A stretch of DNA of 64,000 nt from Tetmemena sp. SeJ-2015 (lineage: Eukaryota > Ciliophora > Spirotrichea > Sporadotrichida > Oxytrichidae), in contig JAJKFJ010020912.1 in NCBI GenBank assembly GCA_027382625.1, positions 43,889-107,888 on the forward strand, read 5' to 3'. The notes beneath the pieces were generated by a model. It saw nothing but the letters and a program-made list of their open reading frames with translations. It was not told the origin of the DNA and searched no databases. Below, in pieces: positions 1-64,000 of this stretch. Each line of letters starts with the position of its first letter. The stretch's first letter is position 1. Both the position numbers and the translations under genes were made by a program.

Positions 1-1554
1 TTTTCTCATTATAACACATCAAATTAGGATGATCAGTTGAGCATAAGATATAGTATATCTTTGTACACGACTGAGAGCTTTGAAAAATTAGAACAATGTC
101 AGTTACCTTAATCCAGTTAGATTTCGCAAAAGAACAAAGTCAAGGATGCTTAAAACTGGAACACAATAGTGTAGAATCAAGTTAAGAATAGGACTCTTAA
201 TTGCATTAAAGGTGATGGATCATCTCTTAAGGTAAAACTTTTTAACTTTATAAAAAATGATAAAGTATAGTGCTTGGACATACCACTGATGTAAGGAGAT
301 GTAGAGGATTTAATGCATAACAACTTGATGCATATCGTCTTTGAAAAAGCTAATTAAACTACGAAATTTAAGAGCTTGAGGTCGAGTTGAAGAAAAGAAA
401 TATTGATCACACTAAGAGTCTGGGACTAATGAAGTACGTGTTCGTTTTTGGAACCGTTATTTCTTTCATTCTTTACTTTAAATCGGTAAATTAGTATCTG
501 CATTTTATCCCCCTTTTAGATTTCAAACTTCCAAATGGAAGATCTAGGGCTGATCTAAAAATGGGTCCTGGTACTTTTATTTGCCCTATTTTTCTTTGAC
601 GATCCTTTCCATGTAGCTAAGAAATTATTTCCCTACAACTCTTATCCGATTCTGTTTTCACTAGCTCAGTCAACTTTCCTCGCAATGATCTTATTCTTCT
701 GGCTCGTGGTTGTGCATTCAATCTCTTCAAGCGAAGTTATAAACATAGACGAGAGAAGATTCTACTTGCCTAAAGCTGTTCTCTGCTTTGGCATCTGGGT
801 GGTACTGATGATTTCGAATGCTTACCTTAATTTGAAGCAGATCAACGACCCAAGCTTCTACTGGAAAGATGACGTAGGTTCCTTTTACAGCACCCTACAA
901 ATCTTTTCAGTGATACTCTTCCTACTCTACAGCAGTTATTTTGCAATTGTAGCGTATGTAGCCTTCATCTAAATCAAGGACATGAAGAAGTCTTACAAGT
1001 TTAGCTTGTTCATGACTTTTGGCGTGATATTTGTCTGCATCTCAATCATGGTCTTTAATGGTTATAGAGCTACCCAAAACGACAGTAAGTACTCTTATTT
1101 AATTTGACTACGATTTTAATCTTATTTTCTATAGCTGTGATGTTTGTGGCATTTTACGCGATGTTCAACATCTACATGTATATAATCGCTTATTTGTACT
1201 CACCCTCAGTTGACTCTCTCGAGGATTTACAGTATAAGCAAACTCGCAAAGAGCATGAGCACATCATGAATCAGTTTTACGAGCAGGAGCTCCCAGATAT
1301 CTCTTAGAATTTAGATTCATCTAGAGTGGGTTTAAAAAGTGGAAATGATCGCAGAAAGCAGGCAGGTTCTAAGCAGAATTTACAGAGTGGAGGAAGTGGT
1401 CTTGAGCACAGAAGGCATCTCAAAAGAGATCCAGAGCAAAAGGCAAAGGAGAAGCTTTAAAAGTTTATCATTCATTTTTATTTAGCTATGGGAAAGTATA
1501 ATAAAAGAGACTGAAGATGAAGAAAGCAGTGATGATGATGAACACTAAATCTGA
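1..1554 (+). CDS. TMEM181/Wntless-like multipass membrane protein, 5' end uncertain
   Basis: With TAA/TAG read as Gln, exons at about 377-490, 525-1086 and from about 1135 join across GT-AG introns (1087-1134 is the clearest). The protein has several hydrophobic helices, a membrane entry QKWVLVLLFALFFFDDPF, and then LFFWLVVVHSI. That order of features resembles the transmembrane half of TMEM181/GPR178 and Wntless-type proteins. The tail is hydrophilic and Lys/Gln-rich and ends in an acidic run (DEESSDDDEH) before TGA. The final exon junction near 1460-1485 is ambiguous, and a frame break near 350-360 may be an IES or a base error. The luminal N-terminus should lie upstream of, or in poorly resolved exons at, the window edge. 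The family call rests on remembered sequence pattern only. Confidence 0.55.
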
Positions 1555-1622
1555 TTAATTTATGCAAGTATCTTTCAATTCATTTAATGCCATAGTTTCA
1601 AGAGTTAAAGAGAATTCATCGT

Positions 1623-3923
1623 TCAAAAAATACTGCAATATGTAGATTGATTGTCTGGATGTGGTTGGAATTTCTATTCTTCTAAAGTGATATTGATCAT
1701 CTTCTTTTTCGATGGACTCTTATTTTAACTTTACTCGGCTTAGTTTTAATTGTGACCTAATGAATCTTGGCCTGGACTTGAATCTCTCGCTCTTTTCTTT
1801 TTCTCAGCTGATGCCTGGTAGTACGGAATCTATGTACATCACATCATTTAAGAAATCATACTAGGCATTATAAATTTAAATCATTAGACTACACTTGCTT
1901 GTTGATTAAATGGCCGTACTTCATTTCAAGAGCTTTAAATTCAGGAATAGACTGAATGTTAGTGCCTCCTTCAAATTCAGTGATTATGCTGTTGTTTCTG
2001 AAATAGGCGAACACCCATCGCTTCTCTTGTTTATAAATGTAAAGACCAAGGCCTTGCATACGCCCTCCATAGAAGTATCCTCTATGGATATCTCCATTCT
2101 AAAATTACACCCTCCCTAATCCTTCTAAGAGTCATTAAAATTCAATTACAATTTAATCTCATAAGTCCATCCTTAAAACAGCCAATGTCAAACTTATCAT
2201 AATCATCTCATATAATTAAATTTCTTAAAAAATATTACTTCTGGTCTTGATGTACTGTAATTCCAATTCCATTTGGCTAATTATTTACACATGAAGATCT
2301 ATTAAAATTAAAGCACTAAGATATAATTATCGTTCCATGTTCCCTCGTGTCTACTTCCATCTCTGCTGTATCTTATTCCGTTTCCATTATATTTGCCATT
2401 CACAACATCTCCCATTAAAAATTAAAACTAGTCTCCCTCGAAGTGATTGAAAAAGAAATCTTTGGCTTTATATAGATAGTCTCAGACATATTATTCTACC
2501 TAGTATCCATTGATCCTCCAAAGCCCATTTCTTTGTTAATCTCTAGGCTTTGAGGTTTGCCCTTCTCCTTTCTAGAGATTAAAAATTATAGATTCCTAAT
2601 GGCAAGCCCGTATTCATAGTCATTCAATTCCCAAGAGCCAGTTGAATGGTCATGAGTGTAGTACAATCCCTTTCCCATGCCTATTTACCGTCGCTTACCT
2701 CTCCGAATGTAGAAGTTTTTAGTGTCTGGATAATAAAAAGACCCCTCTCCCATGCATTTTACCTTACTTGAAATCCTCCTTTGTAGAAATAATTGAGTTT
2801 AGAAAAGTAAAGCCCTCCCTTTCCATGCATCTAATCTTCGGACCACTCTCCGTTATAGGCATCTCCGTTCTTGAAAAGCATTATTCCATTTCCTTGTCGT
2901 ATTTTCACTAGTTACTGATTCCTATTTTCATTCTTATTGGGCGAAGTGAGAGTCTTTTATATAATTGCATCTCCTTCATACATGCCCTTGCTATCTTCAA
3001 TCCTTTCAAAAGAAAATTGAAAATTATATAATAAAGAATTATAAAGATGCATCGTTGATGTAGGCAGAGGAGATCCTGAGTCTTTTCCCTGAGGTACTAT
3101 CATCTTCAAACTCCTTTACTTAGAGAGGAATCTATTCTTTTCCTAGAGTTTATTCCATGTGGCTTTTATTTTACAAGAGTAATTTATTTACTTTAAAATT
3201 AAATTAAGTTGAATATCTTCAATTCGTGCGAAGAGGAAAACAAATTTATGGAAAATGAAATTAAGGGTAGAAGATTAGTTTCAGTTATTGTTAGCATATA
3301 GCACTTTCTGTACATCTTGGAGGAGTCCCTGCCCCTTTATCTTCCCAGTTTAGTTACTCTCCAAGTGCTTCTACCTTTCTGCATTTCTCAAGAAACACAT
3401 TTCTTTCCCTCATGAGCGCCAACTACTTAGCTCTCATGGCCTTTTCTTATTCTAGACATTTCTAATGAAGTTAAATCAGTCTCTGCAACTTATCAGATAG
3501 GCTAAATTAATATAGAAAAGGATTAATTTCAATTAAACGATTATATAAGATAAAAATTTAATCAATGCTAAAAACATTGCCTCTTTAATCACAATTTAAA
3601 ACTAAATCTTTTATCATCAGATAATTAAACATGATTAAACTGGGAGGCTTGCATTTTTTAGTTTCTAAAAGAATAAAATAGATAAAGATAAATAATTCTT
3701 ACATTAAAAATATATAGACTTCAACAGCCTCTAATTTAATCCATCTTAACTTATGATAAAAAATATAAAGAATATTCAATACATTACCATCCATAAAGAT
3801 CTAAAAATTATTTCTTACTAGGAGAGAGCCTCCTTCGTGTCTTTATCCTATTCCATAAGCTTACTCAACTTGCACAGTAATTTGCCTTATGAGTTCCCAT
3901 AGTTGGCTCTTAGTTTAACTCAT
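1623..3923 (-). CDS. MORN-repeat protein
   Basis: The ATG at 3923 opens a Gln-rich first exon (MSQTKSQLWELIRQITV). A short intron of the form gtaag...tag and then a charged coiled-coil segment follow (3290-3500). Next come MORN-type repeats with the spacing Y-x-G-x-x-x-x-G-x-G, for example HRGYFYGGRMQGLGLYIY and NGKYNGNGIRYSRDGSRHEG. A 32-nt GT-AG intron at about 1825-1856 leads to a Lys/Ser-rich tail ending at TGA. MORN arrays usually bind membranes or act as scaffolds for cytoskeletal and ciliary structures. The gene converges on the membrane-protein gene to its left with only about 70 bp between stops. Confidence 0.75.
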
Positions 3924-4059
3924 TATTTCTTAAAATTTTTTAATTCTTAAAACACAATTTAACTTTAATTATCATTGTTTAATAAAATTAAGGAAAAGCT
4001 TATAAATTTCATTTGTTGTTTCACTCTCATAATCTTTGGCTATACTATCTTTGGTGCTT

Positions 4060-6963
4060 CATGCCGAAGTGCACCCTCCTCCTACATAAGTCAACTTAGC
4101 TCTCTTAGTCTTTTAATCCCCATCTCTAAAAGTCTAATCTACTTGATTATCGAAAAGGGAGTGCTTCAATTCAAAAATCTTTGTGGTCCTTAATCCTCAG
4201 AGTCTATCCATCTCTAGAAGGCAATTAAATCTTCTGCTAAACCTTGTGGGAAATTCGGGAGAATTAATTTAATTGAAATACACCTATGAGGAACTCTCCT
4301 TCTCAAATCTTGCAGTGGCATTCATATTCTTAATGGTGTTTGAAAGTGTTGGACTGCTCTCGTTGTGCTTTAGCTTTTAAGTCTAGGTCAAAGTTCTTTG
4401 ATCAAAAGTTAGGTGGGCTTAAGAGGATGAGGATATGGGGTCCTCCTCCTACCCCCTACAGAAAAATCCTAGGTTTAATTCAAATTAGAGCCCCTAACTT
4501 GACTGGCATATCTCTTATCAACACCAGATCCAATAGCTTAATCAACTGTAGCTCTCTTATTCCTATATCCTTTAGGTTGATGATTAAGTGAAGACTTTGA
4601 AATTATGAATATCTCAGGTTCAAACTGTTCTTTTTTACTTGAAGAACCTAAATCCTTGATTCTATGTGAATTGCTTATCGAGTTTGATATTGTTGAGACA
4701 CTTTACTCTTTGTTCATTTATTATTCGCTGCCTTCTCTCCTTCAAAAGTTCTCCCTCTGGCTGTAGGGATTTTCTTACTATTAATTTGGTTCTTGTTTGT
4801 CTAAATGAGGAGACTAAATGATCTTGATGAACTTAATCATCCCATTCGTCTCTTCTATATCGTGTTAGCTTATCAGTTCAGTATTCTGAAAAGGCGATTA
4901 AATCAGAAGCTATCTTGCTTTTGACTATTGGACTTTCCTAAGTTGCATTTGTATTTCCCTTTGCATTTTACTCAACTGAGCACATAGACTGGCTCAAAAT
5001 AGCTTGAGTGCCCATGTCCATCATCCCCTACCCCCTAAATGAAAAGCGATCATTCGTAGCTCTAACTAGATGGTTGTTTAAGGGCTAGTAGAAATTGGGC
5101 CCAGTTTGATAGTGGTCCTCTTTCTATCTTTGATTTGCATTGAAATAAGCAGTCTTATTTGGCTTTCTTTTTAAGAGCTCTCTTTATTAGAAACTTGCCT
5201 TTGTTACGAAGTTTATCTTCTAAACTTCCAGCATTCTTTAGGAATCCAGTACTTGCCTTTGAGATTATTGCTACTTCTTTTTCCTCAAACTCTCTATCTG
5301 ATCTTTAGTTAGAAGTGTAGCATTCCTTGCTGCACAGTATTTCAATTTTTGCAGTTCTTAACTATTCTCTTGCAGATTTAAAAAAGGTAGTTTAAATTGT
5401 TATTATAAAATAATAAGAATTAAAAGGGTATTAAGACTTTTATATATTTTAAATTCCCTTAAATTTTATATTTGAAATATGCTCATTATAATTTAAGGCC
5501 TTTCCAGGTTTGTTATTTTTATTTCTATCAGATAATTGACTTTCTTACACTTATCTATTATAGTATTGCTCTTTACGTATAGATGTCTAAGAGCCTCTCC
5601 TATCAGTGAGAGAATTTGAACTTTTCTTGATTTCTTAAATGCTCTTTACATTTTGCAATGGGCTGTACTTCTCTGCGTTACTATATTCCGCATATGTGTT
5701 TTCGTGGTGCTTCTAAACTTAGTTTGACTATTTTTATGCAAGTTTCTGTTTTATAACCAAACTTATATCACTGTTCTAATTAGCTACTAGTTTTTTGGAT
5801 CTTGGCTGACTGCTGTATCTTAATCGGTTAAAACTTGCATTCTGATTCTGATGTATCCTAGTTGCGTCCTTAATGATCTCTTAGTGCTATTTGAACAAGT
5901 CACTTGAGCTGAAAATCATCTTTTAATTCTACTAAAGCATCTATAATGCTTTGTTCAAAACAAAAAATTTACAAATCGGAATAAATTGTTGCTATTCTGC
6001 TAAAAGATCTTTTTATCTTAACTTATGATTCAAACCCAAAAGCCTTTCTTATTACTGCGAGTTGATTTAAAGAGCTAGTTCTCAAGTGAGATATCTTACT
6101 TGCATTATTAAATGAAATATTTCTGTTATCACCATTATCGGATAAGACTGTCTCCCTTGGATTAGCCAACTAATTTTAAATAGACTCGGAACTTAATCTT
6201 CTATGATTGAAGTAATTGCTTGTAGCCTAAGGGTGCTTAGAGATTTAAAAATTTGGTTTTGATATAATAGAACTCTTTTTAGTTCTAGATTAGTTCTAAC
6301 TCAAAGGCTTCTACATAAACGAGCCAGTGCCAGAACTGCCTTGCAAAAAATTAAACATAAGATGGATATAAAATTAAAATTAGAAGTATCAACATAAGGA
6401 TTCTTTTAAGAAGAAGGATATGTGGATGCAGAGCCAAGAGCACTTTATGTAACTCCCGCAGCAGATGGAATTTACTTTTTATAGTTCATGCTCTCTATGA
6501 ATTTCTAAGTCTGATCCTTTAAATAAGAAGTGCTCTCGAAAAGCTTCTCTATTTCGACGAATTTAGGTGGATCCTTTCTCTTTATCTCTGGCCATCGATT
6601 GAGTTCTGAATTGAACTTCAAGTTGTCAGGATAATTATTTTGAGTGATATAGATTTTTGGTCCTTTGTAGTCTTTCATATCCATAGTCTAATCTTGCATA
6701 TTTATCATACTATCGTCAGGTAGAGTGACTCTCATAGTTGCTGTATTATTGGCTGTGTAATTTGTGCAACTGCTGGTATTTAAATTCTTCGGGTATATTT
6801 GAGAACCGCTTTGCCTTATTTGAGAAATGGATTCGTTGTTCTGATTAGAAATTCGTACTCTCTAGTATCGCTTTAGGAAAGTTCCCTCCGCTTAGATGTC
6901 AGGCTCAAAAGTAAGTTGTTGTTGAGGACTTATGTTCCTCATTTTGCTACTACTATTCTTCAT
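4060..6963 (-). CDS. Low-complexity Ser/Asn/Gln-rich protein
   Basis: The ATG at 6963 starts a clean reading frame of about 210 codons (MKNSSSKMRNISPQQQ onward), which needs TAA/TAG as Gln. After a probable intron near 6350 the reading stays open in long stretches down to about 5055. It resumes in other frames to about 4060, so there are several short introns or IESs. The composition is rich in Ser, Asn, Gln, Lys and Ile, with no domain I recognise. Such proteins are common in ciliates. The start is well supported. The 3' end and the number of exons are estimates, and the last kilobase could be a separate gene. Confidence 0.5.
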
Positions 6964-7112
6964 ATTAATTAAAAAAAACTTAATCAGCAGCAGCTAATTA
7001 TAATAAATTGAACTGTAGTTTTGCTATTCATATCTCTAAATTATAATAATTCGTGTGTTCTTCATATAGGAAAACAAATTAGATAATTGAATAAATAGTT
7101 TTTACTACTAGA

Positions 7113-8747
7113 TCAAAGAATCTTGAGTTTTGTTTATTTTCCTTATTCAATTTCCTATTCAGGATTCTCAACCACTATCATACTCACATTTTGATCATCC
7201 TCTAACTCCTCCTTTTACTTCTTGCTCGTTCCTAAATTCTAGTCTATCACCTTCTCCAAGAGCTTCATAAATTCTTAGCTATCGGGCATAATGGCCTGGT
7301 CAGTGCACAATCCCAACTTCAATTTTCCATTATGGGAATATAGAGCTGTCGAAACTCCGCAACTTCCAGCTGGAATAAAAGTCACCCAGGACTTTATAGT
7401 CTTTCTCCCCTTGTAAAGAAGGGGCTAGACTGGACCAGGGATGTTTGAGAACACTAGTGTGATTTCAGAGGTCATCATATAAAGCAACTTGTGAGAGATG
7501 AAGTAAGAACAGAAGGTTGCGAGAAACATCGTTACTAAATAGTTAGACATAAAATCTGAGGAGGCTTTTATCTCCTAAAATATAAGTAAATAGTAGAAGA
7601 TAAAATTTTCTAAAATGCTTAATGCACTTAAGTCAGCTATTCATTAAAGTCTTTGCTTATTCTCAGTTTTAAAAGCTCTACAGAGAAGTGATTGGAGACT
7701 TGAATGTCCTTCACATCTATAGGCTTAGAGAATCTGATATTTATTGGGATAGACACTATCACCTCATTTTAAATGTAAAATAAAGTGTGCCTCATTTGTG
7801 CAAGACTTGTATTTCTCAAAATATTATTACAGTGTGACTCCAAGAGAGGCTGTAAAATAGTCATTGATAGTGACATTAAGCTCTTTACACCTATGTTTAA
7901 CTTCTTCAAGGTCATAATCTTTAGAGACCTCACAGAACTTCTTTCCACTCATCTTAAACTTAGCTTGTAAAGGATTCTGGGTTCCCTTCAGAAATAAGTT
8001 CTTGAAGAGTGCTTTAGGCACCTTCAGAAGTGCGTATGCATAGATCAGTGCCTGCTGCATAAAACTCACTTCTCTAATGTTTGGAGCATTTTTAGGATCG
8101 TAAAAATCTGACGAAGTTAAAGCGCAAAACTGCGCAGAGAGTCCATCTCCAAGAGCATGGTGAATCTTTAGTATAAAGGCACTCTCAGTTTCTGAATAAT
8201 TTTCGAAGAAGTGAACTTGCCAAAGTGGCCTATCTAATGGCAATCTTAGAGGTAAGATTTGCTCCATGAATCTAGAAAGCTCCTCTTCAGAATGTATCTC
8301 CTCTTTTCTGTCTATAATTATTTTTGAAGCTTCTTCAATTGGCATCTCCTCAAAATAGAAATCACCCCCGACCTGCACTATCTTCTGCCTCATGCGCTTT
8401 AAATTTCTCATGATACGATCCACCATCTGACTCTTTAAATCTGCAAACGATAGCTTCTCAATAATCATCGTTGCTATAAATAAAGAAGGTAAGTCAAGTG
8501 TCTATGTCTTTTATCTCTCTAACTTTAAGTGTATTTACTTACAAGCACAATTGCAAACTGCGTCGTCGTTATCAAAAAGGCATAAGGTGTCTTGAATTGA
8601 GAGGGGATCGATGTTATAATACCAGCCCACTAGCTTTCGATATGTAAGCTAGAAAAAGAAAATGGACAACAAAGCTGTAGTCGTAGGCAGCACATATGCC
8701 AGAGAAAATAAAACCAATACTTTCCCGATAGAGGCTAAGGATGTCAT
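7113..8747 (-). CDS. WS/DGAT-family acyltransferase (wax ester synthase / diacylglycerol acyltransferase)
   Basis: Members transfer acyl groups from acyl-CoA to fatty alcohol or diacylglycerol. The N-terminus has a hydrophobic segment (VLVLFSLAYVLPTTTALL), and a spliced exon joins at about 8468. The active-site motif HHxxxDG appears as KIHHALGDG, preceded by the usual LDRPLWQVHFF. The C-terminal half carries VTINDYFTASLG, SIPINIRFSKP and the family hallmark SNIPGP, and ends at TGA 7113-7115. An IES with an 8-bp pointer at 7762-7797 separates YKSCTN from EVIVSIPINIRF. Removing it restores the frame exactly. A second interruption is a normal GT-AG intron near 7575-7630. The gene is divergent from the helicase gene to its right. 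Confidence 0.85.
7762..7797 (-). other. IES in the WS/DGAT gene, 8-bp pointer
   Basis: The direct repeat CCTCATTT (AAATGAGG in the gene sense) lies at 7762-7769 and 7790-7797. Deleting 28 bp leaves one repeat and joins TGC ACA AAT GAG GTG ATA GTG in the conserved frame. The insert is AT-rich, has no usable GT-AG pair in the right phase, and shifts the frame if kept. Confidence 0.85.
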
Positions 8748-8861
8748 CTACTTATTTTTGTTTGATTAAATCTCACTCAATCTAGCCTCTTACATCTCTC
8801 CTCTCCGCAAATTATTATAATGATGCAGTAAGCTATTGAAATTTTTTTAAATACTGATTAG

Positions 8862-11717
8862 GATAGAGGCACAGTTTGGGAAGAAATCATTATGAAGCTG
8901 CCAGATAGAATAAGTTTTGTGATGCTCTCAGCTACAGTTCCTAATTACAAAGAGTTTGCAGATTGGGTTGGCAGAACTAAGCGCAAGGAAATCTATGTGC
9001 AGATGACTGACTACAGACCTGTGCCCTTACAGCATTAGATTCTCTACAAAGATAAGCTGTTTATGGCGAAGGATGAATTTGGAAATTTCAGAGGTGATGA
9101 AGTTAGAAAGGTCATCAAGCAAGAAAATGAGGATAATAAAAAGAAGCGTTATGATAACAACAATAAAAGAGGGGGGGAGAGGAATAGAAAGAAGAAGCTA
9201 AGCAGGATAAATATAGCGAGAAGAAGAAAGAAATCGACTTTAAGGAGAAAGCTTTAAAGGCCAAGGAAAAGTCTTTGAAATCAGCTGCTTCCAAAGCGGT
9301 TAGAGTAGCAAACGGGGGCGGCGGATAGGGTCCTAACTCCCAAGCGAAGTCTTAAAAGAAGTATGAAAACTTCCATAAGTATATCTTAGCCATCTCGAAA
9401 TAATAGATGCTCCCTTGTATAGTGTTCTGTTTCTCAAGAGCTTTGTGCCTCGATATTCCCCTAATCAATTAGATGAGTCACTTGATCTTACTACTGGATA
9501 GGAGAAGGGTGAAATCAAAAGGTTTTTACATCAGAAACTCTAGAGATTAAGTGAAAACGATAGAACTCTACCTCAAATCTTAGCAATAGAGAAGATTCTT
9601 GTGAGGGGTATCGGATATCATCACGCTGGAATGCTTCCAATTGTCAAAGGAAATGTTAATTTCTGAAACTTAAATGAAATATTTCAAATGGTTGAGATTC
9701 TATTTGCAGATGGCTATCTCAAAGTTATCTTTGCTACAACAACTTTCGCTATTGGTTTAAATCTGCCGGCAAGAAGCGTAATGTTTACCAATCTCTTCAA
9801 GTTTAATGGAGTTGAGAAACTTATACTAGATGCAAGTGAGTACCTATAAATGGCAGGAAGAGCTGGTAGAAGAGGAAAGGATACAGTGGGAACCTGTCTC
9901 TTGACCTTGGAAAGGCAGTTTGGTAAAGTACCTGATTTCTCAGAGTTTGAACAAGTCCTTACCAGCAAGGGAACTCATCTGGAATCTAAATTGAAACTCA
10001 GTTACCAAATGGCCCTAAACGTCATCAAATCGGAAGGATGTAATGATCAACGATATCCTCAGACTCTCATTTATATTGAAACTATTTTTTGCATTCTTTG
10101 AGAATGAAAACGAGAAGCAAAGAAAGCTAGCAATCTCAAAGATGCAAGGAATACAAGTGAAACTGCAGAAAGCTTAGAATTTCGAATGCACCTGTGGGAA
10201 GCTAGATGATATTGAGATAATTGCAGATTACTGCTAGAAAATAATCGACAAAAATCGACAGATTATGCTAATGGAATAGAGAGCAGTAGTTGAATATTGC
10301 GTTGTAGAGGTCATCACTCCAAAGTTTCTATTTGAGCCTATGATCGTCCTCAACACCGACTAGAGGCAAGGAACTTTGCTCTGTCTATATCTTACTAGAG
10401 ACTTGAGAAAAGAAAATGTGGATGACTTTTATGGCGACTATCAGTAGCCTGAAAATGGTCCGGGCTCATCAGGTAGAATAAATGGAACCTATTACGAGTA
10501 AAACAAAATTCAAATTTATGTTATTATCTGTAATAGAGTATGTGAGGCTGCAATTCAGAAACGTCAACAAAGTTTAATTAAGTATGACAAAAATCTTATG
10601 TCATATTTTATTGGAATAAATTATTTTAAGTGTTCAACTTAGAGTTGCAAAACAGAGGATTTGTGAACAATGAAAAGTTCTTTTAAAGATTTCTTTTATT
10701 TTGTAATGATAAACTGGTAGCCTTTGAATTTTGTGATAATCTTATTTTTATAGAATCCAAAGCTCCTAGAAAAGATCATTGATGAGTTCTTCAGTATCAG
10801 ATAATAATATCTCATAACATTAAATTAACATCTTTTAAATACAAATAAGATCGTTTCCAATCTATAAGCTAGACAAGAAATCAGATGTAGCCGTGAAAGA
10901 GAAGTCTGATATTTGCGACTTCCTTAAGCAAATGCCAGCATTCAAATGCCAAAGAGCCAAAAATCACATGACTCAAGCCTTCTCACTAAAAATTAATTCT
11001 CTTTATTTTATAGAATATATTCTAAAGCAGAGCCAGTAATTTACTATGCGTGTTTATTTTGCAGGAATATGATGGACGAGCAAGGAGAGATAGCAGGCAG
11101 CAGTGGAGATGACAAACTTAAAGACTTCAAGGCTAAGGTGCAAGTGCTTATTCACTATAAATTCATAGACAAGGATTTGAATTTGCTCTACAAGGGAAAG
11201 GTGTCTGAGGTAATCCACTCTAACAAGTTCTTGACCACTGAGCTTATCTTTTCTGGCCTGCTCAAAGAGCTCACAAACGAGGAAATAGTAGGACTCGTCA
11301 GTACTATCTCAGTGATGAGAGGTACAAAGCGAGACGATGCAGTAGATGACTACATCAGTGAGGCATTCACAAAGTCTCTAGATTTCATCGAGCAAGAGGC
11401 CATGAGACTAGCGAGTGTGGAGCAAAGCTACGGAGTGTAAGATGCGGCCCAAGACTTCATGGAGTATATGGACATGTCTTACTATGGATTACTTTACGAC
11501 TGGGCATGCCAGAAGCCGTTCTCAGAGATCATGGCCAAGACTTAAAAGCAAGAGGGAGACATCGTAAAGATAGTGCAAAATGTCAAACAATCCCTCACGT
11601 ACATAAAGAGCGCAGCTAGAATCATAGGAGACCCACAGCTCGCAGAGGGGAATGGAGTAGTGCATGCTTCTCATCAAGAGAGACATCATCTTCACTCCAA
11701 GTCTCTATTTAGAATGA
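8862..11717 (+). CDS. Ski2-type DExH RNA helicase, N-terminal half absent
   Basis: This is the second half of a Ski2-like helicase, the cofactor that feeds RNA to the cytoplasmic exosome. Recognisable in order are RGTVWEE and MLSATVPN (motif III), [15 protein letters not shown] and RPVPLQH. A charged insertion follows, then IVFCFSR (motif IV), [26 protein letters not shown] (motif V) and [10 protein letters not shown] (motif VI, with the Gln encoded by TAA). A DSHCT domain follows from 11069 ([56 protein letters not shown]). The Walker A, motif Ia and DEVH parts are absent; coding starts right after where DEVH should be. About five 1-base frame breaks, mostly extra G or C in short runs, look like assembly errors. 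In a germline locus the missing half is plausibly a segment placed elsewhere. Confidence 0.75.
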
Positions 11718-11866
11718 ATGAGGAAAATTAAAGAATGATAATGCTTTATTGAAGCTAGGCCTTTAGAGTCATGAAGCGATTTAATTAGCATTTATAAGCA
11801 GTTGGAATGAATCAAATGATAGAGAACTTTGAAATGATATATTTTATCTAGAAATGTTTTGTCACT

Positions 11867-14210
11867 TCATGACAGCCTTTAATTTGGGTGCGAAGGCCGG
11901 ACTAAAAGCATCATCTATACGTTCAAAGATTTTAAACTAAGGCTTTGCAAATTACTGTTCCCCAAAAATAATAAACAAAGAAGATTTTTCATAAATTTAA
12001 CAAAGTTCTTGTTATGAGTAATAAGTCCTCCCTTCTTAATAACAGACTGCTACTGCAGTAAGCTCCTTAGGTAATAATTTATTCCAGTTAATTTGGAATC
12101 ATTTTCCATATCTGATTTATACTTTTGAAGATCTTCGTAATTTTTAACTTTATAAGAGGTACTCTTTCCGTTGTATTATTATTCAGCAGAGATTTATTAT
12201 GAACTCATTTTTTCTTTTTCTTAAGGTTTAATTAAAGGCAATAAGATAATAAGTATTTTAAGGCAGGATGTTGTTGTCAATGTTTTTCTTTTAGAGTTGA
12301 TTGATATAATATCTATAATCATGCTCCATGTCTTTTTCTTCCTCCTAGCTGAGATCTGTATAGAGTCTCCCCTAAACAACTTTCCTTGAGAGAGATGATT
12401 AGCTATTAGAGCGCGCTCTGTCAATAGAACTATGCTCCCCCTTTTGGTCTAAAAAATTGGGACTTCTTTGGGAAGTTTTAAGATTTTCCTAGAAAGTGGA
12501 AATATTTTATTTTATAGGTGCCTAATTTTTATTTGCTGAAAAAGGTTGAAAATTCAGAGTAAGCTTGATTTCCATATTAGAAGGTAAGATTTCGCTCTTG
12601 GATGGAGTATGCGAAGAATGAGTTGCATTCTGATTTTATTTGAAAATGGTGGCTTGCTTATTCAAAACACTTTACTACCTTCTCTTCCCGTTTTTATAGT
12701 TTATTATCAATTTGAAATTTATTAGGTTGTCAGGAAAATATTTTTATTTGTCTGATCTGCTGTCATGGGTGTCCCAGACTAAGCATAATTAAGAGGAATA
12801 TTTTGCGAACTCTTCCTTTGAATAATTTAGGAATTATTAAATGTAAGATCAAGCTACCTCTTATTTTAGGTTGGAGATTTTTCAGCTTTATTATTCGCAT
12901 TTGAGACATCATTCTCAAAATTGATGGCTTTGTGTTGTGACTTTTCTTATTATAACTTTTTTTATAGCTTTTGTTTCAGCTTCTGAATTATATTGGGAGT
13001 TGATGGATTATTAACTATTTTGAACTTATATTTTGACTACCTCTTGTTATAATTTTCAGCTTGTTTGTGGATAAACGAGTCAGGACTTTTAAGATTCTCT
13101 AAGTTAGAGTTGTCTGCCTTTTTATACTGAGACAAGGAGGAGAAGTTTCTCTAACCTTAGGAGTTTAGGAAACTCTAGGTTGCTTCTAGATTCTAGGCTT
13201 ATCCAATATAATGAAAAGTAATCAGTAATTATTTATAATAGTATGTATCCCTTGAGAGTTGTATCATTGGTAGAGAATCTGCCCAAGGTAGTAAGATTTT
13301 AATTTCTGCTTTTTTAAATGGTATTTAGCTTCTTCTCTGATTATTGCTGGCTTTCAGATCTCTAGTGATTGAAATTCTTCATGAAGCTATAGCGATGATT
13401 ACTATGGCTGCTCTCGATGCCGCTCCTTGCATCTTGCTGGTACTTCATTTTACTGCTCAGGCCTTTTACAGAGTCAATGTGAGCTACCTAATTACGATTC
13501 TCATTTAACCGTTACTAGAAGGAATAGGATGGAGTGGGGGTTGTGATAATAGAGGTAGTGGTGTTGTCATTTTTTATTTAGCCCTTAGGAAAAGAATTTT
13601 TAGTGGTATCAGAAGAAGGGTTATAAACAATCTAAATCACATTATATATTAAAAAGCAGTTATAATTATGAATTTGACGATACTGACTTCTCAATTTGTC
13701 TAGTTAAATGTAAATAATATAATATTATAGAAATAGTTTGTGCTGAAGGTCTTAAGGAGTTTGAATTCTAACATCACTTTACCTATATGAAGGATTAATG
13801 CAACAATAAGTGTGTACTTGGAATTAGGAGATTGCACACCTATTAAAGGCAACGTAAATCTATCTTAGAGATCATTAATTTTTCTTCAATTTTTGGTAGA
13901 GTAATATTCGCTCTCTACCTCTTGGTTTTAAGTGAGGACTTGAGAGTAACGTTCATTAAAAAAAATTATCTTTAATGAATAGTTCATGTTCTAAAAGTCT
14001 ATGATTCGGACTTTGTTGATAACTTGACTATTGCCTCTCCTCCAGTAAACTATTTTAGGTAAGCTCTCTTTGTTAACTTATTTAGAAGTTCGCTTAACCT
14101 CCTCTTTTATAATTTGAGAAAGAAGAAGTAGAGGGAGGTTCTAAGTTGTCTCTGCTTTATTAATGAGGAGCTCTAGATAGCTGGTTGGTGGGAGTTGCTG
14201 ATTCACTCAT
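11867..14210 (-). CDS. Low-complexity Ser/Asn/Gln-rich protein
   Basis: The ATG at 14210 opens MSESATPTNQLSRAPH, followed by long frames free of TGA that are rich in Ser, Asn, Gln and Lys. Well-supported coding blocks are 13950-14210, 13290-13650 and 12195-13130. The last of these contains THSSHTPSKSEILPSN and SRKVVQGRLYTDLSQEEE. The reading then continues in another frame to a TGA at 11867-11869. Breaks between blocks are probably short introns or IESs. No domain is recognised. The start codon lies only 19 bp from the target-site duplication of SINE-like copy 1, so that element sits in the promoter or leader spacer. Confidence 0.55.
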
Positions 14211-14228
14211 TTATTATATAATATAATA

Positions 14229-14792
14229 TGAAATAATTTTAATTAAGGGAATTAAAGGGAATTAAAGGGCCCCCGGCTTAAATAAGATAGGCCGTGACGT
14301 CAATGATATTGCTGTGACGCACTTATCTGACGCACACAAACCTACCAGCCGAATAGGGATATTAAAACACGTGCACCCCCGCCACCTCACATCTGAGCAG
14401 AAGCCCCGGCTTCTGCAGAACCATCCAAAAAACACCTAAAAGGAGAAAAAAATCGGTAAGCTTCGGACCGGGAACAAATTGCTGCTCCGGGAGCGTCTGG
14501 CTTCGCTGTCCAACTGCATGACTGAGTGTTTCCCCATAGATCTCGTCCCTCCACGCCTAACAAAGGTTAAAGGGGGTGAGTGGGAACCACTCACCTTTGA
14601 TTATCTCTCCAGTAAGCAGTTCAACCACCTTCCCCAGGGCTTCGGCTGCCATTATCCCTTGCCTCTTTAAGCACTCACCCACCAGCCAATGGATTACCAA
14701 ACCAGAAAGCCTTCAGGGAAAGGGCGACCGGTGCCTAGTGCCGGTCGTGTGCGTCCTGAATTTTAACTTTCTAATTTTGAAATAATTTTAAT
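14229..14792 (-). mobile_element. SINE-like retroposon copy 1 (minus orientation) with 15-bp target-site duplication
   Basis: The element proper is 14244-14777 (534 bp). It is flanked by the perfect 15-bp repeat tgaaataattttaat at 14229-14243 and 14778-14792. In sense orientation it begins AAATTAGAAAGTTAAAATTC and ends in a tail of three CCCTTTAATT-like decamers. It is far more GC-rich than the surroundings. It contains short hairpins, such as CCGGTGCCTAGTGCCGG and a GAGTGGTTCCCACTC palindrome. It has no credible coding capacity. It forms an inverted pair with copy 2, about 0.5 kb away. Confidence 0.85.
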
Positions 14793-15280
14793 AATTTCTA
14801 AAGTGGTAGTTATATAGGAGCCTATTTCAGTGTGATTTCTTTAGTGAAAAGGAGGCTTTTTCACACTAGCACCAAATTTATCTTTCTGTTTTGGAATACT
14901 CTTGTCTATCTAAAACAAACATGTGTATAGATAAAGCAATTAATGCAATTATTATTTGTTGTCTATTTCATTTCTGGAGTTATTGAGGAATACCTCTTTC
15001 TTTGCGAGATAGAAGTTCTTCACTTGGAAGTGCTTATTCTCAAGGACTCTGTGAACTTAGAACTGGTGGTGGGTTTAATTTTTCGAAGATTGGGATTAAT
15101 CCAGAGAGCTAGGGGCTTAGAAGAGAGGTTGAGGTTTTATATCCATTTTTAAGTAGGCGTCGTATTCAGACTCCCTCTTGTTCGCCTACGAATATCGATT
15201 ATTCATTAATAAATTTTATAAAGTCCCTCCTATAATCAAAATCATTATGATGTGCTTTCAGCAATTATCATTGCACAATT
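14793..15280. other. Unique AT-rich spacer between inverted SINE-like copies
   Basis: About 490 bp of sequence lie between the 5' ends of the two inverted elements. Short open frames are present, but I see no motif, intron signal or codon bias that supports a gene. Each element has its own distinct target-site duplication, so the spacer looks like ordinary germline DNA caught between two independent insertions rather than the core of one larger transposon. Confidence 0.5.
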
Positions 15281-15836
15281 TATCTTTTAATATATTATTA
15301 AAATTAGAAAGTTAAAATTCGGGAGCACAGCCCGGGGCACTAGGCCCCGGTGGGCCCTTTCCCTAAGGCTTTCGGGTTAAAACCCATTGGCTGGGGGTGA
15401 GTGCTTAAAAGAGGAAAGGGGAAATGGGCAGCCGAACCCCGGGGGAAAGGTTTTGAGTGCCACGGGGAGAGATAATCAAAGGTGAGGGTTTTCCCACTCA
15501 CCATCCTAACCCTTTAACGTGGGGGGGACGAATCAGGACAAACACTCATCATGCAGCGGGACACAACCAGACGCTACGAAGCAGCAACTTTCTTTCGGTC
15601 CGAAAACTACCATTTTTTTTTTTCCTTTTTTGGTTTTTTTTTGGATGGTTTGCGAACCCCTTCTGCTCAGAATGTGAGGGGGGGGCCACGTTTTAATATC
15701 CCATTCGCTGTGGGTTTTTGCCGTAATAAGTGCTCAAGCAATATCATTGACGTCACGGCCTTTCTTATTTATGCCCGGGGGGGCCCTTTTAATTCTTAAT
15801 TATTATAATTTATAATTATTTATATTTTTTAATATA
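15281..15836 (+). mobile_element. SINE-like retroposon copy 2 (plus orientation), diverged or miscalled
   Basis: The element is 15295-15822, flanked by 14-bp repeats tatcttttaatata (15281-15294) and tattttttaatata (15823-15836) with one mismatch. It has the same sense structure as the other copies, but differs by many changes concentrated in homopolymers (runs of G, C and T lengthened, such as 8 G near 15685). Copies 1, 3 and 4 agree closely with one another. The pattern is more like poor base calling of a second inverted arm than true evolutionary divergence, though that is inference. Confidence 0.8.
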
Positions 15837-16199
15837 AAAGAAGGGATAATTTTATGAAAATTAAATTTTTTTGAAAGGATTAAAACTTGTAATTAATTTT
15901 GCAGCTTAAACAGTGAATATAACCTGTTATTGCAAATTATAACTATAGTTATTGTATTTAATATGGACCTTAATTTTATGTTTAAAAATAAATGTTACTT
16001 ATCCCAGCTAACTTGTTTTTATTCTCTATAAAAATTCCTACTTTTTTAGAATTCTAAAAGCATATAAAAAGTATATCTCTCTATTGACTTTGAATTAAAG
16101 AAATAAATCTACTTGTCTCAAGACATTATTGGCTGTTAGCAACCTATTTTATAATAAACTTGTGTTATAAGGTATTAGACTTTTAAAAGCTGTTTCTAC

Positions 16200-19100
16200 T
16201 AGAGTATTAATTAATAGTTTATGGATTTAGTGGAGGAAGACTGATATATTGGGACTCCTAATCAAAGTACTGTTTTTAATTGAGGGGTGTAGGCCATGTC
16301 AGAAACCTTTTGTATTTGCGAGAAGATGGGGTGCAGCTTCTTTATGTTCGAGCTCTGTCGATTCTAGTTTAGCAAACTAAAAATTAACTACCCTTGCCCA
16401 CGACTTACCCATTGTGAACATTTCTATTTTAGTTAAAGGATTTGGGTCCTTTTTGAGAATGCAGCTAGTTTGGCCTTAATATTTTGAATGTTATTTGTGC
16501 TGTTGGTTGCAATCGATGCGTTCTATCTTCATAGAGAAATTAAAAAATTTCTTATAAGAAATGATCTATGGATTAATAAGAGAATTTCTGGTTATGGATC
16601 ATTTGAGTGAAAACCTTAGCCATTTTCTTCTTGATAGGGTTCTAAGGTCTGTTACCTGAGGGCTTTACCCTCCCCAAACTTCTTTTCTCATCTTCGCTAG
16701 ATAAATCCGAGACAAAAGATTCAGACAATAGTTCGTCACCTTCAATTCTTTTCTTGCCCGATCCATGCATCGCAAGGGTTTGCATCCTACTAAACCCTTA
16801 ACCTTGGTAAGCCCCATTCTAAGATGAGTCAGGATTCTTTTTATTGAGATCTGACTTAAATTTGATGTTGTACTTATTAGTTACTGATTGAGGGCCAGAC
16901 TGGTCAAGAGTAGAGGCAGTATCTATTTTTAAGAGGTCCCTTTCCTGTTTAGTTCCCAAAGCTTGCATGCTACTCAAAGTCCTAATTCAACTTTGAGGTG
17001 GGTGTCATAGAAGTTTAAAATTAAAATTTATTAAATTTGGCCAACACCGAATTAACCCATTTTGCTCTTAAATGCTTTCAGCACAGCGCTTTGTTTAAGC
17101 TATAGAGAAAAGTGTTATAAATTTTATTGCTGCTGTTATAATTTTGAGAGTACTCCATTATTTAACTTATTCATCAAAGTACTGTTTCCTTCTTGCTCGG
17201 GTTCTTCTCTCTTTTCCTGTATTTATGAGGCTTCTTGAATAGCTGCAGTCTAATTAATTTTTTACTTAAGTGCTAGCATAAAGGGAGATTGGCCAAGTTT
17301 CTAAGTTACGTTGGAGCTCTGTTGTGTCATAAAATATGAAACATAGTTTTGGCAGCCTAAGATTGGTTTCTTGAGTTTTTGGCACTCTCTTTCTCCATTC
17401 CATTATAAAATATATACTCTTAATAATCTTTGATGACATATCTAATCTAGTAATAATGGGATAGTCATAATTTTGAGTTGGTTAGGCCGCATTTTAAAAG
17501 CTTTTAAAAATGGTGTTCTTCAGACTATTGGCAATGTTTAGTGAAATTTTATTCTCAGAAGCTGGTTTCTCAGCTTATATTTCTCCAAAAGTTTAGCCAA
17601 TATTTTCGATTCTCTCCTTTTTTAGCTTTGCTAGGATACTCTAAGCAACTAAGTTCAACGGTTAGATTCCGTTACCTTGAGGTAGATTTCCAGCTTTAGG
17701 GTTTGACTCTTAATTTTATTGGCTAGCTTTATCAGATTCTAAATTAGATTTCATTGCTTTAGCGATATTAAATTATAAAGTTGTTAAGACTATGCTCAAT
17801 TAAACTTGATGAGATATGATCTGAGAGGAAATTTAACCCTTAATTTGGTGATGACTAGCCTCTGAGGAGAATAGAATATCTTCTCTCCTCTCTATTGTCA
17901 TCTTCCAATTCAGACTGAGCAACTATCTAGACAAGCTTCTCATTTTCAATTTACTGGCGCTTAAGATGACTGAGTGATTTCTTCTTTTTCTTTTTGGAAG
18001 AGGAGGCTGCCTGGTCAGTCTATTGACTATTGTTTAAGTACACTATGTGAGATCCATCAGCATTTAAAAAAATAATTTATAGTGATAATAGATTAAAGCA
18101 TATTTCATGTTTTTGTCTACTTAGCTGCGGTCCTAGAGCAAAGTCTGCTACTTTTCTGTTATCTAGATTGGGAAGTCTCTAGAATTGTTTCGAGAGTGCA
18201 GCTTGCTCACAGAGGAGGAGTGATTCTGCTGTAAAAACGAAGCCGCCTGATAAAACTTAGTATGGAGGGAAATATTAGCGCCACCTCTATAATAAATTAA
18301 GAATGAATATTTCTCCCTTCATTTTAGAGAATTTAGGGGTGGCCAAATAATGAGTTGCTTAAATTTATTTTTAATTAAAAAAAGAAGTTTTATTTTCTCA
18401 TCTATAGTCTTAACAATATTATAATCTTTCCATTCCCTGAATTAAGTCTATAGAATATAAAATCGATAATATGCTATTCGCTTTGTTGTAGCTTAGCACT
18501 CTTCCTTCGTAATTTTTTACAAAAAATCTATGGGAGCATTTACCATCGAACCTCATTCTCAAATTATTTAAAATCATAGTTTCATTTGAGGAGAGTATAG
18601 CTGCTCAAATTTATATTTGCAGGCAACAAATTTGTTGAGAAACTTACTTGGCCATCTAAAAATTAGGCGACTGATATTTCTTTGGCAAGCTCGGAATACC
18701 ACCTCTAATACCCACCTTTGGCTTCTGGTTTTGAGGCAGCTCGTATTCCTAATCCTAATTTTGCATCTCTATTATTGAATAATTTATATTTAAAATTATT
18801 TAACTCGGTTCTGTAGTTGGTTTTATCCTAGATGACTCTTTAATTTTAGCTGGTGAATTGTTGATTATCAGGTTGATTTTCAGTCTACTAGAAGGAGTTC
18901 TAGAGAACACTCTGTGCATACATTTAATCGTATGCTTTTTGAGGAGTCATCTTACTTAAAGACCCCCTCATTTTGGCCAAAACAGAGTTATTTGGAGATA
19001 AAACACATGAAAATATAATAAATAAGTAAGTATGATCCCTATTGAAAGTCAAAAGTAGCGTCTTAGTTTTATTTTAGCCTGCTGTTTAGTGCTATCTTGA

Positions 19101-19332
19101 ATTTGTTAGCGAGTGGACTCTGAAAAGAGGGCTGAGAGATAGAGGGAAGCATCCTCTAATCATGGTGGTGGTTGCTATTGTTATTAGTGTAGTTAACAGA
19201 CACTTCTACCTCTTGCCGCTGCTAGCTGTCGCTCAGTTTCTGATGTAGCCTTATCTGCTTCAGAGGCCTCCTAATCATGAATTCTCCCATTCTTGAGTTT
19301 ATGTTCGCCGTAGGCATGTTATCATGCGACAT
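16200..19332 (-). CDS. Low-complexity protein or proteins (His/Asn/Ser-rich start)
   Basis: The ATG at 19332 opens MSHDNMPTANINSRMGEF, followed by SNHHHDQRMLPSISQPSF. Long TGA-free minus-strand stretches follow, for example about 17000-17760 with RLPKLCFIFYDTTE and NTGKERRTRARRKQYF, and a charged KKSLSHLKRQQIENEK block near 17980. The coding potential is clear from the use of TAA/TAG and the lack of TGA, but frames change often, so many small introns, IESs or errors remain unresolved. No domain is recognised. The 3' limit is a guess, and this could be two adjacent genes. Confidence 0.45.
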
Positions 19333-19599
19333 GGCGTGGGAAAGTTAATGATATAAACATTTAAAATCATATTTAACCATACTGAAAACATTTTTAATGA
19401 TTTGAGTAGAATTCTTGACTGTATTTTTACATTTTCTCAACAAGCGTGATTTCAATATTTTCGGTGTTGCGAGTTCGTGATACTACTACTGCGATTACTA
19501 CTACAGTTTGTATGTTGCTTAACTAACTCAATTAATTAGTGATATTGAAAATTATAATTACTAACCCTTCTCCTAAAATATTTAATTGAAGAGCTTTTG

Positions 19600-22500
19600 T
19601 CTATCTATTAAAATCTTCAGGCAGCAAAATTATCCTTATGTCCTCTTCCGAATAAAAAAAATATCATAAAAGAAGCTTCAAACATAAGCAGAACTATATT
19701 TTTAATAACAATATATTTAGTCGAATGCTTCATTTGGAAAGTGAATAATTATCTTCAATAAGCTTAAGAAATTAGAATAAAGATTATTGGATTCACTAGC
19801 TGAATTTGAATAGTTAGAAGTCTGGAAATCGTGATATATAGGAAAATAGGAATTTGTTTTTTTAATAGTCTTGAAATAATATTGGGATGAATTCTGCACT
19901 ATTCCCTAGAGCAGAAGCAAGAGACTTTAAAAATCAGTCTCTTCCGAAAATTACGTTGTTGAAACGTTGTTAGTTCTTCACTCTATAAAGCTGCTCCAGC
20001 TTTTCAGTTTCCTTAGCTGTTTGCTATTATAAAAGAAGAGCAAATATTTTTAATTGCATTATAGAGGAACAGAGATTAGAGATGGTATCTTCGTGGTGGG
20101 GAGATCTGTTTCTCTTTGGATTGGCTGCGCTCTTTCTCCCCTATTTCCCAGGTGTCTAATAATCTAGTATCTTTAAGTGTGATCACCTTAAATTAAAGCA
20201 AAAATTTGATTTATATAACTTGTCTAGGCTTTTTGTAGAGAGGAAGGTCTGGCTTCTATTTGAATATTGGAAAAGTTGACAGACTGCGTATTATGATTAA
20301 CAGCCTTTCTGGAAATAATTTTCGGGGGCTCCTCTTCGGTAAAATCGCTAAAGTTAGAAAATCTTTTGGTCTAATCAAGGAGAATTTTGTGAGGTTGTTG
20401 GTGGTTTAAGCTGAATTTGGAGAGCTAATTCTTGCTGTGAGAAGTTTGAATCGGTGGCAAAGAGGCTTGCGAGGAGTTAACCTAGAGTCATATCTTGCGA
20501 CTGTTACAAGGATGACAGCTTCCCCAAATATTTTTTAATTTACAATTTAAAAAGATAGAACAATGAATTTTTAGAGGAGGCATTTAATTGAAGCGTGAGA
20601 ACATGTTATCTGCATTCTGATGAAGAGTCTTGGAGTTTAGGGTAGCTCTAGGTTATTCATCAATTATGCTGAGGTCTTTCAAATTATGAAAATACTTTAC
20701 AATAGAAATTATTATCTTAAAAGTTGAACTTGTTGGGATATTTAGCCTTTTAAAGCGTTGCTTGAGGAGTACTATATTAATTAGAGTGAGTTACTCTTTT
20801 AAGAGATGAGGACTAATTGCTTCCAGAGATCTAAGGCTCAAACTTGGACTTTAAATTTTATAAGAAAGGCAATTACTATTTATTAAGCCCGCTTGAGGCT
20901 TACTGCTTTTTGCTTCTATTGATTATCTATTCTAGCATTTAGTTGCTAGCACTTGGTAACTGATATGAATAGGAGGAGCCGAATCCAACTATTTTCTACT
21001 ATGTCTAATGCTTTTGTCTAATTTAACAATGTAAAACTACTTTCAAAGCTAATTGAAAATTTTAAGTTCGGGAGAAGTTTCTAAAGACGAGATGTATTAG
21101 CTGAGTAATAATTTCTGATTTTTTTATTGCTAAAGGGCATTTTGATATTTAAAGGTCAGTAGATTCTTGAAGGGCACGTCGTCAATTATTTCCTAATTAA
21201 CCTTCGACATTTCTTTGACTATGGCCAACTGTAAAGTAAAGTAAAATATAGGGAATAATAATTAATTTAAAAAAACAGCACTTATTCAGTACTAGTTAAT
21301 AAATCGTATTACTATCCTATGTAAGATGGCTTTATATTAAGGTTTATAGGGATACTTTCAATCCAGTGGGCAACCACTAGCATTAAAAATTCCTATATAT
21401 GGCCAACTGATTAAGCACCTCCGCTTCTTTTTTCATTAACTAAGACATGTATTTTTAAAGAGGGGATCCTTCAGAGGTGTTCTTGAGTTCAGCAACTCTA
21501 AAATGAAATTTTTCTTCCTCTAGTTGTTTACTCATTTTCGCAGGAGAGCTACTTTACTCTATAAAGCTCTCCCTTGTTCCATTATTGCAAAGCATATTAA
21601 AAAATACGTTCAACAAAGCGAGATATAGTTGGAGCTATATTTAATTTAAGAGCTTAATTAACATCAAGAATGGATTCTCTTCTATTATTAGCAGGCATGG
21701 AATTTAAGTTTGAAACATCAATTGAGCTCTGGACAGGTCTAACAGGTTTCAAGACTTCGCCTTCGCTTATCTTAATGACACTGTTTGAGAGACTATCGCT
21801 CTTAGAGTTGGTATGGATAGTTGAGTTCTTGAGTTTAATCTTATTTATGATGCTGCTCCTTAGGTCTTGAGTTTAAGCTACTTTGGGCAGTTCTTTATTT
21901 TATATGTGTGAAATTCGTTCTTCAAATTTAAATAAAGAGATATTTACTGTAAATAGTGTTCATCATCAAGAGAAGAGCTGTCGATGGGTTTTGATAGCCT
22001 TATAGAACTCAAAAGAGTTCTCTTTCTATAAAAATAAGTATTAAGGCATAAATCAACTTACGAGCTCTGCAAATCTTAGTCGCTAGAGTCTGCAATCAGT
22101 TTACTCGCTTCTTGCTATTAAATAATCATAAATTAAATTAGTAAGAAAAAATCACATATCAAGCTTAAATTTTTCTAATGATACCAATTACAATCAAAGT
22201 TAATTTTGTCTGAACAATTTTATCGCATTTATTAAGTAATTTAAATTAAATGCTGGTTCTAGACATTTTTAAGTTTAGCAATTATTTTAACATTCATTTG
22301 TTTTTGAGTTTATTCGGCATTTGTCACAATAATTCTGTAATCAACTGAGTTCAACGACAATTAAAATATCTTCATAATGCATATATCGATGTCTGAACAC
22401 TCTTTTGCGGTGTTACCTTTGGCTTTGTATTATTCAGAAAGTCATAGTTCAACGTAGATGAAGAATAATAAAGTGAATCTATTGGTTATCCTATATTTGT

Positions 22501-23240
22501 ATTTAAGAAACTTTTCTGCTGTCTAGAACAGAGATTTAGCTATCCCTCATATGTCTGACTTGCTACTCATTGAATATAACATGGTTTGGGGGCCTTTCCT
22601 GATCTGAACTACCACTTTCCCCATTTTCAATTTACTTGCTGTGTAGTGACTCCTTATTACTTATAGCTGAGTCATAGTTTGGTGGCTTAGGCGACAGCTG
22701 GGGAGAAACTGACTGGCGTGATACGAGCCTCTGGTGGTTGAAAATCTGCTTGTAGCGGAAGTTGTCTTTCATTTGCTTTTGGATTTACTGCAGCTGCAGT
22801 ATGCTGCTCCTTTGCTAGAACTTAGATGCTTTCTTTTCTAATAGAGTAAAAATGACATTAAACTTTTCATAAATTTGGTATTGATTGATTGAATGTCTGT
22901 GACTTGGAGGAGACAAAACTTGGAAAAATAGTTTTGAGGTTGGGAGACAGAGTGCTATCTCTCTCGTTATCACTTGCGATAAAAATCTTCAACTCTGAAT
23001 CAGAGTGCTTTGCCTCAACAAAATAAGAAAAGTCTAAAGATAATTCTCAACTTTCGCTTCTTGAAGGAGGGGCGTTTAGTCAGTCTTAGCTTGAGTAACT
23101 GGCGAGAAAGACTTCAAGAATTTAGCAGCCTACGAGATTGAGAGTTACATCTTACTTCTAAAAGTATTGAGTGGGTATAAATATAAGGGAAGAATAGAAT
23201 GCGTTAGTTTATAATAGAGGTAACTTACATAGTGTACCGA
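19600..23240 (-). CDS. Low-complexity coding tract, one or two genes
   Basis: Several blocks on this strand are clearly coding once TAA/TAG are read as Gln. They are 22480-22850 (RSSILQLQQIQKQMKDNF, SRQSVSPQLSPKPPNYDS), 22850-23040 (EAKHSDSELKIFIASDNE), 21600-21880 (NSVIKISEGEVLKPVRPV) and 20200-20400 (RFSNFSDFTEEEPPKIIS). A GT-AG intron is likely at about 23160-23232. The proteins are Ser/Gln/Asn-rich with no recognised domain. I could not fix a start codon or a boundary between possible genes, so the entry marks the tract rather than a model. Confidence 0.4.
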
Positions 23241-23438
23241 ATCAAATAATCGTAGTAGTTCAATAATATTTTGAAATTATTAATTTCAGTGAGAGGCCAA
23301 TATCAAATTACAAACAAAAACCTCCCTTCAATCGTCATTTATATATTCATCCCGTTTATTTTTCGAAGACTTTACCAACTATGAATATGAGATTAAATAT
23401 ACACAAAGAGTTATTTATCTAGAATTTTCTAAATAAAT

Positions 23439-24293
23439 ATGGAATCTTAAGCAAACCAAGTGGAGGAAGCAAAAGCTTAGAGTGAGGGAACTAAAGTAAG
23501 AGAATACTTGGAGGCTCCACTAAACTGGCTTATCTCACTGAAACAGTCACTCAGTAGAAATAGATAACTGCAGTATCATAACTACTTCTCAATCTCACTC
23601 TATGATCATGAAACCTGCCATACTATTTCTGACCAAATGAGATATGAGCTCATCGTAGAAAGTCTGAAAGATCTCAGTGCAACAGGAGATATATTTAAAG
23701 ATATCGAAAATAATTTATTCTTAGATGGTAAAAGCTTTTTGCAGAAACCAATGATAATTACTACCTTTGATAGCAGATCAGATATAGGTAGACTTCTCAC
23801 CAATTAATAAGCTAAGGCGCTTGAGATATGCTGGTTTATGAGTCTTACAAGAGATAAAATTAGGATTAAGTCAGTACCACAGATTCTGTCCGTAAATATA
23901 TCATCATTTTATAAGTGCATAAATAGTTTTGGAAGCTTCGATGCAGATACCTCTAAATACTTAGTTGACAAAGTCTGGTCGCAATTAGATGATGAGGAGC
24001 ATCTAGTTTTTAAGAGACCACTTCCTGGACTCAATAAACTAGATATTTAGGATGAGCTTTTGCAATATGAACCCTAGGTTGAGGATAAAATTCCCTCAAA
24101 CTTTAAACTGCTCGTGCTTGAGCCCTTCGAAATTGATCACTTTATGTTTGCGCCTCCTGCAGTCATAGCAGATCAGAGAAGAAAACCTCAATAGTATGAG
24201 TCATTAGCTCAGCCCTTCAAGAAAGACAGAAGGTTCTTTCATAAATTCGATGCAGAAACATCTTAATGGCAGACAAGAGAAGTTAATCCTTGA
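23439..24293 (+). CDS. FMN-binding pyridoxamine 5'-phosphate oxidase-like protein
   Basis: An uninterrupted reading frame of 284 residues has several in-frame TAA/TAG codons (MESQANQVEEAKAQ...). The centre contains WFMSLTRDKIRIKSV, resembling the FMN-binding strand of the PNPOx split-barrel fold. The C-terminus has VLEPFEIDHFMF followed by DRRFFHKF and QWQTREVNP. That is the R-x-F...W...NP ending typical of PNPO and of the Alr4036-type FMN-binding family. The related enzymes oxidise pyridoxine or pyridoxamine phosphate, but whether this member has that activity is open. No IES or intron is seen, in contrast with its neighbours. SINE-like copy 3 begins 150 bp downstream. Confidence 0.65.
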
Positions 24294-24428
24294 TTTATTT
24301 ATTGCTCGAAGGTATTTATGTTTGCTTTAAAACTAAATTAAAGGTAATGTTTGATTTAAATATGAAGAAATTATATAAGACTGTCTAATTCATTCAATCT
24401 GTCATTGTTTAAGAGTCCTTACTTATAT

Positions 24429-24996
24429 TTATATCTGGTTCAGTAAATTATTAAATTAGAAAGTTAAAATTCAGGACGCACACGACCGGCACTAGGCACC
24501 GGTCGCCCTTTCCCTGAAGGCTTTCTGGTTTGGTAATCCATTGGCTGGTGGGTGAGTGCTTAAAGAGGCAAGGATAATGGCAGCCGAAGCCCTGGGGAAG
24601 GTGGTGAGCTGCTCACTGGAGAGATAATCAAAGGTGAGTGGTTCCACTCACCCTCCTAATCCTGTTAGGGCGTGGAGGGATGTGATCTATGGGCAAAAAA
24701 CTCAGTCATGCAGTTGGACAGCGAAGCCAGAAGCTACGGAGCAAACAACTTGCTCCGGTCCGAAGCTACCGGATTTTTTTCCTTCTTTTAGGTTTTTTTG
24801 GATGGTCTGCAGAAGCCGGGGGCTTCTGCTTCAGAGGTGAGGTGGCGGGGTGCCACGTGTTTAATATCCCTATTCGGCTGGTAGGTTTGTGTGCGTCAGA
24901 TAAGTGCGTCACAGCAATATCATTGACGTCACGGCCTATCTTATCTATGACGGGGGCCCTTTAATTCCCTTAATTATTATTATTATATCTGGTTCA
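24429..24996 (+). mobile_element. SINE-like retroposon copy 3 with 14-bp target-site duplication
   Basis: The element is 24443-24982 (540 bp), flanked by the perfect repeat ttatatctggttca at 24429-24442 and 24983-24996. It starts with a few extra bases before AAATTAGAAAGTT and ends CCCTTTAATTCCCTTAATT plus an ATT run. This copy is close to copy 4 over its whole length. It lies in spacer DNA 75 bp from the inverted ankyrin segment at 25072. Confidence 0.88.
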
Positions 24997-25071
24997 TTTT
25001 TAGCTCTGCTTGGATTTCTTTAATTTTCATCTGGCGTCTCCGAATCCATTATCTTTTATTGTAGTTGATTG

Positions 25072-25289
25072 AACTCAAACATTGACTTAAAAATTTTGCA
25101 TATATCGATGAAGATATAAAATGAAAGAATAATTAGATTTACTGTTGACTTGATATCTGTTCCAAGTCCACTTAGATTTTATTTCATGATAGCCTCTCTT
25201 AAGAGATTCATGATATAGGGTGTGCATTTATTTTGAATCGCAATCTCTATGCAGTTTGCTCCTTCCCTATTTTTTATCAAGGGATCTGC
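25072..25289 (-). CDS. Inverted coding segment (MDS) of the scrambled ankyrin gene
   Basis: Read on the minus strand it encodes an ankyrin-repeat continuation, ADPLIKNREGANCIEIAI. It then has a likely GT-AG intron before SMFEF. Its 5' end carries GCAGATCCCTT (rc at 25279-25289), identical to 25511-25521 on the plus strand at the end of an ankyrin repeat (GNTPLHLALA...LGADPL). Its 3' end carries GTTTGAGTT (rc at 25072-25080), identical to 25609-25617 on the plus strand. Flipping it between those points gives ...LGADPLIKNREG... in frame. Part of the 11-bp match is expected from the ankyrin GADP consensus, so the second pointer and the frame are the stronger evidence. Confidence 0.7.
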
Positions 25290-25419
25290 TGATCCTATCT
25301 ATAAATTAGCATAGTTCTTTCTATAATTTACTTAGTATTTATTATATTTGGGATAGAGTAAAGCAGGGGAATTTATAGAAGATAAGGGAGTGCATCACTA
25401 GTCAGAGATTCTAGATAAA

Positions 25420-26870
25420 TTAGTAAACTCCTCACCTCGGTAACACACCCCTTCACTTGGCACTCGCTACTCATCAAACACTGATTATAAGAACACTCTT
25501 GAATCTAGGAGCAGATCCCTTATAATATATTTTAGTATCTTATTCTCAGCTGATGAGCCTTTGTGATGTATCTTAGCAGTGCTATGTTATGATGATTTAA
25601 AATTAAACGTTTGAGTTTTAAAAGTTATCGCTCGCCACTGCTTAATGGAAGGGTAAGAAATCGTTGGACTTCAGTCTCATGTCAAGTGCTTGAAATGCTT
25701 GCCAGATACATCAAATATCAGAAAAAGAATGAAGAGTAGCCATATCAAGTTGTTCATAAATGAGAATGACAAAATTAAATAAACTTGAGAAAATCGAAAT
25801 GGAATATCTACAGATATTCAAGTCAGTCCCAGGGAATTACTACTAGTGGTCTTCAGCCTTGCTAGGCTCGTACGGAGTCTATGAAATATCCAGCTGATCT
25901 ATTACTGCTTTCATAAATACTTTCTATCCTCTTAAACTCTCTAACAATCATAGGCATCCTCTAAAAGAAATCTTTCCAAATACTTTCAAATTTAATGAAG
26001 ATGACCTTTCAGATAGTTTTTAATTTTAAATGTATAAAGATAACTCTTATTAAGAAAGTAAGACTCTCAAACAAGAAATAAATAGCTTAAGAAACTAAAT
26101 GCTTCTCTAAAGTTATTTTGAAAAAGAATCGATTCCAAAAGTACAATTAAGTTCTTTCGATAGTTTCCTAATTAAGATTAGCGGAGAGCTTTATGATTTC
26201 TATTACAATCACGATGGACTAATAAACTTTGTGCTGCTTCTATTCTCAACTATCGGTAGTTTCTAATCTCCAAATTCTCTACAATCATCTGAAGAAAACA
26301 GCCAAATATTTTTGGAGATGAGTTTAGCAGGTGCTTGGGTTGCAGCAATTATGATAACTACAAATATTTGGGCGACCAGCTACTACTCTTATATGAATTT
26401 TGAAATTATATATATTTGACTTATATGATGCATAGTCTAGCTTTTGCTTAAAACTATTCTGTTACTGTTTTTCTGCCTTTGGTGCTAGATTATTTCATTC
26501 CTAAGATAGTAAGCGAGACTATGCCAGTTTTAGGAGTATACTCTTATATCAGGAAAGTACTTCAATGACGATTATCATAATAAGTTTATATCAATAAGTC
26601 TCTATAAATTTAAATGTGACTCAGCATATAGAAGTAGTCTATTTTTAACTAAACAACTGATTTCTTCTTCTCATCATTTATTCATAATTGGAAGGATATT
26701 TAAAGGATTGTATCTATGATGCAGACCATAATAAATTAAAGAGTGAAAAAGATGCAAGTGGAAAGACTCCATTAGATTACGCATCCCCTGTTTAAGAAGA
26801 TTTAGTCATGACTGTTTGGGATAGAGTTTATATATAGAGGAGTTTATTTACTTTTTTATTGTAATCAAAA
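25420..26870 (+). CDS. Scrambled ankyrin-repeat membrane protein gene, main block
   Basis: The plus-strand parts encode an ankyrin repeat at 25440-25521 (GNTPLHLALATHQTL) and a second block from 25609 (LSLATAQWK..., VLEMLARYIKYQKK after a 22-nt intron). A segment at about 25790-26480 has membrane-like stretches (LINFVLLLFSTIGSF, AGAWVAAIMITTNIWA). The last part, 26700-26850, has another ankyrin-like unit (DASGKTPLDYASP). The 87 bp at 25522-25608 is germline-only and is replaced by the inverted segment at 25072-25289. Ankyrin arrays joined to membrane helices occur in channel-like proteins, but no pore motif is identified. The start and final exons are not resolved. Confidence 0.55.
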
Positions 26871-26935
26871 TAATATTATTTCTAATGTTGAATTTATAAA
26901 TTGATAAGGGTAAATAAATTCACAAAAATAACAAA

Positions 26936-27475
26936 ATGCTTTAAAACTAGAATGAAAGAGATGAGGAAACATAATTTAAGGAAGAGGTGGAAGATAGTTA
27001 AGACTTCTAAATAGAGCTAGAGAGTAAAAATGCCATTCCTAATGGCCAAGAAATAAAAAGTGCAAGTGTCAATCCAACAGTAGAAGAAGAGGATGCTTAA
27101 AATGAAGTTGAAGCAAATTAAGAATAAATTTATAATGAGGAAAATGATGATATTGCAAGTGAAGATGAGTTAAAGCTCAGAAATTAGTTAGACAAAATAA
27201 GTGAGGAAGAGTTAAGATAGATGATTTTAGAGAGGAGGCTAAGTATTTAAATGAGAGAGCAGTAGTTGCTAGATATGCAAAATGTAGTCAGAGACACTAA
27301 TAACTAGTTCAAGTAGGCAGCTCAAGTAAATGTAGCCAATGATTACGAGTTATAAGATGCTATTGGAAAACTAGAAAAGAGATAGGAGGCAATGAAGGAT
27401 CTATTGAAAATGAAGGAAGAACTTTTCACAAGATTACAGAAAGTTCAGTCAGAGGTAGATTAACTTAAAAAGTGA
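26936..27475 (+). CDS. Small acidic coiled-coil protein
   Basis: A single uninterrupted frame of 179 residues starts at ATG 26936 and ends at TGA, with about 20 in-frame TAA/TAG Gln codons. The N-terminal half is acidic (NEENDDIASEDELKL). The C-terminal half is a heptad-rich coiled coil (KLEKRQEAMKDLLKMKEELF). It has no membrane segment or known domain. It resembles short structural or ciliary coiled-coil proteins only in a general way. Confidence 0.65.
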
Positions 27476-27479
27476 TTAA

Positions 27480-29693
27480 GTTAAATTAGAATATTAGAAG
27501 CTATCATTTTTCTCACTAGAATTTTTATCTATTTGGATTTATAGCATGGTAAATCTAGTTTAAATTTGGACAAGATCTTGTGTTTATTGTTGAAAAAATA
27601 TTAAGTTATATTAATCATGATTATGCATAATTTAGTTAAAATCTTGCTCAAGTAAAAGAATCTTAAGCAGGAAAATAGAAACTTACTTCCATACTATTAG
27701 CAGCAGAATTAAACTTTGTGAGTATGTTTCTGCTTTTGCTAAATGAGTTGAAGTGTCCTTTTAATATATAGTAGCATCATAGAGAGCAAGTTTCTGCATC
27801 AATTCTTTGCTATTGTTCCTCACTGCAATATGAAGAGCGTTGTTTTAATCCGCGTTTACAGCATCCAATGAGCACTTCAACTTTTTCATTAAACTTAATT
27901 GAGCAAGAGTCATCTGATTTTATCTCTGGTACTATCCTTTATGACAATTGATTTTTATGAAGTCTCTCAGCTGATGTTACTAAAAATCATTTCTAATGCT
28001 TGCCAGATGTATTGCTTGTTAGAGAGAGTTTGAAGATAAGAGGAATCGAATTTAAATCTCCTCTTCTCGAGGCCGCTCTCATCTTCCGACATCATAATTT
28101 GCGAAAAATCTTAAAAGCTTTCTCCCTCTACTATTTCGCCTTCAAATAAGTAAACTAAGTACTGTAGCTTTTTATACTCTATTGCCGCGTGCACAGCTGT
28201 TCTTCCCTCCTAATTTGTTGCTGTAATACTTACTCCTTTCTTCAGCAGAAATTTGAAAACACTGTAGTTTCCCACTCTTATCGAAAAAGTCAAGGCATTA
28301 TAAAAAGGAAAATTCTTTGAATTTACAATTAATTATCCTATCCGTTATTGATTATATATTTGGACAAGTGTTCATTACTGATAAGAGCCAGATTTTTCTT
28401 AACCATGAGGTTATTTAAATCAATCTATAGAGGATTAAATACTACTCCCTAATCTGATTGATTGCTACTCTTCCTATAGTCATCTCTTGAATCAAGAGTA
28501 GAAAAGGCTTTCTAAGCATAAGCTCTCAAGTTATTGAAAACTTAGCTTCGATTCCTTTAATTCTACCCTGCAACTAAAGGGGAACGACTTAGGATTTAAG
28601 TTCTGTATAAATTATTGTTTGCTTGGCTTTCAAATTTCTTGCTAGTTTGATAGTAACTCTTGACGAACTCATAAAGCACTGTGACTATCATAGTCCTATA
28701 TTTGCTCGAGAGTCCTTACATAGAATCAATTATAGACTACTCATGGAAGTTCAAGATGAAGGGGTTTGCTTAATACTTCATGACCAAAGACTCAAAGATC
28801 TAAAGTCGCTGATGCTTCACAGCATAGTAGACTGGAGTATTACCAAAGACATCTCTCCTATTTAAAGGTATTTTGAAAGATTCCTTGTAGTCACTACTTT
28901 CCAAATAGACTTTGAGAAACGCATGTGCATCCTCTGTAAACTTATAGTCAGAGAAAAGCATCTTAAAGATTTCAAAAGTCTTGAGTCTGAGCTGATGCTT
29001 TTTAGTTCTAGGCTTTTCTTACTTAGGGAGCAAGGATTAGAAATGCTAGGCAAGAGATTAACTTAACTGCACTGATGAAAGTTTTCTCACTTCTTGCTAA
29101 CTCTAGGATCTGCCTTGATCTGAGTATATATGCATAGGCTTATTATTCTTGAAGAGAATGCTTTGCTTGGTTCTATCCACTAACTATAGATGATGCAGAT
29201 TACTATCCTCTGCTGCAATAAAGAGATTGGCCAAATACTCGAAGAATTGCAGATTTGAAGAATTAATCATCTCATATAAAACTAATGCTTATAATTTGTT
29301 AATCATGATATGATGCATCCTATACAAGATTTTTAGTGTGGAAAATTTTCTTACAAAGTTCTGTTCTTAGAGTCAGTTTGAGTGATCTCAAATCCATAGG
29401 AGATAAGAGTCTTGAAAAGTTGAAACCTAAAAAAATTAAAATATGAAATCATACCTATCCTTCTTTACAGACATAAAAACTGCATTATAACCTAAATCAT
29501 TGGGTGTTTTTAAAACTTCTCTTCTCTATATAGGATTTTAAATGCACTTCACATATCTTGCTACATAATTTTCTACTTCTCTGTCTTATAGATCATGCAG
29601 CGCATTAAGAAATTCATTGAGATCGTCATTTAACTATCTTAACGGTTTAGTAGTCATAGACATTTCTAACAAGTTTTGAGATGACGATTCCAT
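27480..29693 (-). CDS. Ankyrin-repeat protein
   Basis: The ATG at 29693 opens MESSSQNLLEMSMTTKPLR. A first ankyrin-like unit (TPNDLGYNAVFMSVKKD) is split by a 28-nt GT-AG intron. Later units include NGRTAVHAAIEYKKLQYL near 28190 and NADQNNALHIAVRNNSKE near 27850. An Asp/Glu-Ser linker lies between (IMMSEDESGLEKRRFKF). Ankyrin repeats mediate protein binding. It may be related to the scrambled ankyrin gene on its left. The 3' end near 27480-27640 is not fixed, and it may overlap the end of the coiled-coil gene tail to tail. Confidence 0.55.
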
Positions 29694-29829
29694 CTCATTC
29701 TAACTTTAAACGACGCTCTTAAAATTTTGCATAGATGCGAGCTAGTCAGAAGTCTATGAAATATTTAGAAGATTTCTCATTAAATTCGGTGGTTGTAATG
29801 TCTTTTATGGTTAACCCTTTGCTTAATTG

Positions 29830-31994
29830 TTTATAAAGCTTTTGTTCTTTCTTTGCAATAAAGTAGATCCTTTCCTCTACTCAGATATAAGAACCTATTA
29901 TAAATAGATACACTGCTAGCCTACTTTATCCTTATATCGCTCGTGGATAATTATGGATTCATTAAAGCCGCATAATTGATATCAGCATTTAAATCTTGCC
30001 TTGTCTTTGAAGTGTAGTCTATGGATTTTAGCATTGGCACATTTGAGACGCCTTAGATTTTCCTCTATTTCTAAATGCTTATAGAACTCATGTTGTAAGT
30101 TCTATGTCTTCCTTTGAGTGGTGGTTTGGTCTAAAATGAAGGATAGGATTCTTCCAGTGGTTAAGCATGGGAATATTATTATTTTTATTAATTTGTTGAA
30201 TCTTTGTTCTCTTGCATTGACTGCCTCATCTTGCTATTTCTCTTCATCAAATAAGGAGAAAATGAAGTCAGCTCTGAGTTCAAAGGATACCCATCCTCTT
30301 AGTCATGATCGAACTCTATAATAAGAAATGATAAGTGAAGACGAAATGGTACCTTAAACTTTGAGATTAGTGGGTGTCTCATTTATGTTTATTTGAAATT
30401 TGCTGTTGCTATGATTGTTGAAGCTTGTATCGTTTTTCTATCTAGATCTTTGCAATATCTTATTTGCTTAGAGTGTACCACTTAGATTCAGTTAGATTGA
30501 AGCCATCTGCAGTTGCTCCTTCCTTCTTAAGGCACTACTCTTTCTTATTTTGTAAAAAATGATAGCCTTGTTATTCATCTTCGTAGATTCATAGTTAATG
30601 CCTCTGTCATTGAATTGCCTGCTTGAGCTTCTACTTTTCTATTCCTGCTACTTTCCATTCTTTAGAGATTTGAGAGGAGTTACAATCTGCAATCTCCCTT
30701 GCTTATTCCCATCATTAAATAGATTTTAGATTTCTTTGGTGACAGAGTGGCTAGTTTTGTTGAAAGTAAAAGTTTTCTTCCCTTATCCGAATCCATCTAA
30801 AGCGGCACTGTTATCTTTTCGACTGAGTTGCCTTTTGTGATGCTTCTTGGCCAAATTTTTTATTTACTTCTGCTGCATTAGATTAAGTTAGCGAGCTTCC
30901 TTTTCCCTTTCCTAGGACTGGAATGGATGAGAGATAGTCTGCTTATTGATTGAGCTGGACCACATCATCAGCTAACTGCTGTTTGCACTTTCAGTCATAA
31001 TTGCATGTTAGTTCCTCGCCAAATGAATTTACTAGTTGGCCTTATTCTCTAACTAAATTTGCTAGATGGTTGCTAGCAGACTCTTTCTATTCTTTTTGTC
31101 TGAGTTAAAATTAAGCAGCAAGTTGTCGCTTCTTTTAGACGGAACTTCTCTTGTCTAGAAAATACTCTCCTCACTTTGCTCGACCAAGCTATTCTTTAAG
31201 GTTTCAATAGTTGCATTTATAACACTTACTTGAGCAATAAGAATCATATGAATGAATAAACTCTATCATTTATCTCGTCTAGATTACCTTCTGTGCTGAT
31301 CTTGGAAACTTTCTTCCTGCCAAGCCTCATTCTATTTCCTTTGACTTCTGAAGAAAGACTATCTTTTAAGAGAAGGGTCTTATTACCAGCTTAGAGTTAG
31401 ATTTGAGAGGACTAGTTTACATTCCCATAGTTTATCTATAATAGTTGCTGATTCTGAAGCTTCACTTTGGTCATTAACATGCTATTTTTAGAGTTGGCGT
31501 TGTTGTTTAACTCCAATTTATTCGAGTTGTAAAAGTAATCAACCTCTGATCTTTCAAGTTCTTGCCCTAAAGAATCTTCATGCTTGATGCTAATTGTAGG
31601 ATTGCCTTTTATGAATTCAGACTAATTTTCATCTAGCAAGTTCATAAACTTAAAATTTATGCCTTAAATTGAACAACTGTATGAGATAATTAAACTACAT
31701 CGAAGCTTTTAACTTGGCTCTTGTATTAGCAGCTGTTTGAACCCTTTGCTTTGAAAAGGCTTTGTTAACTATGGAAAGGGGTTATTTGCGTTTCCCTTCT
31801 AAACTCTTTTGAGAGTGAGGGCTCTTGGCATCTTCATTTCCATTTCCGACTATAAAACTCTTGGACTCCTCTACTTTGAGCTCTAAACTACTGGCCTCCA
31901 ACTCTCCATCAAAGCTCATTCCTCGGACTTCCATCATCATTAGATTATTAGTGTGCTAGTTTTTACCGTTGTTGTTTGAGAAGTAGTTTTACAT
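29830..31994 (-). CDS. Low-complexity Ser/Asn/Gln-rich protein
   Basis: The ATG at 31994 opens MQNYFSNNNGKNQHTNNL and a strong coding block with HSQKSLEGKRKQPLSIV. Further blocks follow, such as GNPTISIKHEDSLGQELE and LQNQQLLQINYGNVNQSS, and SSEVKGNRMRLGRKKVSK near 31320. Most Gln residues are encoded by TAA or TAG. No domain is recognised. The start is well supported; the exons below about 31200 and the 3' end are estimates. Confidence 0.5.
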
Positions 31995-32600
31995 TTCTAT
32001 TATAAACCTTTTATTTAGAAAAAAAAGTGGTAATTATCCTCAATATTATTATGACCTGTAATTGTTATATATTCATCATCTCACTTCTACACAATAGCAG
32101 ATTTAATGATTAGGAGAGATAGATAAGATAATAAGAATACTTATGCAAATTAATTTATACTCTTACATGTTTCCACCAATCAGATAGCAGCCAAGACAGG
32201 ACTACTTATCCGAATATAAACATCCAAATTCGCTGGCAGTTTATTCCAGCTGCAGTTCTTCAACAGGAGACTAGAATATTTTTAAGTAGCTTGCTTTTGG
32301 TTGTGTTAGGTGTCATTCATATTATTGCTATATATCTTTTTAAATTTTAAATTGGAGAAAATATTAAACTTTAGCAATATAATTGTGATTATACTCATTG
32401 GTTTACTTGAGATAATATATCATTGCTATGAAAATTAAGATAGTTCCGGCCTTAGTTGGAGAAAATAAGGCCAAATTTAATCATTTATTAGTTAAAAAAT
32501 ATTTAAATTCTATAATGGCTCCTTCAGTTCCTTTTAATTTTATTGATTATTAGGTGAAAATATCTTCAATAATTGTTAGCTTGCTTATAATAGACAAGGA
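31995..32600. other. AT-rich intergenic DNA
   Basis: It has long A and T runs with no sustained open frame on either strand and no repeat shared with the rest of the window. It is probably germline spacer between two minus-strand genes. Confidence 0.4.
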
Positions 32601-34026
32601 ATGCTCAGACTCTCTATGAATCGAGTATAAAACATAAAGAGGGAGCATTTATTTGAAAGATAATTGAGTTGGGATAGTAGTTGTCGCTTCTTGTAAATTT
32701 ATCTCTAAAATTTATGCTTAAATTATGTAATGTGCTTAAATTTTATAGTATATATTTGAGGCTATTGTGGCGATTTTTCTCCCAGAATTGGTTTGGATTG
32801 TATTTTGAAGGTTCGTAGAAAATTTCGGGTGATTGAAGTTAGAGATCAATAGGAAACTTGTCAATGGTTTTTTGGCTTGAGTCAACCTCATCTGACGAAG
32901 CCTGAGTTAACTCCTCCCCCATCTAACTCTCTTATTGAATAAAGATACTCTTGCAATATATTAAAACGTTATTGAAGCCTCTAAGTTTCAATTTGGAGCT
33001 TTCTAAGACGGTTGATAACATTTCTTCTTCCCTTAGGGCGTTAAAGCTCAAAAGGCTCTATCTTTTCTTGGCTGCTCACTTTGTGCAATTTTATTCCAAA
33101 GTTGATTAAAATGAAATTACTATAAGCTTATTATATGGAACAGTGTTGCCTTATTTTTCAGTGCTGCCTCTGGTTCTTGGTCCGGACTGAATGAGAGATT
33201 CGAAGCCTTAAAAGTCATCATCAATATTTTGAGGAGTGTATATTGCGCCGCTCTCTTTGATAAAAATGGTTCCTTTAGAAGGAATTCTAGGCAGAGAGCT
33301 ATTCGAGCAAATAGAGTTTTAAAATAGCCTTGAAAATATATTTGGAGTTCTTAGGGGAAAGAAAGACGGGGGAGACTGGTGTGGAGATGAATCCCTACAG
33401 GTGGAGGGACTTCATTACATGCTAGAGTTTCCCTAATTTAGGGTTACTTATTGGTTGGCTAGCGACCTATCTCTAATCATTTACGAAGTTGTACTGATTA
33501 TGCTCTGGGCTCTCAAGGCCTGTTCTTTAAATTTAAATCCATCCTTAAATCCGGAGATATATTTAAAGCTATATTTATATTGTCTTTGCTCAAAGCAAGG
33601 GGAAAATCTTGAGAAGCCAGAGCCCTCATTATTATTTGTATAAAACGTGGAAGATGGAGATGCGAAACTACCGCTTAGGAAGCGAGGTCGGAGCATGCTG
33701 CTGCTTAAATGCTTATTTCTCCAGTCTTTTGATTTACTCACGCTACAATTTATTAATAAGTATTCCCTAAATTTGATACAAATTAGAAGATTTTATGGGA
33801 ATAAAAGTGATTATCATAATGATTTAGACGAATATATTATCATTTTATAATAATTTTTGTATCAAGTTAGAAATCCTTTTATTACAAATCCATTTTTTAT
33901 TTTATTTTTAACTGAGTGATACCTTAGAGATAGTGGCTGCTAATATGATGGAAGCAAGTAAGTTAGTGAGAAGGGAGAATACCCATGTTTGAAACTATTC
34001 TTATTCTCATTAAACCCAGCAGCCAT
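32600..34026 (-). CDS. Low-complexity Ser/Pro-rich protein
   Basis: A probable ATG at 34026 (MAAGFNENKNSFKHGYSP) is followed, after an intron near 33745-33930, by RPRFLSGSFASPSSTFYTNN. Next is a Pro/Ser-rich block near 33170-33400 (SPHQSPPSFFPLRTPN, LPRIPSKGTIFIKES), then SFNALREEEMLSTVLESS near 33040 and EELTQASSDEVDSSQKT near 32900. No domain is recognised. Frame changes between blocks suggest small introns or IESs. The end is approximate. Confidence 0.45.
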
Positions 34027-34029
34027 GGA

Positions 34030-35290
34030 TTTTATTGAAATACTGGGTCACTCCAAATTCTCAACCCAAAGGAGGATTTTCAAACTTTTAGGAATTTAAA
34101 TTTACTGACTACTTACTCTTCTAGTTTCTTTAGACCTTCTCTGAATTAATGGCAATCGTACGATTGCTCTAATCTGTCATAGAAAGCTTTTTAGTTTTAG
34201 GTTTCGACGTCAATTATTATCCTGCTTTTTTAAGACCGCAAAATTAAAAAATAAGTTGTTATAGAACAAGAATTTATAACGCTTGCGGGCCTTGAGGTAG
34301 TCAGGCGGTAGCAGGTTAGTTCTAAATAAATAGGTTAACAAAAACTTGCACCCAAACATCAAAAGCCTCATTCGAATCAAAGGAATTCGAAGATTATATC
34401 AAAATGGGAAGGCGTTTAATTTGGGCGTGTCTCTCAATGATAGAATTAGTTTCATTCACTATTTCTAAGAGACTTTCTCTTCCTCGTCAAATTACTTTTT
34501 AATATAAAGAGAAAAGTATATCCGAGATTATTTTATTTAAAATTTGAGGGAAATTAAAAACGAAAGTAGCCAATTTTAGTGAGGGGATCCAGTGGGAAAA
34601 TACTGGTAGAGCAAGAAATGACGGCCGACAGCCACCAACAACAATCTTCCAAATTTCTTTTCCCCTCCAATTTTAAGTCAAAGCTCAATTTAAAGAGTAG
34701 GGATGAGCGCAGAATTAAGATTTTGACAAATTAGAGTACTCACCTTGAATGCTGATTGTGGATCGAGTCTCTGCAAGGGAAATTCATTTGAATTTAATTC
34801 TCTCTTATGCGTTCACAAATAAATGTATACTCAATTTTACATAGTTAAATAAGAATTATTATAAGGAGAATTAATTCTTTTATTAAGATTGAGGTTGAAA
34901 TAGAGTTAGTAGTATATTGGAATTATAAATATTATAAGCGACATAGGTAGAGATGATAATATCTACTTACCAGCCACGCGGGATACAAAATAATTTTACC
35001 ACTGATTCTGATATGATATACCTTCATAAAATTAACTTCAGTGTCTCTAAATTTAAGCTATTTTGAAGAGGAGAAGCAACTTATTAGCCTTCAGGCGAAA
35101 TATGTATTAACCTTTTTCTTTTTAATCTTTCAAAATATGGAGCATATTTTTATTTAGAGGTAGGAGTGATTGACACATTAGGAGTTATATCTCAAACTAT
35201 TCGAATTTACAAAGTTCATTATTCAGCTAGATAGAGATGGTTGGCCCGCAAAATCTTTCCCAATCAACTACTTATTTATTAACACTCATT
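34030..35290. other. AT-rich region with only weak coding signal
   Basis: A short minus-strand exon-like stretch near 34740-34800 ends in a plausible donor (gtgagt). I see no convincing start, stop or motif, and no repeat. It may hold fragments of a gene or germline-limited sequence. Confidence 0.3.
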
Positions 35291-35294
35291 CTGC

Positions 35295-35754
35295 TCATAG
35301 GAGTCCTCTGTTTTGCATCTCTTCGGTAATAAAGGGCAGAATATCGCTTTCAAGCACATCGTCCATGAACGCCACGAATTCCTCCAAGCTCACTGCTCCA
35401 TCATTAAAAAAGGGCATCCATATCAATATCGGCTCTTAATCATGGTTCTTGTCAATTTTGTCGAAGTAGGTGTCGTAGTTTTCCTTTGACAGCTAAATGT
35501 TCTTCATGTCAAAGTATCCTCTGATCAGGTTGCCAAACTCCCCTCTGTCTATCTTCTGGTTGTGATTCTTGTCAGCGCCGTCATACATAGCATTCAGTTT
35601 ATATTGGACATGTGCTAATGAATTTAAGTTGAGAGATATAGGCCTAACGAGCTTCTTGATCTGCAGACTTGCTGCAGATAGAGCGGTAGAATTAGTATTC
35701 ACGAGAGAGTGTCTCGTTGTCAAAGTCCAAAAATTGAGGGGCCTCGGTGGTCAT
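35295..35754 (-). CDS. EF-hand calcium-binding protein interrupted by two IESs
   Basis: The ATG at 35754 gives MTTEAPQFLDFDNETL. After removal of two IESs (39 and 31 bp) the gene is 390 bp, encoding 129 residues. The first Ca-binding loop reads DKNHNQKIDRGEF and the second DKNHDGAVSLEEF. The D-x-N/D-x-D/N...E positions are intact only once the IESs are out. The 35400-35443 IES lies inside the second loop. Because its length is a multiple of three, it leaves an open but wrong frame. The protein is small and calmodulin-like in having paired loops, and probably a calcium sensor; its partner is unknown. Confidence 0.8.
35400..35443 (-). other. IES inside an EF-hand loop, pointer ATGAT
   Basis: ATCAT (ATGAT in the gene sense) lies at 35400-35404 and 35439-35443. 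Removing 39 bp joins AAG AAC CAT GAT with GGA GCA GTG and rebuilds a standard EF-hand loop. The length is 3n, so no frameshift flags it. Confidence 0.87.
35596..35630 (-). other. IES in the EF-hand gene, pointer AACT
   Basis: AGTT (AACT in sense) lies at 35596-35599 and 35627-35630. Removing 31 bp joins ATC TCT CAA CTG AAT GCT ATG and brings the N-terminal exon into frame with the first EF-hand. There is no GT-AG pair at the edges. Confidence 0.85.
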
Positions 35755-35952
35755 ACTTAAAAGTCCTTTACTTATTAATTCAAGAAATTATTTATACACT
35801 GTGCGATGCGAATCACTCATTAATTTACTCCTCCATACGCAACTTAAAATTGGAACAAATGAAGTATTTAATCCAAAGAACATTAAATCTTATCTCGAAT
35901 CCTTAACTTTTCAGCATTTTAAAACCATATCTCTAGAACCATCTCTCAACTT

Positions 35953-38900
35953 TCACTTCTTTTGGAAATTCTCGTAGAAGTGGTAAATCTTATTGAACAA
36001 CTTTCCTTGCTTTGGCAAACCGTTGTCAACCTCTCTATGCGACTAAGCTGACTTTCCCCGACTTCTCTTAGAAGCTACTCCTTCATTTTGCTTGGCCCCT
36101 GGGTTAGGAGTGGTAGGTCTGCTAGCCCCACTATAGCCAGCTTGGTTTCGGAATCCGCTCTTTGAGCTAACATTATCCATGGTTTGATCTCTTGAACCAG
36201 GGTTGCTTTCGAAGTTAGGCTGAGCCCCAAAATTACTTTAGCCCTAGTTAGCAAGAGATTGAGGTTGGCCTGAGCTCATGAACCTTTCAGAGACCTTCTC
36301 TTGCAAAATGATTCCCACCTTGGCTCTTAACTTCTCAGGAAGGCCACTGACCACATTTTCGTAGAATCTCTGAGTCTCTTCAATAAGATCACAATTCTCA
36401 AATTTGATGGTCCCCTCTTTGAGTTACTTCTTGCCTTACTTGATTTGTTCCTCCTTTTGCTTAGTAGTCAAATAGTCTTTATTCATAGCTACAAACTGCT
36501 TTACAAAGTCGACTCCGTTCTAGAGAGCAGGAACGAGTGTTTCTTGCACTTCAAATATGAAGTCTAGAGAGTCAAGATGCTCCAAGTCTACAAAGTCGAT
36601 CTCATTCTTCTTGTTCTGTGTCTTTAGGTCGCACTCAACTTTGTTCTTACAAAGCTGCACCATTTTATCTACCTCAGCCTTCCGCTTCTTTTTCTTCTCA
36701 AGGAGTGAAGTGCGTCTGAGCATGTAATACATCTCCTTCTCACTCTTCTGGAGCATCTGTCCAAGCTTCATAGCAACCACCTCTGAGATGTTTAAGTTCC
36801 AATCGGGATCTCTTTTCTCTATTTACTCTACAAGAGACTAGATTTCTCTCTTGAAGGAGTTTAGAGTCTCACCGTTGAGGACTCTCTTCCTCAGCTGGGT
36901 GATGATCTCGTCGATTTTTTCATCTATCTTCATAACGGGAGTCTCTGAGATTTCATCATACTTTCTCTTCTTAGGGTTCTTACCCTTCTCTCCTGAATTC
37001 ATCATTCCAAGTTAGCCATCTGAAGCGCCAGTTTTCGCAATTTAGCCACCTTGGAGTCTTGCTTGAGCTTTGTTTCCAGCATTTTGAGCGAGCATTTGAG
37101 GGATGGTTTGTTGTCCAGAATTGCTATTAGCTCCCTAGATTTGATCCTACTTCTACCTCTCTTTGATGTCTCTTGTCGCAATCATCTCGTTAATCTCCTC
37201 AGGTAGGAGCACTTTGAAGTTCTTCAAGATCTTGTTGCATTTTCTCTCTATCATGTCCTCATCTAAGTCATGATTATCGGCCTGCTTTGCAACGCCATCA
37301 TTATCCTCCTCATCATCGTCTTCATTTTCATCTCCAGGCTCATGGCTAACTTCATTAGCCATACTCACACTGAAAGCATTTGACTACTCCATCAGTAGCT
37401 CTGAGATTCCATCATCATGCTCCAAGTCACCATCATCTATAAAGTCATCATCTAAGTCGTAGTAATTGTCCTGGAACTTCTTATGCTACACTGCTGCACC
37501 TTCGTTAGCTCCTTCTCCAGACTCCTCACCCGCCTTATCAGCATTTTCTCCCGCCACCTTCTTTTTAACTTGCTTCTTCTTCTTTCCTGCTCCGTTCTGC
37601 TGATGACGCCCATACTCTTAAATGGGAGCGAGGGCGTTGCTGAACTCAATCCTAGCTATCATAGACTTGATCATCTGGTCGTACTTGGCCTTGCCACCTC
37701 CCACTCCTGAGTAGCTCATGTCATCCATGAAAGAGTCATCTTCATTCTCTGCGTCGTCTTCCAAATTGTATTCTCCATTCACTGCTTCCTCTTTCTGCAA
37801 GCCTTTCTTGTCCTTGGGCTTAAGATCTCTAGCCAAGTTCCTTCTCTCCTGCTGCTCCTCTCTCCTGACTTGCTCTTGCTATAATTGGAATAGGTAAGAC
37901 ACATAGACTACTATGACTAGTTAAATTGCGGATGATTTATAAAGCACTCTGAATTAGTAGAATAGAGAATGAGAACTTGAATTTAAATTCGATTTAAAAT
38001 ATTCCACAGAGCAGCAGTAAATGTAGCTGCTTGCAACCGACTACTTACATCCACAAGGCCCCACTCGCTAAGGAACACCGTGTACTCGTGATGGAAGGAG
38101 AGGATCATTGGCTCGTTAGGCTCCATTGTCATCTCAACCCTGGCGAGCCTGTCGAGAACTTTACGGTTTGGTTGCATCTCAAATTTAAGATTTTAAAAAA
38201 ATAAAGATTTTAAAAAAGGAAGGTTGAAAGGTATCAGAAAGGTCTTAGTCGTTATAGTCCCCTCCAAACCCTGACACCATGGAGTTAGGATTAAAGTTGT
38301 CGCTCTCATTCTGTCTTCTCTAAATGTTCTAAATCATCGAACTTGGCTCCTCATTCACAGTAGCCAGCTAATCCTAGTTAATTTATACTCTAACTGATTA
38401 ATATTTAAGTAATGCCTATATATATACTATGATAGTTTTTGTTGGCCCTTTTAGCTTAGCTTTCAAGACTTGAAAGATGGTGGGCAGTCCCTCCGGCTGT
38501 ACTCTTCTCTGAGTTAGAGGAGGGTGACTTGATCATGACAACTTGAACTCCTCCCTTCTTGCTCCCCTTAGTTGCTGTCTAGTTAAAAGGAGAGGTTGCA
38601 GAGCCTGCTTAGACCATGCCCGGCAAAAGATTTTGAAATCCAGGTTTTCCTATAAAGTAATGAGCATCAAGGATTTCGAAGAAAGAAGAAAGCAAGTGAC
38701 TGACAGCTTCAATCGTCCTCTTTATGCGTGAATCATAGTTTAAATATTTAACATTAGGATGATATACAATCATGATAAATGGAGAAGATGAAGGTTTGAT
38801 TAGGTTTCTTACCTTGAGACTGAAATGAGCCCGGATTTTCAAACTAAACTTTCTTCTTGGCGCCTGGCTTGTCAGCTTGATCTGCAGCTCCTGACTTTTC

Positions 38901-39387
38901 CCTCGCTACACAAAGAATGAGACAAGTTCAAATTTGAAAACGACAATTGAAGGAAGGAGGTGTGGGGAAGGTAGAAATTACCTTTAGAAGTTTTAATTGA
39001 GGAGGAGGGCTACTAAAAATTTAAAAGTGAGGACGATGCAGAGGGGTAGGATGGAGTTATCAGATATTTTCTCCCATCTATTTAATCACGATTAATATGG
39101 CAGACGACTTCCTCACCTTTTTCCATTCGTGACACAGGGGTCACATCGCGAGAGGCCCCGACTGGGGTAGTACTTTCTTAAAATGATATATCCATAAAGT
39201 GACAATGAGTGAGATATTGTGTGTGTGTACTTTGAGTTTGCTTTTTTGTTGACCTCCTCATGTTCTGTTGGCCTTCAGTCTCTGGCTAGGCTTTATCCGA
39301 TTAATTGGGAGGGACGGTGTGCTTCTGAGGGGGAGCAGTGAGTTAAGATTTAGAGGATTTTTGCGGGGCTTCCTACTATTTAAGCAT
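35953..39387 (-). CDS. Ubinuclein/HPC2-like protein (HIRA histone chaperone complex)
   Basis: The ATG at 39387 opens a Gln/Pro/Ser-rich N-terminus (MLKQQEAPQKSSKSQLTA). At 38170-38226 a 52-bp IES with pointer CAACC joins SDTFQ to PNRKVLDRLARVEMTM. Without removal, two separate genes would be predicted 1 bp apart. The middle has the Hpc2-related (HUN) signature DNYYDLDDDFIDDGDL inside a highly acidic region. A long Lys-rich helical part follows (RRTSLLEKKKKRKAEVDKM), then a tail ending FNKIYHFYENFQKK before TGA. Ubinuclein and Hpc2 bind HIRA and help deposit H3.3 outside replication. Introns of normal GT-AG type are at about 37880-38070, 38640-38805 and 38905-38985. Confidence 0.7.
38170..38226 (-). 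other. IES in the ubinuclein-like gene, pointer CAACC
   Basis: GGTTG (CAACC in sense) lies at 38170-38174 and 38222-38226. Removing 52 bp joins GAT ACC TTT CAA CCA AAC CGT in frame. The insert is almost pure A/T and contains a TGA that would end the upstream part. Confidence 0.83.
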
Positions 39388-39826
39388 TTATTAATTATAC
39401 TAATAGGGCCCAGTCCCATGATCAAATCTTAAAATTAGGGCCGCCCCCAAGTTATAATCTCCTCCGCTTTAATTAATCACAGGCTAAAAAATGCATGATT
39501 TTCACTCGCTTTAAGAGTGAATGACTCTTACAAGCAGAGCTCTAATATACTTAAATTGTACACAATTAAAATAATTATATTAAAATAGTAAACTTTAAAA
39601 CGAAGCTGCTCGAATTAATTAATAAGGACCACTTTAAAAAATTATCACAGCTATCTTTAATCTAAACATCTATATCTTCATCACTTTTAATGCACTCAAG
39701 TAGTTTAAGGAGAATGAATGTTGTAAAGCAGGAAGAAGTTAATTTAAATAAGGAAGGGAGTGTGTGCGATTCTTTTATCTGTACTGAATCCTTGACTGTG
39801 AGTAAACATTCATCCTCTCCTCTGTC
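39388..39826. other. AT-rich intergenic spacer
   Basis: This is the spacer between the stop of the coiled-coil gene on the left and the ubinuclein-like start read from the right. There is no sustained frame, motif or repeat. Confidence 0.4.
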
Positions 39827-42455
39827 TCAAAACTTGACACGGTAAAGATCATAAAGTCTGAAGAGGACTGGTGCGTCAATGATCTTGACATTCTACAGAT
39901 TCTCGAGCATACCTTTGACTTGATCAATTCTTTCTTTGTCAGCAGGATTGAGAGAGGCCTCGGGGATTTATTTCACCTCATTCATATAGTAGTCAAGTAC
40001 TATGGATGCGCGTAGCCTCGACTGGTCTTCATATTTCAAGTGAGCATCGAAAACCTTGGCATCAGGGTCGTAAGGCTATAAGTTGTAATTGAAAACGAGG
40101 GGAAGTGTCAAAGCTTACGTTAAAAGAGAAGAAGTTCTTGCGAATAGAGAAGTCTTAGATTACTCCATCCTCATCCATGTTATCAACGATATCTAAAAGC
40201 TCCTGCACAAACTGCTTTTGCTAGCTTCTCATCTTTATGACCTCATCTGCTTCCTCACCCTCGTCAATCGATGCGCCGAACAAGTTCAGATGCTCGATAT
40301 CCAAACTCTTGAAGTCTTGACTGTTGTAATCAGTTTCTATATAAGCAGTTACAATAGAATGGTTAAAGCTTACAAGCTACAAAGTTTTGGTCCTCATCAA
40401 TTTGTTAAGGAGACTTATCGAAGTCTATTATTGCCTTATTCTCGATCTTAGCATTGAATTTTTAGAGCTCTATTTCATTGAAATTGTACTCGAACTCCAT
40501 CCTTTCCATCCTCTTGTCGTCTTCAAATAAACTTCTTGACACATATGATGAAGACAAGATACTATTAAAGTCAGTAAAAGTTTACTTGCTGAGTATCAGG
40601 TGAGGCAAAAGTGTTGATGTCCTACTTATTGAAAGCACTGTCAAGTTAATGGAAAGTGTTGCTAGAAGTCTGGTAATGCTTCATATTGAAAGCAGCCTTG
40701 CTCTCCTTCTTGCTCTTGTCTTCTCCTGCCTTTATCATCATCTGAGGACAGAATTCCCTCTTCCACTTCGTTTTAACCTTGAGTAGCTGTCTTATTTGCT
40801 GCTTCATCTTCAACTGCTTCCTTGCCATCAAATATCGACTGTCTCTTTGCATCTTGAGGTGCCTCAGTTGTGTCAGAGGTGTTACCCTCTTTCACTTATT
40901 CATAAGCCTCATCGTCTTCGTCTCTTCTTGCAACACTCTTAAACCTTGAAACTTCAGAATATGGGTTTCAAAAATTTAAGATAGCTGCTGTAATCTATTT
41001 AGCTGGCTTGTCTGGATCTTCCTCCTCCTTTCCGAAGAGAACCTTCATCTTGTAGTTTAGCTCTCTCTGCTCATTTTGGCTGGCAAACGATAGTTCATCG
41101 GGGCGAGCTCCAGTCTTATAGACTGCATCTATCACACTGATATCAGCCTTCTGGCATGTAGATTAATTTCATAGCTTTCCTTCTTAACTATAAACGAAAG
41201 ATGATGTCAACATAGGCAGACCACAAACTCACGAGCTAGAAAAGATCTTCCAGTCTTGCCTGAAGTGTCTTGAGCTTTTTGGATGGGTCCTTTAGAGAAA
41301 CTCTGTAGTTTCTTAGAAGCTTAGCATACTCCAACTCTAGCTTTTCAATCCCCTCCTTACCTATTCTATTTAACTCATTTAGACTTGAATTTCGATACTA
41401 CCCTTTACGCTATCTTCGCCAAGTTAAGTGGCTATAAGTCTGCGGTTTTCAATGTACTCTTTGAAAATTCTATGCTCTTCAGTGAGGGACATATGGCGGA
41501 TGAGAGACTTGAGATCGCGAAAAATTGGCTGCAGCTGTAAATTCTTCTTCTCCATGATCTCTTCGTTATTGAGCAACTTCTACATGGACTTCTTGATCGC
41601 CTTGCTCTGCATAGAAAGCCAAGTGCTAAATTTTCTGTTGGTACTCTTCGTAGTTCAACACAGTCTGTGGCAATATGACATTCACAAATATCTTCTTTTC
41701 AAAGGCATGGGGAAATATTAGTCTTATTATTCTTATGAATTGGTGTTGATCTTCTCATTAAGATCGATGAGAGTAGGCCAGCGGCGAGAGTCAATTTACA
41801 TGACATCAAGCATGATCTTATTCTGCATGTTGCGCTTCATGTTCATCAAATCCTGTTAACGCATCCTATCCAGTAAGTAGTCCTCTCTCTGCTTCAAGTC
41901 TTTCTACATAAATCAGTTCAAAAACTTGTGAGGTAGGCTAATAACTCCTACTTACCAAGATTTTAGAGGTAGCGCCTGAGATGGTGCAGATCCTGCTTCT
42001 CCACTTGTCTAGCTTGTTTCGCTGCTATCTCTTTCTAGTTTCAATAGATTGACTGATGAATTAGTTCTCAACTTGAGTTTGATGTTCCCAATATTCCTTT
42101 CTGTGAATTACATAGGATAATAGTACGGTTTCTTATCTAGTACTGAATAAGTGCTGAGATTTGAAATTGATTATTAATTCCATTCCTAAAATTTTACTTT
42201 ACTTTACTTTACCTTTCTGTGAATTCTACGTGCCTCAGACATCTTCTGCTTGAACTCGGCTTAGTCCTGTAAGTAGTCTACATCCTTCTGCCACACTTAG
42301 TGTCTCTTGTAGCCTCTGACATTCAAGGAGTACATCATGCTGGTGAAAGAAGCCAGTTATTGATTTTAAGGAGTAAGCAGAACTCTAGTTAGAGGGGCTT
42401 GCTAGGAAGTTTTCTTGACAGTAAGCAGCTGCTTGAAGGCAGAGAATTACTTCAT
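39827..42455 (-). CDS. Coiled-coil protein of unknown function
   Basis: The ATG at 42455 opens MKQFSAFKQLLTVKKTSQQ, then SLNVRGYKRHQVWQKDVDYL and KEYWEHQTQVENQFIS. The protein is largely charged coiled coil (EDYLLDRMRQQDLMNMKRN, LSLTEEHRIFKEYIENRRL) and ends APVLFRLYDLYRVKF before TGA. Several GT-AG introns are evident. An IES with a 6-bp pointer at 41147-41184 must be removed to join KK with ADISVIDAVYKTGARPDE. The single-letter pattern does not let me assign a family. A ciliary or mitochondrial structural role would be a guess. Confidence 0.6.
41147..41184 (-). other. IES in the coiled-coil gene, pointer AGAAGG
   Basis: CCTTCT (AGAAGG in sense) lies at 41147-41152 and 41179-41184. Removing 32 bp fuses the exon start AAG AAG directly to GCT GAT ATC AGT GTG ATA. 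The unexcised reading meets TGA. Confidence 0.8.
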
Positions 42456-42903
42456 TTTATGGTTTATCTATTATTATAATGCCATTTTAATTGCCCTCAA
42501 ACTATATACATGGAGAATGAGTGAGAAGAACTGTAGGAAAAATCGAGAACAACTATAAGTGAATGCGAGATGGTGAATGAATCAGAGATTACTTAAGCAG
42601 AGTGAGTTGATGATGATGTGTAGAGCGGTATCTGCTTAAGTGAATAGCCCCTCCCAGAAAAATGACAATTATAATCTTGAAATACAAGAATCACCAAAGA
42701 TATGCGATTAGCTATTGCCTAATAGATTGCTTGACTATAAGATATCGATTAAATGGCATTGAGACTCAGGAAGTGTGACAGAGAGAGATATGAAGAGTGA
42801 ATTAGTTTATGAAACTTTAGTTTGAACATAAATAGTATTTATGGAATGCTTGTTTGCTTGCATGCTCTGCTTAATTCTTGCCTTGAAGCGGCTGCTTTCT
42901 TGC
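42456..42903. other. Intergenic DNA
   Basis: This is the spacer between two minus-strand genes. There is no supported open frame or repeat. Confidence 0.35.
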
Positions 42904-43807
42904 TCAGATCTTGCTGAAGACGGCGATATCGACGGACTGGACCTCATCTTCGAACTCCATGATCTTGTCGGAGAGATCATCAGCGGAGACCTTGGCATCC
43001 TCAATGACGCAACCAACGACGAGCTTGTGGACTCCGTAGGCGATGGGTTCCTTCTTGTTGTCGAGTTTCCAGACGAGTCCGTCCATCTCGATGGTCAAGA
43101 TTTTTGGAAGAGAGCGTCGAGGTCGGTCTCGGCTTCGTAGGGCTTCACGTCGAAGAGGATGAGGGATTTGGCGATGAGTGCGGGCTTTGCCTTGGCCTTC
43201 TTGTCAGCCTCCATCTGCTTCTTCTTGTCCTCAAGTGCCTTGAGCTCCTCCTATCATTAATAATTTAATACCTCAAATTAACTCCTACTAAACCCCAAAG
43301 TGCATCATTATAATCTGCATATATCAGTCCATATCTAAGCTAGTTTGTAGACAAGGGGTTTATTAAATATACTCTAAATTGATTGGGAACAAAGACAGGC
43401 GTCCAAGTAACAACTCTTTTTGCGAAAACTTACTTCTGAGGGTCCGTCTCCGAAAAGATCGAGCTCATCTTCGTCAGCAGCGGCGGTGGTGGCGGCAGCA
43501 ACTGGCTTCTCTTCCTTGGGTGCTTCCTTCTTGGCAGGGGCGGGCTTTCCTCCCTTGGCAGCGGGTGCGGCCCAGGTGGCTCTCACGGCATCGGTGAATC
43601 TAGAGGTGAGAGAGAACCAGGCGAAGGTGTGGGGGTGGGTGTCCACGGAGGGGACGTTGTTCTTCAGCAATTCGTAAGCGTCCTTATCGGCGGCAGTGGG
43701 GAGCTGTCTATTGGAGAGGATTAAGAAACTTAAAGTGGTGCTTACCCTCCAAGGAACTGGTTGTCAGTAAGGGTCTTCTCGAATTGATCAAGGTTTGCGG
43801 CTTCCAT
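42904..43807 (-). CDS. Elongation factor 1-beta (eEF1B alpha/beta-type GEF subunit)
   Basis: This guanine-nucleotide exchange subunit reloads eEF1A with GTP. The first exon (MEAANLDQFEKTLTDNQFL) and second exon hold the N-terminal GST-like part and a Pro/Ala/Lys linker. An acidic DEDELDLFGDG motif follows. After a long (about 0.18 kb) intron the catalytic domain reads KPALIAKSLILFDVKPYEAETDL, MDGLVWKLD and CVIEDAKVSADDL, ending EFEDEVQSVDIAVFSKI before TGA. That is the conserved GEF ending. One base is missing in a T run at 43101-43105, which breaks the frame between LDALFQK and ILTIEMDG. The gene is notably GC-rich with strong codon bias, as expected for a highly expressed gene. Confidence 0.9.
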
Positions 43808-44032
43808 TTAACTCTTTTATTGAAAATCTTTTCAGATATAAACTAGGAACAATCATTCATTAAATATTTACTCCAACCTACCCTCTTCTTTCTCAAACCA
43901 TTTCGCTATTTTGTGTCAGTTGAAGAGAAAATTCAAAGTTGAAATGCAAAGAGAGAGAGAGAATATGAAAGTGGTACAAGTTTTTAATTCTAAAGTGTGA
44001 GTGAGAATTCTTAAATTAAAATAGGAAATAAA

Positions 44033-45521
44033 ATGTCGCAGCAGTAACGTGCCAAGCTCGTCCTCAATAATTCCACAATAAATGGTGCAAGTGGCTCTGC
44101 TCACCAGACCAAAAGATCATCTGAGCTAACTCAAACTCATAAGAGTAAGTCCAGTTAAGCCAGTATTCATTCGTATGTATGATGCTTATTTAAAATAGGA
44201 GGAGAATCAAGCAAGACGAGAATCTCAAGTCAATTGAGTCCTCTGGGCAATAATGAAAAGCAGAAAAAACTCTTTCCAGTAAGAAGAGTTTAAGGTGCAA
44301 ACTATTTTTATAGCAACGACTGCATCAAATGATTGAGGAGAATATTAAGCTCAAGCTTAAAAATCAAGAGCTCAAGGTTGTGAATCAAAAATACCTAGAT
44401 GTGCTTGGAGTAAGTAAAAATTGTAATCCTGCTATTTGTAACTTAGCCCTTTCATTTTAGGAAGCTGAGAGAGAAAATAAGTAGAAGGGTCATCTCGCAG
44501 TTAATGCAACCTCAGAGCTGGGCTTCCATCACTCCAAATTCGAGCTAATGAGGAGAGACTTGCTCAACCTGAATAGCAGAGAACGCTTTCAGACTAAGAA
44601 CCTGAGAGGGTTGATCAACTATGCAAAGCAACTCACTCAAGAGCTGGAGGACTATAAAATTAAGGTGAAGATGGCAGAGAAGATTATCCAAGACTTGAGA
44701 AACACAGGAAATGAAAGTCTAGACTCTCTTATAAACATGCTCTCAGGCTACCAATAGAAGTAAGCAAAATTAGTAGATGATGAAAACTTTAACATAGACA
44801 AGAGCAAGCCAGATCAGAGATCGAGAAGCTTAAGCAACTTGTGTTGTTAAAGGATGATGAAATTACTCAACTAGATGAGGACATCTCAGACTTAAGTGTA
44901 ACCATTATAATCGACTCTTAAAAGTTAATTAGGGGTTTGTATCAACTGCCAAAGGAAAACTTGAAGATAAGGTTGATGACTTGCTTGCAACATTTGAGCA
45001 AAACAAGAGACAGATTAGAAGACAGGATAAACTCATTGTTGATTTGCAGTAGAAAAATGAAGTATCGTAGATCAACATAGTCCAAACTGCAGAAGAGGTA
45101 TAACGATAGGCTTATGAGAAGAACAAGATTCAACTCAAGCTGAAGGAGCTGGAGGATTAGAAATCAGGATTGCAAGAATCAATTCACAACATAGAGTCTA
45201 AGCTAGTCACTTATCGTACTGTGCAAGCTTAGAGTTAGGGAAGCTATGGCTAAGGCAGTAATAACTATCCATACAATGAGTACCAAGTTCAATAAAGCCA
45301 TTAAGTACTTATTATATTGCCATGGAATCCAATGGAAAGACGCACCTCAAGTCGCCAACACCATTCAAGGAGGAGTGGTCAACAATTTTAACCAAATCGG
45401 CAAGCATCAAGTAACCATCAATGAGAAAGTGCAGACAAGTGGATCAGCTCCCCTCAAGTCCGCTCTTTCTTCAAAGCCTACCAAGCACTCAAAGGCCTAG
45501 TCCATCTAAATCTAATCATGA
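44033..45521 (+). CDS. Coiled-coil protein with IES near its C-terminus
   Basis: The ATG at 44033 (MSQQQRAKLVLNNSTINGAS) is followed by exons joined by short GT-AG introns at about 44185-44209, 44279-44313, 44411-44460 and 44761-44798. The body is continuous coiled coil (RLHQMIEENIKLKLKNQELK, KQLTQELEDYKIKVKMAEKI, DLLATFEQNKRQIRRQDKL). The tail is Gly/Asn/Gln-rich (GSYGQGSNNYPYNEYQVQQ), then GIQWKDAPQVANTIQGG to TGA. A 22-bp IES at 45297-45323 separates those two tail parts. No enzymatic domain is seen; structural, possibly ciliary or centrosomal. Confidence 0.7.
45297..45323 (+). other. IES, pointer GCCAT
   Basis: GCCAT lies at 45297-45301 and 45319-45323. Removing 22 bp joins CAA TAA AGC CAT GGA ATC CAA TGG, keeping one frame through to the TGA. 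If retained, the frame shifts and stops early. Confidence 0.83.
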
Positions 45522-45699
45522 CCTCCTTTATACTTTTAACCCAAACTTAACTTAATTTATGAATCCTTTAAGTGTAATATTTGAAGTTATGATTTAATGC
45601 TTAATGATAATGACTTGATTTAATTGAGTGTGATTTAAAGTGGCGGGGGCCCTTGATAAATATTTGAGAAAATTAAATCACTATTATTATATAGTTTAA

Positions 45700-46659
45700 A
45701 TGGACACAGATAAGTCAACTGTTCAAAGTGCCTAAGAAGGTAAGTCATTCCCTGACTTTCATTTTGCCTGCTTGCGCCATCATTCTTCCTCCTTCTTTGA
45801 GGAATTTGCGAAAGTTGGAATCTAACCTAATGTGTAGGGGTTATCCTGACTTAGGGACAGCAGCCAGAGGAGAAATTCGATGAGGTCTTGGCTGCTGAGC
45901 TGAGACTGGACGAATGGACCTTCTGGGAGCATTACGAGAGCATGGCGCCGTCCAAGGATAAGGACAAGTAGTACCTAGAGAGTTTCAAAAAGATCGCCTG
46001 GTTCAATGATGTAATCTCCTATATATAAACCACTGCATTTGTGCACGCTTTTGATTTTCCTACTGGCAAGTTTGGAACAACCTCCCAGTCTCAGATTTGA
46101 AGAACTTCTTCTACAGCATCCACACTGGCAAGATTCCTACGTAAGTAGTAGTACAGCAAATGAATATATATGCAATTCTGAGCAAGATATATTGACCAGG
46201 TTGATCACCAAAGTAATAGTGCAACGAAAATTTTGAAGCTCGATCTCTTTATACCACGCATCTAATGCAAATGCAAATATCCTAAACTGTGAATATAGAT
46301 ATGATGTGAGAGAGGATAGCAAGAGAATCAGTACTCTTAGTCTCTTCAGAAAAGGTATTCAACCAAAGTTTGAGGACCCTCAACTCAAACACTCGAAAAA
46401 CTCTATGTTTCCTTTCATGCTTTAAACTCTTGAATTTTTGAATCGCATTTGGGATCAATTAGTCCAAGACCTCATCACTTGAAGAATTAAATTGTTTTGA
46501 AATGAGCAGATTGCAGGAATCCGTATCGTGGACAAGAGTTTTTCAGGAAAGGAGATGTTCAGATTCGAGGTGTGGGTGAAATTCTCTGAAGACCAAGGTG
46601 AGGCTGCATCTGCCATCAAGGCTTTCATCGACGCTGAATAATTTAATACTCTTGCATGA
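45700..46659 (+). CDS. Scrambled eIF4E-family cap-binding protein gene, segments 1, 3 and 5
   Basis: eIF4E binds the mRNA 5' cap. The start is MDTDKSTVQSAQEG, then LDEWTFWEHYESM, SFKKIAWFNDVISYWQVWNN (after removal of the IES at 46017-46062), LKNFFYSIHTGKIPT, a roughly 0.2-kb intron, and LFRKGIQPKFEDP ending in the 13-bp pointer at 46368-46380. Segment 3 is only 37 bp (46426-46462, LEFLNRIWDQL). Segment 5 starts at 46499 and runs NEQIAGIRIVDKSFSGKEMF to TGA. The sequence between these pieces is germline-only. Segments 2 and 4 lie downstream. In the assembled protein the cap-stacking Trp of the PMWED motif appears as Phe and the GGxW Trp as Tyr, so cap affinity may differ. Confidence 0.85.
46017..46062 (+). 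other. IES in eIF4E, pointer TCCTA
   Basis: TCCTA lies at 46017-46021 and 46058-46062. Removing 41 bp gives GTA ATC TCC TAC TGG CAA GTT TGG AAC AAC, restoring the conserved FW-x-x-YN-like stretch of eIF4E. A GT-AG reading of the same stretch gives the wrong phase. Confidence 0.82.
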
Positions 46660-47114
46660 TAGACTTGAATTTCTTAGTTTGGAAATCACAAGGTCTGAGA
46701 GTGAGGCAGGTCAGAGCGAAGAGTATGAAAACTTGAGCAGAGATTAAGGAGCGCGCATTGATGGATCGAGCGAGAGGGGGTTTGAGGCTCTGAAGAGAGG
46801 TGATGACGGTGTCATGCCTGCAGATGTAGAGTTGATTATCTTCGTTGTTCGTTCATTCATTCATCATTATTATTAGCATAATATACTTATCGCATATATA
46901 TACACACACTCTAAGGTTATAAGCATGAGCTGATGAGGCAGCCATGACATATGAGACTGCAAATGATCATTATACTATCCTTACTTCATAATTAAAAGCA
47001 CTTCTTATTCCCTCCCCACCAACTATTAATTTACGATTATGTGATGTCATTATATTTCTCAGTCTCCTATCATACATAGTATATATCTTGAATGACAAAA
47101 ACCTTGTTGCTAAT

Positions 47115-47210
47115 GTTTGAGGACCCTGAGAATGCAACAGGTGGTGATTACAAACTTCGCCTCATCGGAAACCATGGTTTCCAAAGTACCTCGGGTGAGA
47201 CCACTCTTGA
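47115..47210 (+). CDS. eIF4E scrambled segment 2
   Basis: This 96-bp segment lies 455 bp beyond the eIF4E stop. It begins with GTTTGAGGACCCT (47115-47127), identical to 46368-46380, and ends with ACTCTTGA (47203-47210), identical to 46426-46433. It encodes FEDPENATGGDYKLRL, the conserved eIF4E region missing from the main block. Inserted between segments 1 and 3 it keeps the frame exactly. Confidence 0.92.
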
Positions 47211-47287
47211 TTTTTCACTTTATTAATCAGGACTCATCACCCATCGCATCCCTCATCATGAGCAGTCGATGTATATCTGCTCTCTCT

Positions 47288-47345
47288 ATTAGAAGCTGAA
47301 TACAATCAGAAGCACGCTCTTGGGCAATCAGTTCAGTTTGGAAAT
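47288..47345 (+). CDS. eIF4E scrambled segment 4
   Basis: This 58-bp segment begins with ATTAG (47288-47292, matching 46458-46462) and ends with GAAAT (47341-47345, matching 46499-46503). Placed between segments 3 and 5 it reads IWDQLEAEYNQKHALGQ and then SVQFGNEQIAGIRIV, with one frame throughout. The pointers are short, so support is weaker than for segment 2. The order 1-3-5 / 2-4 and the restored frame argue for it. Confidence 0.75.
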
Positions 47346-47442
47346 CAACATATGCATCATATTTATTAACTACTTTAGAAAAATAAGTTGCATTAGGTTA
47401 GTGAGTATTGATAAATTTTAATACAAAAAGGGAATAACTAAA

Positions 47443-48303
47443 ATGGGAAACACTTTGTGCAATCAGGCACCTTCAGATGAGTTTTTCCTTACTACGACTC
47501 AGGGAGAACCAGCTCCTAGAGTCAAGAGACCCATTGTCAAAGGATACGACAATGACACTGACTTTGACGCTGAGGTAAGCCATATTCAAAGTTGGACTTA
47601 GGTCATCTTCTATTAAAAACAGTTCTTTGGAGAAGATAAGATCAATATCATGATATCTTTGAGAGGAGAGATGGATCTTCTTTCGTCATCATCATAAACT
47701 TCTAATTTTGATCTTCAACACTTTTATAGAGTGCTGAAGTAGTGGAGCACGTGACTACTACTTTCAAGTCACCTCTAGACCTAGCCCTAGAGAAGAATGC
47801 CAATGCAGTACCAGCAGAGGAGCAGCGCAAGAGAACTATAGTCAAGAAATTGCATGAAGAGAGAGACCAGGAAGCGGAGCTGAGGAGACAACAATAAGCG
47901 GAGATCGATAGACAACACCAAGATAAAAATGGCCATTGATGGTCTTAGCTTAAGTTGTTAATTAATTTAAGAGGAGGAAGATAGGAAGAGACAGGAGCAT
48001 CTGAGGGAGGAAAAGGAAAGACTGGAGACTCTTAAGCAGCAGGAGAAGGAAGCCAAGAGATAGAGGAAGTTAGAGGAGCAGAAGAGATAAGCCGAGGAGG
48101 AAGCTAGGGCCAGGGCTCAAGAGGAAGAAGCTGAGAGAATCAGACTTGAGGCACTCGCTGAAGAAGAGGAGGCCGAGAGACTTAGACAAGAGTAAGAAGA
48201 GGCTGATAGATAAAGACAAGAACAAGAGCTAGCTGAAGCCGAGGAAGGCTAAGAACCCGCCGAGGGTGAGGAGCAAACTGAAGACCCTTACAATTAAAAT
48301 TGA
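47443..48303 (+). CDS. Acidic Glu/Arg/Gln-rich coiled-coil protein with possible N-myristoyl start
   Basis: The ATG at 47443 reads MGNTLCNQAPSDEFF, a Gly-2/Cys-6 start that could be lipid-modified. A first exon ends at DTDFDAE with a gtaag donor. The second exon (AEVVEHVTTTFKSPLDLALE) runs into a long charged helix (RQEHLREEKERLETLKQQEK, AEEEARARAQEEEAERIRL). The Glu-rich end is EGEEQTEDPYNQN before TGA. An IES at 47920-47983 interrupts the helix. Membrane-anchored rod proteins of this kind are often cortical or cytoskeletal, but no family is assigned. Confidence 0.7.
47920..47983 (+). other. IES, pointer AAGATA
   Basis: AAGATA lies at 47920-47925 and 47978-47983. Removing 58 bp joins CAA CAC CAA GAT AGG AAG AGA CAG and continues the charged helix. 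The insert carries an in-frame TGA. Confidence 0.83.
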
Positions 48304-48606
48304 GTTGGTTGCTTTGTTCCGGTAAGCTGATGACGGTAAGAGGTATCATCATCATCATTAACTGCAAAAGATATTTAAGGTATAAATTTAACTCATTTCT
48401 TCTCAAATAGACACTCAAAAGGAGAAGGATTTTATGAGAGTTAAAGCAATGAGAAATAAATAGTCAGCCTTCTAAGAATTATAAAGCATATTATCATTTA
48501 AATTAATTGAGACACTCAAATTGCTACCTAGCTCAAGTAAAACCATATCCAAATTATTAATAAAGCAAGCATACTAATAATACTTTCATTGCCACACCGA
48601 ATTTCA

Positions 48607-50460
48607 ATGGGTAGTTGCCAGAACAAGGTCCTTGTCTCAAATAAAAGAGCCAGAGCTTATATGATGAAGCCCAAATATATGAGTGATGTGAAATATAGGG
48701 TATGCCTATCATAGACTTTTCTCAATACCTTGTCGAGTTCATTAAAAATTAATTTCCCAAGCTTTTGTAACTAGTTCTTAGACGAGAGAAACTTCATTGA
48801 AGTGTCAAAGTAACTCTATTTCTAACTAAGCTTACTCGAATTCAAGAAGCTCTCCCTCTGCAGCCGGTAAGTAAGTACTTCCACTATAAATTTTGCCCCT
48901 CTTTTTCTCCAGCGTCAATTTGAATCACTACTCAATTATTCCAGTGGAGTAATCATTGTTGAAAATGTGAGATATTTAAATTGGCCCTGTTTCAAAGGAG
49001 ATCAGTCTTCTTCGTTTTCCTTGCTTGATTTTGAAAGTCTCGAATATATATTCGAAAAATACTTTTTTACTTATTAAATTCTATTTATTTAGAAAACTTA
49101 GAGCTTTGATATCGTCGCCACACGTGCAAGCTAACATACTCTACTTCCAACGGTCTCTTACAGTAAAGAAAAGAAAACACCAGAGCCAAATTCCCTCTAA
49201 CTTCCTGATGAGGATGTAGGGTCAAATCTTTTAGGACTCTATGCTCCAGTGGCAAGATGACGCATCCAAAGCATCGAAGAAAGAGCCAAGCTTAAACTTT
49301 TCGCAAATGAGGGAGTCTAAATAAATGTCTGATAAAAGTTCCTGGAGGAACGTAAATGAAAGACTCCAAATCCGACCCAAATCAAGCGAGAAATCAGAAC
49401 TAGTGAATCTAAAAAAGGAAATTGAATAACTTCTTTAATTCTTTTTGAATCGCACTCTGATTCATTAGAGAAAGATACAGTTTAGGGAGAAGAAAAGAAA
49501 TGGAGTAGGTCAGAAACATCTTGACTCCTCTTCTGCTAGTCTCTCTTAAAATGAAGAGGAGGCATAAATACACTACAAGCTTGAAACTACATGCCCTTTT
49601 TTATTGATTAGTGTTATATTTGGCTTAAAATCAGTAGTGGGATTGGTGAAATAGGCAAAAATCATTATAAAATCAGATCAGAGTGGACCTCTCCGCTCAA
49701 GCTTAAAAGAATGACTCAAAATCCCTCTGCCCACTTCCTAGATTCTGAAGATATCCCTCTTTCATATTTAAATCGTTTTAAGTTAAGTGTTATAGTGATT
49801 CCTCTCATCAGCGCATAGATATCAGTTCCAAAAGCGCTTAAAAATTAGGGTTCTGAATTTAATTTCTAGAAGGATATAATAAGTAAGGGAGGTAAGGCGG
49901 CCTTGGGAAAGAGAAGTTCTAATCTCCAAAAAATGACAAATAAAACAAAGGGAAATAATTAATAAAGAGTGCCTCCTGATATAACGTGCTTCGCTATCGA
50001 TTAATCTAAAGAGGTTAATGAATTCGATGCCACTAAAATAATCAGCAAGACTCAGCTTTTGCTGGATCACTTTGATCCCTAAAGCGAGAGACTCGACAGC
50101 GTGAAGGATAGCAGATATGAAACGGAGAGCCATCTAAATATAGAGGGACTTCAAACGACATAGCGCTATCAACTTATTGAGTAGCAGTACTTTCAAATGC
50201 TTGACACAAAGGAAAAGTCGGTTTTTGACAAGGCAAGTAGCTTCAGACAGACGCTCCAAAATAACAATGGCATACGCTCTAAAAGTAATTTACTCTAAAC
50301 TTAGAGACATCATGCCACTCTCAGATAGGAGCACCTTCAATAAAAATGTGTTTCCTCCTAATTTTAAAAGAAGCACTCTATTCTGAATAGCACTAACTCA
50401 ATGGTGCAAGAGATTCTAGCGTTCGAGCACTTTGGGAGCTCTAGACTGTTAGAAAAATGA
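48607..50460 (+). CDS. Hypothetical protein with MGSC start
   Basis: The ATG at 48607 reads MGSCQNKVLVSNKRARAYMM, again a Gly-2/Cys-4 start suggesting possible acylation. It is followed by FLDERNFIEVSKQLYFQL and GVIIVENV, with gtaag donors between. From about 49160 a long Ser/Lys/Gln-rich frame runs (MSDKSSWRNVNERLQIRPKS, HLDSSSASLSQNEEEA). It ends HFGSSRLLEK before TGA. Most Gln are TAA/TAG. It has no recognised domain. Intron and possible IES positions between 48700 and 49160 are only partly resolved. Confidence 0.5.
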
Positions 50461-50749
50461 TTCTTCAATATAATCTAGAATAAAACATAGAAATGTTTAA
50501 GGACAAGAAAGCTAACTATATATGACTTAAAAGAATGATAAGTTATCCCACCAAGAGGCAAGCTAATTAAGTAACTATACTAATTAATAAGGAGGGGCTC
50601 AAATGGGTACGGTTGCAAGCTTCCCGATATTTAGGATATGAGAGGGAGACTAATTGTCATTTGAATAAATTAGACTGATAGGATTGATTATGTAAAGTAA
50701 ATTAGAAATTAAGTTTCATTTCTTAAGAAATAATATATTAATTTCATTA
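50461..50749. other. AT-rich tail-to-tail spacer
   Basis: This is the spacer between two convergent genes. There is no open frame or repeat of note. Confidence 0.4.
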
Positions 50750-51602
50750 TCATTAAACACACAGACAACTAATCTTCTCCAATATATTATTTTGGAGCAT
50801 ATTAAAAGCCTACTTTCTGTCAAATTTGTTCCCACCTCTATCTATAAATTAAGGTTATGTATGTGAGCTGAGGCCTTCAGAATTTTCTAAATTGCTGTCA
50901 GTGTGCGGATCATTATAAGGTATTCCGATTATGAGCAGTTCAATCTTCTCTTTTGCACAAAGCTCTTTTATCTATTCAATTTGTGCTCTTGACGTCAAGT
51001 ATCCTAAATCAATTTTCGTCAAGAGTAGTAGTTCCTTTGCTCGGATCAAATTATAAGCACAAACAAACAAGTAATAGATATGCAATTTTTAAATTAGGCT
51101 TAGACTTCTCTTTGTTCCAGACTTCTCTAGTTTGTTGAATTAATTACTGCGTCCTCTCTTTGAGATTATCCTCTTGCTAAAGTGAAATCAGGTAGACTAT
51201 GACATCTGCATCTTTTAGTAAGTACTAGTTATAGAATGGAAACTTCTTGAGAAAAGAGCCTCCACTTTCCCAAAAGCTGAAGCGCATAGTCGTTTTTCCG
51301 GGCTAGAGAGCAGCAGCAGCACTTTCTGAATTTTGAAGTTTGCTTAAATCTGCTTAGTCTTCAGATTGTTCATGTAACCATTCTACAACACTCACAGATA
51401 TCCCCCATGTCTCAGTGTAAGAGGGCAGTGAAGGTAACTTGGACTCAATAGTTGTATCTTGAAAATTCTACTCCTTAAGGAATTTAATGAGCGCAGATTT
51501 GCCAGAATCTGAGGCACCAACTAATCAATTAAAACACTTATTGCATTAGAATCAAAGTTGATTATTTATGAATGACACTTTGCTTTCAATAGTAGAGTTC
51601 AT
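50750..51602 (-). CDS. Small GTPase-like P-loop protein
   Basis: After a short N-terminal piece (MNSTIESK) the protein shows a P-loop VGASDSGKSALIKFL. A region near switch II reads FSFWESGGSFLKKFPFY, then YLLKDADVIVYLISLQQ, and LLLLTKIDL matches the (N/T)KxD base-recognition motif. The Cys-containing tail is NNILEKISCLCVQ before TGA. Order and spacing fit an atypical Ras-like GTPase, with a longer loop between P-loop and switch II (about 70 residues). Whether it hydrolyses GTP is uncertain. A 6-bp repeat (ACACTT at 51534-51539 and 51575-51580) suggests an IES just before the P-loop, but one base is then left over. Confidence 0.6.
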
Positions 51603-51653
51603 TAATTTCTTAAATCCTTAATTCGCTAAATTATAATAGCGATAATTTATATA

Positions 51654-53051
51654 ATGAGCGAAAATATCACAGCTTTTATCTCAAGTATATTCATTTTCAT
51701 AGAGCCTAAATCTTTCAGATAACTAGACTGAGACCATCCTTTAGAATGCAACCTCTACTGATACTCAAGACATCCATTCACACACTTCTTTCGAAGACTA
51801 ATTTGACATCGATATTAATAAACTGCAAGATCAACTTGTGAATGCTACTCTAACTCCCATCAACTATGTGCTGGAGGTAGATCTCACCTACAAAATCCAA
51901 TTCACACTAGCAATGATCATAATATGTGGCATCTTCTATCCTCTCTTTAATAAGTGCTTTTAAATTGTTGAGAGTATTTCTCTCTTCACTTACATATTCA
52001 AATACTGTCGAGCCATTTCCAATCCAGTGACATTTCCTTATAAGCACGTAGTAATTACTGGCTGTGGAACAGGGCTTGGTAAGTCTCTTGTCCAGGAAGT
52101 TTACATGAAGGGTGCTTATATCACAATGATCGGTAGAGACAAAGAAAAGTTGCTCAAGGTGGCTTAATCTGTCGACGTAAGATCCAAGACAATTACATAC
52201 CTCATTCTAAGCAAACTGAATTAAGTCAATGATGATTTATCCTGCTCTTATAGGTAAACTTCAAAGTTCAACCCTTGATTAATGTTGTCGTGAGTGATAT
52301 TACAGAGTTAAAGGAAAGAGATGTTGAGATGCTGCTAAAGCAGTCAGAGTTAATGTATGGGCCGATTGAAATGCTGATATGCTGCGCAGCAATAAGCAAG
52401 CCTACCATGATTCTACAAAGCAGCATAGATTAATATGCCCATCACATGAACCTAAACTACTTGGGAGTGCTCAAGTTTGTTCTTCCTGTTGCAAAGCGCA
52501 TGCAAAGTAGGAAAACTCAAGGCAGGATAGTATTAGTTGGAGACACTCTTCAGTCGAATTTTGTTGTACCAGGTATGGCTCCTTACACCTGCAGCAAGGC
52601 AGCAGTTGAGCACTTAGCCTTCCAATTGAAAGCAGAGCTTGAGCCTCACGAAATTAAAGTGCACTACTTCGTCGCTCCACCTATGGATTTAAGTTTGCGA
52701 TATTAATTATAAAGGGATAGTTAATTGTTATCAGAGTAAAAGAAAATGTATCACCTAGTGACTAGATGCCTGATGAAAGATTAAAGAAGTGTGAGCACAG
52801 ATTATGCAGCGCAACTTCTCATGAGAGGAATATCAATGAAGTAAGTCTTGACGTGTTTTAATACTGCTTTTAGTCATTTCATGATCAATGGAACTTGGAC
52901 ATAAGAGATAATGGGTACTCTCAAAGGCACTTCAAAATACTTTTACACTTTACTCATGACTCCAATCGCTATAGCAATAAGATAATACAGTGATCAACAT
53001 GTCAGGACAATCATCTCTTAGCAGAAACCATTAAAGTCAAACTCAAACTGA
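51654..53051 (+). CDS. Short-chain dehydrogenase, 3-ketodihydrosphingosine reductase-like
   Basis: This family reduces 3-ketosphinganine with NADPH in the ER as an early step of sphingolipid synthesis. The N-terminal part has a membrane helix (FTLAMIIICGIFYPLF). The cofactor motif is VVITGCGTGLGKSL (T-G-x-x-x-G-x-G). LICCAAISKPT resembles the NNAG position, and the catalytic YTCSK (Y-x-x-x-K) is preceded by IVLVGDTLQSNF. A C-terminal membrane segment (YFYTLLMTPIAIAI) and a basic/Asn tail precede TGA. Introns are at about 52179-52258 and 52842-52873. The first 60 bp contain a TGA that needs an intron or IES not fully resolved. An SDR call is firm; KDSR rests on the membrane helices and context. 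Confidence 0.7.
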
Positions 53052-53099
53052 AGTACTAAACTTTTAAGTATATTAGCAAAAAACTACTACTTCTTCTGC

Positions 53100-55176
53100 G
53101 ACTGTAATTTTCTTTTGACAAAACTTCAACAATACGCTTTTAAGAATCTTAAATTGGCTTATATTACTTTAAATTGTTGATATTTCGTACCACTTCTCAA
53201 AACTCCTCTGTATTTAGTACACTTACAATAACGTTTTTATCATCAATATCTTGTGCCATATTTTGAGAATTACTACTGGCCTATTTATTGACTTATTTAC
53301 CATTTCCTTGGTTCTTATTGCTAGATGCTTGCTAGTTTTTATGAGAGCTAAGTAGCTAGTTATGGTTAGATTTCTAGTTAGAGAGATGATTTTAGAGCGT
53401 CTTGATTGCGACTTCTCGCTTTCTCTCTGTATTTTAGCCAGTACCCTCCGAGTCTTAAAACTCATCTTCGTCATACTAACCTCCAGTGCCATTTTCATCA
53501 TACTCCTCATCGTAATCAGACTGATGAGAAATCATCACCTGCTTTCCTTCATCTCCCGAGCCTTCAGCTTCCATTCCATTCGCATCCACTCTCTCACTTA
53601 TTGGCTCTTCTTCATGATTATCAGAATCCATGTCTTAGTTTTGCTGCTACAGCAATTGGCTTGACTGGACGAGTCTCTCTTAAATATCAGTGCTCATCAA
53701 ATCGTCCCTCTAGATAATTTACCAAATGCATCCACGAGAATCTGTGAACAGAACCAGCTCGTTGTTTTATTGAGAAAAATCTAGCATTTCCTGAATCTTA
53801 CTAAGATCTCCGTAATTCTTATCTACGAATAATTGACTGAGTGTGTGCAACCTTCGATTCCGTTATTCGTTCAAGCTTAAAGTTGAGGCTCTCCCGAATG
53901 CATTAGCGTTTGGATTAGACTATGCAGGATTTTGGAGAAAGTTTAATTGAGAGCTTGAGTAGTTATTCATTGCACTGCTTGCTCTGTTGCTTTCTTAGTT
54001 AGAATAAAAAATATGAATGCAATTAGTTTCGGTAGCTGCGAGAACTGTAAACTCCACCATCATGATATTCTGAAAAAATAATTAAGCATTTAAAGTGTTA
54101 TCATGTTCACTTTGATTTTCGAACTGAAGTGATGCCAGTTTTTCCTTCATAAGATTCGACAGTTCTCCCTTCAGCCATTCGATTTCAGTTTGTAGCTCCT
54201 TTTGCTAAACCAGAAGTTTCTCTTGTGCCTGCTAATTCATTTTACTATGTGCTTACTGATAGTGGACTAGTTATGAATGAGGAATTTAATGTCTGAAAGA
54301 TATTTAGCACTTTGGACAGGAAATTTACACCACTTGAGCTCCATCAGAGTTATTGGTTTATTATCCATTTTAGTTTTGATTTAATTTCTAACTGCTTTTT
54401 TAGGGTAATTAGGCCTGAGAACTGGGATTCTAATTTGCTCCTCCGTCCATCATAAGGAAAATTATCATAAACCATAATAAAACTACACTTATCATCGTTG
54501 TAAGGTTGTATTGTGTGTTAAATCCATTCTTAGGAGAAGTCTAATAGAAAACTGTAGTATTAGCCTTAGTGCTTGCATATCCAAGGGTCTGCTAGTGATT
54601 GTTATTGTTGGTGTGTTAACTTGTAATTTGCTACTATTGCTGTCCACCTTTCTTATCTACATTAATTGAGTGATAATTATCTTGGTGAGGCGGTGAATGA
54701 GCGTGCTACTGCGCTTGATTTAGCTATAGGCGAAGCGAGTCGATTTCTTTTTTAAGTTTCTGTACCAGATTATCGCTCTAACCACATGTATTTATATAGT
54801 CATCTATACATAGTCATTACAATAAGCTCTTGAAAATGAAAATTAAAAGCACCTTAACGTAAAATAGGTTTGAAATCCTTTAAAAGATTGAATTTGAAGT
54901 GTGAATTCCACGTGCATTTATGGATTTGGTTAGATGGATTTAAGACTTACCCAATAATTGCTTGTTTTGTTTTAGGGTGGTTCTCATGTCGGCATTCCTA
55001 TCTTAGAGCACCTCGTTCTCCTTAGCAAGTTCCTATATGTACTGGTTCAAGTACTTTATTTGATCCTCAAGTTTTGCATTCTTGCTCCTCTCCTCATTCG
55101 TGTGGACACTGTTATTCGACTGTGATGAGGATGCGTGGCTATCCTTGCCTTTGACAAACTTTTTAAAAAGACTCAT
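53100..55176 (-). CDS. Coiled-coil protein with a Cys/His zinc-finger-like motif
   Basis: The ATG at 55176 reads MSLFKKFVKGKDSHASSSQ, then a coiled coil (KLEDQIKYLNQYIQELAKEN). Near 54290-54340 a C-x-x-C...H pattern occurs (ISCPKCQISFRHQIPHSQL). Another coiled coil follows (LQTEIEWLKGELSNLMKEKL). The 3' part is Asn/Ser/Gln-rich, with an acidic SDYDEEYDENGTGG stretch near 53530. The 3' end and some exon joins are not resolved. The possible zinc site is an inference from spacing only. Confidence 0.5.
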
Positions 55177-55336
55177 TTTATTAGAGACCTCTTTCCAAAA
55201 TATAATTATATTTCAAAATATTCTATTTCCATCCCTACCAACAATACTTTCTTACTAGAGAAAGCAATTAACGAATTTAACATAATTATAGTAGTAATAA
55301 TCATTATAATATTTGGACAAAGAGCAATAATCGATT

Positions 55337-57483
55337 ATGGCGCAACCATCATTATTCGGCGGAGGAGCCACAGTAAGTTTAAAAAGCAAACTCACTAGCA
55401 ATCTTAATATAATTCTTTAGTAAACTGCGAGCACTTCTTTGTTTGGAGCATCAACTGCAGCCACAGGAAGTTAATTTGGAGCACTTGCTGCTTAGCCTAC
55501 TTAAAACTCAGGCACTACATCAAGCTAGCCCTTTGGAGGAGGAGCTCTGAGAATAATTGTTAATATTGTTTATGATTGATGAGTGGAGGTGGTCTATTTG
55601 GATAAAAGCCATCTGGCACCACTGGAGCCTCAGCCACAGGAGGTGCAGGTCTCTTTGGAGGTTAATCAGCTACACTTGCTGATGGGAATAAGGGTTTATT
55701 TGGAAATCAAGCACCCTCCTCAGGAGGACTATTCGGAAACGTAGCAGCCACAGGCGGTAGTGCACCAACTGGCTTAACCTCATCTTTTGGCCAGCAAGCA
55801 AATCCAGCTAGCACATCAGCTTAATAACCCGCTTCTGCATCATCTGGGCCAGGATTGTTTGGTCAGCCAGCAGGTTCAAGCGCTCCTTCAACTGGAATAT
55901 TCGGAGGATTTGGATAAAAACCTGCTCAATAACCTGCAAACGCCGAATAAAAACCACTAGCAGCTGCTCCTACTAATTTGTTTGGAGGAGGCTCAGGAGG
56001 ATCAGCTTCGGGATTCGGCGGATTTGGACAAGCTGCCTCTAATCCATAGACTGCAACTTTCAACAGTCAAGCATCTTCTTCTTAACCACCCTCAAGTTTA
56101 GGATCAGGCGCTGCTGGAGGCGGCCTCTTTGGTCAAAGTACCGGGGGCACTACTCATTTTAAAAAAAAAATTAATATATTTGCGATCTAGATATATTCCT
56201 CCTAAATTCCTAAGGTTCAAATAAGGAAGATTTTTCACCTTATTGTAGGAATATATCTATTCTTAAACCGAAATTTTATCTTATTCATAAATTAAGTTCT
56301 CACTACTCTCTTTGGAAAGCCAGCTGAGAGTTCAACTGCATCTAACTAGCCTCAGATGCAGGAGACTAAATCCTAAGCACCTGCAACTTCATTAGGCCCA
56401 GGTGCTGCAAGCACTTCACCCCTTTTTGGAGCTTTTGGAGCTTCCACTAACTCTACTTCAAGCACTTAGATGCCAGCAGGAGGACTTAATCTATCAGGAT
56501 TTGGTACTGCAAATAAACCTTCAGGACTCGGATTTGGAAGCAGCACAACAGCAACTACTAATCTCGCTGCTCCTAAAGAATAATCAGCACCTGCATCCAC
56601 TTCTTCGTTCGCACCCTTTGGAGCGCCTGCCAATAAAAATGAGAACAATCAACCCAGCCAGCAAGAGTAAAAGCAACCAGATACCAAACCAATCTCATCG
56701 TTCGGAGGCTTTGGTGGCTAATCCAATACTTCAACTATTTCAGGATAAGCACCAGCATCTTCATCTTTACAGACACCTTCTTTATTCGGTGGAGCAAAGA
56801 CAGAGGAGAAAAAGCAAGAAACCACTTAGGCAACTCCATCTTTTGTCACAAAACCTAAGGATGATGCTGGTCCTAGTTTATTTGGAGGTGCTAGCTCCAC
56901 CTCTGCATTTGGACAGCCATCTTAATCTTTGCTAGGAAAGACAACACTAGCATAGCCCACCCAGAACTAGGCAGATAATTTAAGTAAGCCAACTTCAAAT
57001 CTCTTCGGAGGTTCAGGAGCACTAGGTGGACTTGGAGCTTCTTCTAATCTATCTGCAAGTTCTTTCGCAAAGCCAGCCACTTCTACTGAACCTAAAGAAG
57101 CTGCAACTAAGCCTGATTCCTCAGCTTCAAATCCTTCTGCAAGCTTATTTGGAGGTGGAGCTAATAAACCAGGTGGGCTCTTTGGAAATGTAGCAGGAGA
57201 TGCTCCCAAAGATAAAAAGTAAGAAGAAGAGAAGAAGGCTAATGGAATTAGTGCAAGCGGCACCTAGTCTGCATCTTTTGGAGGGTTTGGAAGTAATAAA
57301 CCAGCAGATATAACTGTACCCTCTAAGCAACCTACTTTAGGAGGCGCACCATCAACAAATTTAATCAATTTATTCGGAGGTGGCTAAGACTCAAAGAAAG
57401 AAGAGTCTTCTAAACCTGCTGGAGCAGGACTTTTCGGCCAAACTGCTACAAATCTCACTTAGCCAACAAGCCAAGATAAATCA
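55337..57483 (+). CDS. FG-repeat half of a scrambled Nup62/Nsp1-type nucleoporin
   Basis: The ATG at 55337 (MAQPSLFGGGAT) opens a domain of many FG, LFG and GLFG-like repeats in Ser/Thr/Gly/Ala-rich spacers, the disordered permeability barrier of nuclear pores. A 48-bp intron follows the first exon. Two IESs (55534-55589 and 56148-56308) must be removed to keep the repeats in frame. The reading runs to LFGQTATNLTQPTSQDKS, where the 11-bp sequence AAGATAAATCA (57473-57483) ends the segment. The same 11 bp start the inverted coiled-coil segment on the other strand. Continuing on the plus strand instead gives non-FG sequence of random type. Confidence 0.85.
55534..55589 (+). other. IES in the nucleoporin FG region, pointer TGGAGG
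   Basis: TGGAGG lies at 55534-55539 and 55584-55589. Removing 50 bp gives CCC TTT GGA GGT GGT CTA TTT GGA, two FG units in frame. Because the repeat itself encodes part of the FG motif, some of the match could be coincidental, but the frame demands a removal here. Confidence 0.78.
56148..56308 (+). other. IES in the nucleoporin FG region, pointer CACTACTC
   Basis: The 8-bp pointer lies at 56148-56155 and 56301-56308. Removing 153 bp of very AT-rich DNA (including a 10-A run) joins GGG GGC ACT ACT CTC TTT GGA AAG. The insert length is 3n but it contains TGA codons in frame. Confidence 0.85.
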
Positions 57484-57592
57484 AAATGCAGAGATCAGAG
57501 AGGAAAGTCTTCTATCATTGAGATTTTAACATCAAAATTAATTATTAGTCTAACTTTCTAAATGCAAAAACCGTTTTCATTCTCATAGGGAG

Positions 57593-58526
57593 TTAGCTTG
57601 TAGACCTAGTCTCTCTCCAATATCTTCTACTTGATAGTTAAGTTCTATGGCGGCGTTTTCAAGCCATAGCAAAGTCTCATAGTAAGAACTCACTATTTGA
57701 TCCATGTTAAGTACTTAGCCATCCATTACGATGTTGAGCTTCTCCTTGCCTTGACGCTCTCTCACATCTATCAAAGATTAAGCTTCAGCTATTAAGAAAT
57801 TGAAAGATGATTTAGTTAAATTGAACATGAGATTTATATGAATAGCTCCTTGGACATATCATCAATTTGCTGCTCAATGCTGAGTGCCTTTCTGTAAACG
57901 CTATCCTTGGAAGACTAAGTGTTAATAGCTCTAAAGTACTGCTCATCTGCTGTCTATCCCTTGAAGTAATCCACAATTAGCAACAACTTACACATATGCA
58001 AACTTTACAAGTTTAATCTAGGAACTGCTTATTTCCACCTGCACTAATTATTCTATCAAGTTCTCTGTCGATCTAGTCCAGCTCTTAGATGATTTGAGTC
58101 TGATCTTGGGCCACTCCAGCCAAGGCAGAGGCGTTAGACTTATAGGTATCTATCACTTCTTTCGAGGAGGCTTCTACTCTCTTGATCTGACCCAGTGCTT
58201 CATAGATAGTGCGTTCATAGTTGAGCAGTTGATCGCAGGTGTCCTTGAATGACTACTCATTCTGAGTCACTTGATGCCTCCACTTGTTAAATAATTCTAG
58301 AGTTTAGATATCTGAAAGTTATATTTGATAGGTTTAATAAGAGCACCCACTTGCTGATCATCAGGGATGATTACTTGTGCTTGCTAAGCAGTCTAGGTAA
58401 GTGTGGTGGCTGGTTGAACACCTGATGCAGCCACTTATTATTGCTGTTGAGGTTATTGCTACTAATCTTGACTGGCTTATGGTTACTGAGAAGTGTTGAT
58501 TTGAGTGGGTGCTGCTGATTTATCTT
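57593..58526 (-). CDS. Inverted coiled-coil half of the Nup62/Nsp1-type nucleoporin
   Basis: Reading from 58526 on the minus strand, the pointer AAGATAAATCA (rc 58516-58526) leads to AAPTQINTSQQPQ and a poly-Gln stretch. A GT-AG intron and an Nsp1_C-type coiled coil follow (ELFNKWRHQVTQNEQSFKDT, AGVAQDQTQIIQELDQIDRE, LSIEQQIDDMSKELF), then VSSYYETLLWLENAAIELNY, ending at TGA 57593-57595. The segment has no start codon of its own. FG repeats followed by this coiled coil are the defining architecture of Nup62/Nsp1 in the central channel, so the two halves complement each other exactly. Confidence 0.85.
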
Positions 58527-59077
58527 TTAAAATATTAAATTAGAAAGTTAAAATTCAGGACGCACACGACCGGCACTAGGCACCGGTCGCCCTTTCCCTG
58601 AAGGCTTTCTGGTTTGGTAATCCGTTGGCTGGTGGGTGAGTGCTTAAAAGAGGCAAGGGATAATGGCAGCCGAAGCCCTGGGGAAGGTGGTGAGCTGCTC
58701 ACTGGAGAGATAATCAAAGGTGAGTGGTTCCCACTCACCCTCCTAATCCTTGTAGGCGTGGAGGGACGAGATCTATGGGCAAACACTCAGTCATGCAGCT
58801 GGACAGCGAAGCCAGACGCTACGGAGCAGCGACTTGCTCTCGGTCCGAAGCTACCGGATTTTTTTTCTCCTTTTAGGTTTTTTTGGATGGTCTGCAGAAG
58901 CCGGGGGCTTCTGCTCAGAGTGTGAGGTGGCGGGGGTGCCACGTGTTTAATATCCCTATTCGGCTGGTAGGTTTGTGTGCGTCAGATAAGTGCGTCACAG
59001 CAATATCATTGACGTCACTGCCTATCTTATTTAAGCCGGGGGCCCTTTAATTCCCTTAATTATTATCTTTTAAAATA
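58520..59077 (+). mobile_element. SINE-like retroposon copy 4 with 15-bp target-site duplication
   Basis: The element is 58535-59062 (528 bp), flanked by the perfect repeat ttatcttttaaaata at 58520-58534 and 59063-59077. It has the same start (AAATTAGAAAGTT) and tail (CCCTTTAATTCCCTTAATT plus ATTA) as copies 1 and 3. The left duplication overlaps seven bases of the nucleoporin pointer (58516-58526), so the insertion point was within a few bases of a coding-segment edge without destroying the pointer. Confidence 0.9.
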
Positions 59078-59134
59078 GTGATTTGTTTAGGAATAATTAG
59101 AAGTGAAATTATAAAAGTATAATTAATTTCCAAA

Positions 59135-59667
59135 ATGAACACCAAAGCTAAGAACAACGTAAGTGAAATCTACGTGAATTCAGGATGAATTTGATTTTCC
59201 GTGTTTTCATTTACATATCACTGTGAGTTGTTGATGATTGCTATAGGCCCGTCTTCCACCTGAAGTGAACAGAATAATCTTCGTGAGGAACTTGCCGTTT
59301 AAGATTACATCCGAGGAACTCTTCGACATCTTTGGCAAGTATGGAGCTATTCGTCAGATTAGAAAGTAAGTCAAATTTATAATGCTTCTATTTCTACTCC
59401 ATTAAAATATCATTTATCTTTCTAACATACTAACTCAAGCATCTATTTAGGGGTAACGGAGGCAAGACTAAGGGAACTGCTTTTGTGGTGTACGAGGACA
59501 TCTACGATGCTAAGAATGCAGTGGACCACTTAAATGGATTCAACGTGGCGGGCAAGTATCTCATCTGTCTCTACTATCAGCCCAACAAACTCAATGCTGC
59601 AAAGAAAACAGACACCACCAAGGTCAAACAAGAACTCAACTACCTCAAGGACAAGTACAAAATTTGA
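59135..59667 (+). CDS. SF3B6: Splicing factor SF3B6 (p14, branch-point-contacting subunit)
   Basis: This small RRM protein of the U2 snRNP SF3b complex lies near the branch-point adenosine. Three exons join across GT-AG introns (59159-59247 and 59368-59450). The protein reads [18 protein letters not shown], then RNP2-like [32 protein letters not shown]1-like [32 protein letters not shown], and a Lys-rich tail ending LKDKYKI. Length (about 118 residues) and the RLPPEVNRI and FGKYG...RQIR blocks match the family closely. No IES is seen. Confidence 0.93.
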
Positions 59668-59990
59668 GTCTCCTAAAAAAAGAAATAACACATTCACCTA
59701 TATCATAGCTTAATTAATTTCTCAACTCTACTTCTTATTCACTCTAGATTTTAAAATGGTAAAGATTTGAAAATAGTAGTGGAACACAATGGTATTTGAA
59801 ATAACCAAAGATATGGCTTGAGTTCACTTATTGTAAACGCTTTCATTAAAATATCTTAGATTATTGAAAGGCTGAAGAAGGAGAGATTTATGAGGGAAAG
59901 TTGTTATTTTTAGAACTAAGATATGGTTTATAGAAGCATTGTGATGAGTTGCCTTCACAAGATATTGAGTGAGAGGACTGGCTCGCATGC
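59668..59990. other. AT-rich spacer
   Basis: This is the spacer between convergent SF3B6 and protease genes. There is no open frame, motif or repeat. Confidence 0.4.
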
Positions 59991-61450
59991 TCAAGCCTTG
60001 GTGACTTGAGGGAATGAGGGCCTGGAGAGGATACCGCAGATGTTGTCATCAGTGGCAGCAATTCTCACGTATCCACTCTCTCCCCAAGATGCACCCCAGG
60101 AGTTCTTCACGATGAAGTAGTCCTGAGTTCCATCGTTGCCCCAGCCGACAGCGAGGACTCCGTGGTCGAGTTCGGTTCCGCAGCTAGCGTCATTGATAAC
60201 ACCACCTTAGTAGAACTGGAAGATGGACTGGTCAGCCTCGATGGCAACAGAGACGGGGCCATTTTGGAGGGCAGCCTTGAGCTGGTCAGCGTTGTTGGGA
60301 GTCACATCCTTGAAGCCAGTGACGGTAACAACACCTGAACCAGATTGGTAGGAGCAAGTGCCATCAACTATAAAATCACATAGAAAATAATTTAAGCCAT
60401 CAGAGGCGGTGTAGGGGTAGGCAGCCTCAGTCTCGAGAGGAGTGGTCTCGGCATACTGGAAGGCTTGGTCCATCCAGCCACCGCCGCAACCATCATTTCC
60501 TTGAGCTCCTGAGCAGTCAACGAGTTGCTGCTCTGAGAATTCAACGAGTTGGCCAGTGAGAATAAAAACCCATAAGATTGGGGAATCACGAAGATAGATT
60601 ATATGTTAACTCCAATTCTCCAATTGCTTCTCAAAACTGTCAGGATTTGTTCTAAGACTGATCCTTACTATCTTTTTCTAATAATAGCCTGGGTCTAAGA
60701 CTCTCTTTGCTAGCTAATCATATGGACTTATCCTCGATCTCAAAGTAGTCAAGATGACTTACTGTTTTTTACTTTCTCATTTACAAGCTGCAGATTAAAC
60801 TAATTTACAAAGAGAGGTAATTAGATTTCTCTATTACAGTCAATTAGCTTGTACTTTCATAATTTCCGAGGCTTAAAAAGCTTCTTTCAAACTCATGACA
60901 CAAATTTTCATTAAATTAAAGATAGTTGGGTTTTGAATCTCGTAGGCACCTTCGAGGGCACCAGTGGCAGAGAATGACCAGCAAGATCCGCACTCAATTA
61001 AATAACAAATCATAAGCACTGTCCCTGATCCTTGACTCTGGCAACAGCACCCTTTTCTCTCCAGTCGATGCCGCCATCATTAGCAGGGGCGAATACCTTG
61101 ATGTTCTTGGGGTTGACAGGTTGAGCACCCTTGAATCCGAGGAGTCTCTTGTATTCATGGGGAGCGTAGTCAGCGAACTTGTTGATACCAATGTGGTAGG
61201 TGACGTCGTTGCGGGCGTTGTTCATGGCAATCTTGACAACGTTCTCCTTGTATATTTGGGATCTAGCCTCGAACTCCTCCTTGGTTCCGTAGTTCTTTCC
61301 GTACTTGGCTACGAATCTCATGAAGTCCTGGTCTTCAGCAGTGAGGGGGGTGTAGAGCTAGGTGGAGGAGGGAGTGTAAGAGGTGGCGATGAGGGCGGTG
61401 GCAGCGACGAAGCCGACAACAGCGAGGGGAGTGGCGATTCCTTGTCTCAT
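59991..61450 (-). CDS. Papain-family (C1A) cysteine protease, copy 1
   Basis: A secreted or lysosomal protease. The ATG at 61450 is followed by a hydrophobic signal-like segment ([16 protein letters not shown]). An I29-type inhibitory propeptide follows ([26 protein letters not shown]-like, [17 protein letters not shown]). The mature start is [18 protein letters not shown]. Three IESs (60360-60402, 60560-60938, 60990-61020) must be removed to give [37 protein letters not shown] and [15 protein letters not shown]. The catalytic His is in [10 protein letters not shown] and the Asn in VKNSWG. The end is [14 protein letters not shown] before TGA. The catalytic Cys motif does not exist in the germline until the third IES is excised. 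GC-rich codons suggest high expression. Confidence 0.93.
60360..60402 (-). other. IES in protease copy 1, pointer TGATGGC
   Basis: GCCATCA (TGATGGC in sense) lies at 60360-60366 and 60396-60402. Removing 36 bp joins GCC TCT GAT GGC ACT TGC. The length is 3n, so the unexcised gene stays open but encodes 12 foreign hydrophobic residues ([10 protein letters not shown] core). Confidence 0.87.
60560..60938 (-). other. Long IES in protease copy 1, pointer ATTC
   Basis: GAAT (ATTC in sense) lies at 60560-60563 and 60935-60938. Removing 375 bp joins TAC GAG ATT CTC ACT GGC CAA CTC, matching the GAYQIATGQL of copy 2. The insert is AT-rich with no gene. The 4-bp pointer alone is weak evidence, but the paralog shows exactly what the junction should be. 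Confidence 0.83.
60990..61020 (-). other. IES at the catalytic cysteine of protease copy 1, pointer AGTGC
   Basis: GCACT (AGTGC in sense) lies at 60990-60994 and 61016-61020. Removing 26 bp joins CAG TGC GGA TCT TGC TGG, the invariant GQCGSCW of papain-like enzymes. There is no GT-AG, and the retained insert brings in a TGA. Confidence 0.92.
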
Positions 61451-62220
61451 TTTGGGTTTGTTGGGAGTGTTAGTTTATTAAATTATTATAAATTTATATG
61501 AAACCTGGATCCATATCCACCCTACTGCCAATAATATGATAATTTTAAAAGTAGAGCTCGATCCCAAGAAACTTCTTAGTTTATCTTAGTCTATTTTGCC
61601 TTGAATTGCGAGTGCCTATTTGAGTTAATATTGGAATTCAATGCTATCTATGAGAATAAATGACACATTTTTGGAAGTCAAGATTTATGATAAAATATAT
61701 AGTATTTAATTCTTTTTTAATAAGCTTGGATCCAAAGCTAATGCAAATTCATAAAGTGAGGTAAATTATAAATCCTCCTCTAAGTAAAAATATATCTCTT
61801 TTGAGTTAAGATATGGAAAATAGAATAAAATAGATTTAAAAAAAGGAGTGAAGAATATTTTAGAGTTATGAAATTATGATAAATTTAAGATATTTTTATT
61901 ATAGAGCATCTTCTAAATATTAATATAATCCTTTACTGTAGTTTCCTTATTCAAAAGCTAAACCCCCTTTACAATATTTGAATGGAGAGATAAGTAATGG
62001 TTACATAATTCATTGATTCGAGGAAGTATTGAATTTTAATAACATTTAAATTTATATTGATTTAGACATATAGAGATATATATTTTTCAATATTTACACC
62101 CAAAAAAATTGGAATGAAGATAATGATTATATAGATCATGTCTGATCGTAAATTCTACTTGGGTAATTTAATAACTTGATATGTGGCTCTTAGGCCTTAT
62201 AAGTAAGGATTTAAATCTGA
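61451..62220. other. AT-rich spacer
   Basis: Very AT-rich DNA with long A/T runs, no sustained open frame and no similarity to other parts of the window that I can see. It holds the promoter side of protease copy 1 and probably germline-limited sequence. Confidence 0.4.
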
Positions 62221-62223
62221 ATA

Positions 62224-62900
62224 ATGAAGAAGCCTTAGTGTATGGTGTCAGTAAAGTTTCAGCTAGCTCAAAGCAAGACTCCATGCTTGAGAGTTGTAAC
62301 TTTGGAGGAGTGTGTTCAAAATTACCTCCACCTTGCTGATGCGAAGCGAAGAGACACCATCATACAGAAGAGTATGCTTACAAATCTTCCTTACGAATAC
62401 CTTGTAAAGAAGGAAGAGAGAGGTCTTGAGTTCGCGAACGAACTGACAGTGTTGAGAGAAGCGAGGGACAAAAACTTGAAGTACGTTCTTCATCTTGCTG
62501 GTGTTCTTATCGATCATGATTACATCGCCATTCGCCTTCCTAAATGGGAGACTAAGAGAATTTCTCAGCACGAGGCGCAACAAGTACTAGCTTACTGCTA
62601 TTCTCACTGACCTCGTTAGAGGAGTGATGGAGTTGCATGAGTTGGGATTCGTGCACAGAGATCTAAGCAGAGAACATCATGATAAACTTTGAACCAGTCG
62701 AGAACTGTCATAGACTTCAACAGATTGTAAGAAGAGAAAACATTGAGGAAGCATCGGTGCAAGGAACTCTACTTCCCATAGAGACAGACTTGGCTCAACG
62801 GTTCAGTGCAGTGGGACATTTGGTCTATAGTTGCAATCATACTTGAATGCGATATGAAACCAGAGAACTTATTCTCTCTTTTTTACAATGTTTGGGGCTT
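62224..62900 (+). pseudogene. Protein-kinase-like fragment with frame breaks
   Basis: The frame from ATG 62224 reads MKKPQCMVSVKFQLAQSK and TLEECVQNYLHLADAKRRD, and a hinge-like RDKNLKYVLHLAGVLIDHDY. Then, in a shifted frame, ILTDLVRGVMELHELGFVHR is followed by DL, the catalytic-loop HRD of protein kinases. An Asn and then VIDFN (DFG-like position) follow, again out of frame. No Gly-loop or VAIK Lys is evident, and the 3' end stops just before protease copy 2. It could be a decayed kinase, one set of segments of a scrambled gene, or a real gene with unresolved IESs and base errors. Confidence 0.5.
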
Positions 62901-62944
62901 AGATTTTTATGACATGCCTTCATTAGAGAAAACAGGACTTGGTT

Positions 62945-64000
62945 TCAAATTCGAGCCTTAGCAGCATGTGGTTATGATGGCTAATTGAGGATACCACAGA
63001 TGTTGTCATCAGTGGCAGCAATTCTCACATACCCATTTTCTCCCCAAGAAGTACCCCAAGAATTTTTCACTATGAAGTAGTATTGAGTTCCATCGTTTCC
63101 CCAGCCAACAGCAAGGACTCCATGATCTATATAAGTTCCACAGCTGGCATCGTTGATTACACCGTCAGTGTAGAACTGGAAGATGTGTTAATCAGCTTCG
63201 ATGCCGACAGAGACGGGACCGTTTTAAAGTGCAGCTTTGAGTTATTCAGCACTGTTTGGAGTTACATCAAAGAAGCTAGTTGCTTTAACCTTGCCTTGAC
63301 CTGATTGGTAGGAGCAAGTTCCATCTTCTAAAAACTATCATAATAATTTTTTGCCATCCATTGCTGTATAGGGGTAGGCATCCTCAGTTTCTAGAGGAGT
63401 AGTCTCTGCATATTAGAATGCATAGTCCATTGAGCCACCATTGCAACCAAAGTTTCCTGTAGATCCAGAGCAGTCGACGAGTTGCTACTCTGAGAAGGAT
63501 AAGAGTTAGCCAGTAGCAATTTGATAGGCACCCTCTAGGGCTCCAGTGGCAGAGAACGACCAGCAAGATCCGCACACAATAAAAAATAGCAAAAGCACTG
63601 TCCCTGGTCCTTGACTCCGGTAACAGCCCCTTTCTTTCTCCAGTCGATACCAGCTTCAGAAGTGGGTTCGAATACCTTGATGTTCTTAGGGCTGACAGAA
63701 TGTACTCCCTTGAATCCAAGGAGCTTCTTGTATTCTTGTGGAGTGTAGTCTGAGAATTTGTTGATGCTCAAGTGGTAGGTTACATCTTTACGGGCATTGT
63801 TCATGGCAATCTTGACAACATTTTCCTTGTAGATCTGGGAGCGCGCTTCAAACTCTTCTTTGGTAGCATAATTTTTGCCGAATTGAGAGACGAATCTCAT
63901 GAAATTTTGGTCATCTACTGTTAAAGGAGTGTAGAGCTGGGTTTAGGAAGACGTGTAAGAAATTGCGTTGAGAGCGATGGAGGCGACGAAGCCAACAACA
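62945..64000 (-). CDS. Papain-family (C1A) cysteine protease, copy 2, 5' end beyond window
   Basis: This is a paralog of copy 1 on the same strand; its signal peptide runs off the window edge. It keeps the propeptide (FMRFVSQFGKNYATKEEFEA), [46 protein letters not shown], the catalytic His ([10 protein letters not shown]) and Asn (VKNSWG). It ends GILNQPSQPHAAKARI before TGA 62945-62947. Two IESs (63321-63358 and 63572-63598) occupy the same two positions as in copy 1, but the 375-bp IES of copy 1 is absent. Codon use is less GC-biased than copy 1. It appears functional after IES removal. Confidence 0.9.
63321..63358 (-). other. IES in protease copy 2, pointer GATGG
   Basis: CCATC (GATGG in sense) lies at 63321-63325 and 63354-63358. 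Removing 33 bp joins GCA ATG GAT GGA ACT TGC, the same point as the 36-bp IES of copy 1. The insert sequence differs from that of copy 1. Confidence 0.86.
63572..63598 (-). other. IES at the catalytic cysteine of protease copy 2, pointer GTGC
   Basis: GCAC (GTGC in sense) lies at 63572-63575 and 63595-63598. Removing 23 bp restores GGA CAG TGC GGA TCT TGC. The position is identical to copy 1; the pointer is shorter by one base. Confidence 0.9.

Follow-up and report, generated by a model that had tools for sequence, protein, structure and literature searches.

The window analysed here, a stretch of 64,000 nucleotides corresponding to positions 43889-107888 of contig C1991 in an assembly of 146 Mb and 5,213 contigs, very probably carries the germline form of an eIF4E-family gene from a stichotrich-like ciliate, odd-even scrambled as MDS1-MDS3-MDS5-MDS2-MDS4. 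As read from the sequence, its coding segments lie out of order in two separate clusters, an odd one at 45700-46659 and an even one at 47115-47265, with all five segments on one strand and inside 1.6 kb. Each junction carries a direct repeat (pointer) with two germline copies, the pointer lengths being 13, 8, 8 and 8 bp. We infer, short of proof, that the five segments are joined at these pointers. The features are as follows, in window coordinates.

45700..46380, + strand: segment 1 (odd cluster), from the start codon to the end of pointer 1; open frame with codon table 6; contains two probable introns and one simple IES-like stretch
45740..45837, + strand: probable intron 1 (GTAAGT...TAG), required for the frame
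46027..46067, + strand: probable simple IES of 41 bp, with a 2-bp AA pointer (46027-46028 / 46068-46069)
46141..46298, + strand: probable intron 2 (GTAAGT...TAG), required for the frame
46368..46380, + strand: pointer 1, first copy, GTTTGAGGACCCT, 13 bp, an exact repeat (46368/47115)
46381..46425, + strand: IES between segments 1 and 3, 45 bp, GC 0.333
46426..46478, + strand: segment 3, 53 bp, from pointer 2 (ACTCTTGA) to pointer 3 (CTCATCAC)
46479..46501, + strand: IES between segments 3 and 5, GC 0.174
46502..46659, + strand: segment 5, opening with pointer 4 (ATGAGCAG) and read here as far as the stop codon TGA at 46657-46659
47115..47210, + strand: segment 2, 96 bp, with the second copies of pointers 1 and 2; encodes ENATGGDYKLRL...
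47211..47232, + strand: IES between segments 2 and 4, GC 0.227
47233..47265, + strand: segment 4, 33 bp, GC 0.545, with the second copies of pointer 3 (CTCATCAC) and pointer 4 (ATGAGCAG)
47372, + strand: apparent site of telomere addition and of the first base of the next gene's chromosome, where the telomere of contig C770 (L033) is fused

Pointer 2, like pointer 1, is an exact repeat, with its 8 bp found at 46426 and 47203, and the 8-bp pointers 3 and 4 lie at 46471/47233 and 46502/47258, respectively. Joined as 1-2-3-4-5, the segments in this corrected form give one open frame of 687 nt including the stop codon, or 228 residues, under a code in which TAA and TAG specify Gln. The initial annotation had already stated that this order produces a single frame, and with that code the frame is indeed open, provided that removals it did not list are made, namely those of two GT-AG introns and of the 41-bp IES-like stretch. 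The introns and the AA pointer were placed by frame and family fit only. Removal of the simple IES leaves FNDVISYIQVWNNL, which is gap-free at that place in a weak match (5.5 bits) to the eIF4E-like chain 6fbz; if this IES is counted, the coding part would consist of six MDSs.

Pointer chains were then evaluated among direct repeats of at least 5 bp between 46340-46530 and 47050-47371, with the frame kept open. Sixty-two such repeats connect the two stretches, and they allow 282 open chains with two or four junctions; CTCATCAC and ATGAGCAG are used together in 8 of the best 12 of these. With repeats of at least 8 bp, of which six are common to the real stretches, exactly one open in-frame four-pointer chain is obtained, and it is the corrected map, with a pointer sum of 37 bp. 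When the even cluster was shuffled 20,000 times with dinucleotides preserved, any such chain appeared in four shuffles and a sum of 37 in none, the bounds of this search having been chosen after the repeats had been seen, and a repeat of 13 bp or more occurred in 36/20,000. Moreover, no such chain was detected when 322-bp stretches from the rest of the window were scanned in 50-bp steps on both strands (2,460 overlapping stretches). When 5-bp pointers were admitted, the 31-bp sum of the map as initially drawn was reached by 4 of 300 shuffles, and 37 by none of them (maximum 35).

The family match of the putative joined frame points in the same direction. The corrected join scored 70.9 bits against Pfam IF4E (PF01652), over residues 39-217 and profile positions 5-142 of 158, above the curated cut-off of 28.7 bits. 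Segment 1 alone, with introns and IES removed, obtained 32.8 bits; leaving out segment 2, with the IES read through, gave 61.8 bits, so that segment 2 adds 9.1, and a hand-made join without segment 4 gave 56.4 bits. Since every tested join exceeds the cut-off, it is the differences in score that decide, not the bare match. Among solved structures no match was obtained at E 0.001 with either the corrected or the initial join, the best value for the corrected join being 0.0063; on chain 4ue8, the alignment of the corrected join spans the repaired region (residues 79-202, E 0.0066), whereas that of the initial join is confined to residues 79-140 (E 0.54). Alignment of the corrected join with three further eIF4E genes from this genome also continues well across the joins. 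A profile built from these three paralogs, which is small and includes paralogs partly joined by eye, placed a chain without segment 2 on top (18.9 bits) and the corrected map second (18.3 bits), the best chain per shuffle having a median of 16.3 and a maximum of 30.6 bits. As this profile is weak and ranks a chain lacking segment 2 first, it lends no support by itself.

A second haplotype of the locus is available in contig C4230 (17.5 kb), which is colinear with window positions 41257-58657 at 97.4% identity. It shows the same scrambled layout, with pointers of 16, 8, 7 and 8 bp; the differences at 47114 and 47233 fall on pointer edges and change the pointer lengths. Over the joined 687 nt, the two haplotypes differ at two positions and the protein is identical. 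In the coding segments, with two pointers counted in both copies, substitutions affect 2/703 positions; the figures are 8/455 for the spacer (insertions apart), 3/297 for the introns and simple IES, and 0/90 for the three scrambled IESs. As there is no haplotype difference in 45778-46649, this comparison tells little about constraint. Those 872 bp over the main gene block, introns included, are identical, with 30 substitutions in the upstream flank (45064-45607), and eight plus two insertions in the downstream one (46660-47114); recent conversion or assembly switching is our suggested reading. C4230 also has a 55-bp insertion at 46870, in the spacer that separates segment 5 from segment 2.

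These results allow the map as initially drawn to be revised. The odd-even order 1-3-5 / 2-4 proposed in the initial annotation is supported by the pointer statistics, the Pfam gain and the second haplotig, and the main block 45700-46659 is, as had been noted, missing the part that links FEDP to the RIW helix. Two downstream segments had been called to fill this gap: 47115-47210 stands, through the 13-bp and 8-bp repeats, and 47288-47345 falls. Similarly, the first two of the pointers originally given (13, 8, 5 and 5 bp) are retained, and ATTAG and GAAAT are replaced by the 8-bp CTCATCAC and ATGAGCAG. That the gene should follow the initial map exactly, with segment 3 at 46426-46462 (37 bp), segment 4 at 47288-47345 and both 5-bp pointers, is very unlikely. 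Its join is open, in frame and worth 58.4 bits on Pfam IF4E, but this is 12.5 bits below the map with 8-bp pointers; its pointers are short and common, with four copies of ATTAG and five of GAAAT within 45690-47400, and on the weak paralog profile it takes rank 30 of 282 with 12.7 bits, a score matched by 263 of 300 shuffles. A segment 3 of 53 bp, through the 8-bp pointers, fits better than one of 37 bp. The stretch 47288-47345 (+ strand), which lies between the redrawn segment 4 and the telomere site, was rejected as segment 4 on its lower-scoring join, and is predicted to be absent from the somatic gene. With segment 4 redrawn, the test proposed earlier needs to be reversed: the somatic molecule should be without 47288-47345, instead of including it.

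We also considered a colinear gene, in which segment 1, the adjacent IES and segment 3 form one exon, 46462-46509 is a GT-AG intron and the downstream pieces are duplicate relics. Reading straight through the 45 bp of the 1-3 IES meets no stop and preserves the frame, splicing at the GT...AG of 46462-46509 also preserves it, and the resulting 44.2 bits on Pfam IF4E are above the cut-off. Even so, the score is 26.7 bits lower than that of the corrected join, the strand containing GG and the last part of helix 2 are lost, four ordered frame-keeping repeats are left unexplained, and the IESs show no similarity to the segments (1-3 IES versus segment 2, p 0.53; 3-5 IES versus segment 4, p 0.996). 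The colinear intron model was rejected on Pfam score and repeats, and we regard such a gene as highly improbable. Finally, pieces of another locus could have been placed downstream by the assembly, which is fragmented into its 5,213 contigs. Such an artefact is extremely improbable, as C4230 shares the layout while carrying its own differences, and the pieces were found on no other contig, in a search that omits very short overlaps (e.g., the 29 bp of C770). The scrambled gene with four pointers of 13, 8, 8 and 8 bp is the reading that we adopt in what follows.

The germline nature of the window, already claimed in the initial annotation, receives independent evidence from the telomere-capped contig C770. 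This contig starts with C4A4C4A4C4 (20 bases) joined to position 47372, and then tracks the window, with 98.1% identity, as far as 55300; this fusion makes 47372 an apparent site of telomere addition. The position lies 107 bp past segment 4 and 71 bp ahead of the likely ATG of the next gene (47443). A C4A4 telomere at a site internal to the germline contig, a mark of germline DNA in ciliates whose somatic chromosomes are gene-sized, was found at this single site, and on a contig that itself retains germline-like sequence. Eleven contigs have a telomere repeat at, or at most 8 bases from, their start; when the first 8 kb of each of ten telomere-starting contigs (L029-L038, 10.8-21.2 kb) were compared with the window, only C770 matched. 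Germline-like sequence runs throughout the first 8 kb of C770, with 60 gap positions in 7,984, and this contig may represent an unprocessed intermediate that carries a cap, or else somatic and germline reads joined by the assembly. A search of the assembly with the initial join as query turned up no contiguous copy of the gene, and a telomere-capped copy of the gene itself was likewise not found.

Based on its sequence, the encoded protein is a divergent member of the eIF4E family. From the alignments, residues read by eye are Tyr at W56, Phe at W102, Ile at W73, Trp at W166 and Glu at E103. The W73 position is the usual binding place of eIF4E partners. A canonical cap-binding eIF4E has Trp at W56 and W102, where the present protein has Tyr and Phe in the alignment. 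No confirmed relative was obtained from bacterial and archaeal (GTDB) genomes and viral contigs with the initial join as query. Residue numbers and, for the most part, roles follow the available part of PMC4330643, and the family described therein for alveolates likewise has Glu at E103 and Trp at the W166 position; the present protein departs from it at W102 (Phe) and W73 (Ile). Dinoflagellate clades 1 and 2 share Tyr at the W56 position, and dinoflagellate eIF4E-1 has, as here, additional residues in the interval from W73 to W102 (PMC4330643, in part).

The three other eIF4E genes in the assembly, on C3036, C2962 and C3115, have the conserved PMWE motif. The two introns in the core of the C2962 paralog, at columns 142 and 187, fall at the codons of pointers 1 (140-144) and 3 (185-187). 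The chance of both introns lying at pointers by random placing is 0.012 (19/170 columns being at most one codon from a pointer), a value calculated post hoc and for one paralog. In addition, C3036 (L026) has a 31-bp IES-like gap with an ATGA repeat (44459/44490) two columns from pointer 3, and C3115 has a frame break four alignment columns from it; by eye, none of the remaining apparent introns of C3036 and C3115 lies at a pointer. It is conceivable, though rather unlikely, that the scrambled junctions arose at ancestral intron sites, so that RNA removal in one copy would correspond to DNA rearrangement in another. Intron-IES conversion has already been proposed (PMC9797194; PMC1805493), and the available part of the former reports 174 potential cases; if the coincidence holds at more loci, it would be an addition to these.

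Taken as the micronuclear copy of an eIF4E-family gene in a ciliate reading TAA/TAG as Gln, the locus would be processed during macronuclear development by bringing together the two copies of each pointer, one of which would be retained. The three short IESs, together with the spacer past the gene's own 3' end, would be thrown out; the simple IES in segment 1 would also be removed as DNA, and the two introns spliced from RNA. The chain 1-2-3-4-5 would require just same-strand joins at four pointers, and the joined product would be expected to read ...GTTTGAGGACCCTGAG..., ...ACTCTTGAATTT..., ...CTCATCACCCATCG... and ...ATCATGAGCAGATTG..., with a single pointer copy in each. Oxytricha has its joins marked by pointers and retains one copy of each, the order being guided by long and small RNAs (PMC5940158, in part); by extension from Oxytricha and its relatives, joining at the present locus might be RNA-guided as well.

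In Oxytricha trifallax, scrambling affects 5,285 of 18,111 chromosomes (29.2%), according to the accessible part of PMC10901763, and the sections available of PMC5940158 cite M1M3M5M2M4 to illustrate the usual pattern; they also describe odd-even genes (repeat word 1234 1234 = M1M3M5 M2M4) with the same order on one strand, and a pointer range of 2-20 bp within which the present pointers fall. Compared with those odd-even genes, the present locus is very compact, at 1.6 kb, and is known here from germline sequence alone. As far as the portions available show, none of the literature matches listed deals with scrambling of a ciliate gene for eIF4E or another initiation factor. For Tetmemena sp., the part of PMC9797194 at hand describes scrambled loci with codon table 6 (TAA/TAG = Gln), as here, in an assembly of 237 Mb, compared with 146 Mb here, and scrambled pointers longer than simple ones, a relation matched by the 8-13 bp versus 2 bp of the present gene. 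Under the local-duplication model, an IES should resemble the segment whose place it takes, unless the likeness has decayed; at the present locus no clear resemblance was seen for any of the three pairs (p 0.056 for the third, besides the 0.53 and 0.996 above). Odd-even scrambling and its pattern are thus already known from Oxytricha, and the present gene is a further instance, a clean and compact case in which a map drawn by eye was correctable from pointer length and family score alone.
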